The position numbers and the translations under genes are program-made. Below the pieces are notes generated by a model, which was not told the DNA's origin, searched no databases, and worked only from the letters and a program-made list of their open reading frames with translations. From Thermobifida halotolerans (GTDB lineage: Bacteria; Actinomycetota; Actinomycetes; Streptosporangiales; Streptosporangiaceae), in contig NZ_CP063196.1 in assembly GCF_003574835.2 (NCBI RefSeq), positions 4,898,001 to 4,962,000 on the forward strand: a stretch of 64,000 nucleotides of DNA. The letters run 5' to 3'. Positions 1 through 64,000 of the stretch are shown here, piece after piece (position 1 is the stretch's first letter; the number at the start of each line of letters is the position of its first letter).

Positions 1-161
1 GGAATCCGACCATCAAACCTCGATGAGTTTCAGCATCCATGCCCCAGGCTCCTCAGGATCAATTCCGCCCACCAGCGGTCACTCCAGACAACTTGTGTCA
101 CTTGGTGCCGCGAATTCAACACCGGATCCGGTAAATCGTGCTGGTCGTATTTTGTGGTGTA

Positions 162-190
162 TTGACAATGCTTGTCGGCGTTGGAAGACT
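162..190 (+). promoter_or_regulatory. Candidate promoter of the RiPP operon
   Basis: A consensus TTGACA (162-167) is followed after 17 bases by AAGACT (185-190), a weak -10. It lies about 55 bases upstream of the precursor start codon. No other sigma-70-like pair is as good in the first 240 bases, and no gene is supported upstream in the window. The -10 is imperfect, so this is only a candidate. Confidence 0.4.
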
Positions 191-243
191 CCGGGTGGGC
201 GATCAGAATATTTCATGCCCAGTCGTGCCCCAGGGAGCCAACC

Positions 244-405
244 ATGGATACCGTGACAATCACGGCCGCAGGACAAGAGTCCGTTATCGACATTCCCCTG
301 CCCACCGAAGCCTGGCACGAGACCGTGGACGAGTCGGTCCAGTTCGAAGTGCAGCAGGCGTCCCTCGCTGAAGGCCACTTCGGAACCAACTTCCGTCGCT
401 GCTGA
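244..405 (+). CDS. Putative RiPP precursor peptide (53 aa, C-terminal Cys)
   Basis: This is the first gene of a tailoring-enzyme operon, a 53-residue acidic peptide ending in FGTNFRRC. The ATG at 244 is preceded by AGGGAG with 6-base spacing. In-frame starts further upstream add a Cys/Pro-rich segment without a Shine-Dalgarno and are less likely. Residues 11-35 are acidic with DIPLP and hydrophobic positions, as expected of a leader. The likely core is the last 10-15 residues (from about ASLAEG or GHFG to RRC), which contain the only Cys, at the very C-terminus, and one Asn. The role is inferred from size, position and the downstream YcaO, radical SAM and oxygenase genes. I do not recognise the family. 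The cleavage site is unknown, as no peptidase gene is visible. Confidence 0.7.
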   Translation: MDTVTITAAGQESVIDIPLPTEAWHETVDESVQFEVQQASLAEGHFGTNFRRC

Positions 406-427
406 TCGCTGAGGGCGGCGGACGGTG

Positions 428-442
428 CCTCGCAAAGCGAGG
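428..442 (+). terminator. Small hairpin between precursor and first tailoring gene
   Basis: CCTCGC (428-433), loop AAA, GCGAGG (437-442), with further imperfect flanking pairs. It lies 22 bases after the precursor stop and about 60 bases before the next start. There is no T-run, so it may be a partial attenuator or an mRNA-stabilising structure that favours precursor expression over the enzymes. Function is inference. Confidence 0.35.
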
Positions 443-502
443 TGTCGTACGCCGTCCTAGGCATGGAACCGGCTTCATCGGTGCCAATGGGTCCGACCCG
501 AC

Positions 503-1312
503 ATGCGGGGAGCGATGGGATTAGCGGGTGACGTAAGTTTTGTGCTGGCCAAGGCGAAGCAGGCCAGGCGCCGACGAATATCACCAGGACTGACGGAGGA
601 CAAGCATGTCCTCAAGATGCTTCTCCGTGATGGCATCGTGGTCATTCCACAGTTTTTGGATATCGAGACCGTGCGCGCCATCGCAGAAGAGACGCACAGC
701 AGTACGGATCTGCTGGCCGATGCCCTACACCCAGACATTGTGAAGCGGAACGCGCGGCGGTTGCTTCTCAATCCGCGCAAACATGTCCCCAGTTCGGTGC
801 GGGTATTCGACGACGGGCGGATCCGGAACCTAGCGAGAGCGTACCTTTCGCCCGAAGCGGTGCCCGACAGGGAGGCAGTCCAGGTCAAGAAGGGAGTCGG
901 AGAGCAGAGTATTGTCGATTTTTACCACATCGACGAGTGGCGTCCGCTGCTCTCCGTCTTCTTTTACCTGACGGACGTCGGCTCCGATAACGCCCCGATG
1001 GAATACCTTGTCGGCAGTCACCGTGGGGCTCTGTGGAGAGCCCGACTCGAACAGGACTTTTTTGAGTACTACCGCAAGGATGCTCAGGGCCGATACGCCA
1101 ATGAGGAGAGCGCGTATGCTGGCTGCATACTTCCGACACAGGCGAGGCGCCTTCGTGAGCGCTATAAATGGCGATCGATGTCCTGCGAGGGCGCGGCGGG
1201 CACCCTGGTCATCTTCGACAACCTCGGTCTGCATAGAGCCCGGCCGCTGAAGGCTGGCACACGACTGCTGCTGTCGGCGTACTGGCAGTTGCCGGACGGA
1301 GATATGGAGTGA
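503..1312 (+). CDS. Phytanoyl-CoA dioxygenase (PhyH)-like Fe(II)/2-oxoglutarate oxygenase
   Basis: A 269-residue protein with the facial triad of the PhyH family: H142 and D144 in FYHIDEW, H244 in NLGLHRARP, and R254 as the likely 2-oxoglutarate-binding arginine before a final LLLSAYW strand. The fold region spans about 35-262. The family hydroxylates, and sometimes halogenates or cyclises, small molecules or carrier- or peptide-bound substrates. Here it sits between a RiPP precursor and a radical SAM gene, so hydroxylation of the peptide is the most economical role. Start choice is uncertain: ATG 503 has little Shine-Dalgarno, while ATG 515 follows GGGGAG very closely. It is the first enzyme of a same-strand run reaching 5998. 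Confidence 0.8.
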   Translation: MRGAMGLAGDVSFVLAKAKQARRRRISPGLTEDKHVLKMLLRDGIVVIPQFLDIETVRAIAEETHSSTDLLADALHPDIVKRNARRLLLNPRKHVPSSVRVFDDGRIRNLARAYLSPEAVPDREAVQVKKGVGEQSIVDFYHIDEWRPLLSVFFYLTDVGSDNAPMEYLVGSHRGALWRARLEQDFFEYYRKDAQGRYANEESAYAGCILPTQARRLRERYKWRSMSCEGAAGTLVIFDNLGLHRARPLKAGTRLLLSAYWQLPDGDME

Positions 1313-1403
1313 ACGGGCCGGATGGCTTGGACATTCCCAATGACGGCCAGTGACGTGAGCAGCGTGCTGGCGTAGATGCAGCGCCCGACAGGAGCGGACT
1401 GAC

Positions 1404-2606
1404 ATGGGGACCACCGAATCTCACGACTCGGACGGACAACTCCGGCAGAAGCTGATCAACCGGATCACTCGCCGAGCATGGCTCGACAAGGATTTCCGGC
1501 AGCTTCTCATCGATGATCCGCAGGCGGCAGTGCTGACAGAGTTTGGCGAGATTCCCGCCTTGATCCGAGGTTTCACGGTCCGCCCCGCGCCGGTCGATCG
1601 GGCAGCCCTGCGCCCCTTGGAAGGACGTCGGACTCTGCGTATCAAGCCGAAGCCCGGCGGTCGCCCGATTAGCGTCGTGCTGCGCCACTTCCTTGGTGAC
1701 CAGGAGCTGATCGTTGTCCTCTACACTCGGCGGTGCGCCTTCAGTTGCTCCTTCTGCACCCTGCCGTCAGCCGGGGCGATCACGGACGTGAAGACGGAGG
1801 AGATAGCGGCCCAGTTTGGAGCAGTGAACGACTTCGTCCGGGCGAAGGCGAAAGGCGACGTCACACGGGTCGCCCTCGGCAATGAGGGTTCCATACTCGA
1901 CGAACGCACCCTCCCCGTGGACCAGTTGCACATGGTGATGGCTGCGGCGCGCAGCCTGCCCGGAGTCCGGGAGATCGTCCTGGAGACCAGACCTGAATTC
2001 GTCACCTCCACGGTGCTCGATACGGTCGACTCGCTCAGGGGCGACTGTTCCGTGACACTGAAGATCGGCTTGGAAAGCAGTGACGGCCATCTACGGAACG
2101 GCATCCTGGGAAAGCGCATGTCCTTGCTGGATTTCGAGGACGCCGTGCGCCGCGCGGGCACATTCGGCTATGCGCTGGAAAGCTACGTCCTGCTCAAATC
2201 GCATCCGCACCACAGTGACACGCAGGCGCGACAGGAGACCATCAAGACATGTGAGTACGTCAAACAGGTGTGTGCGGAACACACGGTTCCGCTGACCCTG
2301 CGCGTCAACTCCATGTACATGGCCGCCGGTTCGCGGTGGGCTTCCGAGGCCGAAGCCGCCGGGTGGCACCCGCCGTCGGTCTTTGACGTGGCAGAGGTGA
2401 TGTGGGCAGTCCGAACGGACCAGGTACGTGTCTTCGCCGGTGTCTCCGAGGAGGGTCTGGCCACCCAGAACGGGCACTTCGTCGCCCGCGACGACTTCGA
2501 GCCGTGGGCACTGGACGCTCTGGTGAAATACAACGCGACCGGTGACCTGGAGTACCTGAGGCAGGTCGCCCTCTTCAGAGATCAACGGTTCGGAGGCGAC
2601 GCTTGA
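1404..2606 (+). CDS. Radical SAM enzyme with N-terminal NHLP-like domain
   Basis: A 400-residue protein. C111, C115 and C118 in RRCAFSCSFCTLP form the CX3CX2C motif that binds the 4Fe-4S cluster and S-adenosylmethionine. The TIM-barrel region (about 100-340) carries GNEGSI, an ETRPEF strand and KIGLESS, resembling the Elp3/YhcC-like branch more than SPASM peptide maturases, and I see no C-terminal SPASM cysteine cluster. Residues about 12-58 (RRAWLDKDFRQLLIDDPQAA, then a Phe-Gly-Glu-Ile-Pro turn) read like the nitrile hydratase alpha/NHLP leader family normally found in RiPP precursors. AGGAGC precedes ATG 1404. The TGA overlaps the next start. It probably modifies the 53-residue peptide; the chemistry is unknown. 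Confidence 0.85.
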   Translation: MGTTESHDSDGQLRQKLINRITRRAWLDKDFRQLLIDDPQAAVLTEFGEIPALIRGFTVRPAPVDRAALRPLEGRRTLRIKPKPGGRPISVVLRHFLGDQELIVVLYTRRCAFSCSFCTLPSAGAITDVKTEEIAAQFGAVNDFVRAKAKGDVTRVALGNEGSILDERTLPVDQLHMVMAAARSLPGVREIVLETRPEFVTSTVLDTVDSLRGDCSVTLKIGLESSDGHLRNGILGKRMSLLDFEDAVRRAGTFGYALESYVLLKSHPHHSDTQARQETIKTCEYVKQVCAEHTVPLTLRVNSMYMAAGSRWASEAEAAGWHPPSVFDVAEVMWAVRTDQVRVFAGVSEEGLATQNGHFVARDDFEPWALDALVKYNATGDLEYLRQVALFRDQRFGGDA

Positions 2607-3199
2607 CAACAAAACCGAACCCCGATCACCGGGGCCGCTTCGACGGTCACCTCAAAGACATGGGAGCGGTACCGCCGAGCCTCTTCCAAGACCTGCGCGA
2701 TCGAGTCAACTCATCGGTCTGCGAGTGGCCACAAACCGGTACGAAATTCACGCAGGCCATCAGCGGCCTGGACAACATCGCACTCCTGTTCCCAGCGAAT
2801 TATCCGGCATCACATCTGGACTCTCGACCCACCGAACAGTGGAGTCACTGGCAAGACTGCGTATCGCCGCTGATCGGCTTCGTTGCCGCTCGGCTCCGTC
2901 TCGGCGCCTACGAGCCGGCGAAAGTACTTCTCTCCCGGCTCCGGGCCGGTGCTGTGATCGCCGAGCACATCGATCTGAACCCGTCCTCGCAGGTGCCCCA
3001 CAAGGTCCACATTCCGATCATCACGTCTCCTCTCGTGGCATTCACCGTGGAGGACGACGAGTACCACCTGCGACCCGGCCGGGCATACGAGCTGAACAAC
3101 CTGCGAAGGCACGCTGTCTACAACCGTGGGGAGACCGACCGCATACATCTGATCATCGAGGTGTATCCCACCTCCGGGGCGAGCCGTCCGGCCCAATAG
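2603..3199 (+). CDS. Aspartyl/asparaginyl beta-hydroxylase-like 2OG oxygenase
   Basis: A 198-residue protein with the double-stranded beta-helix of AspH-type oxygenases. H122 and D124 (AEHIDLNP), H170 (RRHAVYN) and R180 (DRIHLIIEVY) are the probable iron ligands and 2-oxoglutarate arginine. Family members hydroxylate the beta-carbon of Asp, Asn, His or Arg in peptides, cofactors or free amino acids. The candidate core contains Asn, Arg and His, so several targets are possible. Translation probably starts at TTG 2603, which overlaps the radical SAM stop codon and follows GGAGG with 7-base spacing, indicating translational coupling. It is the second 2OG oxygenase of the operon. Confidence 0.8.
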   Translation: MTTKPNPDHRGRFDGHLKDMGAVPPSLFQDLRDRVNSSVCEWPQTGTKFTQAISGLDNIALLFPANYPASHLDSRPTEQWSHWQDCVSPLIGFVAARLRLGAYEPAKVLLSRLRAGAVIAEHIDLNPSSQVPHKVHIPIITSPLVAFTVEDDEYHLRPGRAYELNNLRRHAVYNRGETDRIHLIIEVYPTSGASRPAQ

Positions 3200-3203
3200 C
3201 GCG

Positions 3204-5177
3204 ATGGAAGTGAGACTCGCGCCGGACGTGGACATCTTCATGGTGGACCGGACGCTGCTCCTGCACCGCCAAGGCCGCGCGTTTGTCCGGATCCCCGCGA
3301 CGCCATCCGCACTGACCGCCGCAGCCCGTCTCAGCGGTGTCCCGTCGTGTCCGGCACCAGACATCAGCTCCACCGGCGGCAGTGGGAGGGCAGGGGCGAT
3401 GGTCACCTCGGTACTCGACAAGGCGGGCCTGCTCGAATGGGGACCAAGGCCGAGCGGAGTCTCGAACTCCCCGCAGAACACCAAGGACAGCGCGCCTCGG
3501 TTCGGTCGAGCGTGCATCAAGCGGATGCGCATCAGCGGCAGCGACGCGCAAGCCTCAGAACCTGTCGTTTTCGTGGTGGAGAGCTGGGCCGATCTGGCGC
3601 TGTTCGATCCGTCAGCCGTTCCCGTCGGCAGACCGTGGGCCGTCTGCCGCGTTCGGGCCGGTACCGTGCAGATCTCCTCGCTGCTCCAACTACCCGAACC
3701 CACCATGTGCTGGGAGTGCCTGCTCGGCCGTCTACTCGGCCACGACGATCTACTCCGTGCGATCTGGCCCCGTCTCTCCAGCGGTGCCTGTGTGCGACTG
3801 ACCGCCGGGGGCATGCCATCGGAAGAAACCATGAGGCTGGTCCGATCCGCACTGCGATCGGTCACCGCCGATGCGTGTCCTGGCATCCTGCGCCTGGACG
3901 TCGGAGAGGAAGCCTCCGCGTTCCTCCCCGTTTCACCGTACGCCACCTGTCGGCACGGTCACCGATACGACAGGAGTTGGCGGTCGTCGGCCGGACCTGG
4001 GAGCTGTGCCGACCCGACCAAGGGACTGACGCGGGCGCGCCTGCGGTTGGAACCGTTGACCGGGCCGGTCACCGGACTGATCGAGCCAGCACGGACCGTC
4101 GCGGACCTGGATCTGCCGATCCATGTGGCCACTGTGCGCTACGCCGACGCCAGCGGTGAGGGCTCGACCGTAGCGGTGCACCCGGACGGATCGATCACTC
4201 ATGACTCAAGACTGCGAAGGGAGGCGTTCGGCAGCGGCCTGACAGCGGAGCAAGCCAGAGTTCGCGCTGGTCTCGAAGGTCTGGAACGGTACTGCTCCGT
4301 ACAGCAGGCGCACGATCCTCTTCTCCTTCGTGAGAGAAGTCTGGCAGACCAGGCGCACCTGTGTCCGGAGCGGAACATCGTCGTGCCAGCCGGCCCGGAC
4401 CTCGGGTGCTGCGCCGAGCAGGAATGGGTTCTGTGTACCCCTCTGGAAGGCATGTCGGCCGTCGCGGTTCCGGCGGCGATGTGTTTCCATCGAGCGGCGC
4501 GTCCAGCGATCTCCGGAGGCACTGGAATGGCGCTGGGGGAGACGCCCGAGGACGCCGTTGTCACGGGCTTCCTGGAATATCTGGAGCGGGAGGCGGTCAA
4601 CAGGTGGTGGCGGCAAGGGCCGGGGGCCGATCGGATCCGCCTTGACCTGGTCGCGGACGAACTCGTGGAAATCATGGTGTCGTACCACCGGGAGCGTGGG
4701 AGATCACTGTTCGCGCTCCGGGTGCCGCCGCCGATGCCGGGCATCGAGGCTGTTGTCGCCGTGTCCAGCCTGTCGCAACGCGGATTTCCCCTACTGGGCA
4801 TGGGGGCGGGCTTCACGTTGACGACAGCGGCGGCAAAGGCCCTGCGCGAGGTAGGTCAGGCACTCGCCTTCGAGCAAGCCGAAAGGCGGAAGTGGGCCTC
4901 GGTCCCACACTCGGCTGTGCGATGGCTCGCCGATCAGGCCACGGCCCCGTTCAGCATGTCGGATGACGGGGGAAGCACAGTGCCCCCGGCTACGGACGGA
5001 CTGACCCGCGTGACCAACCTGTCGCGGGCAGTTGGTAGAACGCCTCTCATTCTCAACTACCAGCGACCCGAGGTGCCGTTCCCCTGCGTCCGTGTTCTGG
5101 TCCCCTCGGCGCTCGGCGACGAATCAGTTCCGTGTCGCGCGGCACCAGGGAGCGGAAGGGGAGAACTACCGTGGTGA
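3204..5177 (+). CDS. YcaO-domain cyclodehydratase with fused leader-binding/E1-like half
   Basis: A 657-residue two-part protein. Residues 1-80 look like the winged-helix leader-recognition region of TOMM partner proteins, ending LDKAGLLEWG. A degenerate ThiF/E1-like part follows, with a probable zinc site, C169 and C172 in MCWECLLG and C249 with nearby H251/H253 in CRHGH; this is a Cys/His variant of the usual tetracysteine. From about 265 the YcaO domain shows its conserved Glu/Arg ATP-site helices: GLEGLERYC, ETPEDAVVTGFLEYLERE, and ALREVGQALAFEQAE. YcaO enzymes phosphorylate backbone amides to make azolines or thioamides. No SagB-like dehydrogenase is visible, so an azoline would not obviously be oxidised. 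The C-terminus lacks a clear Pro-x-Pro-x-Pro end. The start lies 4 bases after the preceding stop. Confidence 0.85.
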   Translation: MEVRLAPDVDIFMVDRTLLLHRQGRAFVRIPATPSALTAAARLSGVPSCPAPDISSTGGSGRAGAMVTSVLDKAGLLEWGPRPSGVSNSPQNTKDSAPRFGRACIKRMRISGSDAQASEPVVFVVESWADLALFDPSAVPVGRPWAVCRVRAGTVQISSLLQLPEPTMCWECLLGRLLGHDDLLRAIWPRLSSGACVRLTAGGMPSEETMRLVRSALRSVTADACPGILRLDVGEEASAFLPVSPYATCRHGHRYDRSWRSSAGPGSCADPTKGLTRARLRLEPLTGPVTGLIEPARTVADLDLPIHVATVRYADASGEGSTVAVHPDGSITHDSRLRREAFGSGLTAEQARVRAGLEGLERYCSVQQAHDPLLLRERSLADQAHLCPERNIVVPAGPDLGCCAEQEWVLCTPLEGMSAVAVPAAMCFHRAARPAISGGTGMALGETPEDAVVTGFLEYLEREAVNRWWRQGPGADRIRLDLVADELVEIMVSYHRERGRSLFALRVPPPMPGIEAVVAVSSLSQRGFPLLGMGAGFTLTTAAAKALREVGQALAFEQAERRKWASVPHSAVRWLADQATAPFSMSDDGGSTVPPATDGLTRVTNLSRAVGRTPLILNYQRPEVPFPCVRVLVPSALGDESVPCRAAPGSGRGELPW

Positions 5178-5998
5178 AGTCCCCGGAGGTCTTCGTCATC
5201 GGCTCCTCCCGGGCCGGTACGAGCACCCTGCGCACCTACTTCGATGAGCACCCTCAACTGTTCGTGCCCGAAGTCCTGGAGCCTCGCTACCACGCAGTTG
5301 ACACCCGTGAGGCACTCCGCGGCCCGGGGGACGAGGAGATGGCCGCCGGGATGGTCGCTTCACGCGACGACTACCTGGGCCTCTTCCAGGAGTGTGCGCC
5401 GCATCAGCGTGGCGTGGAGGTCACACCGGCCTATCTGTCGTCGCGGTGTGCTGCGGAATCCATTCGGCGGACCGCTCCGGAGGCGCAGATCATCGCGATC
5501 CTTCGGCATCCGGTCGAGCGGGCGTTCTCCAGCTTTCGGCTTGAGCGACTGGAAGGCACGGAGCCGGAGAGCGATTTCAGCCGGGCGCTTGACCTGGAGG
5601 CGCAACGACGCGCCTCAGGGTGGGGTTACGTTTGGCGTTACCGTGAGCGCGGCTTCTACGGCAGACACCTGCTGCGGTACTTTCAGACCTTTGCTCCACA
5701 CCAACTGCTGGTCCTTCTGTACGACGACTGGAAGCGCGATGGCGGACACCATGTGCTTGCGGCCATCTCCGACTTTCTTGGCGTGGAGCCCTTCGGACTG
5801 ACCGGACCCGCCCGGGTGGAGAACTCCGCCTCACCCGAGCGCTTCAGAGCCCGAGGGCTCACGCCGCCGGAGTTGGACTCCGCCACTGCCCTGAAACTGC
5901 GCGATTCGTACGAATCGGACTTCGACACTCTGGAGACACTGATCCGCCGGGACCTGACGGTCTGGCGCGAATGGTCCCCGTCAGGAGCCAACGCTTAG
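5171..5998 (+). CDS. PAPS-dependent sulfotransferase
   Basis: A 275-residue sulfotransferase of the heparan-sulfate type. The 5'-phosphosulfate loop is FVIGSSRAGTSTLRTYF and the 3'-phosphate site is ILRHPVERAFSSFR. A conserved KLRDSYESDFDTLETLIR tail matches the family's C-terminal helix. It should transfer sulfate from PAPS to a hydroxyl or amine. As the last gene of the peptide operon it could sulfate a hydroxyl installed by one of the two oxygenases. GTG 5171 (or 5174, which overlaps the YcaO stop) follows GGAAGGGGAG with good spacing, so I prefer it to GTG 5132. The operon ends here, with a converging argS 175 bases downstream. Confidence 0.85.
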   Translation: MVKSPEVFVIGSSRAGTSTLRTYFDEHPQLFVPEVLEPRYHAVDTREALRGPGDEEMAAGMVASRDDYLGLFQECAPHQRGVEVTPAYLSSRCAAESIRRTAPEAQIIAILRHPVERAFSSFRLERLEGTEPESDFSRALDLEAQRRASGWGYVWRYRERGFYGRHLLRYFQTFAPHQLLVLLYDDWKRDGGHHVLAAISDFLGVEPFGLTGPARVENSASPERFRARGLTPPELDSATALKLRDSYESDFDTLETLIRRDLTVWREWSPSGANA

Positions 5999-6173
5999 CT
6001 TCGTCCACACCGTACGAGAAGTGTCGAAACGTGTGTGCGAGGGAGCACCGAGGCGGACGGGCTTCTCCGCGCACGGCAGGGTCCGGCCAGTTCCCTTCCT
6101 TTGGTCGAGAACACGGTCCAGCGCACGGACCCGGTCCCGCGAGGCACACCGCTTCCAGCCCCACCCAGCACCG

Positions 6174-8219
6174 TCAGATCTGGGGTGGGCACTCCACGTG
6201 GCACAGGCTCAGGCCGTCCGTGAGCGTGAGTTCCACCGCTTTGGTGATCAACAGCCGGAACTCGTTGGCCCGGCCGCCTTGCAGGACGGGGGCGACGGTG
6301 TAGTAGGGGTTGTAGAGAGACGCTATGCCCAGCAGGTGACGGACCAGGATGGACGGGTTGTCCTCTGCGGCGGCCTTGGCCACCTTCTCCGGGAACTCGA
6401 ACAGCCTGAGGAGCAGCAGCGCCTCCTGGGCGTCGACAGAGAAGGATGTGATATCGGCGGCCTTGGGGAGGGCTCTGCCGTAGCGGCGCAGAATCGACCG
6501 GGCGCGTACGGCGGAGTACACCACGTAGGGACCGCCGGACTTCTCGAACTCGGCGATCACCGGGGCCAGGTCCTCCTGGGGGATGGGCACAGTGCCCTTC
6601 ATGTCCTTCTTCAGGTCGTTGAAGAACACCGCCCCGACCGCGAGCTGCTGTGCCGCCTGTTCGACCTCGGCGGCACTCATGTCACTGCCGTCGGCGGTCT
6701 TGGCCCGGTAGTGCCGCACCGATTCGGCCAACAAGTCGGTGACACTGGCCACGCTGTCGCGGCTGGAGAGCTTTTTGCCGGTCTTCGCGTCGACGTAGAA
6801 GCCGAAGTAGATATGCCGGAAGTCCACCTGCCCGGGTCGCACCAGACCGAGGACCTCGGCGGCCTGGAAGAGCCGGGAGAAGTGCACGCGCTGTTCCTGG
6901 CCGACGACGTAGACGATGTCGGTGGGGTCGAAGATGTCCCGGCGCATCCGGATCGCACCCACGTCGCGGGTGGCGTAGATGCTGCGTCCGTCGGAGCGCC
7001 GCACGACCAGGCGCTCCCCTCCCGGAAGAGGCACCACGATGGCCCCCAGGTCCTTGGCGAGCTGGGTAGCTGCCTGATCCCGGGCTTCAGCGGTCGTCTT
7101 CTCAGCCTCGACCAGCCGGTCGAGTCTGGCGATCTCCTCGTCGACCATGTCCTGGGTGAGCCGGTAGGCGCGCCCGTCCTGGATGGCCTGGTCCACCACC
7201 TGGTTGCCGGCGTCGGCGTAGAAGCTCTCACCCATGGTGAAGTCGATGTCGATGTCCAGCGCCCGATAGAAGGACCGGAAGTCGTCCAGGCTCCAGCCGA
7301 CCATGCGTTCCCACAGGGCGACCTCTTCGGCGTCGCCCTCCTCCAGTTTCTGGAAGCGGGCGTCCGAAGCGGCCACGAACTCCTCGTGGGCGTTCTTCAG
7401 TTCCTCGGCGGTGGTCAGGCCGGGGAAGTAGGTGGCGATGACCTCACGGTCGGTTTCCGGTGCGGCGTCCAGGTCGACGCCTGCCTCGACAGTGCGTTCG
7501 AGGGAGCGCCGGATGGCGTAGATCGCCAGAAGCCGCTCGTTGTCGTCCATGGAGGCGGGGAACAAGTCATGGAAGCGGCGGTAGCCCTCCAGCATGAAGC
7601 CGAAACCACCGAAGTCGTTGATGTGGTTGACCCGGTAGACGAGTGCGCCGCATGCCTCGTACAGGTTGGCCAGTACGTGGCCGATCATGGTGGAGCGCAG
7701 GTGACCGGCGTGCAGTGTCTTGGCGACGTTGGGCGAGGAGTAGTCCACCACGTAGGTGCGGTCGGCCTGGCTGTCGTTCAGTCCGAACCGGTGGTCCAGG
7801 TCGACAACGGCCTGGACGCTGCTGAGGAACCAGGAGTCGGCCAGACGGACGTTGACGTAGATGCCCTTGTGCGTCACCTCGGCGACCGCGTCGCTCAACT
7901 CGGGGCCGCGCATGGCCTCGACGATCCATGGGACGTGCGAGGCGATGTACTCCTTGGCACCGACTTCCTTGAGCAGGCCGGTCACCCGGATCGCGATGTC
8001 AGCGCCCATCTTCGCGCGATCGAGGATGTCGAGTTCCCAGAGCAGCTCGGTGCGTCCCGAGCGTTCCCGCAGCGCACGGGTGATACGAGCTTTGAGGTCG
8101 GCCAGTGGGTAATCCGTCGCGGCCGGGGGAGTGGAGACCTGCCACCGCTCCTTGACGGAGTCGCGGAGCGCTTCCACCTCGTGCCTACGGGTTTCGTTCA
8201 GCTTGGCCAACTCGTTCAT
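6174..8219 (-). CDS. argS: Arginyl-tRNA synthetase, atypical
   Basis: A class I aminoacyl-tRNA synthetase that attaches arginine to tRNA-Arg. The ATG at 8219 gives 681 residues. The HIGH signature is HAGH (170-173) in SSPNVAKTLHAGHLRST, the KMSKS equivalent is KKLSSRDS, and a DALR anticodon-binding domain ends the protein (LYNPYYTVAPVL onward). It is longer than many bacterial ArgRS, with a roughly 150-residue N-terminal region ahead of the catalytic signature. Base composition and position tie it to the less G+C-rich left end rather than to the metabolic genes on its right. It may be a second, acquired copy. A role in self-protection or in supplying Arg-tRNA to the peptide pathway is speculation; the enzyme call itself is secure. 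Confidence 0.9.
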   Translation of the reverse strand: MNELAKLNETRRHEVEALRDSVKERWQVSTPPAATDYPLADLKARITRALRERSGRTELLWELDILDRAKMGADIAIRVTGLLKEVGAKEYIASHVPWIVEAMRGPELSDAVAEVTHKGIYVNVRLADSWFLSSVQAVVDLDHRFGLNDSQADRTYVVDYSSPNVAKTLHAGHLRSTMIGHVLANLYEACGALVYRVNHINDFGGFGFMLEGYRRFHDLFPASMDDNERLLAIYAIRRSLERTVEAGVDLDAAPETDREVIATYFPGLTTAEELKNAHEEFVAASDARFQKLEEGDAEEVALWERMVGWSLDDFRSFYRALDIDIDFTMGESFYADAGNQVVDQAIQDGRAYRLTQDMVDEEIARLDRLVEAEKTTAEARDQAATQLAKDLGAIVVPLPGGERLVVRRSDGRSIYATRDVGAIRMRRDIFDPTDIVYVVGQEQRVHFSRLFQAAEVLGLVRPGQVDFRHIYFGFYVDAKTGKKLSSRDSVASVTDLLAESVRHYRAKTADGSDMSAAEVEQAAQQLAVGAVFFNDLKKDMKGTVPIPQEDLAPVIAEFEKSGGPYVVYSAVRARSILRRYGRALPKAADITSFSVDAQEALLLLRLFEFPEKVAKAAAEDNPSILVRHLLGIASLYNPYYTVAPVLQGGRANEFRLLITKAVELTLTDGLSLCHVECPPQI

Positions 8220-8609
8220 AAGGATCGGTTCTAGTGTCCTGGAAGTAGTCGTATCGGGTGAGTGTGTGGCCTGATGCTCGCCTGCGCCGCATCGGGAACC
8301 GAATTCCGGCCGGAGACACGGACCGCACACGGCTGGTACCGGTTGTCTTCACGAAGGGCGGTGACCCGGGGGTCAGCGGCGGTGCCGACGGCGAGAATCA
8401 CTCGTCCGGCGGCGTGCCGCCCAGCCAGTCTGAAGAGACACTGCGTGGATCGGCACCTTCGAGGCGGTTCTAGGGCTTCGGCTTCTGAGCGTACCCTAGT
8501 GCTCCGGCCGCACAGGTTTGCCGGGGTGGTGGTGACGGCGGGCGGCGGTTGGACAGGCGGTGACTTTCCGCCCCGAAAGAGCGGCTTCGTGAACCCGGCA
8601 CGCACCGCC
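8220..8609. other. Intergenic stretch, no gene supported
   Basis: This is the 390-base upstream region of argS and 3' side of the next minus-strand gene. Overlapping ORFs on both strands have no recognisable features. Composition changes here from the less G+C-rich left end to strongly G+C-rich DNA, so it is a plausible edge of an acquired segment. No tRNA, repeat or integrase was seen. Confidence 0.4.
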
Positions 8610-9914
8610 TCACGCCGGAGCGGGGCGCGGACGGCGGGGCGGACGCCACAGGCGGACCGTCCACCACAGCAGGGCCGCCGTCGGCAACAGGGTCAGCGCG
8701 TGCCAGGGCAGCCGCCACCACGGGGAGACGGTGGCGGCGGGGGCGGCGGGGACGTGCGCGGGCACGGCGGGCGTCGTGGCCAGCGCCCACATCAGGAAAG
8801 CGTCGCCCACCGGCAGCACGCCGCCCAGGTAGCGGCGCTCGCCTCCCCACTCCACCGCCATGCCGGCGGCCTCGGCGAGACCGGTGAGCGCGGCGGCGGT
8901 GGGCGCGTCCCCGGCGAGCACCGCGTCGGCGATGGCGACCGTGCTGGCCGACGCGGACAGCCCGAGGACCAGCGGACCGGAGTCGACGTCTCCGGGGGAG
9001 TCGTCGCCCCGGGGGTGTTCGCGCACACCCGGCAGCATCGCGGTGTCGGAGGCGAACAGTTCGCGGAAGACCGTGTAGTCGGCCGCGGCCCACTCGGGGT
9101 CGATCTCGAACAGGAAACGCAGCAGCAGCGACTGGGAGGTCGCCCGCGCGCCCTGGAGCACGCGGCCGTCCACGGCGTCCACCCGGTGCGGGATGAGACC
9201 GGTCACGGGGTCCAGGCGCGTCCGCACCTGCGTCATCCACGTCCGGAACAGGAGAGCGTAGCGGTCCTCTCCGGCCAGGTGGTCGCGCAGCCGCAGCGCG
9301 GCCATGGCCACGACGCTGTCCACCGGCCACGCCTGCCCCGGGTAGGCGGACAGGAACGGGGTGCCGTCCGCGATGGACGTCTCGAACGCGGCGGCCAGCT
9401 CCTCGGCGGCGGCGTCGAGTGCGGCCATCTCCTCGGGCGCGGCCCGTGCCCCGCCCGCCGCGGCCACGAGCCGTCCGCGCAGCCAGGTGCTCCACCCCGC
9501 GTGGAACACCCCGTGGGCGGGCACGGCGTCGGCGGGAAACGGCGCGGTCCCCTCCGGTGAGGACAGCCGCTCCAGCGTCCAGCGGGCCTCCGCCAGTGCC
9601 TCGTCCCGCCGCTCCGGGGCGCGCTGGGCGACCGACAGCCAGGTCAGTCCGTACAGCGCGTGCGTGAAGAAGTAGCCCTCGGGAAACAGCGCCTGCATGT
9701 CCGCGCCCGCGCCCCCGTCCAGCGCGCTCCGGACGAACGCCAGGCGGGGCAGCGTGTCGGCGACCACCTCGGCGTCGGTGCGCTCCAGCGGCGACGGGGT
9801 GTAGGAGCGGACACTCGTCAGGGTCACGACCCCGGTGACCGCGACGGTCGTCAGGGTCAGCAGCAGCGCCGCGGTGGTGCGCGCGGGGGAGCGGCGGGCG
9901 GACTGATCGGGCAC
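8610..9914 (-). CDS. Membrane-anchored alpha/alpha-toroid-like protein, function unknown
   Basis: A 434-residue protein. A hydrophobic segment at about 15-34 (TTAALLLTLTTVAVTGVVTL) and another near the C-terminus (about 400-418, followed by an Arg/Pro-rich tail) suggest an extracytoplasmic domain held by two membrane segments. Between them are helical repeats including FFTHALYGLTWLSVAQ and SAYPGQAWPVDSVVAMAALR. The latter resembles the conserved Trp/Pro helix of linalool dehydratase/isomerase-type and related (alpha/alpha)6 proteins. No catalytic assignment is justified. The start at GTG 9914 is not decided by a strong ribosome-binding site. It lies just downstream of plsX on the same strand. 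Confidence 0.65.
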   Translation of the reverse strand: MPDQSARRSPARTTAALLLTLTTVAVTGVVTLTSVRSYTPSPLERTDAEVVADTLPRLAFVRSALDGGAGADMQALFPEGYFFTHALYGLTWLSVAQRAPERRDEALAEARWTLERLSSPEGTAPFPADAVPAHGVFHAGWSTWLRGRLVAAAGGARAAPEEMAALDAAAEELAAAFETSIADGTPFLSAYPGQAWPVDSVVAMAALRLRDHLAGEDRYALLFRTWMTQVRTRLDPVTGLIPHRVDAVDGRVLQGARATSQSLLLRFLFEIDPEWAAADYTVFRELFASDTAMLPGVREHPRGDDSPGDVDSGPLVLGLSASASTVAIADAVLAGDAPTAAALTGLAEAAGMAVEWGGERRYLGGVLPVGDAFLMWALATTPAVPAHVPAAPAATVSPWWRLPWHALTLLPTAALLWWTVRLWRPPRRPRPAPA

Positions 9915-9981
9915 CCGCCCAGCATGCCGCGAGTGGGGGTGTGCGCGAAACCGCGGTCCGCGGGACGGCGGCGCCGGACCC

Positions 9982-11070
9982 TCACTCCTCGGACGAGCCC
10001 AGCCGGTGCAGCCAGGACGGGGCGCGGCTCACTCCCGCCACGCCCCGGCGGACCTGGTCGGTGATGCGGCCGAGCACCAGGTTGTTGGCGAGCACGCAGG
10101 CCTGGGCGACGCCCTGGGCGCGGCTGGCGCCGTGCGCGATGACCACGGTGCCGTTGAGGCCGAGCAGCACCGCGCCGCCGTAGGACTCGGAGTCGAAGCG
10201 CGCCCGCAGTTCGCGCAGGGCCCGGCGCTGGAACAGCGCGCCGAACCGCGCCAGCGGGCTGGAGGTGAGCGCCGCGCGGATCTCCTCGAAGGCGAAGCTC
10301 ACCGCGCCCTCCACCGACTTCAGCGCCACGTTCCCGGTGAAACCGTCGGTGACGACCACGTCCACGAGTCCGGCGAGCAGGTCGTGTCCCTCGATGTTGC
10401 CGCGGAAGTCCAGCCGGGGCTCCTCCGAGGCGTGGGCGGACAGCAGTTCGGCCGCCCGACGGGCCAGCCTGTTGCCCTTGCCCGGTTCGGAGCCGATGGT
10501 GAGGATGCCCACGCGCGGTTCCGCGACGCCGTGCCCGATGCGCGCGTAGGCCGCCCCCAGGTGGGCGAACTGCACCAGCATCTCCGGTTTGGCGTCGGCG
10601 TTGGCCCCGGCGTCCAGCAGGACCGTCGGTTTGGGGCGGGTGGGCAGCACCAGGGCCAGTGCGGGGCGCAGCACTCCAGGAAGGGTGCGCAGGCGGACCG
10701 TGGACGCCGACACCACGCCGCCGGTGGATCCGGCCGAGACCAGTGCGGCGGCGGTGCCCTGGCGGATCAGTTTGCAGCACACCGCGACACTGGACCGCGC
10801 CCGCCGCCATGCCGCCAGCGCGCCCTCGTGCATCGCCAGCGCCTCCTCGGCGTGCACGATCGGCAGCTCTCGGGCGGCTCCCTCGGCGGCGACCAGCGGG
10901 GTCAGTTCGGGGGTGCGTCCCACCAGGACCAGGCGCAGTCCGTGCTCGCGTACCGCCCGCACCGCTCCCGCGACCACCTCGCCGGGGGCGTGGTCGCCGC
11001 CCATCGCGTCCACCGCGATGAGAGGCGGTTGGGCGGAAGAAGACCGCTGGGCGGTGACTGCGCTGCTCAT
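9982..11070 (-). CDS. plsX: Phosphate acyltransferase PlsX
   Basis: PlsX converts acyl-ACP and phosphate into acyl-phosphate, the donor for glycerol-3-phosphate acylation in phospholipid synthesis. The protein has 362 residues from ATG 11070, which follows GAGGAG. Signatures are IAVDAMGGDHAP at the N-terminus, SAGSTGG (family usually SAGNTGA), DAGANADAKP, and VVTDGFTGNVALKSVEG. Length fits the family. It is not next to rpmF, rnc or fab genes as in many bacteria, so it could be a stand-alone or second copy. The neighbouring membrane protein is 67 bases downstream. Confidence 0.9.
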   Translation of the reverse strand: MSSAVTAQRSSSAQPPLIAVDAMGGDHAPGEVVAGAVRAVREHGLRLVLVGRTPELTPLVAAEGAARELPIVHAEEALAMHEGALAAWRRARSSVAVCCKLIRQGTAAALVSAGSTGGVVSASTVRLRTLPGVLRPALALVLPTRPKPTVLLDAGANADAKPEMLVQFAHLGAAYARIGHGVAEPRVGILTIGSEPGKGNRLARRAAELLSAHASEEPRLDFRGNIEGHDLLAGLVDVVVTDGFTGNVALKSVEGAVSFAFEEIRAALTSSPLARFGALFQRRALRELRARFDSESYGGAVLLGLNGTVVIAHGASRAQGVAQACVLANNLVLGRITDQVRRGVAGVSRAPSWLHRLGSSEE

Positions 11071-11394
11071 GGGGCTCCTCGTGCGGGTGGAGGGCACGCG
11101 GCGGGCCGATCCGGTGCGTCCCCTGGGTCAGGGTATTGCGCATCGCCGGGGCCGTGGTGACGAGGCCACACCTTGGACGAGAAGATCGGTTATACGGTGC
11201 GGAACCTGAGAAATCACTGTGTTTCCGAGATATTGCCGCACTCGGAATTCTCACCTCAGAAGGGGATGAATAGTGTAAGAAGCCTGCCGGAATCGGACCC
11301 CCGCGAGTGAGAGGGGGGCGACGCAGCCCATGTCGCCCCGTGACCGCGCCGACAAGGTCATAAGCGGGTCCGATATGCGCACACAGTGCGACCG

Positions 11395-11436
11395 CGATAT
11401 CACGTTCGGTCGACCGACCGCCGACTCGCGTGATAT
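11395..11436 (+). promoter_or_regulatory. Nested palindromes upstream of the aminomutase-like gene
   Basis: ATATCACG (11397-11404) and CGTGATAT (11429-11436) form an 8-bp inverted repeat enclosing a perfect 12-bp palindrome, TCGGTCGACCGA (11406-11417). The set ends 19 bases before the GTG start at 11456, the right place for an operator. No cognate regulator lies next to it. The rest of the 385-base divergent region shows nothing else definite. Confidence 0.5.
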
Positions 11437-11455
11437 GTGACACGAGAGGAGACGC

Positions 11456-12817
11456 GTGAGCTTGACGCACGACATGGCACTGCAGGCGTCCGCCGGCCGC
11501 CGGTTCCGTGCCTACACGTCGAAGCACCTCGACGAGCTGACCGCTCGTGCGGGGCTGGGGGACGACGAGCGGCTCGCGATCCGCGCGGTGGCCACCGTGC
11601 TGCCGTTCCGAGTCAACTCCTACGTCATCGACGAGCTGATCGACTGGGACGCGGCTCCCGACGACCCCATCTACCGACTCACCTTCCCGCAGGCGGACAT
11701 GCTCCCCGCCGAGGATGTGGCGAGGATCGCCGACCTGCTGCGCGGCGACGCCCCCCGCAAGGAGATCAACCAGGCCGCCAACGAGGTGCGGGCCAGACTC
11801 AATCCGCACCCGGCCGGGCAGATGGAGCTCAACCTGCCCAAGGTCGGCGAGGAGCCGATGCAGGGCGTGCAGCACAAGTACCACGAGACGGTGCTGTTCT
11901 TCCCCAAGCAGGGCCAGACCTGCCACTCCTACTGCACGTACTGCTTCCGCTGGGCGCAGTTCGTCGGCGAGCCCGACCTGAAGATGGCCACCGACGAGAT
12001 CGACCGCCTGGTGGCCTACCTGCACCAGCATCCCGAGGTCACCAGTGTCCTGCTGACCGGCGGCGACCCCATGATCATGGGCGAGGCGGTGCTGTCGCGC
12101 TACGTCGAGCCGCTGCTGGGCGTGGAGACCCTGGAGTCCATCCGCATCGGCACCAAGTCGCTGGCCTACTGGCCGCAGCGGTTCGTCACCGACCCCGACG
12201 CCGACGACACGCTCCGGCTGTTCGAGCGGGTGGTGGAGTCGGGCAAGAACCTGGCGTTCATGGCGCACTTCTCCCACCCCAGGGAGATGGAGCCCGCGAT
12301 GGTGCAGGAGGCGGTGCGGCGCATCCGCGGCACCGGAGCGGTGATCCGGACCCAGGCGCCGCTGATCCGCACCATCAACGACGACCCCGCGGTCTGGGCG
12401 AGCATGTGGCGCACCCACGTGCGGCAGGGGATGGTCCCCTACTACATGTTCGTGGAGCGCGACACCGGGCCGCAGGACTACTTCGCGGTGCCGCTGGCCG
12501 AGGCCTACGAGATCTTCCGCGACGCCTACACCAGCGTCTCGGGGCTGGCGCGGACCGTGCGCGGCCCGTCCATGTCGGCCACCCCCGGCAAGGTGTGCGT
12601 GGACGGAGTCACCGAGATCAACGGTGAGAAGGTGTTCATGCTGCACTTCATCCAGGCACGCGACCCCGAACTGGTCAACCGGCCGTTCTTCGCCAAGTAC
12701 GACGAGAAGGCCGCCTGGCTGTTCGACCTGCAGCCGGCGCTGGGCGCCACCCGTTTCCCCTACGAGGCGGAATCGCCCGGAGACGCCTCAGGGCTGGTCG
12801 GCGCCGCCCACCCCTGA
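11456..12817 (+). CDS. Lysine-2,3-aminomutase-family (KamA-like) radical SAM protein
   Basis: A 453-residue radical SAM protein of the KamA/YodO family. The cluster motif CHSYCTYCFRW (CX3CX2C) lies near residue 160, followed by SVLLTGGDPM, and a late ATPGKVCVDG segment near 375 contains a candidate PLP-binding lysine. Characterised members move the amino group of lysine or glutamate using PLP and a 5'-deoxyadenosyl radical. The substrate here is unknown and no lysine catabolic genes are adjacent. GTG 11456 follows GAGGAG with 5-base spacing. Its 3' end overlaps the converging glucokinase gene by 30 bases. The upstream palindromes suggest dedicated control. Confidence 0.85.
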   Translation: MSLTHDMALQASAGRRFRAYTSKHLDELTARAGLGDDERLAIRAVATVLPFRVNSYVIDELIDWDAAPDDPIYRLTFPQADMLPAEDVARIADLLRGDAPRKEINQAANEVRARLNPHPAGQMELNLPKVGEEPMQGVQHKYHETVLFFPKQGQTCHSYCTYCFRWAQFVGEPDLKMATDEIDRLVAYLHQHPEVTSVLLTGGDPMIMGEAVLSRYVEPLLGVETLESIRIGTKSLAYWPQRFVTDPDADDTLRLFERVVESGKNLAFMAHFSHPREMEPAMVQEAVRRIRGTGAVIRTQAPLIRTINDDPAVWASMWRTHVRQGMVPYYMFVERDTGPQDYFAVPLAEAYEIFRDAYTSVSGLARTVRGPSMSATPGKVCVDGVTEINGEKVFMLHFIQARDPELVNRPFFAKYDEKAAWLFDLQPALGATRFPYEAESPGDASGLVGAAHP

Positions 12818-13885
12818 TCGCCGAGTGCGCGGTTCCGGCTCCCCGCGGAGGAGGAGTCGGGACCGCGCCGCACGCCGGAACGGCCGGACGTGGTGGGACG
12901 ACGGAACGTCGCGGGCCAGGTCCGCCGCGCCGATCAGACCCGCCTCGTTGCCCAGCGCCGCCCGGACAATGCGCGCCTCGGGGCGGTGGCCGCGTCCGGT
13001 GAGCGCGCGCCCGAAGTGGGTGCGCGCCGGAGCGAGCAGCAGTTCGTCGGCCTCGCACACCCCGCCGCCGATGACGAACAGTTCCGGGTCGAAGGCCGAG
13101 GCCAGGTTCGCCAGACCCACGCCCAGCCAGGCGCCCATGTCCTCCAGCAGTTCGACGCAGGCGCGGTCGCCCTCGCGGGCCAGTTCGGTCACCAGCGGGC
13201 CGGTGATCATGGACGGGTCGCCGTTCACCGCGTCGAGGAGCCGGGAGGCCATCGGGGAGTGCGACGCGGCCAGTTCCCGGGCCTCGCGGGTCAGGGCGTT
13301 GCCGCTGGCGTACTGCTCCCAGCAGCCCCGGTTGCCGCACTCGCAGCGGTGTCCGTTGGGCACCACGACCATGTGACCGAACTCTCCGGCCAGACCGTGG
13401 CGTCCCCGGCGCAGCGCTCCGTCGATGATGATGCCGCCGCCGATGCCGGTGCCCAGGTTCACCACGACGACGTCGCGCACTCCGCGTCCCGCTCCCATGC
13501 GGGTCTCGGCCCAGGCCGCGGCGTTGGCGTCGTTCTCCACGACCACGGGGAGCCCGAGCCGGTCCTGGAGCGCCTCGCGCAGCGGTTCGTCACGCCAGGA
13601 CAGGTGCGGGGCGAACAGCACGTTGGTGCGCCTTTCGTCGACGAATCCGGCGGCGCCCACACCGACCGCCCTGATCCGGTGGCCGCGGCTCAGTTGTTCG
13701 ACGACGTCGACGATGGTGTCCTCGACGACCTTGGGGCTCTTGCTCCGGTCCGGCGTCTCGGTGCGCAGCCGTGCCAGGACCCGGCCCGCCGGGGTGACCA
13801 CGCCCCCCGCGACCTTCGTGCCGCCGATGTCGATTCCGATGACGAGCCCGCGCCGTCGGCGGCCCGTCCCCCGTGTGAAGACCAC
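12788..13885 (-). CDS. glkA: ROK-family glucokinase
   Basis: A 365-residue ATP-dependent sugar kinase. GIDIGGTKVAGG is the phosphate-binding loop, VVNLGTGIGGGIIIDGAL is the second glycine-rich motif, and CECGNRGCWEQ is the ROK zinc-binding CXCGXXGCXE. Actinobacterial enzymes of this type phosphorylate glucose and may act in carbon catabolite control. GTG 13885 starts 11 bases after the upstream membrane-protein gene, so the two are probably co-transcribed. The C-terminal extension is Arg-rich and crosses the end of the converging aminomutase-like gene. Glucose specificity is from family similarity. Confidence 0.88.
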   Translation of the reverse strand: MVFTRGTGRRRRGLVIGIDIGGTKVAGGVVTPAGRVLARLRTETPDRSKSPKVVEDTIVDVVEQLSRGHRIRAVGVGAAGFVDERRTNVLFAPHLSWRDEPLREALQDRLGLPVVVENDANAAAWAETRMGAGRGVRDVVVVNLGTGIGGGIIIDGALRRGRHGLAGEFGHMVVVPNGHRCECGNRGCWEQYASGNALTREARELAASHSPMASRLLDAVNGDPSMITGPLVTELAREGDRACVELLEDMGAWLGVGLANLASAFDPELFVIGGGVCEADELLLAPARTHFGRALTGRGHRPEARIVRAALGNEAGLIGAADLARDVPSSHHVRPFRRAARSRLLLRGEPEPRTRRSGVGGADQP

Positions 13886-13896
13886 GCCGTGTGACC

Positions 13897-14733
13897 CTAG
13901 TCGACCTGGGTGACCGGATGGTCACGCCGCTCCGGGACGGCGGGCAGCGCCGCGCGGTCGAGGGCGGAGGCGGCTTCGAGGACGAGGTCGTGGCGTCCGG
14001 CGATGAGTTCCTGGAAGCGGATCTTGGCGCGGATGAGCGGGCGGCGCAGCCGCTGGTCACGGCGGATCGCGGCGGAGAGCTTGACCGAGTCCTCGGGGTA
14101 GCGCCACCGCGCCCACGGCGAACCGGGGACCGCCAGTCGCACCGCGGCGACGATGCTGATCACGGGGACGAAGACCCCGATGATGCCGCTCCAGATCTTG
14201 CCCTTGAGGAGGCTGACCGTCGCGCCCGCGAAGTTGACCAGGATGAGCGAGGCCATTCCGGTCTGCGCGAGCGCGGCGCCCGGTGCGGTGCTCTGGAACT
14301 CGCTCCAGCCCACCGGGCGCAGACCGGTCAGCAGCAGTCCGCTCAGGGCGATCGCCACGAACACCGCGTCCACGGAGGTGCGTCCCTGCTCGGTCCAGTA
14401 CACGTCGCGCAGGTGCAGGATCAGCGCGAACTCGTCCAGCACCAGTGCGGAGCCGAGTCCGAACAGGCCCGCGGCCGTGGCGATGGTCCAGCCGCTCCGG
14501 TCGGTGATGAGCAGCCCGGCGACCCCGCCGACCAGCATGAGCGCCACTCCGAAGACGACGTGGTGGATGTGCAGGCCGCCGGGGGTGACATTGCCGGGCC
14601 ACCACCGGACCTGGGCGCGGATCATCCGCACGCTGAGGCGGATCAGCAGGAACCCGGCCACGAACGCGACAAAGAAGCTGAACAGCGGCAACCGTCCGGT
14701 GGCCACGATGTGAACGGTGAACCAATCGCTCAC
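13897..14733 (-). CDS. Multi-pass membrane protein, function unknown
   Basis: A 278-residue integral membrane protein with about seven hydrophobic segments between residues 14 and 205 and a charged cytoplasmic C-terminal tail. The motif GGLHIHHVVFG, with a following DEFALILHLRDVYW, is striking: the His cluster and acidic residues at the membrane face suggest metal binding or a membrane hydrolase fold, but I cannot name a family. GTG 14733 follows AGGAGG. It appears to head a two-gene unit with the glucokinase gene. Confidence 0.75.
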   Translation of the reverse strand: MSDWFTVHIVATGRLPLFSFFVAFVAGFLLIRLSVRMIRAQVRWWPGNVTPGGLHIHHVVFGVALMLVGGVAGLLITDRSGWTIATAAGLFGLGSALVLDEFALILHLRDVYWTEQGRTSVDAVFVAIALSGLLLTGLRPVGWSEFQSTAPGAALAQTGMASLILVNFAGATVSLLKGKIWSGIIGVFVPVISIVAAVRLAVPGSPWARWRYPEDSVKLSAAIRRDQRLRRPLIRAKIRFQELIAGRHDLVLEAASALDRAALPAVPERRDHPVTQVD

Positions 14734-14976
14734 GCATGCCTCCTAGGCCCGGGAAGGGCGCAGTCGACAACCAGGGGGAGAGGAAAGGGGGACGGCGGAG
14801 AACGAGGAACCGGCACACCTGCGGATCCGCCGAGCGGAGGGGCGCGCCCGCTCCGGACTCCTGGTGGACAGGTAGGCAAGTGTACGTTCGCCGGATCCTC
14901 TCGGACACCCGTGTCGTCCTGAGAACCTCTTGGGAGGCGCCGGGATTCCGGAAGAGTCCAGGAAGAGGGCGAGATC

Positions 14977-15028
14977 ACGGCGCTCCCTCCCCGGTGGCCA
15001 CTCCCGGCCACCGGGGAGGGAGCGCCGT
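14977..15028. repeat. Perfect 23-bp inverted repeat (strong hairpin)
   Basis: Arms 14977-14999 and 15006-15028 are exact reverse complements, separated by 6 bases (ACTCCC). There is no T-run on either side. It lies between divergently transcribed genes, where a terminator has no obvious job. It could insulate the two promoters, mark an unannotated short transcript, or be a small mobile repeat. Confidence 0.8.
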
Positions 15029-15152
15029 GGGGACGGGGCCTGCGGGCGCCGGGGGTGGCCGGGGCCGCCGTCAACTCCTCGGGCGATGCCTTGACCGAAA
15101 GAACCGAATGTCGTTCTAGTTTTTTGGGGTCCGGCTCTGTAGAGTGCGCCCC

Positions 15153-15926
15153 ATGGAACTGAACGGAGTTGCCGCCGTCGTGTCCGGCGGCGCGAGCGGT
15201 CTGGGAGAAGCGACCGTCAGGGAACTGACGTCGGCAGGGGCGACCGTGGTCATCGCGGACCTCAACGCCGAACGCGGCGAGGCTCTGGCGGAGGAGGTCG
15301 GCGGCGTCTTCGTCCGCACCGACGTCTCCGACGAGGAGCAGGTGCAGGCGGCGGTGCGGGCCGCGGTGGACACCGGCAGGCCGCTGCGGGCGGCGGTGTC
15401 CTGCGCGGGCATCGGCTGGGCGTCCCGCACCGTGGCGCGCGACGGCACACCGCACGACCTGGCCTCCTACCGCAAGGTCATCGACGTCAACCTGATCGGC
15501 ACCTTCAACCTGGTGCGCCTGGCCGCCGCCGCGATGGCGCGGACCGAGCCGGTCAACGAGGACGGCGAGCGCGGCGCGATCGTCAACACCGCGTCGCTGG
15601 CGGGCATCGAGGGACAGATCGGCCAGATCGCCTACTCCTCCTCCAAGGGCGGCATCATCGGCATGACCGTCCCGGCCGCGCGCGACCTGGCCGCGATCGG
15701 CGTGCGCGTCAACACCATCGCCCCCGGAATCCTCGACACGCCCATCTACGGCCAGGGGCCCGACGCCGAGGCGTTCAAGGAGCGGCTCGCCGCACCGGTG
15801 CCGTTCCCCAAGCGGCTGGGCACCCCGGCGGAGTTCGCCAGGCTGGTCCGCGCGCTGCTGGAGATCAGCTACGTCAACGCCGAGGTCGTGCGCATCGACG
15901 GCGGCCTGCGCATGCAGCCGAAGTAG
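15153..15926 (+). CDS. SDR-family 3-hydroxyacyl-CoA dehydrogenase-like enzyme
   Basis: A 257-residue NAD(P)-dependent dehydrogenase. [11 protein letters not shown] is the cofactor loop, the catalytic YSSSK box lies in [14 protein letters not shown], and [12 protein letters not shown] follows. The sequence is closest to the type II 3-hydroxyacyl-CoA dehydrogenase/HSD10 group, which oxidises 3-hydroxyacyl-CoA in fatty acid or branched-chain degradation. ATG 15153 has no clear Shine-Dalgarno, so the transcript may have a short or absent leader. The enoyl-CoA hydratase starts 10 bases downstream, supporting an acyl-CoA oxidation pair. Confidence 0.87.
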
Positions 15927-15936
15927 GAGGGCAACC

Positions 15937-16701
15937 ATGGCCGACGAGGTTCTCTACGAGGCGGCGGACGGCGTCGCCGTCATCACCATCAACCGCCCCC
16001 GGGCCAGGAACGCGGTGAACCGGGCCGTGGCCGAGCAGATCGCCGCGGCACTGGACGACCTCGACTCCCGCGGGGACCTCACCGTCGGGATCATCACCGG
16101 CGCGGGCGGCACCTTCTGCGCGGGCATGGACCTCAAGGCGTTCCTCCAGGGTGAGGTGCCGATCGTCGAGGGACGCGGATTCGGCGGCTTCGCCCAGCGC
16201 CCGCCGAAGAAGCCGCTGATCGCGGCGGTCGAGGGATACGCGCTGGCCGGAGGGTTCGAGGCGGTGCTCGCCTGCGACCTCGTGGTCGCCGCCGAGGACG
16301 CCAGGTTCGGGATTCCCGAGGTCAAACGCGGTCTGGTCGCGGCGGCGGGCGGACTGCTCCGGTTGCCGCACCGCATTCCCCGCAACATCGCCATGGAGTT
16401 CGCGCTGACCGGGGACTTCGTCCCGGCCCCGCGCGCCGCCGAACTCGGCCTGGTCAACCGGCTCACCCCCAGCGGCCAGGCACTCGACGGGGCACGGGAA
16501 CTCGCCGCGCGGATCGCGGAGAACGCCCCCATGGCGGTCGCCGTCTCCAAACGCGTCATCGTCGAATCCGACGACTGGGCGGGCGAGGAGCGGTGGCGGC
16601 GCCAGGACGAACTCACCGGACCGGTCTTCACCAGTCACGACGCGGCCGAGGGCGCCGCGGCCTTCGCGGAGAGGCGCAGGCCGGTCTGGAGGGGTGAGTG
16701 A
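15937..16701 (+). CDS. Crotonase/enoyl-CoA hydratase family protein
   Basis: A 254-residue crotonase that should hydrate (or isomerise) enoyl-CoA to feed the adjacent hydroxyacyl-CoA dehydrogenase. Oxyanion-hole segments are FCAGMDLKAF and the YALAGGFEAVLACDLVVA helix, and a catalytic-type Glu lies in FGIPEVKRGL. The second conserved Glu/Asp position is less obvious, so isomerase or other crotonase chemistry remains possible. ATG 15937 follows GTAGGAGGG. No acyl-CoA dehydrogenase or thiolase is adjacent. Confidence 0.87.
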   Translation: MADEVLYEAADGVAVITINRPRARNAVNRAVAEQIAAALDDLDSRGDLTVGIITGAGGTFCAGMDLKAFLQGEVPIVEGRGFGGFAQRPPKKPLIAAVEGYALAGGFEAVLACDLVVAAEDARFGIPEVKRGLVAAAGGLLRLPHRIPRNIAMEFALTGDFVPAPRAAELGLVNRLTPSGQALDGARELAARIAENAPMAVAVSKRVIVESDDWAGEERWRRQDELTGPVFTSHDAAEGAAAFAERRRPVWRGE

Positions 16702-16774
16702 CCCGGCACCTCCGACAGCGGCCGTGGCACCGGCGGGCAGACCAGCCGCCGGCGCCACGGCCGTCGCCGTGGGA

Positions 16775-17698
16775 TCACCTGAGCCGGTGCCGCCGGACCG
16801 GACGCTGACGGCTCCCCGCGATGAGTGCCGCGCCGATGAGCGCCACGGCGAAGGCGATCACGGCGAACACCATCGTCTCCACACCGGTCACCGGCAGTGA
16901 CCCCCCGTCCGCCGCGGGCGGCGTCTCGGTGGGCGAGGCGGTGGGCTCCTCCGTCGGAGACGCCGTGGGCGAGCCGGTGGGCTTGCCGGTCGGTTTGCCG
17001 GTCGGTGACGCGGTCGGTTTGCGAGTCGGCTTGTCGGTGGGCCGGTGCGTGGGCCGTTCGGTGGGTGACGCGGTCGGTTTGCGGGTCGGCTTGTCGGTGG
17101 GCCGGTCCGTCGGCCTGTCGGTCGGCTTGCCCGTGGGCCGGTGCGTGGGCCGTTCGGTGGGTGACGCGGTCGGTTTGCGGGTCGGCTTGTCGGTGGGCCG
17201 GTCCGTCGGCCTGTCGGTCGGCTTGCCCGTGGGCCGGTGCGTGGGCCGTTCGGTGGGTGACGCGGTCGGTTTGCGGGTCGGCTTGTCGGTGGGCCGGTCC
17301 GTCGGCCTGTCGGTCGGCCTGCCCGTGGGCCGGTCCGTCGGCCGTCCGGTGGGCGAGTGGGTCGGCGACCCCGTGACCCCGTCCAGCCGGGTCGCCGCCG
17401 GGGGCGGCCACTGGTCGGGCCATGAGGCGTCGGGGTCGTCCTGGACCGTGGCCTCCCCGGCCAGGTCCAGTCCGGTCGGAAGGTCGGTCGTCTCCCGGGA
17501 GCAGCCCGCGGAACCCGATCCCGGGGAGGACTCGGCGAAGCACTCCCACCCGGTGACCCTCGAGGCGTCCCGGACCAGTACCGCTGACGTTCCGGCCTCG
17601 GGAGGCGGTATCGCCCGGTCCGTGTTGTGCCAGGCCAGAAGTGATATCGCGGAGAAAGCCAGGGCGGCCGACAACCCCGCCGCCACGATTCCCCTCAT
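16775..17698 (-). CDS. Sortase-anchored surface protein with Pro/Thr repeat stalk
   Basis: A 307-residue secreted protein. ATG 17698 is followed by a signal peptide (MRGIVAAGLSAALAFSAISL). A short globular part of about 80 residues has two Cys. A long stalk of Pro-Thr triplets (RPT, KPT, SPT) makes up about half the protein. It ends LPVTG, a hydrophobic helix and an Arg-rich tail, the classical sortase sorting signal. It should be covalently attached to peptidoglycan. The stalk is encoded by tandem 96-bp repeats. No sortase gene is in the window. The Thr-rich stalk may be O-glycosylated. The start is uncertain by a few codons because the GGGGGGAAGG upstream lies 12 bases away. Confidence 0.85.
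   Translation of the reverse strand: MRGIVAAGLSAALAFSAISLLAWHNTDRAIPPPEAGTSAVLVRDASRVTGWECFAESSPGSGSAGCSRETTDLPTGLDLAGEATVQDDPDASWPDQWPPPAATRLDGVTGSPTHSPTGRPTDRPTGRPTDRPTDRPTDKPTRKPTASPTERPTHRPTGKPTDRPTDRPTDKPTRKPTASPTERPTHRPTGKPTDRPTDRPTDKPTRKPTASPTERPTHRPTDKPTRKPTASPTGKPTGKPTGSPTASPTEEPTASPTETPPAADGGSLPVTGVETMVFAVIAFAVALIGAALIAGSRQRPVRRHRLR
17041..17328. repeat. Three tandem 96-bp repeats in the surface-protein stalk
   Basis: The segment beginning GCCGGTGCGTGGGCCGTTCG recurs at 17041, 17137 and 17233, exactly 96 bases apart, with near-identical sequence between. Each unit encodes 32 residues, so copy-number change keeps the reading frame and alters stalk length. Shorter Pro-Thr triplet repeats flank it on both sides. 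The sequence also leaves long open frames on the opposite strand, which are by-products. Confidence 0.9.
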
Positions 17699-18150
17699 CA
17701 GAAGACTCAACCTTCCCCCCAGGAGTGAGCGCTGCCGGTTCCACACCCGCGGGACTTTTGGGTGCGCAATCCGAACAACAATCCGTGGAGAGGAGCCCTG
17801 AAACCCGGCAGCCCGCACTCTTGGCCAACAATTGGCCTCCTCACCCCGGTTTTGGCAGGCCGATTACCCGCATGATCAGCAACCGGGGAACGCCGCCGAC
17901 CGCTGGGAGCGCGGACCCGCTGTGCACGGCTCGACCAGGTCGAGGCATCCCACGCAACCCTTTCGGAGTGGGATGCCCCGGAGTGTTGATCTTGACGGGA
18001 GCGGGCATCCAACCGCGGAAAATGGCACGCTGGTGTCAAGGTCATCTGGGCAGTGACCGAGGTTGCGCCCACCCGGAGCGTGTCGATCGTGCTCCTGCGG
18101 TCATGCCCGGCGCCGGGGACGGTCGCGGCGGAGACCCGCGGGAGGAAGGG
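17699..18150. other. Intergenic stretch with one 10-bp inverted repeat
   Basis: About 450 bases between the surface-protein start and the transaminase terminator. The only distinct element is GGCATCCCAC (17944-17953) with GTGGGATGCC (17968-17977), a perfect 10-bp inverted repeat with a 14-base loop and no T-run. No coding region is convincing. The part nearest 17700 should hold the surface-protein promoter. Confidence 0.45.
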
Positions 18151-18183
18151 GGACCGGGGAGCCCTCCCGCTGCTTCCCGGTCC
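18151..18183 (-). terminator. Hairpin terminator after the transaminase
   Basis: GGACCGGGGAG (18151-18161) pairs with CTTCCCGGTCC (18173-18183) with one mismatch around an 11-base loop. It begins 13 bases beyond the transaminase stop on the minus strand. No T-run follows, as is common in high-G+C actinomycetes. Confidence 0.5.
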
Positions 18184-18195
18184 TGGGGGTGGGGG

Positions 18196-19584
18196 TCAGA
18201 TCCGCTGCCACGCCTCGGTGAGCACGGTGCGCAGGACGCTCTCGATCTCGGTGAAGTGCTCCGCGCCGCAGACCAGCGGCGGGGAGAGCTGGACGACGGG
18301 GTCGCCGCGGTCGTCGGCGCGGCAGATCAGACCCGCCTCGAACAGGGCGGGGGAGAGGAAGCCCTTGAGCAGGCGGTGCGACTCCTCGTCGGTGAAGGTC
18401 TCCTTGGTCTCCTTGTCCTTGACCAGTTCGATGCCGTAGAAGTAGCCCTCGCCGCGCACGTCCCCCACGATCGGCAGGTCGAGCAGCTTCTCCAGCGTCG
18501 CCCGGAAGACCGGGGCGTTGGCCTGGACGTGCTCGATGATCCCCTCGCGCTCGAAGACGTCCAGGTTGGCCAGTGCCGCCGCGGCGGCCACCGGGTGTCC
18601 GGCGAAGGTGACGCCGTGCAGGAAGGAGTTGCCCGCCTCCAGGAACGGCTCCATCAGCGCCTCACGCGCGATCAGGCCGCCCATCGGCACGTACCCCGAG
18701 GTGACGCCCTTGGCGAAGGTGATGATGTCCGGCAGGTAGTCGAAGCGCTGCGCGCCGAAGTACGCGCCCAGTCGGCCGAACGCGCAGATGACCTCGTCCG
18801 ACACCAGAAGCACTCCGTGGCGGTCGCAGATCTCCCGCAGCCGCCGGAAGTACCCGGGCGGCGGCGGGAAGCAGCCGCCGGAGTTCTGCACCGGCTCGAC
18901 GTAGACGGCCGCCACGGTCTCGGGGTCGTTCTGCAGGATCGCCGCCTCGACCTGGTCGGCGGCCCAGCGGCCGAACGCCTCCGGGTCGTCGCCGTGCACG
19001 GGGGCGCGGTAGATGTTGGTGTTGGGCACCTGGATGGTGCTCGGGACCAGCGGCTCGAACGGGGTCTTGATGGCCTGCAGGCCGGTGATCGACAGCGCGC
19101 CCATGCTGGTGCCGTGGTAGGCGATGCGGCGGCTGATCACCTTGTGCCGGGTGGGCTGTCCGATGAGCTTGAAGTACTGGCGGGCCAGCTTCCAGGCGGA
19201 CTCCACCGCCTCGGAGCCGCTCGTGGTGAAGAACACCCGGTTCAGATCGCCCGGAGCCAGGTCGGCGAGCCGGTCGGCCAGTTCGACGGCCGTGGGGTGG
19301 GCGTAGGTCCAGATCGGGAAGTAGGCCAGCTTCCGGGACTGCTCGGCGATCGCCTCCGCGATCTCGGCGCGGCCGTGGCCGATCTGCGAGACGAACAGAC
19401 CGGCGAGGCCGTCCAGGTACCTCCTGCCGTCGGCGTCGTACACGTAGGGTCCTTCACCCCGCGCGATCACCGGGACGTCGCCGTCCCGGTACGCCGCCAT
19501 CTCGGTGAAGTGCATCCACAGGTGGTCCTTCGCCGCCTGTTGGAGCTCGTTCGCCGTGAGTCCACTGCCTGACCGCACTGTCAC
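18196..19584 (-). CDS. Class III aminotransferase, probably for putrescine or related omega-amines
   Basis: A 462-residue PLP-dependent transaminase. TTSGSEAVESAWKLA binds the cofactor phosphate, and VSDEVICAFGRLG with ITFAKGVTSGYVPMGG supplies the Asp and the Schiff-base Lys. The sequence type matches omega-amino acid/putrescine-pyruvate aminotransferases. Divergence from an aminobutyraldehyde dehydrogenase and polyamine transporter genes supports putrescine (to 4-aminobutanal) as substrate. I choose GTG 19584 (MTVRSGSG), which follows GGGGGA with 5-base spacing, over a TTG at 19647. Confidence 0.85.
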   Translation of the reverse strand: MTVRSGSGLTANELQQAAKDHLWMHFTEMAAYRDGDVPVIARGEGPYVYDADGRRYLDGLAGLFVSQIGHGRAEIAEAIAEQSRKLAYFPIWTYAHPTAVELADRLADLAPGDLNRVFFTTSGSEAVESAWKLARQYFKLIGQPTRHKVISRRIAYHGTSMGALSITGLQAIKTPFEPLVPSTIQVPNTNIYRAPVHGDDPEAFGRWAADQVEAAILQNDPETVAAVYVEPVQNSGGCFPPPPGYFRRLREICDRHGVLLVSDEVICAFGRLGAYFGAQRFDYLPDIITFAKGVTSGYVPMGGLIAREALMEPFLEAGNSFLHGVTFAGHPVAAAAALANLDVFEREGIIEHVQANAPVFRATLEKLLDLPIVGDVRGEGYFYGIELVKDKETKETFTDEESHRLLKGFLSPALFEAGLICRADDRGDPVVQLSPPLVCGAEHFTEIESVLRTVLTEAWQRI

Positions 19585-19708
19585 TTGGTTCCCCCAGAGC
19601 TGCGTTCCAGCGGAGGGCGCCGGGTCCGGCTCCCTCCGCGCAGACAAGTCGGAGCACGGAGTGCCCCCAATGAAATAGTCGCATCTAAAGAAAACCTGTC
19701 AAGTATCG

Positions 19709-19752
19709 GTTGTGAAATCCAATGTTTACAACGGAATCCCTTGTTCTAGGAT
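19709..19752 (+). promoter_or_regulatory. Promoter and overlapping imperfect palindrome of the polyamine operon
   Basis: TTTACA (19725-19730), a 16-base spacer and TAGGAT (19747-19752) make a good sigma-70 promoter for the rightward operon, with a 5' leader of about 60 bases. The -35 sits inside an imperfect inverted repeat, GTTGTGAAA (19709-19717) against TTTACAAC (19725-19732), which could be a repressor operator shared with the divergent transaminase. The regulator gene is not in the window. Confidence 0.5.
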
Positions 19753-19820
19753 GAGGAGTCTGCCAGGGTTTCCGTAGCGGCCCTGTGCGTGCCGTGCCGC
19801 AGATGACCAGGGAGAAGAAC

Positions 19821-21275
19821 GTGACCAGCCACTCCGAAGGCCCGCGACGCCTGCGCAACTTCATCAACGGCGAGTTCGTCGACTCCGTCGACGGCCGCAC
19901 CGCCCCGATCGTCAATCCGGCCACGGGCGAGGTGTTCGCCGAAGCTCCGGTCTCCACCGCACACGACGTCGACAGCGCCTTCCGGGCCGCGGCCGACGCG
20001 TTCGAGAACGGCTGGCGCGACTCCACCCCCGCCGAACGGCAGCTCGCGCTGAACAGGATCGCCGACGCCGTCGAGGAGCGCGTCGACGAACTCGTCGCCG
20101 CCGAGGTGGAGAACTGCGGCAAACCCGTCCAGGCCACCAAGGACGAGGAGATCTGGCAGGTCACCGACTCGCTGCGGTTCTTCGCGGGCGCCGCGCGCAC
20201 CCTGGAGGGCAGGGCCGCCGGAGAGTACCTGGCCGACCACACCTCCTGGATCCGCCGGGAACCCCTCGGCGTGGTGGGACAGATCACCCCGTGGAACTAC
20301 CCCATGGCGATGGCCGCGTGGAAGATCGGCCCGGCCCTGGCCGCGGGCAACACCATCGTGCTCAAGCCGTCCGACACCACCCCCGCGTCCACCCTGCTGC
20401 TCGCCGAGATCGCCGCGGAGTTCCTGCCGCCCGGCGTGTTCAACGTCGTCACCGGCGACCGCGACACCGGCCGCGCCCTCGTGGACCACCCCACCCCCCG
20501 GCTCGTCTCGCTCACCGGCTCCACCCGCGCCGGATACGAGGTCGCCCAGGCCGCCTCCCGCGACCTCAAGCGGCTCCACCTGGAACTGGGCGGCAAGGCC
20601 CCGGTGATCGTGTTCGACGACGCGGACGTGGAGAAGGCCGCACAGGGCATCGCCGAGGCGGGCTACTTCAACGCCGGACAGGACTGCACCGCGGCCACCC
20701 GGGTCCTGGCCGCTCCCGGCATCCACGACGACCTCGCCGCCGCGCTCGCCGAACAGGCCAAGCAGACCAAGACCGCGGGCCCCGAGGAGACCGACGCCCT
20801 GTACGGGCCGCTGAACAACCCCAACCAGCTCGCCCGTGTCGGCGGCTTCCTCGACCGCGTCCCCGACCACGCCAGCGTGCTGGCCGGCGGCTCCGCCCTC
20901 GACCGTCCCGGCTACTTCTTCGCCCCCACGGTCGTGTCCGACCTGCGCCAGGGCGACGAGATGGTCACCGACGAGATCTTCGGCCCGGTCATCACCGTCC
21001 AGCGCTTCGACGACGAGGACACCGCCGTGGCCTGGGCCAACTCGGTGGAGTACGGACTGGCGTCCAGCGTGTGGACCAGGGACCACGCGCGTGCCCTGCG
21101 GGTGTCGCGCCGCCTCGACTTCGGCTGTGTGTGGATCAACACCCACATCCCGCTCGTCGCCGAGATGCCGCACGGCGGCTTCAAGCACTCCGGTTACGGC
21201 AAGGATCTCTCCCTCTACAGTCTGGAGGAGTACACGCGCGTCAAGCACGTCATGAGCTACATCGGTAGAGACTGA
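19821..21275 (+). CDS. Gamma-aminobutyraldehyde dehydrogenase
   Basis: A 484-residue NAD(P)-dependent aldehyde dehydrogenase. TPWNYPMAMAAWKIGPALA is the cofactor segment, LTGSTRAGYEV the phosphate loop, the catalytic Glu lies in LELGGKAPV, and the catalytic Cys in FNAGQDCTAATR. The QDCTA context is typical of aminobutyraldehyde dehydrogenases, which oxidise 4-aminobutanal to GABA. GTG 19821 follows GGAGAAG, better than ATG 19803 or GTG 19785. It is the first gene of the rightward unit and 100 bases upstream of potA, and pairs metabolically with the divergent transaminase. Confidence 0.87.
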   Translation: MTSHSEGPRRLRNFINGEFVDSVDGRTAPIVNPATGEVFAEAPVSTAHDVDSAFRAAADAFENGWRDSTPAERQLALNRIADAVEERVDELVAAEVENCGKPVQATKDEEIWQVTDSLRFFAGAARTLEGRAAGEYLADHTSWIRREPLGVVGQITPWNYPMAMAAWKIGPALAAGNTIVLKPSDTTPASTLLLAEIAAEFLPPGVFNVVTGDRDTGRALVDHPTPRLVSLTGSTRAGYEVAQAASRDLKRLHLELGGKAPVIVFDDADVEKAAQGIAEAGYFNAGQDCTAATRVLAAPGIHDDLAAALAEQAKQTKTAGPEETDALYGPLNNPNQLARVGGFLDRVPDHASVLAGGSALDRPGYFFAPTVVSDLRQGDEMVTDEIFGPVITVQRFDDEDTAVAWANSVEYGLASSVWTRDHARALRVSRRLDFGCVWINTHIPLVAEMPHGGFKHSGYGKDLSLYSLEEYTRVKHVMSYIGRD

Positions 21276-21375
21276 GACGTCAGCTGATCCGCTCCTCGGA
21301 CCAGTATGAGTAATCGACGTCCTCCCGAGGGCCACGTCGAGACGCACCCCCTCCGAGTAAAGGACCACCACGACT

Positions 21376-22527
21376 ATGGCGACCACCACGCAAGAGACAC
21401 CGGCCGCGCGCGGCGCGGGCACAACGGGCGCCCCAGCGGCCCCCGCCATCAGTCTGGAAGGAGTCGGTAAGGTCTACCGTTCCGGTCACGGCACGATCAC
21501 CGCGGTGCAGCGGATCGACCTGGAGATCCAGCAGGGGGAGTTCTTCTCCCTGCTGGGGCCCTCCGGCTGCGGCAAGACCACCACCATGCGGATGATCGCG
21601 GGATTCGAGGAGCCCACCTCGGGAACCGTGCGCCTGGCGGGCAGGGACGTCACCGGTGTTCCGCCGAACCGCCGCGACGTCAACATGGTCTTCCAGAGCT
21701 ACGCGCTGTTTCCGCACATGACCGTCGCGGACAACGTGGCCTTCGGCCTGAGGCGCAGGAAGGTCCCCGCAGCGGAGATCAGGACCCGGGTCGCCGAGAT
21801 GCTCGAGCTGGTGGAGCTGAGCGACCGGGCCAGGCACAAGCCCACCCAACTCTCCGGCGGCCAGCAGCAGCGGGTGGCCCTGGCCCGCGCGCTCGTCAAC
21901 CGGCCCAGCGCGCTGCTGCTGGACGAGCCGCTCGGCGCGCTCGACCTGAAACTGCGCCAGGCCATGCAGTTGGAACTCAAACGCATCCAGCGCGAGGTCG
22001 GCATCACCTTCGTCTACGTCACCCACGACCAGGGTGAGGCGCTGACGATGTCCGACCGCATCGCCGTCATGAACAAGGGCGTGGTCGAGCAGCTCGGCAC
22101 TCCGGCGCAGATCTACGAGACCCCCGCCACACGGTTCGTCGCCGGGTTCATCGGCACCTCCAACATCCTGACCGGCGCCGTCCACGGCGTCGCCGACGGC
22201 CACGCCAGGATCGACTACGGCGACGACCAGCACGTTCTGGCGCACGCGGACGGAGCGGCCCCCGGAGTGGACCTGATTCTCACCGTCCGTCCCGAGAAGA
22301 TCCATTTGGGCGTCGAGAAGCCGAATGAGACTCTGAGTCGGATTCACGGTACGGTACGCGAGGTCGTCTACCTCGGATCGACCACGCACTACACCGTGCG
22401 GACCGTTGACGACACCGAGATCGTGGTGTTCCAACAGAACTCCTCCGACGCCAGCAACCTCGCCGAACGCGGCGACACCGTGTGGCTGTCCTGGCGCCCC
22501 GAACACTCCTATGTGCTTCCCGGCTGA
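21376..22527 (+). CDS. potA: Spermidine/putrescine ABC transporter ATP-binding protein
   Basis: A 383-residue ATPase of the polyamine importer. The Walker A is [15 protein letters not shown], the ABC signature [15 protein letters not shown], Walker [16 protein letters not shown], and the H-loop YVTHDQGEA. The C-terminal TOBE region (about 290-380) fits PotA and related CUT1-like ATPases. It energises uptake with the PotB and PotC permeases. An 18-residue Ala/Thr-rich N-terminal extension precedes the first strand. The next gene starts 52 bases downstream. Confidence 0.9.
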
Positions 22528-22579
22528 GCGATCGGCCGGTCGCCATCCGTCCCCACTACATCAGGAGCAGTACGACCCC

Positions 22580-23824
22580 GTGCGTAAGACCAGAAGACCC
22601 ACCATCACCCCAGCCCAGCTTCGCGGCCTCACCCAGGCCCGCTACAGCCGTCGGGACACCCTCAGGTTCGCCGGACTCTCCGCCGCGGCCCTGGCCCTGG
22701 CCGGTTGCGGCGTCGAGGGCCAGGGCCAGCAGGCCCCCGCCTCGGAGAACTTCTGGGCGGACAAGAAGAGCAACGGCCAACTCCGCTTCGCCAACTGGCC
22801 GCTCTACATGGACCCCGAGAAGCCGGAACTCAAGCAGTTCACCGAGACGACCGGCATCGAGGTCGAGTACAGCGAGTCCATCCAGGACATGCCGTCGTGG
22901 TTCGGCGAGATCCAGCCGCTCCTGGCCAACGGCGACGACATCGGCGCCGACCTGATGGTGCTCACGAGCGGCCAGGAGCTGAACAAGCTCATCGCGCTGG
23001 GCCACCTCGCGCCACTGGACCACGACCAACTGCTCAACTTCGCCGAGTTCGCCGGTGACACGTACAAGATGTCGGCGTACGACTACGGCAACCGGTACAC
23101 CGTGCCCTACGCCTCCGGCATCACCGGCATCGCCTACGACCCCGAGCGCGTCGGACGCGAGATCACCTCCCTCAAGGACCTGTGGGACCCCGAGTTCGAG
23201 GGGCGGGTCGGCATGTTCCGCGACCCCCAGGAGATCGCCAACTTCGGCCTGCTCTACAACGGCGTCGACCCGGCCGACTCCACCCCCGAGGACTGGAAGG
23301 CCGCCGCCGACGCCCTGAAGAAGCAGCGCGACGACGGCATCGTGCGCGCCTACTACGAGCAGGACTACGTCCAGCCGCTCACCAACGGCGACATCTGGAT
23401 GACCATGGCCTGGTCCGGTGACATCTTCCAGGTCAACGCCGAGGAGGGCACCAACCTGAAGTTCGTCATCCCCGAAGAGGGCGCCACGCTGTGGACGGAC
23501 AACATGACGATCCCGATCACCGCGCAGAACCCGGTGGACGCTCTCATGCTGATGAACTTCTTCTACAACCCCGACATCGCCGCGAGCCTCGCCGAGTACA
23601 TCAACTACATCTGCCCGGTGCCGCACGCCCAGGAGGTGCTGCGCGACAAGGCCGAGGAGCTGAGCGGCGAGGAGAAGCAGGCCCTGGAGGACCTGGCGGA
23701 CAGCCCGCTGGTCTTCCCCACCCAGAGCGACTACGCCAAGCTGCACAACTACGTGCCGCTGGACGTGGAGGCCGGTGAGGACGAGGAGTTCAACTCCACC
23801 TTCCAGGCGATCACCCAGGCGTAG
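22580..23824 (+). CDS. potD: Polyamine-binding lipoprotein of the ABC transporter
   Basis: A 414-residue extracytoplasmic solute-binding protein of the PotD/PotF type. From GTG 22580 the N-terminus has a twin-arginine motif (SRRDTLRF) and the lipobox LAGC near residue 45, so it is probably exported by Tat and lipid-anchored. The mature part begins with LRFANWPLYMD, as in spermidine/putrescine-binding proteins, and contains the IAYDPERVG and DLWDPEFEGRVGMFRDP segments of the family. It captures polyamine for PotBC. AGGAG lies 12 bases upstream of the start, rather distant. Confidence 0.88.
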   Translation: MRKTRRPTITPAQLRGLTQARYSRRDTLRFAGLSAAALALAGCGVEGQGQQAPASENFWADKKSNGQLRFANWPLYMDPEKPELKQFTETTGIEVEYSESIQDMPSWFGEIQPLLANGDDIGADLMVLTSGQELNKLIALGHLAPLDHDQLLNFAEFAGDTYKMSAYDYGNRYTVPYASGITGIAYDPERVGREITSLKDLWDPEFEGRVGMFRDPQEIANFGLLYNGVDPADSTPEDWKAAADALKKQRDDGIVRAYYEQDYVQPLTNGDIWMTMAWSGDIFQVNAEEGTNLKFVIPEEGATLWTDNMTIPITAQNPVDALMLMNFFYNPDIAASLAEYINYICPVPHAQEVLRDKAEELSGEEKQALEDLADSPLVFPTQSDYAKLHNYVPLDVEAGEDEEFNSTFQAITQA

Positions 23825-23830
23825 CCGACC

Positions 23831-24694
23831 ATGACACGGTTGAGAAGTAAGGCCGCCCCGTACCTGCTGGCGCTGCCCGCGTGGCTCTGGCTGGGTATCT
23901 TCTTCGTGGTGCCGATCATCGGACTGCTGTGGATGTCCCTGATGACCGGCAACATCATCACGGGGTTCACGCCCACCTTCAACGTCGCGGTCTACCCGGA
24001 GGTGGTCACCACCTACTGGGAGCAGATCCTGCGCTCCCTGGGCTACGGACTGGCCGCCACCCTGCTGTGCATCGCGGTCGGGTACCCGGTGGCCTACTGG
24101 ATCGCCTTCCACGGGGGCGCCCACAAGTCCACCTACCTGCTGCTCGTCCTGCTGCCGTTCTTCGTCACGCAGGTGCTGCGGACCATCTCCTGGAAGTTCC
24201 TGCTCGCCGACAACGGGCTGGTGCTGGGGCCGTTCAAGGCGATCGGGCTGCTGCCCGAGGACGCCCGTGTCCTCAGCACCGCGGTCGCGGTCGTCTTCGG
24301 CCTGGCCTACAACTTCCTGCCGTTCATGATCATGCCGATCTACGCGGTGCTGGAACAGGTGGACCACCGGGTCGTCGAGGCCGCCTACGACCTGTACGCC
24401 TCCCGGTTCCACGCGTTCGTCCACGTCATCCTGCCGCTGTCACTTCCGGGGGTCTTCGCCGGAGTGCTGCTGGTCTTCGTGCCCAGCAGCGCCGACTACG
24501 TCAGCGCCTCGGTCCTGGGCGGCACGAACAACACCATGATCGGCAACATCATCCACTCGCAGTACCTGGTCAACAACGCCTATCCGACCGCCGCGGCCAT
24601 CACGTTCGTACTGATGGCGGTCCTGCTGATCGGTATCTTCAGCTACGCCAGGGCTCTGGGCACCGAACGCGTGATGGAGGTGCAGGCCGGATGA
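23831..24694 (+). CDS. potB: Polyamine ABC transporter permease PotB
   Basis: A 287-residue inner-membrane permease with six hydrophobic segments. The cytoplasmic EAA loop, VEAAYDLYASRFHAFVHVILP, contacts PotA. A typical first segment, LLALPAWLWLGIFFVVPI, opens the protein. The ATG at 23831 is 6 bases after potD, and its stop overlaps the potC start as ATGA, so translation is coupled. Confidence 0.88.
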   Translation: MTRLRSKAAPYLLALPAWLWLGIFFVVPIIGLLWMSLMTGNIITGFTPTFNVAVYPEVVTTYWEQILRSLGYGLAATLLCIAVGYPVAYWIAFHGGAHKSTYLLLVLLPFFVTQVLRTISWKFLLADNGLVLGPFKAIGLLPEDARVLSTAVAVVFGLAYNFLPFMIMPIYAVLEQVDHRVVEAAYDLYASRFHAFVHVILPLSLPGVFAGVLLVFVPSSADYVSASVLGGTNNTMIGNIIHSQYLVNNAYPTAAAITFVLMAVLLIGIFSYARALGTERVMEVQAG

Positions 24695-25518
24695 GCGCCA
24701 CTGTCGCAGAGAGCACCGGGCGGACGGCCGCGCCGCGCCGGTGGCGGCCCCGGATCAGTCTGGGCAAGCTGTTCACCTGGGCCGTTCTGGTCTGGCTGTT
24801 CGTGCCCATCGTGGGCATGATCGCGTTCAGCTTCAACGACATCTCCGGACGCCAGAACGTCACCTGGCAGGGGTTCACCCTCAAGTGGTACGGCCAGGCG
24901 TTCGCCTACCCGGACCTCAACCAGGCGCTGCTCAACACCCTGGTCATCGGGTGCTCGACGATGCTCGTCTCCGGCATCGCCGGCAGCCTGCTCGGCCTGG
25001 CGATGGGCCGGTACCGGTTCCGCGGTCAGCAGGTCAGCAACCTGGTGATGTTCGCGGCGATCTCCGCGCCGGAGGTGGTCATCGGTGCGGCGCTGCTGTC
25101 GCTGTTCCTCACCGTCAACCTGACCACCGGTCTGGCCACGGTGATCATCGCGCACGTCATGTTCACCGTCTCGTTCGTGGCGATCACGGTGCGGGCGCGG
25201 GTCATGACGCTGGACCCCAAGATCGAGGAGGCCGCACGCGACCTGGGCGCCGACAGTTGGACCACGTTCCGGCTGGTGACCTTCCCGATGCTGTTCCCCG
25301 CGATCATGGCGGGCGGGCTGCTGTCGTTCGCGCTGTCGGTGGATGACTTCATCATCACCACCTTCGTCAGCGGCGACCTCAGCACCTTCCCGCTGTGGAT
25401 CTGGGGAGCCACCCGGGTCGGCATCCCCCCGCAGGTCAACGTGATGGGCACGCTGATCTTCGTGGTGGGTGTGCTGCTCACCATCACCAACGTCGTCCTC
25501 GCCCGGCGGCGTTCCTGA
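24691..25518 (+). CDS. potC: Polyamine ABC transporter permease PotC
   Basis: A 275-residue permease, partner of PotB. It has six membrane segments after a charged 30-residue N-terminus, and the EAA loop EEAARDLGADSWTTFRLVTFP. SVDDFIITTFVSG near residue 215 is characteristic of PotC. It starts at ATG 24691 inside the potB stop. The last segment is followed directly by Arg residues and the stop. Confidence 0.88.
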   Translation: MSATVAESTGRTAAPRRWRPRISLGKLFTWAVLVWLFVPIVGMIAFSFNDISGRQNVTWQGFTLKWYGQAFAYPDLNQALLNTLVIGCSTMLVSGIAGSLLGLAMGRYRFRGQQVSNLVMFAAISAPEVVIGAALLSLFLTVNLTTGLATVIIAHVMFTVSFVAITVRARVMTLDPKIEEAARDLGADSWTTFRLVTFPMLFPAIMAGGLLSFALSVDDFIITTFVSGDLSTFPLWIWGATRVGIPPQVNVMGTLIFVVGVLLTITNVVLARRRS

Positions 25519-25578
25519 CCCCGTCCCCCCGACCACGGCCGAGTCTGTTCCACGTACCGACGAGAAGAGTGATATCCC

Positions 25579-27000
25579 GTGTCCGCAACCGCACGCCTGG
25601 CCGCCGCCGCGCTGGCCGACGCCGAGCCCCGGGTGTTCTGGCAGGACCCCGGGGTCGCGGACCACGAGGTTCCGGAAGCGCGACCGGCGCTGAAGGGGCA
25701 CATCACCACCGACCTGGCCGTGGTCGGGGGCGGGTTCAGCGGCCTGTGGACGGCGCTGCTCGCCAAGGAGCGCGACCCCGACCGCGACGTGGTGCTGCTG
25801 GAGGCGCGCACCGTCGGCTGGGCGGCGTCGGGCCGCAACGGCGGGTTCTGCGAGTCCAGCCTCACCCACGGACACGCCAACGGCGTGGAGCGCTGGCCGG
25901 ACGAGATCGCCGAACTGGAACGCCTGGGGCACCAGAACCTGGACCGCATCGCCGAGGCCGTCGAACGGTACGGCATCGACTGCGAGTTCGAACGCACCGG
26001 CGCGATCTCCGTCGCCACCGAGGAGTGGCAGGTCGCCGACCTGGCCGAGGACGCGCGGCGGATGCGGGAGTTGGGCTACGACGTGGTCGACCTGGACGCC
26101 GACCAGGTGCGCGCCGAGGTGGACTCACCCACCTACCTGGGCGGGGTCCACGACCGCGACGGGGTGGCCATGCTGCACCCCGCGAAGCTCGCCTGGGGGC
26201 TGCGGGAGGCGTGCCTGCGGCTGGGAGTGCGGATCTTCGAGCACACTCCGGTGCGCGCGATCCGCTCCGAGCCGGGACGGCTGCGCCTGGAGAGCCGCGG
26301 CGGGTCGGTGGCGGCCCGCCGGGTGGCGTGGGGGACCGGCGCGTTCCCCGGCCCGCTCCGGCGGCTCAGGCACTTCGTGGTGCCGGTGTACGACTACGCC
26401 CTGATGACCGAACCGCTGACCGCCGAGCAGCGCGAGGCCGTCGGCTGGGCGAGCCGCGCGGGCCTGTCGGACGCGGGCAACCAGTTCCACTACTACCGGC
26501 TCACCTCCGACAACCGCATCCTGTGGGGCGGCTACGACGTCATCTACCACTACGGCGGCAGGGTGCGCCCCGAGTTCGACCAGCGGCCGGAGACCTTCCG
26601 GGCGCTCGCAGAGCACTTCTTCACGACCTTCCCGCAACTGGAGGACGTGCGGTTCACCCACACGTGGGGCGGGGTGATCGACACGTGCAGCCGGTTCTGC
26701 GCCTACTTCGGCACCGCCTACGGCGGCCGTCTGGCCTACGCCGCCGGTTTCACCGGCCTGGGGGTGGCGGCCACCCGCTTCGGGGCCGAGGTCATGCTCG
26801 ACCGGCTCGCCGGGATCGAGACCGAACGCACCCGCACCGCGATGGTCCGCAGCAGGCCGATCCCCTTCCCGCCCGAACCCCTCCGCTACGTCGGCATCGA
26901 GCTGACCCGCCGGTCCATCGCCGCCGCCGACCGCAACAACGGCCGCCGCAACCTGTGGCTGCGCGCCCTGGACGCGGTGGGCATGGGGTTCGACAGCTGA
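25579..27000 (+). CDS. FAD-dependent amine oxidoreductase, PuuB-like
   Basis: A 473-residue flavoprotein of the DAO family. The dinucleotide fold is LAVVGGGFSGLWTALLAKE, followed by the GWAASGRNGGF segment and a late FTGLGVAATRFGAE segment that binds FAD. It resembles gamma-glutamylputrescine oxidases, but no glutamylputrescine synthetase is visible, so it may oxidise putrescine or another imported amine directly. Position at the end of the polyamine unit (60 bases after potC) supports that. GTG 25579 has a GAGAAGAG upstream. A related glycine/sarcosine-type oxidase is the main alternative. Confidence 0.8.
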   Translation: MSATARLAAAALADAEPRVFWQDPGVADHEVPEARPALKGHITTDLAVVGGGFSGLWTALLAKERDPDRDVVLLEARTVGWAASGRNGGFCESSLTHGHANGVERWPDEIAELERLGHQNLDRIAEAVERYGIDCEFERTGAISVATEEWQVADLAEDARRMRELGYDVVDLDADQVRAEVDSPTYLGGVHDRDGVAMLHPAKLAWGLREACLRLGVRIFEHTPVRAIRSEPGRLRLESRGGSVAARRVAWGTGAFPGPLRRLRHFVVPVYDYALMTEPLTAEQREAVGWASRAGLSDAGNQFHYYRLTSDNRILWGGYDVIYHYGGRVRPEFDQRPETFRALAEHFFTTFPQLEDVRFTHTWGGVIDTCSRFCAYFGTAYGGRLAYAAGFTGLGVAATRFGAEVMLDRLAGIETERTRTAMVRSRPIPFPPEPLRYVGIELTRRSIAAADRNNGRRNLWLRALDAVGMGFDS

Positions 27001-27579
27001 TCCGTCCTTCCTGGAAGGGATTTCCGGGGACCGGAGCCCCGCAGGAGGAAACCGGGACGCTTCCAGCCGGGTCACTCTGTACGGCACAACGGGTCATCTG
27101 GTCCCCGGAGCCGTTGGGAACCTTGATGACGCGCTCTTTCCCCTGACCTTCCTGACGGAAACCCGGTCCCCTGCGGTCGCCCATGCCGGCGATCTGACCG
27201 AGGTTCGAGTCTCGGGTTCGCGGCGGGTGCGATTCCGCCGCATTCCGGCGGGGCCGGGGTGTTCCACGGAACTCTTCAGAAGTGGGATACCACGGGTGGC
27301 CGGTCGAGGCGCCCCTGGGCGCCGAGTCCGGACGCGGCCCCGCCTTCCCGCACCTGAACAATCCACCCGCATCACAGGGCGCTGCCTTCCTGGGGTGGCC
27401 GGTGTTCTTTCGGCTGGTTCGTCTGTGGGGGCGCGCCTGGGCTCGGCGCTGGGGGCGCCTCGACCAGGCGCGGCCAGCCGGTGGTGGCTCGTCCCGGACG
27501 GCTGGGGTGGAATGCCCCATCCCTCCCCGGGGTCTCCGCGAAGACCCCCGCGCCCACCGCGGAACCGAACACCCACACC
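27001..27579. other. Intergenic stretch, no gene supported
   Basis: About 580 bases downstream of the amine oxidoreductase. Several overlapping ORFs exist on both strands but none has a ribosome-binding site, hydrophobic pattern or motif worth trusting. A T-loop-like GGTTCGAGTC near 27200 lacks the rest of a tRNA. Several short G+C-rich stem-loops occur but no clear terminator. Confidence 0.4.
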
Positions 27580-27876
27580 TCAGTGAGACACCCTCTGGTG
27601 GGACATTCCCAGCAGTCGAGCCGCGTCGCGCTGGCTGGCACCGGTGCTCAGCAATTCCGACACGGCTCTGTCCAGGGCGCGCCGTACCCGATCCTCCGCC
27701 TGTTTGCGGAGCCGCTGTGCCTCGGCCACTTGAGGAACGTCCAACAGCGTGGTTACGGCGTCACGGGCCATCTCCTCGGCGTCGGCCAAGGTGGTGCCGA
27801 AAGTGTGTGTCCGGAGTCGGGGGACGTCGACTGACCATGCGCGCCCATCGCGTTCACACCAAGCCTCGTAGTGGTG
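27580..27876 (-). pseudogene. HicB-like antitoxin/HTH protein lacking a normal start
   Basis: Read on the minus strand, the frame gives HYEAWCERDGRAWSVDVP, then FGTTLADAEEMARDAVTTLLDVP and a final helix-turn-helix, TGASQRDAARLLGMSHQRV. This is the layout of actinobacterial HicB-family antitoxins: a partial RNase-H-like fold with its edge helix, followed by a DNA-binding segment. The conserved N-terminal part (up to about 27876) is open back to a TGA near 27920 but contains no ATG or GTG. Only an internal TTG (27789) or ATG (27759) could start, and either would remove the fold. So it is probably decayed, or uses a rare start. No HicA toxin gene is adjacent. Confidence 0.55.
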
Positions 27877-28041
27877 CTCCGCCTGGTTCGCAGGTCCCCC
27901 ACCCCCTGGATGATCTTGCGGTCATCTCCGGGATGTCCCTGTGGCGGCCGATGGGGAACAGGAAGTCACCAACCCGGTAGACGCCGTGCCTACCGCCGTG
28001 GCGCGTCCAGTAGGCAGAACACGAGTCCGACCGGACAGCAC

Positions 28042-28668
28042 TCACCGCTGCGCCCGCAGGGCCTGGACCAGGCTGGTCAGGCGGTGGACCGGGTCGTCCA
28101 GTTCCCGCACCACGCCCATGACCCGCTCGTCGTCCACGGTGCGCTCGCGCACCCCCTCCAGTTTGTCGTTGATCTCGTTGACCAGCGCGGACAACTCGGC
28201 GACCACCGTCTCCACCCCCGCGGTGTCCTGGGACAGGTCGCGCCGCAGCCAGTCGGACTGGCTCTGCAGTTGCCGCTTGAGGCGGTCGAGTTCCAAGAAC
28301 ACCTCGACCTTGGCGCGCAGCAGCCACGGATCCAGCGGCTTGGTCATGTAGTCGACGAACCGGCTGGCATATCCCCGGAAGACCCGGTGGCGGTCGATGC
28401 CCTCGGCGGTCAGGAAGATGATCGGGACGTCCTTGGTCTTCTCCCGCTGCTTGATGTGGGTGGCGGTCTCGAAACCGTCCATCCCCGGCATGACCACGTC
28501 CAGCAGGATCACCGCGAAGTCCCCTTCGAGCAGTGCCTTCAGCGCGGCCTCACCCGAGCTCGCCCGCACCAGGTTCTGGTCCAGCGAGGTGAGAATGGCC
28601 TCAAGGGCGGTGAGGTTCTCCTCTCGGTCGTCGACAAGGAGGATGTTGGCCTTGTAGGGCACGGTCAC
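28042..28668 (-). CDS. Response regulator with coiled-coil output region
   Basis: A 208-residue protein with an N-terminal receiver domain. ILLVDDREENL carries the acidic pair, LLDVVMPGMDG the phospho-accepting Asp, and YMTKPLDP the conserved Lys. Instead of a DNA-binding domain, residues 130-205 form a likely coiled coil, so output is probably through protein contacts. GTG 28668 overlaps the hybrid kinase stop as GTGA and follows GGGAG. It is presumably a phosphorelay partner of that kinase. Confidence 0.85.
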   Translation of the reverse strand: MTVPYKANILLVDDREENLTALEAILTSLDQNLVRASSGEAALKALLEGDFAVILLDVVMPGMDGFETATHIKQREKTKDVPIIFLTAEGIDRHRVFRGYASRFVDYMTKPLDPWLLRAKVEVFLELDRLKRQLQSQSDWLRRDLSQDTAGVETVVAELSALVNEINDKLEGVRERTVDDERVMGVVRELDDPVHRLTSLVQALRAQR

Positions 28669-31600
28669 TGCTCCCGGCTCGTTTCGGTGTCGTCGTTGTC
28701 CTGATCCAACCACTGACGCATGACATCCAGCAGGTGGTCGAGGTCCACCGGTTTGGTCACGTAGTCCGACGCGCCCGCCTCCAGACTGCGTTCCCGGTCG
28801 CCCTGCATGGCCTTGGCGGTGAGGGAGATGATCGGCAGGTCCGCGAACTGCGGCATCTCCCGGATGGCGCGCGTGGTGGCGTTGCCGTCGAGTTCCGGCA
28901 TCATGATGTCCATCAGCACGAGCGCGATGTCCTCGTTGGCCTCCAGCTTCTCGATGCCCTCGTGGCCGTTGTCGGCGTAGAGCACCTCCAGGCCGTGCGC
29001 CTCCAACGCGCTGGCCAGCGCGAAGACGTTGCGGATGTCGTCGTCGACGATCAGGACCCGCCTGCCCGCCAGGACGTCGTCCGCCGCGGTCTCCCGCTGC
29101 GCCTCGTCCGCGTCGTCCGAGGGCGACGCCACCGAACTCCCGGCGGTGAGCACCGGCACCGGTTCCGGCTCGTCGGGCGCCTCCAGGGAGAGCGGCTCGC
29201 TCTCGGGGGCCGTCTGCGGCGCCGCCTGCCCGTCGGGCAGCGGAACCAGGTCGGAGGGGGAGTCGATCGGAGCGAACACGTCGGTGCCGTTCAGCGACTG
29301 GTACATCCGCTCCGTGGTGCCCTCCGGCAGCCGCACCGGCAGCAGCAGCGTGAACGTGCTGCCCTCCCCGAGCACACTGTTCACCCGGATCTCACCGCCG
29401 AGCAGCTCGGCCATGTTCCGGCTGATGGACAGCCCCAGACCGGTTCCGCCGAACCGCCGACTGGTACCGCCGTCGCCCTGGTGGAACGCCTCGAAGATCA
29501 ACTGGAGCTTGTCCTCGGGGATGCCGATCCCGGTGTCGGTCACCGAGAACGCGATGACCTCGTCGGTGTCGGCGAACATGTCGAGGTCGGCGTCCTCCAG
29601 CGCCCACGCCGGTTCGATCAGCAGCCGCACCTCACCGGTGCTGGTGAACTTCACCGCGTTGGACAGCAGGTTGCGCAGCACCTGCTGGAGCCGCTGCTCG
29701 TCGGTCCACAGGTGGTCCGGGATGTCCGGGGACACCTCGACCGCGAACGCCAGCCCCTTGTCGCTGGCCATCGGACGGAACGACGCCTCGACGTAGTCCA
29801 CCAGCTGACTGATGGACACGTTGCTGGGGCTCAGCTCCATCCGTCCCGCCTCGACCTTCGACAGGTCCAGGATCTCGTCGATGAGCTGCAGCAGGTCGCT
29901 TCCGGCCTTGTGGATCGTCTGGGCGAACTCCACCTGCTTGGGGGTGAGGTTCTGCTCGCTGTTGTCGGCCAGCAGCCGCGCCAGGATCAGCAGGCTGTTG
30001 AGCGGGGTGCGCAGCTCGTGCGACATGTTCGCCAGGAACTCCGACTTGTACTTGGAGGACACCTGGAGCTGGTGCGCCCGGTCCTCCAGCGACCGCCGGG
30101 CCCGTTCGATCTGCCGGTTCTGCAGCTCGATGGCGCGGTTCTGGCTCGCCAGCTGCCCCGCCTTGCTGTGCAGTTCGGCGTTCTTGCGGCGCAGCTCCTC
30201 CTGTTGCCGCTGCAGCTCGTTGGAGCGCTCCTGCAGCGCGGTGGTCAACTGCTGGGACTGGGCCAGCAGGTACTCGGTCTTGGAGTTGGCGAGGATCGTG
30301 GTGATCGTGGCGCTGATGAGACTGACCAGTTGGCGCAGGAAGTTGAGGTGGATCTCCCGGAACTCGCCGTAGGAGCCCAGCTCGATCACGCCGAGCACCC
30401 GGTCCTCCGACAGGATCGGGAAGACCGCGATGCTCAGCGGCGGAGCCTCGCCCAGCCCCGACTCGATGCGCACGTAGTTGCCGGGAACGTTGTGGACGAT
30501 CATCTCCTTGCGCTGCGCGATGGACTCCCCGGCCAGGCCCTGGCCCACGGTGATGCGGCGGCGCTGCTCGCTGGGCTGGTAGCCGTACCCCGCGTAGAGC
30601 CGGAAGGTCTCGGTGTCGTTCTCGTCCTCGGGCAGGAAGCAGGCGCCGTGCTGGGCGTCCACCAGCGGGGTCACCTCGGTCATGATGAGGCGGGCCAGGT
30701 CGTTGAGGTCGCGGTGGCCCTGGATGAGACCGGACAGGCGCGCCAGGTTGCTCTTCAGCCAGTCCTCGTCGCGCTGCGCCGCGGTGGTCTCCCGCAGGTT
30801 GGACACCATCAGGTTGACGTTGTCCTTCAGCGTGGCCAGCTCGCCGCGCGCGCTCACCTGGATGGACTGCGTCAGGTCGCCGCGGGCCACCGCGCTGGCC
30901 ACCGACGCGATCGCGCGCACCTGCGTGGTGAGGTTCTTGGCCAGTTCGTTGACGGTGTCGGTGAGCTCCTTCCACACGCCCGACACCCCGGCCACCTTGG
31001 CCTGCACACCGAGCTTGCCCTCGCTGCCCACCTCGTAGCCGACGCGGGTGACCTCCAGCGCGAACGTGGAGAGCTGGTCGACCATCGTGTTGATGGTGTC
31101 CTTCAGCTCCAGCATCTCGCCCTGGGCGTCCACGGTGATCTTCTTGGTGAGGTCGCCGCGCGCCACGGCCGTGGTGACCTGGGAGATGTTGCGCACCTGC
31201 GTGGTGAGGTTGTGCGACATCGAGTTGACGTTGTCGGTGAGGTCCTTCCAGATGCCGGAGACGCCCTTGACGTTGGCGCGTCCGCCGAGCTTGCCCTCGG
31301 TGCCGACCTCGCGCGCCACCCGCGTCACCTCGTCGGCGAAGGAGTCCAGTTGGTCCACCATCGTGTTGATGGTGTCCTTCAGCTCCAGGATCTCGCCCTT
31401 GGCGTTCACCGTGACCTTCTTCGTCAGGTCGCCGCGCGCCACCGCCGTGGTCACCACGGAGATCTGCCGCACCTGGTGGGTCAGGTTGTTGGCCATGGAG
31501 TTGACGTTGTCGGTGAGGTCCTTCCACACTCCCGACACCCCGCTCACGTGCGCCTGACCGCCGAGCTTGCCCTCGGTGCCGACCTCGCGCGCCATGCGGG

Positions 31601-32906
31601 TGACCTCGTCGGCGAACGCGGAGAGCTGGTCGACCATCGTGTTGACGGTGTCCTTCAGCTCCAGCATCTCGCCCTGGGCGTCCACGGTGATCTTCTTCGT
31701 GAGGTCGCCCGCCGCCACCGCCGACGTCACCTGGGAGATGTTGCGCACCTGGTGGGTCAGGCTGTTGGCCATGGAGTTGACGTTGTCGGTGAGGTCCTTC
31801 CAGATGCCGGAGACGCCCTTGACGTTGGCGCGTCCGCCGAGCTTGCCCTCGGTGCCGACCTCGCGCGCCACCCGCGTCACCTCGTCGGCGAAGGAGTCCA
31901 ACTGGTCGACCATCGTGTTGACGGTGTCCTTGAGCTGGAGCATCTCGCCCTGGACGTCCACGGTGACCTTCTTGGTGAGGTCGCCGCGCGCCACGGCCGT
32001 GGTGACCTGTGAGATGTCCCGCACCTGGTTGGTGAGGTTGTCGGCCATGGAGTTGACGTTGTCGGTGAGGTCCTTCCAGATGCCGGAGACGCCCTTGACG
32101 TTGGCGCGTCCGCCGAGTTTGCCCTCGGTGCCGACCTCGCGCGCCACCCGCGTCACCTCGTCGGCGAACGTGGAGAGCTGGTCGACCATCGTGTTGACGG
32201 TGTCCTTGAGCTGGAGCATCTCGCCCTGGACGTCCACGGTGACCTTCTTGGTGAGGTCGCCCGCCACCACGGCCGTGGTGACCTGTGAGATGTCCCGCAC
32301 CTGGTTGGTGAGGTTGTCGGCCATGGAGTTGACGTTGTCGGTGAGGTCCTTCCAGATGCCGGAGACGCCCTTGACGTTGGCGCGTCCGCCGAGCTTGCCC
32401 TCGGTGCCGACCTCGCGCGCCACCCGCGTCACCTCGTCGGTGAACGCCGACATCTGGTCGGCCATCCGGTTCACCGAGGACGCCAGTCGCAGCAGGTCGC
32501 CGTGGAGTTCCCCGTGCCGGCTGGACAGGTCGACCCGCTGGGAGAGGTCACCGTTGGCCACCGAGTCCAGAATCCGCGCCACCGAGGTCACCGGTTCGCT
32601 GACCTCGTCGAGCATCTGGTTGAGCGCGCGCACGCTCTTGCCCCAGGCGCCCCGGGCCGGACTGATCGAGATGCGCTCGGAGAGCCGCCCGTCGGAGCTG
32701 ACCACCCTGCTGGCCCGCTGCAGTTCGTCGCTCAACTGCTCGCAGTGGTCCAGCACCTCGTTCAGGACCCGCGCGATCTCTCCGTACCTGCCCCGGCCGT
32801 GAGGGGTGAGGCGGACCGCGAAATTCCCGTCGCGCATCTTGTAGAGCGCGTCGAGGAGCATGTCCAGTTCGTCCTCCGACACGGTCCGACTCTTCATCCT
32901 GGGCAT
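28665..32906 (-). CDS. Soluble HAMP-array hybrid histidine kinase
   Basis: A 1413-residue cytoplasmic sensor kinase with no transmembrane segment. Order: N-terminal helical/HAMP-like region (1-150), six 92-residue HAMP-type repeats (from [16 protein letters not shown] onward, about 160-710), a GAF domain (about 740-890), a long coiled coil, HisKA with the phospho-acceptor His in [17 protein letters not shown], HATPase with [10 protein letters not shown] and GTGLGLSIS, and a C-terminal receiver ([23 protein letters not shown]). This resembles fungal group III (Nik1-type) kinases, in which HAMP arrays sense osmotic stress. ATG 32906 has a strong GGAGGAGGGG. It is co-transcribed with the response regulator that overlaps its stop. 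Confidence 0.92.
30777..32432. repeat. Six tandem 276-bp repeats encoding HAMP modules
   Basis: Near-identical segments recur at exact multiples of 276 bases (for example the same 60-base stretch at 31261, 31813, 32089 and 32365). Each encodes a 92-residue module. Copies 1 and 2 (nearest 32432) are almost identical, while copy 6 (nearest 30777) is the most diverged. Such DNA identity permits recombination that changes module number. Confidence 0.9.
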
Positions 32907-33216
32907 CGATCCCCTCCTCCACCAGCCGAAGTGTTGCGGTGTGCGTCCGAGACGTGCGGCATCACCCAAGAGAGTCTCCGGCCCTAGAACTCACCAACGA
33001 CCACGGTGCACTACGTTAATCAGACACCTGCTTATTACTATGACGTTTTGGCAGCGTGATGGAATTTCTCCACCGGTACGGACCGGTGCGAAAGCGTCCC
33101 AGCCCCCGACGCCGCCCACAAACGGACATCATCGCCCAATCCCCCGCCAGTAGGGCAAGGGCGACGCATTCGACAGTCTGATCTGCCAGCCCGCCGAAGG
33201 AACCCACGGCTCCGCC
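32907..33216. promoter_or_regulatory. Divergent promoter region, kinase/SpoIIE-type phosphatase
   Basis: 310 bases between two divergent regulators. The stretch 33013-33053 is markedly A+T-rich for this genome (including TTAATCAGA and TTATTACTATGA), so promoters probably lie there. I could not assign a confident -35/-10 pair to either strand. Confidence 0.4.
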
Positions 33217-35409
33217 ATGCCACACGATGCTATGAAAGTCGCCCACAGGGAATTCTCGCCCAGCCCCGAGACGGTGGGCGAAGCGCGCGTGTTCGTGCGT
33301 GACACGCTGCTCGAATGGGACGTGCGGCGCGGAGCGGACGAGGTCATCCTGCTGACCAGCGAGCTCGTCACCAACGCGGTCGTGCACGCCGGAACCACAC
33401 TGGAGTTGACGGTACGGCTCCTGGGCGACGATGTGGAGATCGTCGTCGCGGACCGGGTCCCGCAGCGGGCGCTGCCCAAAGCCGGACCGCTCAGGGTCAA
33501 CCTGTCCCCCGGCGAGGAGGTCCACAGAGGCGGGCTGGGGCTGGCGCTGGCCGGAGCGGTCGCCGACACCTGGGGAGTCAGCTACAGCAGGAACGACAAG
33601 GCGGTCTGGTTCCGGATCGCGGTCGGCGAGGACGCCGACGACAGCGCGCAGGCCGCGCTGACGCCGCCGCTGGCGGTCAGCGGACGCGCCCGACCGGGGC
33701 AACCCGAGCCGTGGGCGCGGCTCGACACGCTGCTCTCCGCGCGCCTGACCCTCCCCGAACTGCTGGAACGGGTCGTGGAACACGTCAGGGCGGCCCTCGG
33801 CGGGGACGCCGCCTACATCGCGCTGGCCACTCCCGGCGACACCGAGTGGGAGATGGCCGCGGCCGTGGGACTGTCCTCGGGGCCGTGGCGGCCCTTCCGG
33901 AGCCGCACCGAGGAGACCTTCCCCGCCTCCACCCCCGAAGCCCGCCCCGTCATCAACGACGACCTGATGATCGCCCGCGCGCACCGGGGCATGCTCGCCG
34001 CCGCGGGAATGCGCTCCCTGGTGACGGCGCCGCTCAGCGTGGACGGCAGGATCACCGGACTGATCGGGGTGGCCTCCAAACGGGTCCGGCACTTCGGACA
34101 GACCGCCGCGCAACGGCTCCAGGAGGGCGCCGACCGCATCGCGCTCACCGTGGAGCGCGCCCGCCTGGCCCAGGTCGAGATCCACCGCCGCGCCTCCCTG
34201 AGCTTCCTGGCGGAGGCCAACGACCTGCTGTCGGGCACCCTGGACGAGCAGATGACCGCCGCGCTGGCCGCACAGTTGAGCACGTCGCGTCTGGGGCACT
34301 GGTGCGTGGTGCACATCGCCGACGACCTGGGCGCGAACCGTCTGGCGTTCGCCATGCACCGGGACGAGAACATCACCGACGTGCTGCGCGACCTGGTGGG
34401 AGCGCTCATACCCGAGGAACGGAAGGAACCCGGGGCGCTGTGGCCGATCGAGGACATCGTGGCGGCGGGCCTGGGCGACGCGCTGAGCCTGGAGTTGGCG
34501 CACGGACCGGGCATCAGCCTGCCGCTGACCGCGCACGGCCGCGCTCTCGGCCGGATCACCATCGGCAGGGGCGTGGGCGAGGAGTTCCCGCACGAGGACG
34601 TGGACCTCGCCGCCGACCTGGCCCAGCGGGTGTCCTCGGCGATGGAGAACGCGCGGCTGTACTCGGCCCAGACGTCGATGAGTGAGGCGCTGCAGCGCAG
34701 CCTGCTGCCCGCCAGGGAGAAGCAGCCGACGATCCCGAAGGTGGACTACGCGGTGTTCTACCAGCCCGCGGGGGAGCGCACCGTGGTCGGCGGGGACTTC
34801 TACGACCTGTTCGCCACCGACGGCCGCTGGTGTTTCGCGATCGGCGACGTCTGCGGGACCGGCCCCGAGGCCGCCGCCGTCACCGGACTGGCCCGCCACA
34901 CCCTGCGCGCCCTGGCCAGGGAGGGGTTCTCCCCCGCGCACATCATGCACCGGCTGAACCTGGCCATTCTGGAGGAGAACATCACGACCCGCTTCCTGAC
35001 CATGCTGTACGGGGAGATGGCTCCGATCGACGGACCGACCGCGGGCAGGGGCATGCGCATCCGCCTGGTCTCGGCCGGGCATCCGCTGCCGCTGCGGTTG
35101 AACCGGCACGGCGAGGTCGCGACCCTGGCGACCTCGCAGCCGCTGCTGGGGGCCTTCGAGGACGTGGACTTCTTCACCGAGACCGTCGAGGTGGCGCCCG
35201 GCGACGTGGTGCTCGCGGTGACCGACGGGGTGACCGAGCGGCGCAACGGCGACGAGATGCTCGGCGACGAGGGGCTGGTCAAGATCTTCTCCGGCTGCTC
35301 GGGACTGACCGCGCAGGCCGTCATCTCCCGGATCGACCGCGAGTTGGAGGCGTTCGCGTCCGGAGGGCACACCGACGACACGGCGATGCTGGTCCTGCGG
35401 TTCGTCTGA
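33217..35409 (+). CDS. RsbW-like/GAF/SpoIIE phosphatase regulator
   Basis: A 730-residue regulator. Residues 1-140 form an anti-sigma-type HATPase domain (SELVTNAVVHAG as the N-box, RGGLGLALAGAV as the G-box). Two GAF-like domains follow (about 165-310 and 320-470). The C-terminal 240 residues are a SpoIIE/PP2C phosphatase (VGGDFYDLF, GDVCGTGPEAA, VTDGVTERRN, HTDDTAMLVLRF) carrying the metal-binding acids. Such proteins dephosphorylate anti-anti-sigma factors, and this one could also phosphorylate them through the fused kinase. The STAS protein encoded at 47.5 kb is a possible partner. The start could be ATG 33217 or 33232; neither has a strong Shine-Dalgarno. It is divergent from the HAMP-array kinase. 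Confidence 0.87.
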   Translation: MPHDAMKVAHREFSPSPETVGEARVFVRDTLLEWDVRRGADEVILLTSELVTNAVVHAGTTLELTVRLLGDDVEIVVADRVPQRALPKAGPLRVNLSPGEEVHRGGLGLALAGAVADTWGVSYSRNDKAVWFRIAVGEDADDSAQAALTPPLAVSGRARPGQPEPWARLDTLLSARLTLPELLERVVEHVRAALGGDAAYIALATPGDTEWEMAAAVGLSSGPWRPFRSRTEETFPASTPEARPVINDDLMIARAHRGMLAAAGMRSLVTAPLSVDGRITGLIGVASKRVRHFGQTAAQRLQEGADRIALTVERARLAQVEIHRRASLSFLAEANDLLSGTLDEQMTAALAAQLSTSRLGHWCVVHIADDLGANRLAFAMHRDENITDVLRDLVGALIPEERKEPGALWPIEDIVAAGLGDALSLELAHGPGISLPLTAHGRALGRITIGRGVGEEFPHEDVDLAADLAQRVSSAMENARLYSAQTSMSEALQRSLLPAREKQPTIPKVDYAVFYQPAGERTVVGGDFYDLFATDGRWCFAIGDVCGTGPEAAAVTGLARHTLRALAREGFSPAHIMHRLNLAILEENITTRFLTMLYGEMAPIDGPTAGRGMRIRLVSAGHPLPLRLNRHGEVATLATSQPLLGAFEDVDFFTETVEVAPGDVVLAVTDGVTERRNGDEMLGDEGLVKIFSGCSGLTAQAVISRIDRELEAFASGGHTDDTAMLVLRFV

Positions 35410-35472
35410 CCGCGGTCCCGTCGGCAGCGGTCCCCCACCGGCCGGACGGTTCCGGGGACTTCGGCGGCGGGA

Positions 35473-35856
35473 TCACCGCGGACCGAAGTCCTCGGGGCCG
35501 GGACCGGGGCCGCCGGGGCGCGGACTGGGCACGCCCGCGTCCTCGGCGAGCTGGTCGTAGCGGGTCTCCGGGCTGAGCGGCACCCGCGACCGGTAGGCCG
35601 CCCGGGCGATGGCGAATCCGCCCAGGGCGGAGGTGGTCAGTTGCAGCACGACCGCGACGAGCGTCTTGGCCGCACCCCACCAGCTCGGCATCAGCGCGGC
35701 CACCCCGATCAGGGTCAGCACGACACCGAGGGTCGCGGCCTTGGTGACGGCGTTCAACCGGCTGTAGGCGTCGGGCAGGCGCAGCAGGCCGATCCCGGCC
35801 ACCACGGTGAGTCCGACCCCGACCGTGGCGGAGATCACTCCGATCGCGGTTCCCAC
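35473..35856 (-). CDS. mrpG: Na+/H+ antiporter subunit MrpG
   Basis: 127 residues with three membrane segments, including GIGLLRLPDAYSRLNAVTKA, a hallmark of MnhG/PhaG. A Pro/Gly-rich tail of about 30 residues follows. GTG 35856 follows GGAGG, and the start lies inside the mrpF 3' end (22-base overlap). It is the last gene of the leftward Mrp operon, order AB-C-D-E-F-G. Confidence 0.88.
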   Translation of the reverse strand: MGTAIGVISATVGVGLTVVAGIGLLRLPDAYSRLNAVTKAATLGVVLTLIGVAALMPSWWGAAKTLVAVVLQLTTSALGGFAIARAAYRSRVPLSPETRYDQLAEDAGVPSPRPGGPGPGPEDFGPR

Positions 35857-36128
35857 GGCTCCTCCCTCCTCGACGTCCGGGACCTTCCGACCATCCGGGC
35901 CAGCCAGACCGTGGCGATGAACCCGACGAGCGCCGCCACGAGGACGATGTCGAACACCCACTCGCTGCCGACCCGCGCGCCGACGAGCGCGGTCATGCTG
36001 ATGAACACGAAGAAGCCCAGGTCCGAGGCGACCAGTCGGTCGGCGGCCGTCGGACCGCGCACGACCCGCACCACCACCATCACGAAGACCGCCCCCAGCG
36101 CGGCCAGTCCCACGTCGATGAGGATCAC
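35835..36128 (-). CDS. mrpF: Na+/H+ antiporter subunit MrpF
   Basis: 97 residues with three membrane segments. GPTAADRLVASDL is the conserved MnhF/PhaF motif. GTG 36128 overlaps the mrpE stop as GTGA and follows GGGGAGG. It overlaps mrpG by 22 bases. Confidence 0.88.
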   Translation of the reverse strand: MILIDVGLAALGAVFVMVVVRVVRGPTAADRLVASDLGFFVFISMTALVGARVGSEWVFDIVLVAALVGFIATVWLARMVGRSRTSRREEPWEPRSE

Positions 36129-36550
36129 GGCGCCTCCCCGCTCCGCGAGGAACGGCGCGGACCGTCCTCCGGAGGCTCCTCGACCTCCCCGGGCCTGCGC
36201 ATCGCGGCCAGCAGGCGGGTCTCGGTGGTGCGCAGCGAGGTCCGGAACTCCTCCGGGTCGGCCGCGTGCGTGCCGTGGATCCACAGCGCCGGGGGTTCAC
36301 GGCGGACCGCGATGACGAGGGTCTTGGGGGTGAGTGAGATGAGGTTGGCGAGCACGCTGATCTCCGGTTCGGTCCGGGCCCGCAGGTCGAGGCGCACGAT
36401 CCCCGGGGCGAGTCCGCTGCGGGGGGTGAGGATCTCCCGCGCCATGTGGGCGTTGGCCTCGACGAGGTGCCCCAGGAAGTACCCCAGGAACACCAGGACG
36501 CGCCACACCCGCCCGGGCGCCTCCGCGGCCGCGCGTACCAGGGACCTCAT
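36125..36550 (-). CDS. mrpE: Na+/H+ antiporter subunit MrpE
   Basis: 141 residues with one clear hydrophobic segment near the N-terminus (WRVLVFLGYFLGHLV) and the family motif ISLTPKTLVIAV with a following WIHG. It starts at ATG 36550, overlapping the mrpD stop as ATGA. It is shorter than many MrpE proteins, which have additional N-terminal membrane segments. Confidence 0.85.
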   Translation of the reverse strand: MRSLVRAAAEAPGRVWRVLVFLGYFLGHLVEANAHMAREILTPRSGLAPGIVRLDLRARTEPEISVLANLISLTPKTLVIAVRREPPALWIHGTHAADPEEFRTSLRTTETRLLAAMRRPGEVEEPPEDGPRRSSRSGEAP

Positions 36551-38019
36551 CGTCGACTCACCTCCGCCGCGTAGGAATCGGTGTTCGCCAGCCCCTCCGC
36601 CGCCGTCTCGCACCACTGCAGCACCGGCCCGGGGAAGACGCCCACGGCCAGGGTCACCGCCGTGAGCAGCGCGGGAGCCAGGAGCAGGGACACGGGAACC
36701 CGGGGCGCCTCGGAGTCGTCGCCGCTCCTCTCGGCCCTGTCCCAGAAGACGCCGTTCCAGATCTTGGCCATGGACATGAGGGTGAGGAGGCTGACCACGA
36801 CGGCGACCGTCGCGACCACGTACTGCTGCTCCGCGACAGTGGCCTGCACCAGCACGAACTTGGCGACGAACCCGGAGAGGGGCGGAAGCCCGGCCAGGGA
36901 GAAGGCCGACGCGATGAAGAGGAACGCCAGTACGGGCTCGCGTCTGCCCAGCCCGCCGAGCCGGTCGAGACGCCCCGTGGAGTGGACGGTCTCCACCGCG
37001 CCGGTGGACAGGAACAGCGAGGCCTTCACCACCATGTTGTGCAGCATGTAGAAGATCCCCGCGGCCAGTCCCGCGGCGCCGAACAGGGCCACCCCCAGCA
37101 GGATGTAGCCGATCTGGCTGATCATGTGGAAGCTGAGGATCGAACGCGTCGTCTTCTCGCCCACCGCGCCGAGGACGCCGACGACCATGGTCACCGTGAA
37201 CACGACCAGGCCCAGCCACAGGTAGCGCGTGTCACCGTCGTAGAGCACCGCGTAGACGCGGTAGACCACGTAGATGGCGACCTTCGTCTGGACGCCGGAG
37301 AACAGCGCCGAGACGGCCGGGGAGGTGTACGGGTAGGTGTTGGCCAGCCACCCGTGTACGGGGACCACGGCCGCCTTGACGAACAGCGCGAGCAGCACCG
37401 CCGCGCCCGCGACCGCCACCGCGGGCGCCTCCCGGGCCGCGCCCGCGAGGGCGCCCGTGTTCACGGTCCCGGTCAGGGCGTAGACGGCGGCGACTCCGGC
37501 CAGCAGCAGGGTCGACGCCAGAAGGCTGACCGTCAGGTACAGGCGGCCCGCGGCGATCCGGGACCGGCCGCCGAACACGCTGAGGAGCGCGTAGGACGGC
37601 ACCAGCATGACCTCGAGGAAGACGAAGAGGTTGAACAGGTCCGCGGTGAGCAGGGCGCCGTGGACCCCGCCGGTCAGGACCAGTACCAGCGACGCGAAGT
37701 GCCGCTGGCGCGTGTGGCCCGACGCGGCGGCGTGGCCGGTGCAGGCGAGGATCAGCAGCGACGTGGTGACCAGCATCAGGGAGCTGAACGCGTCGGCGGC
37801 GAAGGTGATCACGAGCCCGCCGGGCCATCCGCCGACCGTGTGCGTCAGCACCGCACCCTCGCCCGTGGCCGCCAGCAGCGCGCAGCTCCAGCCGAGAGCC
37901 GCGGTGAGCACGGCGAAGAGCACACCGGTGCGCAGGCCCGCCGACCGCGGAAGCCACGCCAGGAGCGCCGCCGCGCCCAGCGGGCCCGCGGCGGCCAGGG
38001 GGAGCAGCGCGTCCGTCAC
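36547..38019 (-). CDS. mrpD: Na+/H+ antiporter subunit MrpD
   Basis: 490 residues, a NuoM/NuoN-like proton-translocating subunit with about 14 membrane helices. Conserved elements are LFVFLEVMLVPSYALL with the membrane Glu, LALFVKAAVVPVHGWL with the key Lys, and FHMISQIGYILLG. Its stop overlaps the mrpE start and its start overlaps the mrpC stop, so the operon is tightly coupled. Confidence 0.9.
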   Translation of the reverse strand: MTDALLPLAAAGPLGAAALLAWLPRSAGLRTGVLFAVLTAALGWSCALLAATGEGAVLTHTVGGWPGGLVITFAADAFSSLMLVTTSLLILACTGHAAASGHTRQRHFASLVLVLTGGVHGALLTADLFNLFVFLEVMLVPSYALLSVFGGRSRIAAGRLYLTVSLLASTLLLAGVAAVYALTGTVNTGALAGAAREAPAVAVAGAAVLLALFVKAAVVPVHGWLANTYPYTSPAVSALFSGVQTKVAIYVVYRVYAVLYDGDTRYLWLGLVVFTVTMVVGVLGAVGEKTTRSILSFHMISQIGYILLGVALFGAAGLAAGIFYMLHNMVVKASLFLSTGAVETVHSTGRLDRLGGLGRREPVLAFLFIASAFSLAGLPPLSGFVAKFVLVQATVAEQQYVVATVAVVVSLLTLMSMAKIWNGVFWDRAERSGDDSEAPRVPVSLLLAPALLTAVTLAVGVFPGPVLQWCETAAEGLANTDSYAAEVSRR

Positions 38020-38327
38020 GGCTCCTCCTCGGTGTCGTCGTCGCCGCCTCCCCGCGCCGCCAGGGCCAGCAGGAGGATGGTGATGCCGAAGGTGATGACG
38101 ATCGCGGTGAGGACGAACGCCTGCGGAATCGGGTCGGTCAGGCGCTCCAGCGGCGCGGACCCGGCGATGGCGGGCTCGCGCCGGTCCGTTCCGCCGGATG
38201 ACAGCAGCAGCAGGTTCACGGCGTGGCCCAGCAGCACGAACCCGAAGGCCACCCGCACCACGCCGCGCTGCAGCACGAGGAACACCCCTCCGGTGACGAG
38301 GACGCCGACCCCCAGGGCGAGGATCAT
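38016..38327 (-). CDS. mrpC: Na+/H+ antiporter subunit MrpC
   Basis: 103 residues, a NuoK-like subunit with three helices. FGFVLLGHAVNLLLL and DPIPQAFVLTAIVITFGIT are diagnostic of MnhC. ATG 38327 overlaps the MrpAB stop. The C-terminus is strongly acidic. Confidence 0.9.
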   Translation of the reverse strand: MILALGVGVLVTGGVFLVLQRGVVRVAFGFVLLGHAVNLLLLSSGGTDRREPAIAGSAPLERLTDPIPQAFVLTAIVITFGITILLLALAARGGGDDDTEEEP

Positions 38328-41128
38328 GTCCGCTCCTCCCTCCTCGGGTCGCCGCTCTCCTCGGAAGGAATGTCCATACGGTTCACCGCCGTGACCACCA
38401 GGCCGATGACCACCAGGTACAGGCCGACGTCGAAGAGCAGGGCCGTGCTGACCCCGACGGTGAGGTCGAACAGCGCCACCTCCCCGTGGAGGGAGCGCAG
38501 GTAGGACCCCTCGACGAACCCCAGCAGGCCGGTGAGCGCGGCGACGAGAAGCCCGAAGCCGACCAGCGGGGGGCCGAGCCGCCGCTCCGAGAGCAGCGGC
38601 GCCCCCGGCGCGGAGACGTGGGCGAGCGCGATCCCCGCGCCGCCCACGAGACCGGCGACGAAGCCCCCGCCGGGGGAGTAGTGGCCTCGGAACAGCAGGT
38701 AGACCGACAGGGCCACCACGATCGGGGAGAGCAGGCGGACCCAGACCCGGATCACCATGAGGTTGTCGGCCTCGTTGTGGATCGGGCCGCCGCCGGTCCT
38801 CGGACCGGTCCAGCCCGAGGGCGAGGTGCCGTGCAGCAGCGCGGCGAGGCCGAGGGCCACCACGGCCAGCACCGTGACCTCGCCGAGGGTGTCCAGGGCG
38901 CGGAAGTCCACCAGGACGGTGTTGACGGCGTTGCTTCCGCCGGTCAGCTCCTCCGTCTCGGTCAGGAAGTAGCGGCCGCCGGGGGAGAGCTCCCGTCGGC
39001 CGGTGAAGGCGTAGGTGCCCGCGGCGGCCACCGCGCCGCAGGCCACCGCCACACCCAGGACCACCGCGGTGCGCGTACGCCGCACGGGGTGGAAGGAGGT
39101 GGGCAGTCGGCGCAGCACCAGCACCGCGACGGCGACGGTGAGGACCTCGATGAGGAGCTGGGTGAGCGCCAGGTCGGGAGCGCCGAGCAGCAGGAACCAG
39201 ACGGAGACGACGAAGCCCACGAGTCCCATCAGGCTCACGGCGGCGACCCGGGAGCGCGCGACCATCAGGCCGGCCACCGTGGAGGTGATGATCGCGGCCA
39301 GGAACCAGTCCTCCACCACGGTCGCGCCGCTGATCCGCGGCCCCAGCGGCGGCCGGAGGAGGAGGGCGGACACCCCCAGGGCCACGAGGAGGGCGAGTAC
39401 GGGCAGCAGGTGGCGGACGGGGGCGAACCCGGCCGTGGGCGCGCCCACCCCGGCTCCGAGGTGCACGACGGAGTCGTGGCCCCGGTCGAAGAGGTCCTCC
39501 GCCCGCACCGGGGTGTCCCACCGGTGCAGCCACCGGTCCACCGGGTGCCGGGCGAGGAAGAGGACCGTGCCCAGCAGGATGGTCAGCGCCGACAGCAGCA
39601 GTTCGGGGGACAGCCCCGGCCACAGGGTGAGGTGGGGGTCGGTCACGATGCCGTGCGTGGCGGCGATGACCTCCTCGACGAGCGGGTCCAGCACGGGCAC
39701 GGCGAAACCCAGCACGATCCCGGCGACGGCGGCCACCGCCGCGGGCAGGAGGAACTGCCAGGTCGGTTCGTGCAGGCTGGGCTGCGTGAGAGGGCCGATG
39801 AAGGTCCCGTGGAAGAGCCGGAACCCGTAGGCGAAGGTCAGCGCGGACGCCAGGACGGCCACCCCCGCCAGCGCCTCCCCCAGCCAAGGGGGCCCCGAGA
39901 CCTCCAGGAAGGCGGCGAGGATCTTCTCCTTGCTGACGAAGCCCAGCGCGGGCGGTATCCCGGCCAGGGAGAGGGCGGCCAGCGCGGTCAGGGCCGCCGT
40001 GACCGGCATGGTTTTGCGCAGGCCGTTGAGTCGGCGCACGTCGCGGCTGCCGGCCTCGTGGTCGATGATGCCCACCAGCATGAACAGCGTGGCCTTGAAC
40101 AGGGCGTGGGCGACGGTGTGCACGGTGGCCGCCTCGAACGCCTCGGGGGTGCCCACCCCGATCAGCGCGACGAGGAAGCCGAGCTGGCTGACCGTCGAGT
40201 AGGCCAGCAGCGCCTTGAGGTCGTGCTGCTTCAGGGCCAGGGTGGCCCCGAGAAGCGCGGTGACCAGTCCGGTGGTGAGCAGCAGCACGATCCACAGCGG
40301 CCGGCCGGAGAAGGCCGGGGACAGGCGCATGAGCAGGTAGATCCCGGCCTTGACCATCGTGGCGGCGTGCAGGTAGGCGCTGACCGGCGTGCTGGCCGCC
40401 ATGGCCGCGGGCAGCCAGAAGTGGAGGGGCACCTGCGCGGACTTGGCGACCGCGGCGAGGAAGACCAGCAGGACCAGGGCCACCCCCGGACCGCCGTCGG
40501 GGAGCAGTTCCGGGTTCTCCAGCAGGAGGCTGATCCGGGTGGTTCCGGCCGTCACCGACACCAGCACGACCGCGCCCAGCAGCGCCAGGCCGCCGGACAC
40601 GGTGGTGAGCAGCGCCTGGCGGGCGGGCAGCACCGCGCTCGGTCCCGCGCCGCCGATGAGGAAGAACGAGCTGATCGTGGTCAGCTCCCAGAACACGAAC
40701 AGCAGCAGCAGGTCGTCGGCCAGGACCAGTCCCAGCATGGCCATGGCGAACAGGCACAGCAGGGCGAACAGGCCGCGGTCGGGCGCGTGCTTGGGGAAGT
40801 AGCGGGTGCAGTAGGCCAGGATCAGCGTGCCCACACCCAGGACGATGAAGCAGAACATCAGGGACAGGCCGTCGAGCCGCAGCCGGAACGCCACGTCGAG
40901 GGTCGCAATCCACGGGAACTCCAGGATGACGGGGCGGCCCGCCAGGACCGTGGGCGCCTGGCTGGCGAACGCGCCGAGCAGCGCCAGGAAGAGCGCGGCC
41001 AGCGGCCATCCGGTCGTCCGTCCCAGCCGGTGCTGCAGTGGTTGGGCGATCAGGGCCGCGCCGCCGAGGGCGACGAGCGTCCACACGAGGACCAAGCCCT
41101 GCTCCCTCCGGTGCCACGGTCTCGACAC
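38324..41128 (-). CDS. mrpA: Fused Na+/H+ antiporter subunits MrpA-MrpB
   Basis: 934 residues. Residues 1-600 are NuoL-like MrpA (LFVFWELTTISSFFLIG, VAKSAQVPLHFWLPAAMAAS, TVSQLGFLVALIG). The MrpA C-terminal helices continue to about 780 (LLGAPDLALTQLLIEVLTVAV). The last 130 residues are MrpB (FRGHYSPGGGFVAGLVGGAGIALA). Such A-B fusions occur in other bacteria. The complex exports Na+ in exchange for protons and supports salt and alkali tolerance, in line with the ectoine genes in the same window. GTG 41128 follows CGGGAG closely. It is the first gene of the operon. Confidence 0.9.
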   Translation of the reverse strand: MSRPWHRREQGLVLVWTLVALGGAALIAQPLQHRLGRTTGWPLAALFLALLGAFASQAPTVLAGRPVILEFPWIATLDVAFRLRLDGLSLMFCFIVLGVGTLILAYCTRYFPKHAPDRGLFALLCLFAMAMLGLVLADDLLLLFVFWELTTISSFFLIGGAGPSAVLPARQALLTTVSGGLALLGAVVLVSVTAGTTRISLLLENPELLPDGGPGVALVLLVFLAAVAKSAQVPLHFWLPAAMAASTPVSAYLHAATMVKAGIYLLMRLSPAFSGRPLWIVLLLTTGLVTALLGATLALKQHDLKALLAYSTVSQLGFLVALIGVGTPEAFEAATVHTVAHALFKATLFMLVGIIDHEAGSRDVRRLNGLRKTMPVTAALTALAALSLAGIPPALGFVSKEKILAAFLEVSGPPWLGEALAGVAVLASALTFAYGFRLFHGTFIGPLTQPSLHEPTWQFLLPAAVAAVAGIVLGFAVPVLDPLVEEVIAATHGIVTDPHLTLWPGLSPELLLSALTILLGTVLFLARHPVDRWLHRWDTPVRAEDLFDRGHDSVVHLGAGVGAPTAGFAPVRHLLPVLALLVALGVSALLLRPPLGPRISGATVVEDWFLAAIITSTVAGLMVARSRVAAVSLMGLVGFVVSVWFLLLGAPDLALTQLLIEVLTVAVAVLVLRRLPTSFHPVRRTRTAVVLGVAVACGAVAAAGTYAFTGRRELSPGGRYFLTETEELTGGSNAVNTVLVDFRALDTLGEVTVLAVVALGLAALLHGTSPSGWTGPRTGGGPIHNEADNLMVIRVWVRLLSPIVVALSVYLLFRGHYSPGGGFVAGLVGGAGIALAHVSAPGAPLLSERRLGPPLVGFGLLVAALTGLLGFVEGSYLRSLHGEVALFDLTVGVSTALLFDVGLYLVVIGLVVTAVNRMDIPSEESGDPRREERT

Positions 41129-41220
41129 GGCTCCCGCCGGGAACGGCGGAAGGAGATCCGAGCGCAGCGCCTACCCGTGGAAGCGACCGGTGAAACAGCC
41201 GGGGCGCCGACGGGGTCGGC

Positions 41221-41826
41221 TCACAGCCAGCCCATCTCGTCGGCCTTCCGGATCGCCGCGATGCGGTTGGCCGCGCCCGTCTTGGTGATGGCGCTGGACA
41301 GGTAGTTGCGCACGGTGCCCTCGCTCAGGTGCAGGGTGCGGGCGATGGCCGCGGCCGAGGCCCCGGTGGCGGCGGCGCGGAGCACGTCGGTCTCCCTCGC
41401 GGTCAGCGGGTTCTCCCCGGACGTCATCGCGGTGGCGGCGAGTTCGGAGTCGATGGAGCGGCCCCCCGCGTGCACCGTGCGGATGGCTCCGGCGAGCTGG
41501 TCGACGGGGGCGTCCTTGGCGAGGAAGCCACGGGCCCCGGCCGCCAGCGCGCGACGCAGGTAACCGGGGCGGCCGAAACTGGTGAGGACGAGGATGCCGC
41601 AGGAGGGAACCGCGTCCCGCAGTTCGGCGGCGACCTCCAGCCCGGTGGCCCCGGGCATCTCGACGTCCAGGACGGCGATGTCCGCGCGGTGCGCGGTCAC
41701 GGCGGCCACGACCTCGTCCCCGCGGCCCACCTCGGCGACGACCTCCAGATCCTCCTCCAGGCCGAGCAGCGCGGCGATGGCTCCCCGGACCAGCCGCTCG
41801 TCGTCGGCGAGGACGACGCGGATCAC
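41221..41826 (-). CDS. NarL/LuxR-type response regulator
   Basis: 201 residues. The receiver domain has VVLADDERLVR, VLDVEMPGATG with the phosphorylated Asp, and FLAKDAPVDQL. The LuxR helix-turn-helix is ENPLTARETDVLRAAATGAS to TVRNYLSSAITKTGAANR. GTG 41826 follows AAGGAGG and overlaps the sensor kinase stop. It probably regulates the adjacent ABC exporter genes. Confidence 0.9.
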   Translation of the reverse strand: MIRVVLADDERLVRGAIAALLGLEEDLEVVAEVGRGDEVVAAVTAHRADIAVLDVEMPGATGLEVAAELRDAVPSCGILVLTSFGRPGYLRRALAAGARGFLAKDAPVDQLAGAIRTVHAGGRSIDSELAATAMTSGENPLTARETDVLRAAATGASAAAIARTLHLSEGTVRNYLSSAITKTGAANRIAAIRKADEMGWL

Positions 41827-43088
41827 GTGGCCACCTCCTTCGCTTCCGCCCCCTGCCGCGGGGAGGCGTCGCCGCGCACCGGAAACACGGCGCGCAGCAG
41901 GAATCCGCCGTCGTCGGTGCCCGCCGCCGAGAGCGTACCGCCGACCGTCGCGGTCCGCTCGGACAGGCCGGTCAGCCCGTTGCCGAACACCGCGGCCCGC
42001 CCCGGACGCACCCCGTCGTTGTACACCTCCACCACGCAGGCGCGGTCCTGTTCGGCCAGGGTGATGTCGCAGCGCCGGGCGCTGCTGTGCCGCAGCACGT
42101 TCGTGGCGCCCTCGCGGGCGATCCACGCGGCCAGGGGCCGCAGCTCCTCGGGCAGTGCCGCGTGGCCGCCGGTCACGGTCGTGTGGACGCCCGCCGCGGT
42201 GAGCACGGACCGCACGCTCGCCAGTTCGTCGGCCAGATCCACGTTCCGGTAGCCGCTGACGGCGGTGCGCACTTCACGCAGCGCCTCCCTGGCGATCCGC
42301 TGCACCTCCGCCATCTCCACGGCGGCGCGCCCGGGGTCGCGCTCGGCCAGCCGTGCCGCCAGCTCGCTCTTGACCGCGATACCGGACAGGCTGTGGCCGA
42401 GCAGGTCGTGCATGTCCCGGGCGAACCGCAGCCGCTCCTCGCTGACGGCGAGCCTGGCCCGGGCCTCACGGGCGAGCGTGGCCTCGCGCGCGATCTCCCA
42501 CAGCCACAGCACCGCGAGGTTGCACACCAGGAACAGCACCGCCAGGAAGCAGGTGTACCCGGCGACCACCGCGACCAGCAGCGCGTCCGGGGCGGGCAGG
42601 AAGGCCAGGCGCACGGCCAGGAGCGCCACCAGCACCAGGGTGAAGCCCGCGATTCTGCGGCGCGTGGTCACCAGGGCCGCGATCGACCACCACAGCGCCG
42701 CGATCATCAGCGACCACGTGGTCGCGTCCATCACGGCGAAGAGCGCGAGGAGCAGCCCGAAGGAGCCGTAGAGGACCGCGTCGGGGCGGGCCGGGGGCCG
42801 GTCCAGTCGGGAGCCGACCAGCCGCAGCGTCAGCCACGCCAGCGCCACCGTGACCATGAGGGCGATGACGGCGGACCAGCGTGGGCCCACACCGAGCGGT
42901 CCGAGGACGCCCGGGGACGTGTCGTCGCCCGCGGAGGAGACCACGTACAGACCGCCCAGCGACACGATCATGACCGACACGAGGAAGAAGGAGCTGACCA
43001 CCACCTTGCGGGAGAAGCGCAGCCGCCGCATGCTCCGGTCGTCGGCCGACGGTACGGCCGACACGTCCGAGTTCCGTGGTCGAGGCAT
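41823..43088 (-). CDS. NarL-type (HisKA_3) sensor histidine kinase
   Basis: 421 residues. Five to six hydrophobic segments (about 28-215) form a membrane sensor. Then comes HisKA_3 with the phospho-acceptor His in FARDMHDLLGHSLSGI, and a HATPase domain with EGATNVLRHSSARRCDI and NGLTGLSERTATVGG. It is a DesK-like arrangement. ATG 43088 follows GGGAGG. The operon order ATPase, permease, kinase, regulator is typical of self-regulated ABC-2 exporters. Confidence 0.9.
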   Translation of the reverse strand: MPRPRNSDVSAVPSADDRSMRRLRFSRKVVVSSFFLVSVMIVSLGGLYVVSSAGDDTSPGVLGPLGVGPRWSAVIALMVTVALAWLTLRLVGSRLDRPPARPDAVLYGSFGLLLALFAVMDATTWSLMIAALWWSIAALVTTRRRIAGFTLVLVALLAVRLAFLPAPDALLVAVVAGYTCFLAVLFLVCNLAVLWLWEIAREATLAREARARLAVSEERLRFARDMHDLLGHSLSGIAVKSELAARLAERDPGRAAVEMAEVQRIAREALREVRTAVSGYRNVDLADELASVRSVLTAAGVHTTVTGGHAALPEELRPLAAWIAREGATNVLRHSSARRCDITLAEQDRACVVEVYNDGVRPGRAAVFGNGLTGLSERTATVGGTLSAAGTDDGGFLLRAVFPVRGDASPRQGAEAKEVAT

Positions 43089-43165
43089 CGAACCTCCCTT
43101 CTCGGGAAGAGTAACGGCGGTGCGCGCCGGAGTCCGTCCTCCCCGGCGCGCACCGCCCGTCCCGG

Positions 43166-44020
43166 TCACCGGGAGGTGCGCGGGTCCCACTGGAAGGAGC
43201 GCAGCAGGACGACCATGACCGCGGTCCAGGCGGCCAGGACGAGCAGGGAGGGCGCGGCCGCCAGCCACAGGTCCAGGCCCGTGGCCCGTTCGGCGCCGTC
43301 GACCCCGCCGAAGAGGTCGTAGCCGAAGTAGGCGGACTGGGCCACCTCGATGGCCGGGACCATCGGCAGGAGGCCGAGAGCGAGCGCCACTCCGTCGGGC
43401 AGGATCTCCAGCGGGACGAAGAAGCCGCTGACCGCGAGCAGGAGCAGGAACGGCACCATCGAGATCATCTGCGCGCTCTCGGCGTTGCGCGCGAACCGGG
43501 TGATGAACGCGCCCAGCAGCGACATGACAACGGTGATCAGCACGATGGACAGCACCAGCAGGACCGGGGCGGTCGGCAGTGTGCTCTCCGTCGCGCCCAG
43601 GAAGGCCACGACCGCCGCGGACTGCACCGCGACGACGCCGAGCACCGACAGGGTCGTGGCGCCGAACAGCGCCACCGGGGGCACCCCCGAGACCCGGAAG
43701 CGCTTGAGCACCAGTTGCTCACGGCGCGCCGCGTAGACGTTGGAGACGTGCGCCACGCCGACCGTCATCGCGGCCAGCGCGAAGAACCGGGTGAGCGACA
43801 GCGCCGCGGTGTCCACGCCGGGCAGCACCTCGGTGGGCTCGCCGACGGCGAGGGGAAGCAGGAAGATCGCGGGGAGCACCGCGACGTAGAGGGCCATCCG
43901 GTACCGGTAGAAGAGGGTGAACTCGGTGCGGGTCAGGCGCAGGGTCTGCCGCAGGACGCTCACGGGGGCGCGCGGTGTCCGCGCGGTCGGGGCCGCGGAC
44001 CGGGGGGTCGAGGTCGTCAC
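43166..44020 (-). CDS. ABC-2 type transporter permease
   Basis: 284 residues with six hydrophobic segments. The motif FLLLLAVSGFFVPLEILPDGV near residue 200 is the typical ABC-2 signature region. GTG 44020 follows AAGGAG. It partners the upstream ATPase, 20 bases away, in export of an unknown lipid, drug or peptide. Confidence 0.87.
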   Translation of the reverse strand: MTTSTPRSAAPTARTPRAPVSVLRQTLRLTRTEFTLFYRYRMALYVAVLPAIFLLPLAVGEPTEVLPGVDTAALSLTRFFALAAMTVGVAHVSNVYAARREQLVLKRFRVSGVPPVALFGATTLSVLGVVAVQSAAVVAFLGATESTLPTAPVLLVLSIVLITVVMSLLGAFITRFARNAESAQMISMVPFLLLLAVSGFFVPLEILPDGVALALGLLPMVPAIEVAQSAYFGYDLFGGVDGAERATGLDLWLAAAPSLLVLAAWTAVMVVLLRSFQWDPRTSR

Positions 44021-44040
44021 AGGAGGTCTCCTTCGGGAGT

Positions 44041-45012
44041 TCAGTGGCCGGGCAGGTCGGCGAGGTCGCCGCTGGCGACGGAGAGGAACACGTCCTCCAG
44101 GGAGGCCGAGCGCAGCTCCAGCCGCTCCAGGGTGAGCGAACGCTCCTCGGCCCAGGCCAGCAGCGGGGCGAGCGCCCGGTGCGCGCGGGAGGCGACGTCG
44201 GACCCGGTGACCGTGTAGACCGCCCACGGGTCGCCCTCGCGGACGTCGATGGCGAGTTCGGCGTCGGGCAGCCGGGGCAGCTCCTCGGAGCGGATGTGGG
44301 CGGGGAGCCGGAAGCCGATCCGGTCGCCCCATCCGGCGACGACCTCGCTGGGCGTGCCCTCGACCCGGATCTCGCCCTGGTGCATGATGGCGAGCCGGTC
44401 GGCGAGCCGTTCCGCCTCCTCCAGGTAGTGGGTGGTGAGCAGCACCGCGACCCCCTCGGCCACCTGGCCGTTGATGATCTTCCAGGTCTCGCGGCGCATC
44501 TCCGGGTCCATGCCGGTGGTGGGCTCGTCCAGGAAGAGCACCTCGGGGCGGGTCAGGACGGCCAGCCCCAGGTCGAGGCGGCGCTTCTGTCCGCCCGACA
44601 GTCTGCGGACGGTGACCCCGGCCTTGTCGGCCAGGCTGACCATGTCCAGCACCGTGGCGGTGTCCAGCGGGTCGGCGGCCAGGTCCCGGGCCAGCTCGAC
44701 GGTCTCGGCGACGGTGAGTTCCTCGAACACCCCGCTGTGCTGGAGCACCGCGTTGACGCGCGGACGCAGCGCGGCGGGCTGGCCGAACGGGTCGGTCCCG
44801 AAGACCCGGACCGACCCTCCGGAGGGTCGGCGGAACCCTTCGAGGGTTTCGACGGTGGTGGTCTTGCCCGCCCCGTTGGTGCCCAGGAGTGCGAAGAGCT
44901 CGCCGGGGGCGACCGTGAACGAGACGCCCCGGACGGCTTCGAAGTTCCCGTAGGACTGGCGCAGGTTCCGGACACTGACCGCGGCGGCGCCCTCATGGTG
45001 TGGCGTTGTCAT
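44041..45012 (-). CDS. ABC exporter ATP-binding protein
   Basis: 323 residues. The Walker A is LLGTNGAGKTTTVETLEG, the signature RLSGGQKRRLDLGLAVLTRP, Walker B LFLDEPTTGMD, and the H-loop LLTTHYLEEAERL. The C-terminal accessory region fits DrrA-like ATPases. ATG 45012 is chosen over GTG 45033. Likely function is export powered with the ABC-2 permease. The linked two-component system suggests induction by a membrane-active compound, but no resistance profile can be read from sequence. Confidence 0.88.
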   Translation of the reverse strand: MTTPHHEGAAAVSVRNLRQSYGNFEAVRGVSFTVAPGELFALLGTNGAGKTTTVETLEGFRRPSGGSVRVFGTDPFGQPAALRPRVNAVLQHSGVFEELTVAETVELARDLAADPLDTATVLDMVSLADKAGVTVRRLSGGQKRRLDLGLAVLTRPEVLFLDEPTTGMDPEMRRETWKIINGQVAEGVAVLLTTHYLEEAERLADRLAIMHQGEIRVEGTPSEVVAGWGDRIGFRLPAHIRSEELPRLPDAELAIDVREGDPWAVYTVTGSDVASRAHRALAPLLAWAEERSLTLERLELRSASLEDVFLSVASGDLADLPGH

Positions 45013-45128
45013 GTCCTCAGGTTCACAGAACACGGCGGGGCGGGGCAGACGCGGCCGTCACCGGACGGCCGTGAGGAATCCACGGCCCCGGCATGATGAC
45101 CGTCATGCCGGGGCCGGAGCGTCCCGGT

Positions 45129-46283
45129 TCAGCAGCGGTGCGACGGCAGCGCCAGGCCGATGTGCTCCCCGATCTCCTCGAGCAGGCCCTGGTCGGCCAG
45201 CCGGAAGGAGTTGCGGTTGCTGCGGCGGATCAGCGTGAGGGCGCCGCCCACCCCCTGGCTGCCGTGGAGGGGCACGCTCAGCAGAGAGCCCGCGTTCAGG
45301 GCGCTCAGCACCGGTATGCCGCCGGGTGTGCGGCCGAGCAGCGTCTCGTCGTCGATGAGCTGCCGCAGCACGGCCTTGCCCTGGGCGAGGACGGAGCGGG
45401 GGATCTCCGCGGCTCCCGCGTCGAGGGCGCGTACCAGTTCGCTCAACTCGGAGTTCGGCGGACCGGCCACGACGGCGCGCCGGACCCGGTCGGGACCGCC
45501 GGGTGCGTCGCACAGGTCGATGATCACCCAGTCGGCGTAGGAGTCGGCGAGCAGTTCGGCCGCCTTGTCGAGGACCAGCGGCGGGTGGTCGCCTCCCGGG
45601 CCCGCGCTGCGCAGCAGCAGTCTCGTCATCCGGGTCAGCACGTCCAGCCGGCGCGCGGCGAGCACCACCACCTGGTCCTCGACCTCGGTCTCCAGCGGTG
45701 CGGGACCGGAGTCCTCGCTGGTGCGCAGCGGAGGGGACATCGCCACCAGCAGCAGCGGATTGGGCTCGCTCGGCACGGTCAGCCGGCTCACGGTCAGCCG
45801 GACGTCCTCGACGTAGCCGCGCCGGGCCAACCGCGAGTCGAACGACACGGTCTCCCCGCTCTGCAGCACGGCCGCCTGCCAACTGCGCATGGCCGCGCGC
45901 GACCGCAGGTCCACGAAGATCGAGAACGGTTTGCCGGTCAGATAACCGGGGGTGCTGCCCAGCCGTTCCGCGCCTATGGCGTTGATCCTGCGGATGTAGC
46001 CTCCGTGGTCGAGCAGGACCACGGGGATGCTGAGTTCGTTGAACACGGCGCGCAACAGCGTCCGCTCGTCATCGCTGCGGCGGCTGGTGGCCGGGCCGAT
46101 CAGGGCGGCCAACCGTTCCTCGCACTCCCGCAGCAGCCGCTCGGCGAACCCCAGTTCGGCGAGCGCGGCCTCGGCGGTCGTCGCGGCGTCGTCTGGATAC
46201 ATCACATGCGTGGCTCGCAGCGCGGCGACCCGGTCGTGCAGGTCCGCGATCGCGTGTTCCAACTTCGCGAGATGTTCCGGCAA
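45129..46283 (-). CDS. PAS/GAF-domain sensory protein
   Basis: 384 residues with no catalytic output domain. A short coiled coil (1-60) precedes a PAS domain (about 80-200, SIPVVLLDHGGYIRRINAIG) and a GAF domain (about 235-380, SLLSVPLHGSQGVGGALTLIRR). It may serve as a regulator of a phosphatase or kinase acting in trans. TTG 46283 follows AGGAG with 8-base spacing; the longer ATG 46376 start adds an unconvincing low-complexity segment. Confidence 0.7.
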   Translation of the reverse strand: MPEHLAKLEHAIADLHDRVAALRATHVMYPDDAATTAEAALAELGFAERLLRECEERLAALIGPATSRRSDDERTLLRAVFNELSIPVVLLDHGGYIRRINAIGAERLGSTPGYLTGKPFSIFVDLRSRAAMRSWQAAVLQSGETVSFDSRLARRGYVEDVRLTVSRLTVPSEPNPLLLVAMSPPLRTSEDSGPAPLETEVEDQVVVLAARRLDVLTRMTRLLLRSAGPGGDHPPLVLDKAAELLADSYADWVIIDLCDAPGGPDRVRRAVVAGPPNSELSELVRALDAGAAEIPRSVLAQGKAVLRQLIDDETLLGRTPGGIPVLSALNAGSLLSVPLHGSQGVGGALTLIRRSNRNSFRLADQGLLEEIGEHIGLALPSHRC

Positions 46284-46514
46284 GCTGACAGCTCCTGACT
46301 TGGTTCCGGAGGTTCCGGCAGAATCGACGCTAGCCCATGGAGCCGCACGCCGGAACGTCCCGCCTATTGGGAGCATCTTGCCGGGAACGCGGTTGAAACA
46401 GCAGCTAATTGCCCAAAAACGACAGGAATGACGTGCTGGTGCCTGCGGTAGCTACTGTGGAGTCAGCGGGCGGGAAACGCTGCCTCCCGCGTGGGGGAAA
46501 GGGGCCGGAGAGCG

Positions 46515-47267
46515 ATGTGGGTCGAGCGGCTGGCACGGGACATCGGTGCGTTGGCCCAGAGCGTGGAGGGAACCCGCGACCGTGCGCTCGACCAGGTCAG
46601 TCTCCTGACGTCGCGGCATGTCCCGGGCTGTTCGGCGGCGCTCGTGGTGGTCTGGCGCGACACGCGTCCGGAGGAGCACGATCCCAACGCCGAACTGTGG
46701 GGGCGGCACGTCGTCGTGGACTACGCCGCGTCCCATTCCGACCTCGCCAAGGCGTTCGAGTACCAGTACACCACCGACCAGGGACCGACCGTCCACGCGG
46801 TGCGGGAGCGCAGCACGGTCGTCGTCGAGGACAGTCTCCGCGACGACCGGTGGCCGGCCTATACCAGCATGGCCGTGCAGTGCGGGGATCGGTCGTCGGT
46901 CACCTACCCGTGTGACCTGGACGGCGAGATCCTGACTTTCGGGGTGCACTCCTGTCGGGCGCGTCGGTTCGATCCCGAGGAGGTGGTTCCGCCGCTGGCG
47001 ATGCTCGCCGAGCACACCGTGACCACTCTGCGCAGTCTCGGCCGTGACGCCGCCGCCGTGCGGGAGGCGGTACACATGCGCCGGGCCATGTCCGCCCGCA
47101 CCGTCATCGACCAGGCCAAGGGGATCCTCATGCACGCTCGCGGGCTCACCTCCCAGCAGGCGTTCGACGAGTTGCGGCGGGTGGCCCAGCGCAACGGCAT
47201 GAAGGTCGCCGACGTGGCCCGACGGCTGATGGCGGAGCAGGTCACGAGCAACGGTCACCGCCGGTGA
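46515..47267 (+). CDS. GAF-ANTAR transcription antitermination regulator
   Basis: 250 residues. A GAF-type domain (about 10-160) is followed by an ANTAR RNA-binding domain (about 180-240: AMSARTVIDQAKGILMHARG and the DELRRVAQRNGMKVADVARR helix). ANTAR proteins bind paired hairpins in nascent mRNA to prevent termination. ATG 46515 follows GGAG. It is divergent from the PAS/GAF gene, so a shared signal pathway is possible. Its target RNA is not evident here. Confidence 0.85.
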   Translation: MWVERLARDIGALAQSVEGTRDRALDQVSLLTSRHVPGCSAALVVVWRDTRPEEHDPNAELWGRHVVVDYAASHSDLAKAFEYQYTTDQGPTVHAVRERSTVVVEDSLRDDRWPAYTSMAVQCGDRSSVTYPCDLDGEILTFGVHSCRARRFDPEEVVPPLAMLAEHTVTTLRSLGRDAAAVREAVHMRRAMSARTVIDQAKGILMHARGLTSQQAFDELRRVAQRNGMKVADVARRLMAEQVTSNGHRR

Positions 47268-47310
47268 GAGCCGCGGAAAGCGAACCGGTTCACCCCGGTA
47301 GCCCGGAAGA

Positions 47311-47337
47311 GGCGGCCTCCGTGCGGCCGCCGATTTT
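47311..47337 (+). terminator. Intrinsic terminator after the ANTAR gene
   Basis: GGCGGCC (47311-47317), loop TCCGTGC, GGCCGCC (47325-47331), then GATTTT. It lies 43 bases past the stop codon. A stem with a short T-run is a fair rho-independent terminator for this genome. Confidence 0.65.
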
Positions 47338-47538
47338 CCCGAAAGTGAGATCACTGAGAATGAGGATGTGCTGACGGTATCGGAGTGGTCAAAGCATAAC
47401 TGTGAATCTGTTTCACATGAGGTTCTGGCGCTAAGGTTGCCGCAGGAAGCCCGGACTGGCGCCTCCTGCGCCCTCATTCCAGGAGTTGTGAGGTCCATCG
47501 GGTGCCGCGACAGCGCGGCGGTCAAGTAAGCGAGAGAT

Positions 47539-47898
47539 GTGAGCGCGGAATTCGGCATTACGACCAGGACTGAGGGAGACGTGGTCGTGGTCACCCCCAA
47601 GGGGGACCTGGACGCCATCACCTCCCCTGCGCTGGCCAACGTGCTCGAGGGCTACCTCGGCACGGTGGAGCCCTGCCAGGGCGTCGTCGTGGACTTCTCG
47701 GAGGTGGAGTTCTGCGACTCCCGGTGCATCGGTGTGCTGGTCGCCAGCTACCGGCAGGCCCGGGACCGGGGCATCGGCATGGCCGTGGCCTCTCCCCGGG
47801 GAGCGGTGCAGCGGTTGTTCGTGATCGCGGGAATCGACCAGGTGATCACGATCGAGGAGGATCTGGGGCGCGCCGTCAAAGCGGTGGCCGCGGTCTAG
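47539..47898 (+). CDS. STAS-domain anti-sigma factor antagonist (RsbV-like)
   Basis: 119 residues, a single STAS domain (VTPKGDLDAITSPALANVL, then VVVDFSEVEFCDSRCIGVLVASY). The phospho-acceptor Ser is in CDSRCIG, where the usual DSTGL is changed. It should bind an RsbW-like kinase and be reset by a SpoIIE-type phosphatase. GTG 47539 has no strong Shine-Dalgarno. It converges on the HATPase gene at 48 kb, a likely partner. Confidence 0.87.
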   Translation: MSAEFGITTRTEGDVVVVTPKGDLDAITSPALANVLEGYLGTVEPCQGVVVDFSEVEFCDSRCIGVLVASYRQARDRGIGMAVASPRGAVQRLFVIAGIDQVITIEEDLGRAVKAVAAV

Positions 47899-47988
47899 GA
47901 GTCGGATGGGCGTGCCGGGGCGAGGCGGTCCTCCTCTCCCCGGGGCGCGCGTCCCCGGCCCCGTGGGCGGCCGCCGGGGAGACGCGGC

Positions 47989-48942
47989 TCACAGCCTGAA
48001 GTGCATACGCACCAGCGACCCCTCGGTGCCGCCGCGCACCTCCATGAAGTCGCACATCTGACGGGTGATCCACAGGCCGTATCCGCGTGTGCTCAACTCG
48101 TTGCTCGTCCGGTAGCCGCTGAGCGGGTCGGTCAACTGTCCGGCCTCGTCGAACACGTCGCAGACGATCCGCCCGTCCTGGCGCCACAGGGTGACCGCTC
48201 CCTTGCCCGCCCCGTGCTCCAGTACGTTCGCGACCAGTTCGTTGACCGCCACCACCAGGTCGTTCGCCAACACGCCGGGAACCTCCAGCCGATCGGCGAG
48301 CCGGGCCACCTCGTCGCGTACCGCGGGAAGGTCAGCGGAGATCCTGACCCGGTGCACCGGCTCCTGGGGTGGCGGCAGGGGATGGGCGGCGACCTCCGCC
48401 CCCAACTCCTCGGGGTCGCGGTAGCGAAGGCCGGGACGGCGGCCGTTGTCGGTGATCACCGTGGGGTGGGTGTGCCACACTCCGTCCCGGACCGGTCCGG
48501 ACAACCGGCGGGCGTCGTGCACGCACAACAGTTGGATCGGGTGGCGGGCCAGTGCCATGTTCAGCACCGAGTCCAGCAGGCGCCACTCGCGCAGGGCCAG
48601 CGGGTCCTCCTCCGGCAGGGGCGGCTGGCCCACGACGGTGAGCCGACGCCCGGGGGCGGAGTTCGCGAGTCGGCGCAGTGCGGCCAGAGTCCGCCCCGGT
48701 GTGCTGTAGAAGGACGACCGGGACAGGAACTCCACGTCCTGCCGCAGCGGAGGGGACAGGCCCGTGCGCAGGGCCTTCTCCTCGTCCTCGCCGAGGGCGA
48801 CAAGGACGCGGTCCCCTCCGCTCACCGCGGCCCGGACCATCGGCACGACCAGGGCGGTCAGCCCGTGGAGGGAATGGGAGACCAGGCCGGTGTGGACGAA
48901 CTCCACAGGCCGGGTCTCCTTCTTCTCGATCCGCGCTGTCAT
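47989..48942 (-). CDS. MEDS-HATPase (RsbW-like) regulator
   Basis: 317 residues. The N-terminal half (about 10-165) resembles the MEDS/DcmR sensory domain (HTGLVSHSLHGLTALVVPMV), often linked to methanogen/methylotroph sensing. The C-terminal half is an anti-sigma-type HATPase (AVNELVANVLEHGAGKGA, and TRGYGLWITRQMCD). It probably binds or phosphorylates STAS partners; the STAS gene lies at its 3' side. No sigma factor gene is nearby. ATG 48942 is preferred, but an ATG at 49020 overlapping the upstream glycosyltransferase stop is possible. Confidence 0.8.
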   Translation of the reverse strand: MTARIEKKETRPVEFVHTGLVSHSLHGLTALVVPMVRAAVSGGDRVLVALGEDEEKALRTGLSPPLRQDVEFLSRSSFYSTPGRTLAALRRLANSAPGRRLTVVGQPPLPEEDPLALREWRLLDSVLNMALARHPIQLLCVHDARRLSGPVRDGVWHTHPTVITDNGRRPGLRYRDPEELGAEVAAHPLPPPQEPVHRVRISADLPAVRDEVARLADRLEVPGVLANDLVVAVNELVANVLEHGAGKGAVTLWRQDGRIVCDVFDEAGQLTDPLSGYRTSNELSTRGYGLWITRQMCDFMEVRGGTEGSLVRMHFRL

Positions 48943-49009
48943 GCCATTGTCCGGTGCCGGTACCTCTCTTCCGAGAACGGCTGGTGGTTCTGTGTCGTAC
49001 CTGGGGCTA

Positions 49010-50251
49010 CTATGCATCATCCCCGGCGGCGAGGGGCATACCGGGTGCCGTCGGCAGCAGCCGACTGTAGACCCGCTCGGTCTCCGCCGCCACCCGGGGC
49101 CACTTGAAGCGGGAGACGGCGCGGTCGGTGCCGGCGATTCCGTAGGCGGTGCGCTGGGTGGTGTCGGACGCCAGTTGGCGCAGGGCACGGGCCAGCGCCT
49201 CGGGGCGGGACGAACGGAGCAGCACACCGGTGGTGCCGTCGACCATGGCGCCGGTCACACTGCCGACCGCGCGCGCCACGACCGGAAGCCCGCAGGACAT
49301 GGCCTCCAGGACGGCCCCGCCGTAGGGATCGTAGGCGGTGGTGGACACGAACACGTCGGCCGACCGCAGCAGCCGGGGAAGTTCCCTGCGGCTGACCGCT
49401 CCGGTGAGGGTGACGCGGTCGTTGACCCCCGCCTCCTTGGCGCGCCGCTCCAGCCGGTTGGCGTCCGGGTCGATCGCCAGGTGTTCGGTGTCGGGGCCGC
49501 CGACGATGAGCAGTTCCCCGTCGGGCACCCGCGTCATCATGTCGACCAGCGCGTCGGCCCCGCCCAGCGGGTCCAGTCGGGTGACGGCGATGATCCGCAA
49601 CTGCTGGTCGGTGGTGGAGCGTCGACGCTGCCACGGCCCGTGGGCGCTCCCCTCGGCGGTGAAGTGATCGACGTCCACCCCGTAGGGGACGACGCTGACA
49701 TGGCCGCGCGGCACTCCCATCCGGGCCAGTTCGAAGTGCTGGTCGGCGGAGTTGACCAGCACCGCTCCGGCGCGCTGGGCCAGGGCGGCCTCGAGTCGGA
49801 CCCGTTGGGGGCTGGCGGGCAGGCCCACGCGCTGTTCGCTGATGCCCAGCGAGTGGAAGGTCTGTACGACGGGGATGTTGTGTTCACGGTCGCGCGTGGC
49901 GGCCAGCGCCGCCAGTCCACTGCTCCAGCCGAACGCGTGCACGACGTCGGGGACGTCGGCGCGGAGCAGGTCGGTCAGTCCCCGGGCGAAGGCGCCGGTG
50001 TGCTCCGGGTACTCCTCCTCCCGCAGCGGCCGCTGGGGACCCGAGACCACGGGTTCGACGGCCACGCCGCGTCCCATGCGGGTGCGTTCACTGATCCGCG
50101 GATCGGTACACCGTGTGTAGACGGTGACCCGGTGCCCCATCCGGGCCAGGTTGCGGGCCAGATGGCACAGGTGCAGGCTCTCACCGTCGGTGGGCTCACC
50201 CTTGTGTGCGGGGATCGGGGTGGCGTGCTCAGAGACTAGGGCGATCTTCAC
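49010..50251 (-). CDS. Glycosyltransferase family 4
   Basis: 413 residues, a GT-B fold retaining glycosyltransferase. The acceptor half has ALVSEHATPIPAHKGEPTDG and VVHAFGWSSGLAALAA. The nucleotide-sugar half contains AVTRLDPLGGADALVD, LTGAVSRRELPRLLRSADVF and the EX7E-type segment AYDPYGGAVLEAMSCGLPVV. The product is unknown: sucrose-phosphate-like, mycothiol-like (MshA) or lipid glycosylation are all possible, and the substrate cannot be read. GTG 50251 follows GAGGAGT. It lies upstream of the MEDS gene on the same strand. Confidence 0.87.
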   Translation of the reverse strand: MKIALVSEHATPIPAHKGEPTDGESLHLCHLARNLARMGHRVTVYTRCTDPRISERTRMGRGVAVEPVVSGPQRPLREEEYPEHTGAFARGLTDLLRADVPDVVHAFGWSSGLAALAATRDREHNIPVVQTFHSLGISEQRVGLPASPQRVRLEAALAQRAGAVLVNSADQHFELARMGVPRGHVSVVPYGVDVDHFTAEGSAHGPWQRRRSTTDQQLRIIAVTRLDPLGGADALVDMMTRVPDGELLIVGGPDTEHLAIDPDANRLERRAKEAGVNDRVTLTGAVSRRELPRLLRSADVFVSTTAYDPYGGAVLEAMSCGLPVVARAVGSVTGAMVDGTTGVLLRSSRPEALARALRQLASDTTQRTAYGIAGTDRAVSRFKWPRVAAETERVYSRLLPTAPGMPLAAGDDA

Positions 50252-50688
50252 GTGCGACTCCTCATCGATGGCGGCCTGGCATGCCTGGTCTTCACTGCCA
50301 TGCGGCGATGACGAAGAGACCCGTGCCGGGCAGAACACGGGAAGGGCATGCTGACAGGAGCCCGGACGGGCGATGACTCGTGCGGTGGAACGAGAAAACA
50401 GAAGAGGGCAGACGCATACGGATCACACCTTTGGCCATTGGGAGAAACACAAAAAGCGCTCGTCCAGAACCACTGGCCACAGCCAGGTGCGAGCGCACAA
50501 AGGCGAAGGTGTGTCTGCGTCTTAGACACCCAACGCCGGTAATTCTGCCAGATGAGAGGGGGAGCGACAACCCCTGGCGATGCTCCTCCGGGCGGAGCGG
50601 CTCGATGGAGCCCGTGTTTGTCCTGTTCAGAGGAGGGCACGCGCTTTGGGAAGGTAACGACGGCAGGAATTGGAAGGCAGGAGGGTTC
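50252..50688. other. Divergent intergenic region, no gene supported
   Basis: 437 bases between the glycosyltransferase and the SDR-like gene. ORFs crossing it are low-quality on both strands. It must contain both promoters, but I found no convincing -35/-10 pairs or palindromes. Confidence 0.4.
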
Positions 50689-51510
50689 ATGGAGCGGTGG
50701 CTTCCGGCCTGGTTCCGGACGGTGACTACTGAGCCGGTAGGCGCCGACCCGATCCCCGAATACGTGGGCACGGGGCGACTACGGGACAGACGGGCTCTGG
50801 TGGTGGGACGTTTCGCCCCCGAAGAAGGAGTGGGAAGGGTGGTCGCCGCGACCCTGGCCAAGGAGGGCGCGGCGGTCGCGGTGGCCGGACCCGGAACGGC
50901 CGCCGAGAGCACGGACCGGTCCCGTGCTCGGGAGGGGTGGACAACCGTGCCGCACACCGGACCCGAGGTACTGGCCACCGCCGCTCTGCTGGCCGATCTG
51001 GGCGCGCACACGCTGCCGCTGCGCTGCGAACTGGACGACGAGGACGCCTGCCGCAGGGCGGTGGCCTACACGGCGCTGGAGTTCGGCGGTGTCGACCTGC
51101 TGGTGACCTGCGGCGACTCCCTTCCGCCCAGCGAGACGGTGGCGGAGGTCGACACGCCGGGGCTGGAGAACTGTCTGCGCACCTCCGTCATGGCGACGTT
51201 CTGGCTGGTCCAGGCGTCCGCGGTGTACATGCCGAAGGGGGCGGCGATGGTGGTGACCTCCCACAGCACGGGGCGTCGCGGCTCCGCGGGACGCGTGGGA
51301 CACGCGGCGGGAGCGGCGGGGGTGATGAGCCTGGCGCGCTCGCTCGCCGCGCCGATGCGGGAACGTGGCATCGCGATCAACTGCCTGGTCTGCGACGGGG
51401 CGGAGGACCCCTACCAGACGGCCCGGGCCTACCTCGACCTGGCGACCGCGGCTCCGGGGGCGGACACCGGAGCGGTGCTCGCCGTCCCGAAGGCACGGCG
51501 TCCGCTGTAG
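50689..51510 (+). CDS. SDR-fold protein lacking catalytic residues
   Basis: 273 residues related to the YhdF/YhxC-type SDR stress proteins (GTGRLRDRRALVVG opening, VDLLVTCGDSLP). The cofactor loop has an insertion (GRFAPEEGVG in place of TGxxxGIG), and the active-site helix reads VGHAAGAAGVMSLARSLA, where SDRs have Tyr-x-x-x-Lys; both Tyr and Lys are replaced (His, Ala). The preceding Ser position is retained in VTSHSTG. So it is probably not an oxidoreductase and may act structurally or as a regulator. ATG 50689 follows AGGAGGG with 4-base spacing, which argues that it is expressed. Confidence 0.8.
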   Translation: MERWLPAWFRTVTTEPVGADPIPEYVGTGRLRDRRALVVGRFAPEEGVGRVVAATLAKEGAAVAVAGPGTAAESTDRSRAREGWTTVPHTGPEVLATAALLADLGAHTLPLRCELDDEDACRRAVAYTALEFGGVDLLVTCGDSLPPSETVAEVDTPGLENCLRTSVMATFWLVQASAVYMPKGAAMVVTSHSTGRRGSAGRVGHAAGAAGVMSLARSLAAPMRERGIAINCLVCDGAEDPYQTARAYLDLATAAPGADTGAVLAVPKARRPL

Positions 51511-51955
51511 CGGAGGCGCCGGGCGGCCGACGACACGCTCCGCCGGGAGGGAATGGGACGCCCCGAAGCGGCGAGAAACCGGAAAACATCCTCCAAAGGG
51601 GTGAACCACCGTGTCCGGTCGGGCATCACACCACCCGTAGGGAGCTGAGCGGCCCCGCGGGTCCCGCACTCTTCCGGGTGGGGCACCGCCGGACAGTACG
51701 CCGGCCGGAGGCGGCGAGGAGGACGGCGATGTCCCGGGGAGTGGTGGAGCACCACCGGAGGGACGAGACCACAGAGGTAACCGGTGTCGGGGGACTGCGC
51801 ACCAACGCGATTTCCGCCATGATGGACACGGATTTTGACCACGGCCGACCGTCCATCGGTACGGTTACATGATCAACGCGCCTCGGCTGCCGTCCGGTTG
51901 AGGCGCCGCTTGGCACTGTTCGGCTGTCAATGCCGATGAACAGGAGGTAGGGCGC
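51511..51955. other. Intergenic region upstream of the PP2C phosphatase gene
   Basis: 445 bases with no supported gene on either strand. The last 100 bases are less G+C-rich and likely carry the phosphatase promoter. No clear consensus elements could be assigned. Confidence 0.4.
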
Positions 51956-52720
51956 ATGGGTGTGGCTCGTGGGGCAGTCGAGGTCACGGTCCTCACGCAC
52001 AGAGGCGCTGTCCGCCAGGCCAATGAGGACGCCGTGGTCATGGGCGCGCTCACGGTCGCGGGCGCCGAGATGAACGCACCGGCACACTGCTGGCTGCCCA
52101 TAGCTGACCCCGTCATCATCGCGGTCGCCGACGGCCTGGGAGGGCACGCCGCGGGAGAGATCGCCTCTGAGCACGCGGTGCATCGAATGGCCGAGAGCGG
52201 CCCCCAGTTGACCGGTCCCGACTCGGTGGACCTGCTGCTCAAACACATCGACGACGAGATCAAGGAGCACGCCGGCCAGCACGTGGAGTTCTCGGGGATG
52301 GGCACCACGGTCGCGGGAGTGCTGCTGACCCCCGACGCGAACTACTGGTTCAACGTCGGCGACTCCCGCACCTACCGGCTGCAGGACTCCCGGCTGATCC
52401 AACTGTCGGAGGACGACTCCCCGGTGCTGCCGCCCTCGGAGGACGGCCGTCCGGTCACGACGAACTACATCACCCAGTCGCTGGGCGGCAGCGGAAACAC
52501 CGCCATGGTCCCGCACGTGGGCCAGGACACCGAGCCGGGACCGGGCGCCTGGCTGATGTGCAGTGACGGGCTCTCCGACCTCGTCTCGCTGGAGGAGATG
52601 GAGCGCATCATCGCCGAGGCCGGCGACGACAACATCGCCGTCTACAACCTGTGGAAAGCGGCGATGAACGCCTCCGGGCGGGACAACATCAGCATCCTGC
52701 TGGTGCGCCGCCACTCCTGA
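51956..52720 (+). CDS. PP2C-family Ser/Thr protein phosphatase
   Basis: 254 residues. Metal-binding and core motifs: GAVRQANEDA, VADGLGGHAAGE, GMGTTVAGVLL, FNVGDSRTYRL, MCSDGLSDLV and GRDNISILLV. It removes phosphate from Ser/Thr and would oppose Hanks-type kinases, none of which is in the window. It is the compact cytosolic form without membrane segment. ATG 51956 follows AGGAGG. It converges with the CopC-like gene through the hairpin at 52746. Confidence 0.92.
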   Translation: MGVARGAVEVTVLTHRGAVRQANEDAVVMGALTVAGAEMNAPAHCWLPIADPVIIAVADGLGGHAAGEIASEHAVHRMAESGPQLTGPDSVDLLLKHIDDEIKEHAGQHVEFSGMGTTVAGVLLTPDANYWFNVGDSRTYRLQDSRLIQLSEDDSPVLPPSEDGRPVTTNYITQSLGGSGNTAMVPHVGQDTEPGPGAWLMCSDGLSDLVSLEEMERIIAEAGDDNIAVYNLWKAAMNASGRDNISILLVRRHS

Positions 52721-52745
52721 CCGTCACCTCGCCGCACCGAGGACA

Positions 52746-52771
52746 CCCCCTCCGACGGGGACGGGAGGGGG
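52746..52771. terminator. Bidirectional hairpin between converging genes
   Basis: CCCCCTCC (52746-52753), 10-base loop, GGAGGGGG (52764-52771). It is placed 26 bases after the phosphatase stop and 13 bases from the CopC-like stop. There is no T-run. Confidence 0.55.
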
Positions 52772-52783
52772 CGTCTCCCGGGA

Positions 52784-53410
52784 TCACTCCCCTGAGCCGG
52801 AGCGGCGACGCAGCCGGATGACGATGATGGCGATCACCGCGATTCCGCCGATGGCCACGAGGACGCCCAGAACCGGCGCGAAGGGCCCGGCGAGTGACCG
52901 GAGGTCCGTGGCGGCCTCCTCCTCGACGGAGTCGGCGGGTTCCGTCTCCGCTTCCTCTGCGGTGGGCTGAGCTTCGGCGGTGGGCCGGGCCTCGGCGGGG
53001 TCGGGGAGAGCGGACTCGTCCAGAGTGAAGGTCAGGGTGTCCGACAGCGGGTGGCCGTCCGCGGAGACGATGCGGTACTCGATGGTGTACTCGCCGGGTT
53101 GGGACAGTGGGGCGAGCGCGACGGAGGCCGTCGGACCGTCGACGGAGATCTCGCCCTCGGCGTGGTCGACGCCGTCGGGGCCGGTCACCACGATCCCGTT
53201 GCCGCCCTCGATGACGTCGTCGTTGAAGGTCAGCACCACCTCCTCGGGAAGGGCGTCGAGCGTGGCTCCGTCCTTGGGAGACGAGGAGATCAGGGTGTTG
53301 TGCGCCTGCGCGGCGGGAGCGAGTCCGACCGACAGCAGCAGTGTGAGGGTGAGACACGTCAGCAGTGCGCCGAGGAGGCTTCGGGAGGACGGGGCGGATG
53401 TGGCTGGCAT
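52784..53410 (-). CDS. CopC-domain copper resistance-like membrane-anchored protein
   Basis: 208 residues. The signal peptide ends AQA-H, so the mature protein begins His-Asn-Thr-Leu, the N-terminal copper-binding His of CopC. The domain (36-130) retains SSSPKDGATL, VLTFNDDV and SADGHPLSDTLTFTL, whose His is the second ligand. An acidic/Pro linker (about 135-175) leads to a C-terminal membrane helix and an Arg-rich stop-transfer tail. It is probably involved in extracytoplasmic copper handling, similar to YcnI/CopC neighbours elsewhere. No CopD is adjacent. ATG 53410 follows AGGAAGG. Confidence 0.87.
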   Translation of the reverse strand: MPATSAPSSRSLLGALLTCLTLTLLLSVGLAPAAQAHNTLISSSPKDGATLDALPEEVVLTFNDDVIEGGNGIVVTGPDGVDHAEGEISVDGPTASVALAPLSQPGEYTIEYRIVSADGHPLSDTLTFTLDESALPDPAEARPTAEAQPTAEEAETEPADSVEEEAATDLRSLAGPFAPVLGVLVAIGGIAVIAIIVIRLRRRSGSGE

Positions 53411-53551
53411 CGTCGGGACCTTCCTGGTGTCTTCTCGAGGGGACGCGGAGTGCGCGTGGGGGCCGTGCGGCACTCCGCCGAGTGGTGTCCGTCACCTTCG
53501 AAGCTACCCGGTCACCCAGTGTGATACCCCGGTACGGGACCGGTCGCGCAA

Positions 53552-53580
53552 AAGCCGCCGGGCCTGACTCCCGGCGGCTT
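53552..53580 (-). terminator. Rho-independent terminator of the WhiB-family gene
   Basis: AAGCCGCCGGG (53552-53562) pairs perfectly with CCCGGCGGCTT (53570-53580) around a 7-base loop. On the minus strand the stem is followed by TTTTGCG. It is 20 bases past the WhiB-family stop. Confidence 0.8.
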
Positions 53581-53600
53581 CCGCGCGACCTCCGAGGGAT

Positions 53601-53867
53601 TCAGCTCGCCGCTGGCAGCAGTTCCCTGCGCAGGTAGCGGCGCTCCTCGGGGGTGGTCGCCCCCCATACCCCGTGCGCCTCACCGGCTCGCAGCGCCCAC
53701 CGCAGGCATTCTTGGCGAACAGCGCAGCTGCGGCAGATGGCCTTGGCGAGTTCCACGGTTTCGCGTCCGGGGCCGGTCGTGCTCACCGGAAAGAAGAGCT
53801 CAGGGTCGTAGTTGCGACATGCTCCCTGCCGGACCCAGTCTTCGCTCTCGTGGTAAAGGCGGTTCAC
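53601..53867 (-). CDS. WhiB-family iron-sulfur transcription regulator
   Basis: 88 residues with the four invariant cysteines (CRNYDP, then ICRSCAVRQEC) that hold a 4Fe-4S cluster, and the GVWGATTPEERR turn and basic tail (RRYLRRE) of the family. WhiB proteins bind sigma factor region 4 and control development, redox or antibiotic responses. The exact subfamily is not assigned. GTG 53867 follows GGAGG. It is monocistronic, with its own terminator. A long upstream region holds a direct repeat and is shared with ectA. Confidence 0.93.
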   Translation of the reverse strand: MNRLYHESEDWVRQGACRNYDPELFFPVSTTGPGRETVELAKAICRSCAVRQECLRWALRAGEAHGVWGATTPEERRYLRRELLPAAS

Positions 53868-54065
53868 CAGGCGCCTCCGATCCCTGGCTCGTGGCTCTGA
53901 CTCCCCCCGGCGAAAGTGTCGGGGACCGTGGCCCTGTCGCGGGTGTGTCGTTGGACGGCTGACTCCGCGGGCCGTTGTGCGGCTGTTGTCGCCGTACGTG
54001 ACCGAGGAACCCGTCCGTGCGGCGACAGGTGTGAAGACGACTCAGCGCCTCTCGACCGATTGTAG

Positions 54066-54089
54066 TACTACGCATAGTCGTACTACGCA
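54066..54089 (-). repeat. Direct repeat upstream of the WhiB-family gene
   Basis: TACTACGCA occurs at 54066-54074 and again at 54081-54089, 15 bases apart, just over one helical turn. The first copy also overlaps the palindrome GTAGTACTAC (54062-54071). About 200 bases upstream of the WhiB-family start. It looks like a two-site activator or repressor element. Confidence 0.55.
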
Positions 54090-54242
54090 AAGTCCGAGAA
54101 AATTTCCCCCAAGCGTCACAGAAGTGCAACCATGTGCGTCGTCTCCTGTGGCGGGGCGACGGACCGCGGGCGGCCCGGTGTCCGCGGTCCGCCGCGGCGG
54201 GGACCCCGGTTCCTGATTGATTGGCCCTTTGCACCGAATTCA

Positions 54243-54258
54243 TGTGACCTAAGTCACC
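54243..54258. promoter_or_regulatory. CRP/FNR-type palindrome
   Basis: TGTGA (54243-54247), CCTAAG, TCACC (54254-54258) differs from the classical TGTGA-N6-TCACA by one base; GTGAC/GTCAC is a perfect inverted repeat. It lies in the divergent WhiB/ectA region, about 290-370 bases from either gene. Confidence 0.5.
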
Positions 54259-54610
54259 CTTAAAGTTCTCTTGGATTTCTCTCAGGTTCGCGTGTGCCAC
54301 GCGCAGCCTGACGAGAGGCGGTTCACACGGCAGGGGGCCGCGGAGTCGGGGATGCTCCCCGGTATCCCCTGGTGAGCAGTCGAAGAGAGAAGGCGGCAGG
54401 GGTCGCTTCGGCGAGGGGACCCGGTGGCGCAAAGTAGCGGCCGCGAGCAAAGAGTCCTGTCCTACCCGATGGAAACATCGCTGAAACATATGTCGCGCTT
54501 GGCGCGAAAATCCTGCTCAGAAACGTTCGCTAGGGTCCTACGACGTGCTTGGACGAAAAACACCAGCGACCGATCGACATAGTACGGACACTGATTGTAA
54601 GCATTCGGCT

Positions 54611-55117
54611 GTGTCATCCGACGACAGCGACGTGACCCTGGAACCGCCCTCCCTCGACGACGGGCGGCATCTCTGGCAGTTGGCCCGCGGCTCCGGCCTG
54701 GACGTGAACTCGCCCTACGCGTACGTCCTGTGGTGCCGCGACTTCGCCGCCACCTCGCTGGTGGCCCGTGACGACACGGGTGCGCTGCGTGGATTCGTCA
54801 CCGGCTACGTGCGCCCCGAAGCACCCGACACCTACTTCCTGTGGCAGGTCGCGGTGGACTCCGCGTTCCGCGGCCGCCGCCTGGCCCGCAGAATGCTCGA
54901 CCGTATCGGCTCCCGCCTCGTCGAGCGCGGCGTCCACTACCTCGAAGCCACGGTCACCCCCGACAACACGGCGTCGCGGGCGCTGTTCGCCTCGTTCGCC
55001 CGCGACCGGTCGGCCCCACTCTCCTGGACACCGCTCTTCGAGCGCGCGCACTTTCCCTCGGACGTCCCCGAACCGCACGACCCGGAGGATCTGGTCCGCA
55101 TCGGCCCGCTGCGCTGA
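54611..55117 (+). CDS. ectA: L-2,4-diaminobutyrate acetyltransferase EctA
   Basis: 168 residues, a GNAT acetyltransferase making N-gamma-acetyldiaminobutyrate, the second step of ectoine synthesis. SPYAYVLWCRDFAATSLVA and WQVAVDSAFRGRRLARRML (the acetyl-CoA loop) are diagnostic of EctA. GTG 54611 gives the family's usual N-terminus. GTG 54545 adds 22 atypical residues, but lies 8 bases after the -10-like TAGGGT at 54531-54536, so a leaderless longer form cannot be excluded. EctB starts 50 bases downstream. Confidence 0.92.
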   Translation: MSSDDSDVTLEPPSLDDGRHLWQLARGSGLDVNSPYAYVLWCRDFAATSLVARDDTGALRGFVTGYVRPEAPDTYFLWQVAVDSAFRGRRLARRMLDRIGSRLVERGVHYLEATVTPDNTASRALFASFARDRSAPLSWTPLFERAHFPSDVPEPHDPEDLVRIGPLR

Positions 55118-55167
55118 CCGCGCCGGCCGACCCATGCCTTGACACCAAGGAGATCAAGGAGAATCCC

Positions 55168-56436
55168 ATGCTGGAAACCTTCTCCCACCTCGAGTCCGAA
55201 GTCCGCAGCTACTGCCGGGGATGGCCCACCCTCTTCGACAAGGCGCGCGGCAGCCACGTCTACGACGACTCCGGCCGCGACTACCTCGACTTCTTCGCCG
55301 GAGCCGGATCGCTCAACTACGGTCACAACAACCCGCGCCTCAAGGCCGCACTGCTCGACTACCTGAGCGGTGACTCCGTCGTCCACAGCCTGGACGCCTA
55401 CACCGTCGCCAAACGCGACTTCCTCACCACCTTCGAGGAGGTGATCCTCAAACCCCGGGGGTTGGACTACAAGGTGCAGTTCCCCGGCCCCGCGGGCAAC
55501 AACGCCGTCGAGGCCGCACTCAAACTCGCCCGCAAGATCACCGGGCGTGAGACCATCGTCAGCTTCACCAACGGCTTCCACGGCATGACCCTGGGGGCGC
55601 TCGCCGTCACCGGCAACTCCATGAAGCGCGGCGGTGCGGGCGTTCCGCTCAACCACGCCGCCACCATGCCGTTCGACAACTACATGGACGGCAAGACCCC
55701 CGACTTCCTCTGGCTGCGCAGCCTGCTGGAGGACAGCGGAAGCGGCCTGGACAAGCCCGCCGCCGTCATCGTGGAGACCGTCCAGGGCGAGGGCGGCATC
55801 AACGTGGCCAGCACCAAGTGGCTGCGCGGCCTGGCCGAACTGTGCCAGGAGTACGACATCCTGCTCATCGTCGACGACATCCAGATGGGGTGCGGCCGCA
55901 CCGGCCCGTTCTTCAGCTTCGAGGAGGCCGGGATCGTCCCCGACATCGTCACCCTGTCCAAGTCGATCAGCGGCTACGGTCTCCCGCTGGCGCTGACCCT
56001 GTTCAAGCGGGAACTGGACGTGTGGGAGCCCGGCGAGCACAACGGCACCTTCCGAGGCTTCAACCCGGCCTTCGTGACCGGCACCGTGGCGCTCAACGCC
56101 TACTGGCGCGACGAGGTCTTCCAGAAGGAGACCCTCGCCAAGGGTGACCTCGTCGGCGAGCGCCTCGGCGCGATCGCCGACGAGCACGCCGAGGCCGGGG
56201 TGAGCACGCGGGGCCGGGGCATGGCGCGCGGCCTGGTGCTGCCCAACGAGGGTGAGGCCAAGCAGGTGTGCGCCGAGGCGTTCGAGCGCGGCCTGCTCAT
56301 GGAGACCTCCGGACCCCAGGACGAGGTCGCCAAACTGCTGCCGCCGCTGACCACCTCCGTCGCCGAACTGGAGGAGGGGCTGGAGATTCTGGCCGAGTCG
56401 GTGCGCGCGGCGGTCAAGACGCCGCAACCTGCCTGA
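55168..56436 (+). CDS. ectB: Diaminobutyrate-2-oxoglutarate transaminase EctB
   Basis: 422 residues, a class III PLP transaminase turning aspartate semialdehyde into 2,4-diaminobutyrate. PAGNNAVEAALKLARK, NGFHGMTLGALAVTGN and the Asp of IVDDIQMGCGRTG are the fold core, and TLSKSISGYGLP holds the Schiff-base Lys. Very close to the family pattern in length and order. AAGGAG precedes ATG 55168. It is followed by a 204-base gap with tandem palindromes before ectC. Confidence 0.95.
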   Translation: MLETFSHLESEVRSYCRGWPTLFDKARGSHVYDDSGRDYLDFFAGAGSLNYGHNNPRLKAALLDYLSGDSVVHSLDAYTVAKRDFLTTFEEVILKPRGLDYKVQFPGPAGNNAVEAALKLARKITGRETIVSFTNGFHGMTLGALAVTGNSMKRGGAGVPLNHAATMPFDNYMDGKTPDFLWLRSLLEDSGSGLDKPAAVIVETVQGEGGINVASTKWLRGLAELCQEYDILLIVDDIQMGCGRTGPFFSFEEAGIVPDIVTLSKSISGYGLPLALTLFKRELDVWEPGEHNGTFRGFNPAFVTGTVALNAYWRDEVFQKETLAKGDLVGERLGAIADEHAEAGVSTRGRGMARGLVLPNEGEAKQVCAEAFERGLLMETSGPQDEVAKLLPPLTTSVAELEEGLEILAESVRAAVKTPQPA

Positions 56437-56527
56437 CCTGCCGCTTCCGACGGGGAAATCCCGGCGGACCTGTCTGGCGGTCCACCACCGGGTGATCAGG
56501 GCGGCGGTCCCGTGGCGTCCCGTCTCC

Positions 56528-56549
56528 TTGCATATGCAGTTGCATATGC
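56528..56549 (+). promoter_or_regulatory. Tandem TTGCATATGC palindromes between ectB and ectC
   Basis: TTGCATATGC occurs at 56528-56537 and 56540-56549, each containing the palindrome GCATATGC, 12 bases apart. The 204-base ectB-ectC spacing is otherwise without a gene. It is upstream of ectC by about 90 bases, so it may be an internal promoter operator. Confidence 0.5.
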
Positions 56550-56640
56550 GCTGCCAGGAGAGACGGGAAGCGTCCACCGGGGCCGCCGCCTTCCGAGGGT
56601 GAGGCACCGCCAACAGCACGGATCGAAAGGAAACCACCGC

Positions 56641-57045
56641 ATGATCGTGCGCAGCCTGGACGACATCGACGGCACCGACGCCGATGTCGTCACGGAGAAC
56701 TGGCGCAGCCGCCGCATCGTCCTGGCCCGGGACGGTGTCGGCTTCTCGTTCCACGAGACCGTTCTGTACGCGGGCACCGAGACGTCGATGTGGTACGCCA
56801 ACCACATCGAGCTGGTGCACTGCATCGAGGGCGAGGCCGAGGTCACCAATGACGAGACCGGCGAGACATTCCTGATCAAGCCCGGCATGCTCTATCTGCT
56901 TGACGGGCATGAGCACCACACGGTCCGGCCCAAGACCGACTTCCGGGTGCTGTGTGTGTTCAACCCGCCGGTCACCGGCCGCGAGGTGCACGACGAGAAC
57001 GGCGTCTACCCGTTGCTCACCGAGGAGCCCGCGACTGCCGAGTAG
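56641..57045 (+). CDS. ectC: L-ectoine synthase EctC
   Basis: 134 residues, a small cupin that cyclises N-gamma-acetyldiaminobutyrate to ectoine. [19 protein letters not shown] and [20 protein letters not shown] are the conserved metal-binding barrel, with HEHHTVRP near residue 90. Length matches the family. GAAAGGAAACC precedes ATG 56641. EctD follows after 66 bases. Confidence 0.95.
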
Positions 57046-57111
57046 TCCGTGGGGCTTCGTGCACATCGAACCGTTCGCAGACAAGGAGAGAACCCGTTAG
57101 GGGGAATCGAG

Positions 57112-58020
57112 ATGACTGCCCTGACCACCGACACCGCACGATCGGTCGCCGACGACTATCCCACCCGCAAGACGCCTGAGCCCGCCCTGCTCTATCGCAG
57201 GGACCCGGTCGTCTGGGGGGACAACGACGGACCGATCGACAAGGAGACCCTCGACAGCTACGAGGCCAAGGGCTACCTGCAGGTCGAGCAGTTGCTCACC
57301 GGCGACGAGCTGGCCGCCTGCAAAGCCGAGCTCGAACGGTTGAGCGCCGACGAGGAACTCAAGAGCGACGAACGTGTCGTGGTCGAGCGCACCTCCAAGG
57401 AGGTCCGCTCCATCTTCGACGTGCACAAGATCAGTGGGCTCTTCGCCGACCTGGTGCGCGACCCGCGCGTGGTGGGTCGGGCCCGCCAGATCCTCGGCTC
57501 CGACGTCTACGTGCACCAGAGCCGGATCAACTACAAGCCGGGCTTCGGCGGCGGCGACTTCTACTGGCACTCCGACTTCGAGACCTGGCACGCCGAGGAC
57601 GGAATGCCGAAGCCGCGTGCCACCAGCATCTCCATCGCGCTCACCGAGAACTACGTCCACAACGGGGCGCTGATGATCATGCCCGGTGCGCACAAGACAT
57701 TCGTCTCGTGCGTGGGGGAGACCCCCGCCGACCACTACCGGGAGTCGCTGAAGAAGCAGGAGATCGGCGTTCCCGACCAGAACAGCCTGACGATCCTGGC
57801 GGAGAAGCACGGCATCGACGTGCTCACCGGACCGGCGGGCGGCGCGATCATGTTCGACTGCAACTGCATGCACGGGTCGGGCGGCAACATCACGCCGTTC
57901 CCCCGGTCGAACATCTTCATCGTGTTCAACAGCGTCGAGAACACCTGCGTGGAGCCGTTCTCCGCGCCGCGGCCGCGCCCGGACTTCCTGGGCTCGCGTG
58001 ACTTCACGCCCGTGAGGTGA
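57112..58020 (+). CDS. ectD: Ectoine 5-hydroxylase EctD
   Basis: 302 residues, a PhyH-type Fe(II)/2OG oxygenase. Iron ligands are H153, D155 (FYWHSDFETWH) and H254 (CNCMHGSGGN); R265 binds 2-oxoglutarate. The signature FGGGDFYWHSDFETWHAED and the ENTCVEPF tail match EctD. It converts ectoine to 5-hydroxyectoine, giving wider stress protection. ATG 57112 follows GGGGGAATC. It is the last gene of the ect unit, with a terminator 6 bases after the stop. Confidence 0.94.
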   Translation: MTALTTDTARSVADDYPTRKTPEPALLYRRDPVVWGDNDGPIDKETLDSYEAKGYLQVEQLLTGDELAACKAELERLSADEELKSDERVVVERTSKEVRSIFDVHKISGLFADLVRDPRVVGRARQILGSDVYVHQSRINYKPGFGGGDFYWHSDFETWHAEDGMPKPRATSISIALTENYVHNGALMIMPGAHKTFVSCVGETPADHYRESLKKQEIGVPDQNSLTILAEKHGIDVLTGPAGGAIMFDCNCMHGSGGNITPFPRSNIFIVFNSVENTCVEPFSAPRPRPDFLGSRDFTPVR

Positions 58021-58026
58021 CCGTGG

Positions 58027-58060
58027 GCGGCGTCCCGCCTCTCCCCGGGCGGGACGCCGC
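58027..58060 (+). terminator. Terminator of the ect operon
   Basis: GCGGCGTCCCGCC (58027-58039) and GGCGGGACGCCGC (58048-58060) form a perfect 13-bp stem with an 8-base loop, 6 bases after the ectD stop. There is no T-run. Confidence 0.75.
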
Positions 58061-58078
58061 GATCAGGGCACGTGAGAG

Positions 58079-58102
58079 CCGGGATTCGGTTACGAATCCC
58101 GG
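58079..58102. promoter_or_regulatory. 10-bp inverted repeat upstream of ehuB
   Basis: CCGGGATTCG (58079-58088), GTTA, CGAATCCCGG (58093-58102), a perfect palindrome with a 4-base centre. It is placed after the ect terminator and about 190 bases before ehuB, so it could be an operator for uptake genes or a second hairpin of the terminator. Confidence 0.5.
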
Positions 58103-58153
58103 TTCGTTGGATTAACACCCCCGCCCCCTGGGCATGGCAGCCAAAAATTTTCT

Positions 58154-58180
58154 GACATTTCACCCCTCATCCGAAATGTC
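58154..58180. promoter_or_regulatory. Spaced inverted repeat upstream of ehuB
   Basis: GACATTT (58154-58160) and AAATGTC (58174-58180), 13 bases apart, in an A+T-rich stretch that begins near 58140. It lies about 110 bases upstream of ehuB, where a promoter and operator would be expected. Confidence 0.4.
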
Positions 58181-58288
58181 GGATGCGGGATCGGCCTCAC
58201 GAGGGCGGTCCCGCCAGAAGATACACACCCCCCATCAGAACGCCGGCCACAACACCCCTCCGGCGTTCACGAACAGGAGCAAGACACC

Positions 58289-59179
58289 ATGACGGATCAC
58301 AGATCTCTGGACCGCCGCGGCCTCTTCCGGGTCGGAGGGATCGGACTGGCCGCGGTCGCGCTGGGCCCCACCCTGGCCGCCTGCTCCCGCACCGAGGACA
58401 TCGTGACCCTCGACAGCCTGCGGGAGCAGGGCTACATCCGGGTCGCGATCAACAACGAGGCGCCGTTCGGCTACATCGGCGACGACGGAGAGGTGACCGG
58501 CTCCTCCCCCGAACTGCTCCGCGCGATCTTCACGGAACTGGGCGTCGAGGATGTCCGGGCCGAGTCGGTGGCCTGGGACGGACTCATCCCCGGCCTGAAG
58601 GCCAAGCGGTTCGACGCGGTGGCGGCCGGGATGTACATCACCCCGGAGCGGTGCGCCGAGATCGCGTTCGCCGAACCGACCTACCGGGTGCTGCAGGCGT
58701 TCCTCGTCCCCTCCGGCAACCCCGACGGACTGAGCACCTTCGACGACATCGCCGCCAACCCCGACGTCACGGTGGCCGTGCTCAACGCCTCGGTCGAGCA
58801 GGGCTACGCCGAGGGCGCGGGCGTGCCCGCCGACCAGATCGAGACGGTCGACAACCAGGTCAGCGCCTACGAGCTGCTGCAGAACGGCCGGGTCGACGCG
58901 GTCGCGCTGAGCACCCTCTCGCTCAACCGGATCCTGGAGCAGCGCGACGGCGACTTCGAGGTCACCGAGGGGTTCATCCCTGTGGTGGACGGCGAGGAGG
59001 TCACCCCCGCCGGCGGTCTGGCCTTCCGCCAGGGCGACACCGAGCTCCTCGACGAGGTCAACCGGGTGCTCGCCGAGTTCAAGGAGAGCGGACGACTCCT
59101 GGAGATCATCGAGCCGTTCGGCTTCACCGAGCAGGAACTCCCGGGCGACCTGACCACCGAGCAGCTCTGCCAGGCCTGA
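58289..59179 (+). CDS. ehuB: Ectoine/hydroxyectoine-binding lipoprotein EhuB-like
   Basis: 296 residues, a type 3 solute-binding protein. A twin-arginine start (LDRRGLFRVGG) and a lipobox LAAC (about residue 31) suggest Tat export and lipid anchoring. The mature protein has REQGYIRVAINNEAPFGYIG and the GLKAKRFDAVAAGMYITPERC segment typical of EhuB. It captures ectoine or hydroxyectoine for the following permeases. Placement directly after ectABCD strongly supports the substrate, though amino acid uptake is possible. Confidence 0.87.
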   Translation: MTDHRSLDRRGLFRVGGIGLAAVALGPTLAACSRTEDIVTLDSLREQGYIRVAINNEAPFGYIGDDGEVTGSSPELLRAIFTELGVEDVRAESVAWDGLIPGLKAKRFDAVAAGMYITPERCAEIAFAEPTYRVLQAFLVPSGNPDGLSTFDDIAANPDVTVAVLNASVEQGYAEGAGVPADQIETVDNQVSAYELLQNGRVDAVALSTLSLNRILEQRDGDFEVTEGFIPVVDGEEVTPAGGLAFRQGDTELLDEVNRVLAEFKESGRLLEIIEPFGFTEQELPGDLTTEQLCQA

Positions 59180-59195
59180 CGGACGGCAGCCCGAC

Positions 59196-59918
59196 GTGGA
59201 GTTCTTCATAGACCGGCTCCCGCTCTACCTGAGCGGGGCCGGAACCACCCTCACGATCACCCTGCTGGGGGCCGTGCTCGCCTTCGTCCTCGCCATGGTC
59301 ATCGGCACGCTCGGAACCCTGCGCAACCCCGCCGCCCGCGGCTTCGCCACGTTCTACACCGAGACGTTCCGCGGAGTGGCCGCGCTGATCCTGATGTACT
59401 GGATGGCGTTCGCGGTTCCCCAGATCACGCCGTACGAGATCGACCCGATGTTCGCCGCGGTGCTGGCTCTGGGCCTCAACATCGGCGCCTACGGGGCCGA
59501 GGTGGTGCGGGCCGCGATCAACGCGGTGCCCAAGGCGCAGATCGAGGCGACCGTCGCGCTCAGCATGTCGTGGTGGCGGCGCATGCGGTCGGTGGTCCTG
59601 CCGCAGGCGTGGGCGCAGATGCTGCCCACCTTCGGCAACCTGATCATCGAACTGATGAAGGCGACCGCCATCGTGTCGCTGATCGGCGTCGCCGACCTGA
59701 CGCGGATCGCCCAGGAGCAGCGGACCGCCACCGGTGAGACCATCCTGGCCTTCAGCGGCGCCCTGGTCGTCTACTTCGTGATCGCCCAGGTGCTGATCCT
59801 GGGCATGCGGCTGCTGGAACGCCGGGCCAACCGGAGGCTGGGACGGCCCACCGAGAGCGGCTTCCTGGCCCTGCTGCGGCCCCCGCCCGTCAACGCGATC
59901 GGAGGTGGCCGCCAGTGA
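59196..59918 (+). CDS. ehuC: Ectoine ABC transporter permease EhuC-like
   Basis: 240 residues, a polar amino acid-type permease. Membrane segments start at about residue 12. The EAA loop is IEATVALSMSWWRRMRSVVLP, with the upstream GAEVVRAAINAVPKAQ. GTG 59196 lies 16 bases after ehuB. The stop overlaps the ehuD start as GTGA. Confidence 0.88.
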   Translation: MEFFIDRLPLYLSGAGTTLTITLLGAVLAFVLAMVIGTLGTLRNPAARGFATFYTETFRGVAALILMYWMAFAVPQITPYEIDPMFAAVLALGLNIGAYGAEVVRAAINAVPKAQIEATVALSMSWWRRMRSVVLPQAWAQMLPTFGNLIIELMKATAIVSLIGVADLTRIAQEQRTATGETILAFSGALVVYFVIAQVLILGMRLLERRANRRLGRPTESGFLALLRPPPVNAIGGGRQ

Positions 59919-60553
59919 CCTGGGACTGGGAGTTCACCGGGAGGATCATCCCGGACCTGCTCGACGGCCTGGTCGTCACCGTCCAGGCCACCCTCGTGGG
60001 CTACGTGCTGGCGCTCGCCCTGGGACTGGCCGTGGCGATGGTGCGCCGTGTCCCGGTGATCGGCTCCGTGGTGTTCGTGGCCATGGAGTTCGTCCGCTGC
60101 ACCCCGCTGCTGGTGCAACTGGTCTTCGTGTTCTTCCTCGCTCCGAGCTACCTGTCGGCGTTCACGATCGGCGTCGTGGTGCTGGGCGTGCACTACGCCG
60201 CCTACACCGCCGAGGTGTACCGCTCGGGGATCGAGGGTGTACCGCCGGGACAGTGGGAGGCGTGCCGGGCGCTGAGCCTGCCCCGGTACCGGACCTGGGG
60301 CGCGGTGGTGCTGCCGCAGGCCATCCGCAAGGTGATCCCCGCACTCGGCAACTACCTGATCGCCATGTTCAAGGACACCCCCCTGCTGTTCGCGATCACG
60401 GTCGGCGAACTGATGTACCAGGCGTCCCGGATCGGCGGGGTGTACTTCCGCTACCTGGAGGCGATGACCCTGGTCGGCCTGTTCTTCCTCCTGGTGAGCG
60501 TGCCATCGGCCGTTCTCATCCGACGACTGGAGCGACGCTATGCCGCAGTCTGA
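59915..60553 (+). CDS. ehuD: Ectoine ABC transporter permease EhuD-like
   Basis: 212 residues, the second permease. Conserved AAYTAEVYRSGIEGVPPGQWEA precedes the EAA loop, and FKDTPLLFAITVGELMYQA follows. GTG 59915 overlaps the ehuC stop. The last 14 bases overlap the start of ehuA. Confidence 0.88.
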   Translation: MTWDWEFTGRIIPDLLDGLVVTVQATLVGYVLALALGLAVAMVRRVPVIGSVVFVAMEFVRCTPLLVQLVFVFFLAPSYLSAFTIGVVVLGVHYAAYTAEVYRSGIEGVPPGQWEACRALSLPRYRTWGAVVLPQAIRKVIPALGNYLIAMFKDTPLLFAITVGELMYQASRIGGVYFRYLEAMTLVGLFFLLVSVPSAVLIRRLERRYAAV

Positions 60554-61349
60554 CCCCTCTCCCGGCGCCGGGTCCGGCGTCGGCGAACCGCTCATCCGCT
60601 TCGACAGGGTGGTCAAGCGGTTCGGTGACAACACCGTGCTCGACCACCTCGACTTCACCGTCGCCGCGGGCGAGCGGGTGACCCTCATCGGCCCCAGCGG
60701 CTCCGGCAAGACCACCATCCTGCGCCTGCTGATGACGTTGGAGCAGGTTACCGACGGCGTCATCTGGATCGGCGGCGAACCGCTCAGCCACATGCGCAAG
60801 GGCGGCCGCCTGGTCCGGGCCGGCGAGAGGCACCAGCGCCAGGTGCGCAAGCAGATCGGCATGGTGTTCCAGCAGTTCAACCTGTTCCCGAACATGACCG
60901 TCCGGCAGAACATCACCGAGGGACCCGTCCACAGCCTGGGGGTGCCCAAGGCCGAGGCCAACAGGCGGGCCGAGGAACTGCTGGAGATGGTCGACCTGTC
61001 CGACAAGATCGACGCCCACCCCACGCAGTTGTCCGGCGGCCAGCAGCAGCGGGTCGCCATCGCGCGGGCGCTGGCCATGAGCCCGAAGATCCTGCTGCTG
61101 GACGAGGTCACCTCCGCGCTCGACCCCGAACTGGTCACCGGCGTCCTCGACGTGCTGCGCACCATCGCCGAGACCACCGACATCACGATGCTGTGCGTCA
61201 CGCACGAGATGCAGTTCGCGCGGGACGTCTCGCACCGGGTGCTGATGTTCGACGGGGGGCGCATCGTCGAGGAGGGGCCGCCCGAGAAGATCTTCGGCGA
61301 TCCCACCGAGGACCGCACCAAGGCCTTCCTGCACGCGGTCCTGGACTAG
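60540..61349 (+). CDS. ehuA: Ectoine ABC transporter ATP-binding protein EhuA-like
   Basis: 269 residues. The Walker A is LIGPSGSGKTTILRLL, the signature [19 protein letters not shown], Walker B ILLLDEVTSALDPE, and the H-loop CVTHEMQFARD. It is the ATPase for the EhuBCD importer. ATG 60540 lies inside ehuD. It is the last gene before the cobalamin region, with no obvious terminator. Confidence 0.9.
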   Translation: MPQSDPSPGAGSGVGEPLIRFDRVVKRFGDNTVLDHLDFTVAAGERVTLIGPSGSGKTTILRLLMTLEQVTDGVIWIGGEPLSHMRKGGRLVRAGERHQRQVRKQIGMVFQQFNLFPNMTVRQNITEGPVHSLGVPKAEANRRAEELLEMVDLSDKIDAHPTQLSGGQQQRVAIARALAMSPKILLLDEVTSALDPELVTGVLDVLRTIAETTDITMLCVTHEMQFARDVSHRVLMFDGGRIVEEGPPEKIFGDPTEDRTKAFLHAVLD

Positions 61350-61473
61350 CCGGGACCACGGCACCGGCGGTGTCGGCGGCGTCGGGAGCGGAAGCGCGCC
61401 CGGCGCCGCCGACGTGTGCGCGTGCCGCCCCACCTCGCTCCCGGGACAGAAGGGCCGGTCGCTAGACTCTCCC

Positions 61474-61600
61474 TCCGGCGGAGGACGCGCCCGGCGCAGG
61501 CAATCCGGTCGGAATCCGGAGCGGTCGCGCCACTGTGGACGGGCCCCGGCCCGTGAGCCAGAAAACTCGCCGGACGCGCACACGGATCTCTACGGGACGC
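61474..61600 (+). promoter_or_regulatory. Cobalamin riboswitch upstream of cobQ
   Basis: The box with GGTCGGAATCCGGAGCGGTC, then GCGCCACTGT (61527-61536), and GTGAGCCAGAAAACTCGCC (from 61553) match the conserved adenosylcobalamin-sensing core and B12 box. A TAGACT -10-like element (61463-61468) just upstream predicts transcription from about 61474. CTCCCT (61469-61474) can pair with AGGGAG (61609-61614) of the downstream Shine-Dalgarno, suggesting control of translation. Boundaries are approximate. Confidence 0.85.
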
Positions 61601-61620
61601 GTTATCCCAGGGAGGCGGCC

Positions 61621-61668
61621 ATGACAGCACCGCGCACAACCGCAACGGACACGAGGACCCCGCGGTGA
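61621..61668 (+). CDS. 15-codon leader ORF coupled to cobQ
   Basis: ATG 61621 with a strong AGGGAGG (61609-61615) and ideal spacing encodes [15 protein letters not shown], stopping at TGA 61666-61668. The cobQ GTG (61665) overlaps this stop. The strongest ribosome-binding site of the region belongs to the leader, not to cobQ, so ribosomes probably reach cobQ by termination-reinitiation. The riboswitch could then act on the leader's binding site. The peptide is Thr-rich and has no recognisable function. Confidence 0.6.
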
Positions 61669-63173
61669 CGGGGCGGGCCCGCGGCCTGCTGGTGGCCGGG
61701 ACCTCCTCCGACGCGGGAAAATCCGTGGTCACCAGCGCCCTGTGCCGGGCCATGGCCCGCCGCGGGATCAGGGTGGCGCCGTTCAAGGCGCAGAACATGT
61801 CGAACAACTCCATGGTGGTCCCCGGCCCCGACGGGCAGGGCGCCGAGATCGGCCGCGCCCAGTGGGTCCAGGCGCTCGCCGCACGCGCCGAACCCGAGAC
61901 CGCCATGAACCCGGTGCTGCTGAAACCCGGCAGCGACCTGCGCAGCCACGTCGTGGTGCGGGGCCGCCCCTTCGGCCGCCTGGCGGCGGGCGAGTTCGCG
62001 GGGGAGCGCGCCGCGCTGGCCCGGGCCGCCCACACCGCGCTGGAGGACCTGCGCTCCCGCTACGACGTGGTGGTCTGCGAGGGCGCGGGCGGAGTCGCCG
62101 AGATCAACCTGCGCGCCCACGACTACGTCAACATGGGACTGGCGCGCGCCGCCGACCTGCCCGTCGTCGTGGTCGGCGACATCGACCGCGGCGGCGTGTT
62201 CGCGTCGCTGTACGGGTCCCTCGCCCTGCTCGACCCCGCCGACCAGGCGCTGGTCAGCGGGTTTGTCATCAACAAGTTCCGGGGCGACGTCTCCCTGCTG
62301 GGACCGGGGCTGGACGCGCTGGGGCGTATGACCGGCCGACCGGTGCTGGGCGTCCTGCCGTGGCAGCGGAACCTGTGGCTGGACTCCGAGGACTCGCTGG
62401 CCCTGGCCGACCGGGAACACGATCCCGCGGCCACCCCCGTCCTGCGTGTGGCGGTGGTGCAGTTGCCCCGGATCAGCAACTTCACCGACGTCGACGCCCT
62501 GTGCCTGGAACCGGACCTGCGCGTCGACTTCGTCACCGACCCCCGGCCGCTGGCCTCCGCCGACGTCGTCGTCCTCCCCGGAACCCGGGCCACGCTGTCG
62601 GACCTGGAGTGGCTGCGCTCCCGCGGCCTGGACACCGCGATCGCCGAGCACGCCCGCCGGGGGAGGACGGTGCTGGGCGTCTGCGGCGGCTGCCAGATGC
62701 TGGGCCGCGCGATCCACGACCCCGAAGGAGTCGAGGGCGCGGCGGGGCGGCGCGCCGACGGTCTGGGCCTGCTCGACCTGGAGACGGTCTTCACCCGCGA
62801 CAAGGTGCTGCGGCTGCCCTCCGGTGAGGGGCTGGGCGTGCCGGTCGGCGGCTACGAGATCCACCACGGCCGCATCCGCGCCGGCCGGGGGGAGCCGTTC
62901 CCCGGCGGCCTGCGCGACGGGACCGTGTTCGGCACGATGTGGCACGGCAGCCTGGAACACGACGCGTTCCGGGGAGCGTGGCTGGAGGCGGCGGCCGAGA
63001 CGGCGGGCGCCGAGGGCGGCCGGTTCGGGAAGGTCGGTTTCACCGCCGCCCGCGAGGCCCGCCTGGACCTCCTCGCCGACCTCGTGGAGGAGCACCTCGA
63101 CATGGACGCGGTCCTGCGCCTGGTCACCGACGGCGCCCCGGCCCTGCCGACCCTGCGGGGGGAGCTGCGGTGA
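61665..63173 (+). CDS. cobQ: Cobyric acid synthase
   Basis: 502 residues, a glutamine-dependent amidotransferase that amidates adenosyl-cobyrinic acid a,c-diamide to cobyric acid. The ATP-binding half has [21 protein letters not shown] and [13 protein letters not shown], and the [15 protein letters not shown] segment. The class I glutaminase-like half has [15 protein letters not shown] with the nucleophilic Cys and a late His ([11 protein letters not shown]). GTG 61665 overlaps the leader ORF. The TGA overlaps cobK as GTGA. Under cobalamin riboswitch control by position. Confidence 0.93.
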
Positions 63174-63910
63174 CGGTGCTCGTCCTCGGCGGCACGGCCG
63201 AGGCGCGCGCCCTCGCCCGGGCGCTCGTCGACGCCGGGACGCCGGTGCTGTCCTCTCTCGCGGGACGGGTCAGCCGACCGAGGCTGCCCGTCGGCGAGGT
63301 CCGGATCGGCGGGTTCGGCGGGGTGGACGGACTGGTCCGCTTCCTGCGGGACAACGGGATCGCCCGGGTGGTGGACGCCACCCACCCCTTCGCCGCCCGC
63401 ATCTCCGCCAACGCCGCCGAGGCGTGCGCGCGGACCGGCGTGCCGCTGCTGCGCCTGGTCCGCCCCGGCTGGGAGCACGGGCCCGGCGCGGACCGCTGGA
63501 CCTGGGTGGACGGCCACGACCGGGCCGCCGCACGCGCCGCGGAACTGGGCCGCCGCGTCTTCCTCACCACGGGGCGGCAGAGCCTGCACCGCTTCGTCGG
63601 ACCGCTCGCCGGGCACACGGTGCTGGCCCGGGTGGTGGAGGACGTGGACGTCGAACTCCCGCCGACGTGGACGCTGCTGCGCGACCGCGGCCCCTACACC
63701 CTCGGGGGCGAACGCGCGCTCATGGCCGGACACGCCGTCGACGCGCTGGTCACCAAGGACTCCGGCGGCGCCCACACCCGCGCCAAACTGGACGCCGCCG
63801 ACGAACTGGGGATCGCCGTGGTGGTGGTGCGCCGCCCCCGGTACGCGGACGGCGTTCCCACGGTGGAGGACGTGCCGACCGCCCTGGAACGGCTCGGGCT
63901 GCCGCGGTGA
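63170..63910 (+). CDS. cobK: Precorrin-6A reductase CobK
   Basis: 246 residues. [21 protein letters not shown] is the nucleotide-binding start of CobK/Cbi[21 protein letters not shown] the conserved central motif, and [21 protein letters not shown] near the end. It reduces precorrin-6A with NADPH in the corrin ring pathway. GTG 63170 overlaps the cobQ stop, so both are co-translated. Confidence 0.92.
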
Positions 63911-63942
63911 TCCTGCTCCCAGGACACCACCGTTCTTTCCGG

Positions 63943-64000
63943 TTACTCGAGGTACAGGGTCACCGGGAGCGGACCGCTTCCGCGAACCGGGCCGCGGCCT
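63943..64000 (-). CDS. C-terminal end of a gene running off the window
   Basis: On the minus strand, the last 18 codons read through RGSGPLPVTLYLE and stop at TAA (63943-63945). It converges on cobK with a 32-base gap. Too short to assign. A further cobalamin gene is plausible from context only. Confidence 0.4.
   Translation of the reverse strand, partial: GRGPVRGSGPLPVTLYLE

Follow-up and report, generated by a model that had tools for sequence, protein, structure and literature searches.

A stretch of 64,000 nucleotides from Thermobifida halotolerans (the window) carries, at positions 244-5998, six open reading frames that all lie on the plus strand and that, in our judgement, likely constitute an orphan YcaO RiPP operon, in which a 53-residue peptide (the 53-mer) would be the precursor modified by the clustered enzymes. 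The product is probably an azoline-bearing, hydroxylated and sulfated peptide ending in ...FGTNFRRC, the C-terminus of the 53-mer. Table 1 lists the features of the site.

Table 1. Features of the operon and its right neighbour (window positions)
Feature	Position	Strand	Evidence
Putative precursor peptide, 53 aa	244..405	+	Codon usage; GGGAG before ATG
Hairpin, 24 pairs	408..462	+	-38.5 kcal/mol, z -6.3
PhyH-type 2-oxoglutarate oxygenase, 269 aa	503..1312	+	PF05721 39.8 bits
Radical SAM protein, RaSEA-like group, 400 aa	1404..2606	+	TIGR01210 74.6 bits; CX3CX2C
NHLP-leader-like stretch, radical SAM residues 14-52	1443..1559	+	TIGR03793 E 2.3e-5
AspH-like oxygenase, 198 aa, TTG start 2603	2603..3199	+	PF05118 42.6 bits
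YcaO protein, putative E1-like front end (MAFFT alignment), 657 aa	3204..5177	+	PF02624 135.6 bits
Sulfotransferase, 275 aa from GTG 5171	5171..5998	+	PF13469 50 bits; 3rnl 7.2e-29
Divergent arginyl-tRNA synthetase, 681 aa; possible immunity gene	6174..8219	-	PF00750 165 bits, DALR 56 bits

A sequence-only reading had described six plus-strand genes headed by a small peptide gene, and both points are borne out, the 53-mer being coding-like by codon usage. Its PhyH, AspH-like, YcaO and PAPS sulfotransferase identities likewise hold, with Pfam matches above the family cut-offs (22 bits for PF05721, 22.6 for PF05118, 25.7 for PF02624, which places the YcaO protein in its superfamily, and 27 for PF13469). 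The PF13469 (Sulfotransfer_3) score was obtained on the longest ORF, which begins at 5132; the GTG at 5171 is preceded by AAGGGGAG. The PhyH protein contains HxD...H...R, which we take to be the motif of PhyH-type 2-oxoglutarate oxygenases. The radical SAM identity also stands, on the CX3CX2C motif and relatives of 30-37% identity, despite a PF04055 score of 21.9 bits, below the cut-off of 29.5. The tight packing that had been claimed is real at the 3′ end, where the radical SAM and AspH-like genes overlap by 4 bp, the AspH-like and YcaO genes are 4 bp apart and the YcaO and sulfotransferase genes overlap by 7 bp (if GTG 5171 is the start), but not at the 5′ end, where gaps of 97 bp (containing the hairpin) and 91 bp flank the PhyH gene. 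The operon contains neither a protease nor a transporter or regulator gene. To its left, a Ser/Thr kinase gene ends some 365 bases short of window base 1, and to its right lies the convergent arginyl-tRNA synthetase (ArgRS) gene. All six operon genes have a low third-position GC of 0.70-0.78, which fits a single imported unit and supports the RiPP reading.

The 53-mer scores a codon log-odds of 0.19 per codon, which is reached by 0/261 open non-coding windows of equal length and is not exceeded by about 70% of coding windows, in a comparison that favours the coding windows since they come from the genes used to train the codon model. The frame stays open upstream to a TTG at 172 (77 aa, with a lower codon score of 0.119); we prefer the ATG at 244 because GGGAG stands before it. 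Other small ORFs between -400 and 1420 were considered as precursor, and the best of them, a 19-mer at 0.161, falls below the 53-mer. The hairpin begins 2 bases past the stop codon of the 53-mer; its stability was matched by 0/200 shuffles and equalled in 36 of the 25,578 windows, each 55 nt long, taken across the entire stretch. That a coding-like peptide is followed by so unusually stable a hairpin supports the RiPP reading. As an intrinsic terminator the hairpin was rejected, having no T-run behind it and not being listed by a terminator scan, which overall gave 5 sites against 4.0 ± 1.7 in shuffles. The earlier reading had recorded neither the hairpin nor the leader-like stretch and the replaced ArgRS described below.

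The best three solved relatives of the YcaO protein are the RiPP heterocyclases TruD (4.4e-19), LynD (6.4e-15) and MusD, and hhalign links residues 319-635 to TOMM proteins at 99.1%. In the alignment the motif positions E358, E361, E458, E461, E549 and Q552 are kept, and we take these aligned acids to have the ATP/Mg role. These relatives and the kept motif acids support the RiPP reading, and by sequence the protein appears closest to TruD/LynD-type heterocyclases, sharing with TruD, LynD and MusD the YcaO domain, the motif acids and front-end cysteines in matching places (in the MAFFT alignment, C169, C172, C249 and C268 line up with cysteines of TOMM proteins; hhalign covers 319-635 only). 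It differs from them in that the similarity is weak (the TruD match is confined to the domain) and in lacking their C-terminal tail. A proline-rich end, PxPxP, marks this tail in TOMM cyclodehydratases of the SagD/LynD type; our protein ends in ...GRGELPW, whereas relatives extend to LNPxPLFV-like ends. The model of that type, TIGR03604, gives 77.7 bits against a cut-off of 219.25, and TIGR03882 has no match in the protein. The low score, a front end seen in MAFFT only and the missing tail all weaken the RiPP reading. Unlike cyanobactin systems, the operon holds no cyanobactin proteases.

The radical SAM protein reaches 74.6 bits with TIGR01210 (RaSEA, archaeosine radical SAM), below the cut-off of 212.15, and its sequence suggests that it belongs to a RaSEA-like group. 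Its leader-like stretch matches TIGR03793 (NHLP leader peptide) and four other models, always below cut-off (TIGR03793 24.2 bits versus 50.9). The TIGR03793 cut-off is strict, as 0/197 class genomes exceed it and 23/197, our own included, have a match at E<=0.01. In the ten radical SAM relatives examined to their upstream stops, no such stretch was seen (10/10).

The genome, plasmid and viral samples searched yielded no homologous operon; for the larger searches few candidates were scored per genome, and the genome samples overlap. Counting our own, the radical SAM protein has 9/100 relatives at E<=0.001, of which the best after it is 26% identical and adjoins a P450-like ORF (judged by eye), and at 1e-8 it is found in 3/394 class genomes, own included. 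A two-sequence profile searched against genome contigs gave 10 loci of 30-37% identity; ORF lists judged by eye revealed no RiPP gene set around the radical SAM relatives, which adjoin deaminase- or ligase-like genes. The YcaO protein found only itself among 394 class genomes at 1e-30, as did the PhyH protein among 345 genomes at 1e-12. In the plasmid collection there was no match for PhyH, nor for the 53-mer even at E<=10, while records were matched by the radical SAM (2), AspH (3), YcaO (18) and sulfotransferase (147) proteins. Among viral contigs, neither the YcaO profile nor the ArgRS found a relative. The RiPP reading is weakened because nothing conserved stands behind the precursor and no homologous operon was found, and further because the radical SAM relatives lack a RiPP gene set and the operon lacks protease, transporter and regulator.

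Streptomyces plasmid TOMM loci, composed of a precursor, YcaO and a two-component system, resemble the operon in their fused leader-binding/YcaO gene (25-30% identity) and, in 4/5, in a small ORF directly before the YcaO gene (none is listed in L027). They differ in that a histidine kinase and response regulator follow YcaO and in that no oxygenases, radical SAM protein or sulfotransferase are annotated alongside. In agreement with the earlier reading, which knew of no characterised class with this enzyme set, the literature searched yielded no paper combining YcaO, radical SAM, PhyH, AspH and sulfotransferase. The nearest in print are mycobacterial YcaO-TfuA loci, which share a YcaO and a sulfotransferase in one neighbourhood; there the YcaO is of the TfuA (thioamide) type, a type III PKS is nearby, and PhyH, AspH or radical SAM proteins are not mentioned (PMC6511847).

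With no homologous operon in the samples searched, we can only infer that the 53-mer is the precursor. Its N-terminal part would serve as leader, and ...FGTNFRRC at its C-terminus as core. With its TruD/LynD-like layout, YcaO would use ATP to activate a backbone amide, and the C-terminal Cys would most likely become a thiazoline. Core residues would be hydroxylated by the two 2-oxoglutarate oxygenases, and the sulfotransferase would act on a hydroxyl that comes from one of these two, with the AspH-like enzyme the likeliest source. Such a sequence of hydroxylation and then sulfation is uncommon among RiPPs. The radical SAM enzyme would add a further radical change of unspecified kind and may dock on YcaO through its leader-like stretch, and the hairpin may keep precursor mRNA more abundant than enzyme mRNA. 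Two points of gene arrangement support this RiPP reading: the AspH, YcaO and sulfotransferase genes overlap or almost touch one another, and AspH-like relatives are paired with sulfotransferases in 2/3 plasmid records (one pair fused, L074; one AspH between two sulfotransferase genes, L075). By annotation these pairs lie outside RiPP loci, which weakens the reading. They would suit enzymes that modify a small molecule or another protein, the radical SAM enzyme making the core change and the 53-mer being an unrelated small protein or carrier. The radical SAM relatives beside deaminase- or ligase-like genes fit this too, as does the 53-mer having no Pfam or NCBIfam family match at E<=1. We regard it as the unlikely alternative, however, given that the best solved relatives of YcaO are RiPP heterocyclases and that a coding-like peptide with a strong hairpin behind it comes first. 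A RiPP remains the best reading of this enzyme set, as had been proposed; the cyclised part of that proposal rests on a YcaO without its relatives' C-terminal tail.

The neighbouring ArgRS is very divergent (26-30% identity). It scores 165.1 bits with PF00750 and 56 bits with DALR, both above cut-off, keeps the HAGH, YATRD and Q positions of the HIGH-like and arginine-site motifs, and falls just below the TIGR00456 cut-off (250.3 versus 261.65 bits). It is the sole PF00750 gene found in this genome and, by synteny, stands in the slot where 3/3 genus-mates carry an ordinary argS; on this comparison of sequences, the native argS has apparently been replaced in place by a foreign ArgRS beside a biosynthetic operon. 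This type is rare, occurring in 2/316 class genomes (own included) and only in our own among 205 family genomes. The other, a Frankia-family copy, is a dispensable extra there, and tblastn of the six operon proteins over 33 kb gave chance-level matches only. Integration directed by a tRNA was considered and rejected, as no tRNA lies in the window or in L002.

Whether the ArgRS belongs to the operon can be answered in several ways. It is fairly probable that the two are unrelated and landed separately in a recombination hot spot. The left part of the site is filled with defence-like genes, the ArgRS and operon are convergent and not one transcript, and third-position GC sets them apart, the ArgRS (0.88) lying within the host range (flanks 0.82-0.95, other genes of the site 0.83-0.92), unlike the operon. 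This difference in composition, and the lack of such an operon near the other ArgRS of this type, weaken a link. Against separate arrival, so rare a type, an extra copy elsewhere, would have met a peptide operon by chance.

Only tentatively do we suggest that the operon product inhibits arginyl-tRNA synthetase and that the adjoining foreign ArgRS confers immunity. In an equally speculative fuller version, an Arg-Arg-thiazoline end with a sulfate would mimic activated arginine, the deep-branching argS replacement would be proof against the product, and the radical SAM protein would dock on the heterocyclase through its leader-like stretch. Only if this holds would the product resemble microcin C, a RiPP whose target is likewise an aminoacyl-tRNA synthetase, AspRS (PMC7136475). 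Microcin C is a peptide-nucleotide, and its self-immunity comes from the inactivating enzymes MccE and MccF, not from a swapped synthetase (PMC7916415). As with the self-immunity synthetases of antibiotic producers, a divergent synthetase with intact motifs stands beside a biosynthetic operon; here it is an ArgRS, and the native gene is missing instead of duplicated. No paper on ArgRS self-resistance was found in the literature searched. That the ArgRS serves biosynthesis by supplying activated arginine, much as a SerRS reportedly provides seryl-adenylate for the assembly of albomycin (PMC9032320), is very improbable despite its adjacency and the arginines of FRRC, as the sole ArgRS found in the genome must serve translation, no aminoacyl-tRNA-using ligase family turned up among the operon proteins and those arginines are already encoded in the 53-mer.

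Whatever the product, an essential synthetase apparently swapped in place next to a biosynthetic operon is a clear genome event that can be checked. Should these enzymes modify the 53-mer, the product would be a RiPP made by an enzyme set for which the literature searched holds no paper, and if the tentative link to the ArgRS is true, a peptide antibiotic would come with a target that can be tested directly and with its immunity gene at hand.

In the host genome (G000; 2 contigs, 5,506,152 bases; window at G000:C1:4898001-4962000), the operon proposed in the sequence-only reading was borne out as six ORFs, all on the plus strand. The 53-mer that opens it, the putative precursor peptide, has GGGAG upstream of its ATG and a codon bias like that of the genes around it, a match as good being found in 0 of 261 open non-coding windows. 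A hairpin of 55 nt and 24 pairs (-38.5 kcal/mol, z -6.3) begins 2 bases past the 53-mer stop, and an equally stable folding occurs in 36 of the 25,578 windows of 55 nt on both strands of the whole window. If a precursor is needed in excess, a strong hairpin is expected between precursor and enzyme genes; the position seen here fits this expectation and falls short of proof. The operon is best read as a RiPP operon, a reading that we hold to be fairly likely. Elsewhere in the window lie its most stable 55-nt hairpin (-62 kcal/mol, adjoining 14733-15144) and an ORF in which, by eye, RPTDRPTGKPT-like repeats are numerous and the end is LPxTG-like.

Compared with solved sequences, the YcaO protein gave five matches at E<=0.01, and its closest relatives among them, TruD, LynD and MusD, are all RiPP heterocyclases. 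Residues 319-635 were linked by hhalign with TOMM proteins of Streptomyces plasmids at 99.1%, and the alignment shows that the protein retains the acids of the YcaO motif. The protein probably works like LynD. Membership of the azoline-forming cyclodehydratase class is not established, because the SagD-type model scores 77.7 bits (below its cut-off of 219), the E1-like front end, with four cysteines in place, is visible in the MAFFT alignment only, and the protein stops short of its relatives' C-terminal tail, at the point where the sulfotransferase gene starts. Both oxygenases contain HxD...H...R, which we take to be the oxygenase motif, while the sulfotransferase contains GSSRAGTSTL and RHPVERAFSS, presumably PAPS-site-like stretches (all read from sequence). 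Three plasmid records carrying AspH relatives were looked at. Two are proteobacterial plasmids, one encoding a 630-aa AspH-sulfotransferase fusion (PF05118, 54 bits; PF13469, 91 bits) and the other an AspH-like oxygenase flanked by two sulfotransferase genes, with a TonB-dependent receptor adjoining; the third has no sulfotransferase nearby. The fusion and the neighbourhood, both outside annotated RiPP loci, support a putative hydroxylate-then-sulfate pairing of the two enzymes.

The radical SAM protein contains CX3CX2C (read from sequence), presumably the radical SAM motif, and its nearest named family is RaSEA, with a score under the cut-off. Ten loci hold relatives at 30-37% identity, in Actinokineospora, Waterburya, an acidobacterial MAG, Saccharopolyspora, Paraburkholderia calva, Frankia, Azospirillum, Parafrankia, a deltaproteobacterial MAG and Streptomyces. 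Five NHLP-type leader or nitrile hydratase alpha models match its N-terminal stretch, all below cut-off, and this leader-like stretch is absent in 10/10 relatives when the reading frame is followed back to the upstream stop. As a guess, a leader mimic fused to the enzyme could be a docking device. The RaSEA-like genes of these loci (L014-L023), from many phyla, adjoin deaminase- and ligase-like genes (by eye or NCBIfam) and carbamoyltransferase-like ORFs (partly by eye), and are perhaps a separate natural-product family. The translated radical SAM genes of loci L013 and L021 contain X residues that stem from unread bases, and one of these falls on a cluster cysteine. Relatives of the operon genes are rare: radical SAM in 3 of 394 class genomes at 1e-8 (own included), YcaO in none beyond its own among 394 genomes at 1e-30, PhyH in none beyond its own among 345 genomes at 1e-12, and no match to the 53-mer among 72,556 plasmid records, although relatives may have been missed, since the genome samples share members and scoring was limited to the top candidates of each genome.

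Coordinates of the operon, the argS slot and other loci discussed
Feature	Location	Content
Operon	window 244-5998 (+)	six ORFs
Divergent ArgRS, argS slot	window 6174-8219 (-)	convergent with operon
argS slot, genome G002	L057 5535-7271	
Defence-like genes, left locus	L002 1994-11635 (window -10006 to -365)	AIPR/AbiU-like, AbiL-like ATPase, restriction R, Ser/Thr kinase
Divergent-type ArgRS, genome G150	L062/L063 (G150:C1:587583-591547)	split copy
Plasmid AspH fusion	L074 3746-5638	
Plasmid AspH neighbourhood	L075 3174-6330	
Most stable 55-nt hairpin	window 14971-15035	
Repeat ORF	window 16775-17818 (-)	

The gene facing the operon encodes an arginyl-tRNA synthetase (PF00750, 165 bits) with 26-30% identity to ten ordinary ArgRS (three Thermobifida genus-mates, Frankia, Nonomuraea, Embleya, Limosilactobacillus, Acetoanaerobium, Halobacterium and Cupriavidus); those of the genus-mates are 89-96% identical among themselves, with one strong PF00750 copy apiece in the three genomes. 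The gene order right-gene/argS/YceI is conserved in 3/3 genus-mates, and the host has the right gene, then the foreign ArgRS, then the operon. Neither ordinary argS nor YceI was found within the 76 kb examined around the host slot, and PF00750 finds no second ArgRS in the host genome sequence searched. From the conserved slot and the lack of an ordinary argS, it seems that the foreign gene has taken the place of the native one. The divergent type occurs in 2 of 316 class genomes (own included), in its own genome only among 205 family genomes, and in 1 of 35 genomes in the family of the other carrier. That carrier (G150, Frankia family) additionally has an ordinary ArgRS (377 bits), and its divergent copy is split by ~1.9 kb with a transposase-like ORF (by eye); the divergent type is therefore dispensable there.

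Several observations speak against a link between the ArgRS and the operon. First, the two may have arrived separately, as their compositions differ: the operon genes have a third-position GC of 0.70-0.78 and the ArgRS gene one of 0.88, with 0.82 (left) and 0.91-0.95 (right) in flanking native genes and 0.83-0.92 in the site's other genes. The two are also transcribed toward each other, and in G150 no such operon lies within the 33 kb read. Second, genes to the left have matches to defence models (AbiU, AbiL, type I restriction R and kinase), so that a hot spot at this site is possible; no type I restriction M or S subunit was recognised in the ORF list of that locus. In favour of a link, an extra, divergent and rare synthetase adjoining a biosynthetic operon fits, by analogy, the self-immunity aaRS genes described in PMC7916415; on albomycin, PMC9032320 devotes a section to self-resistance and refers to work on two SerRS of the producer. 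That the operon product would target ArgRS is a tentative proposal, which we consider rather unlikely. In open-access full text, a scope outside which many subscription papers fall, neither a paper on the operon's enzyme set nor a case of ArgRS self-resistance was found, and the terms antiSMASH, RiPP and gene cluster are unmentioned in the main text of PMC12424385, on T. halotolerans DSM 44931. Nearest in print are mycobacterial YcaO-TfuA loci, which like the YcaO operon here have a sulfotransferase nearby (PMC6511847), and microcin C, which acts against AspRS whereas ArgRS is proposed here (PMC7136475). The swapped ArgRS, outside the operon coordinates, offers this orphan cluster a possible, testable target.
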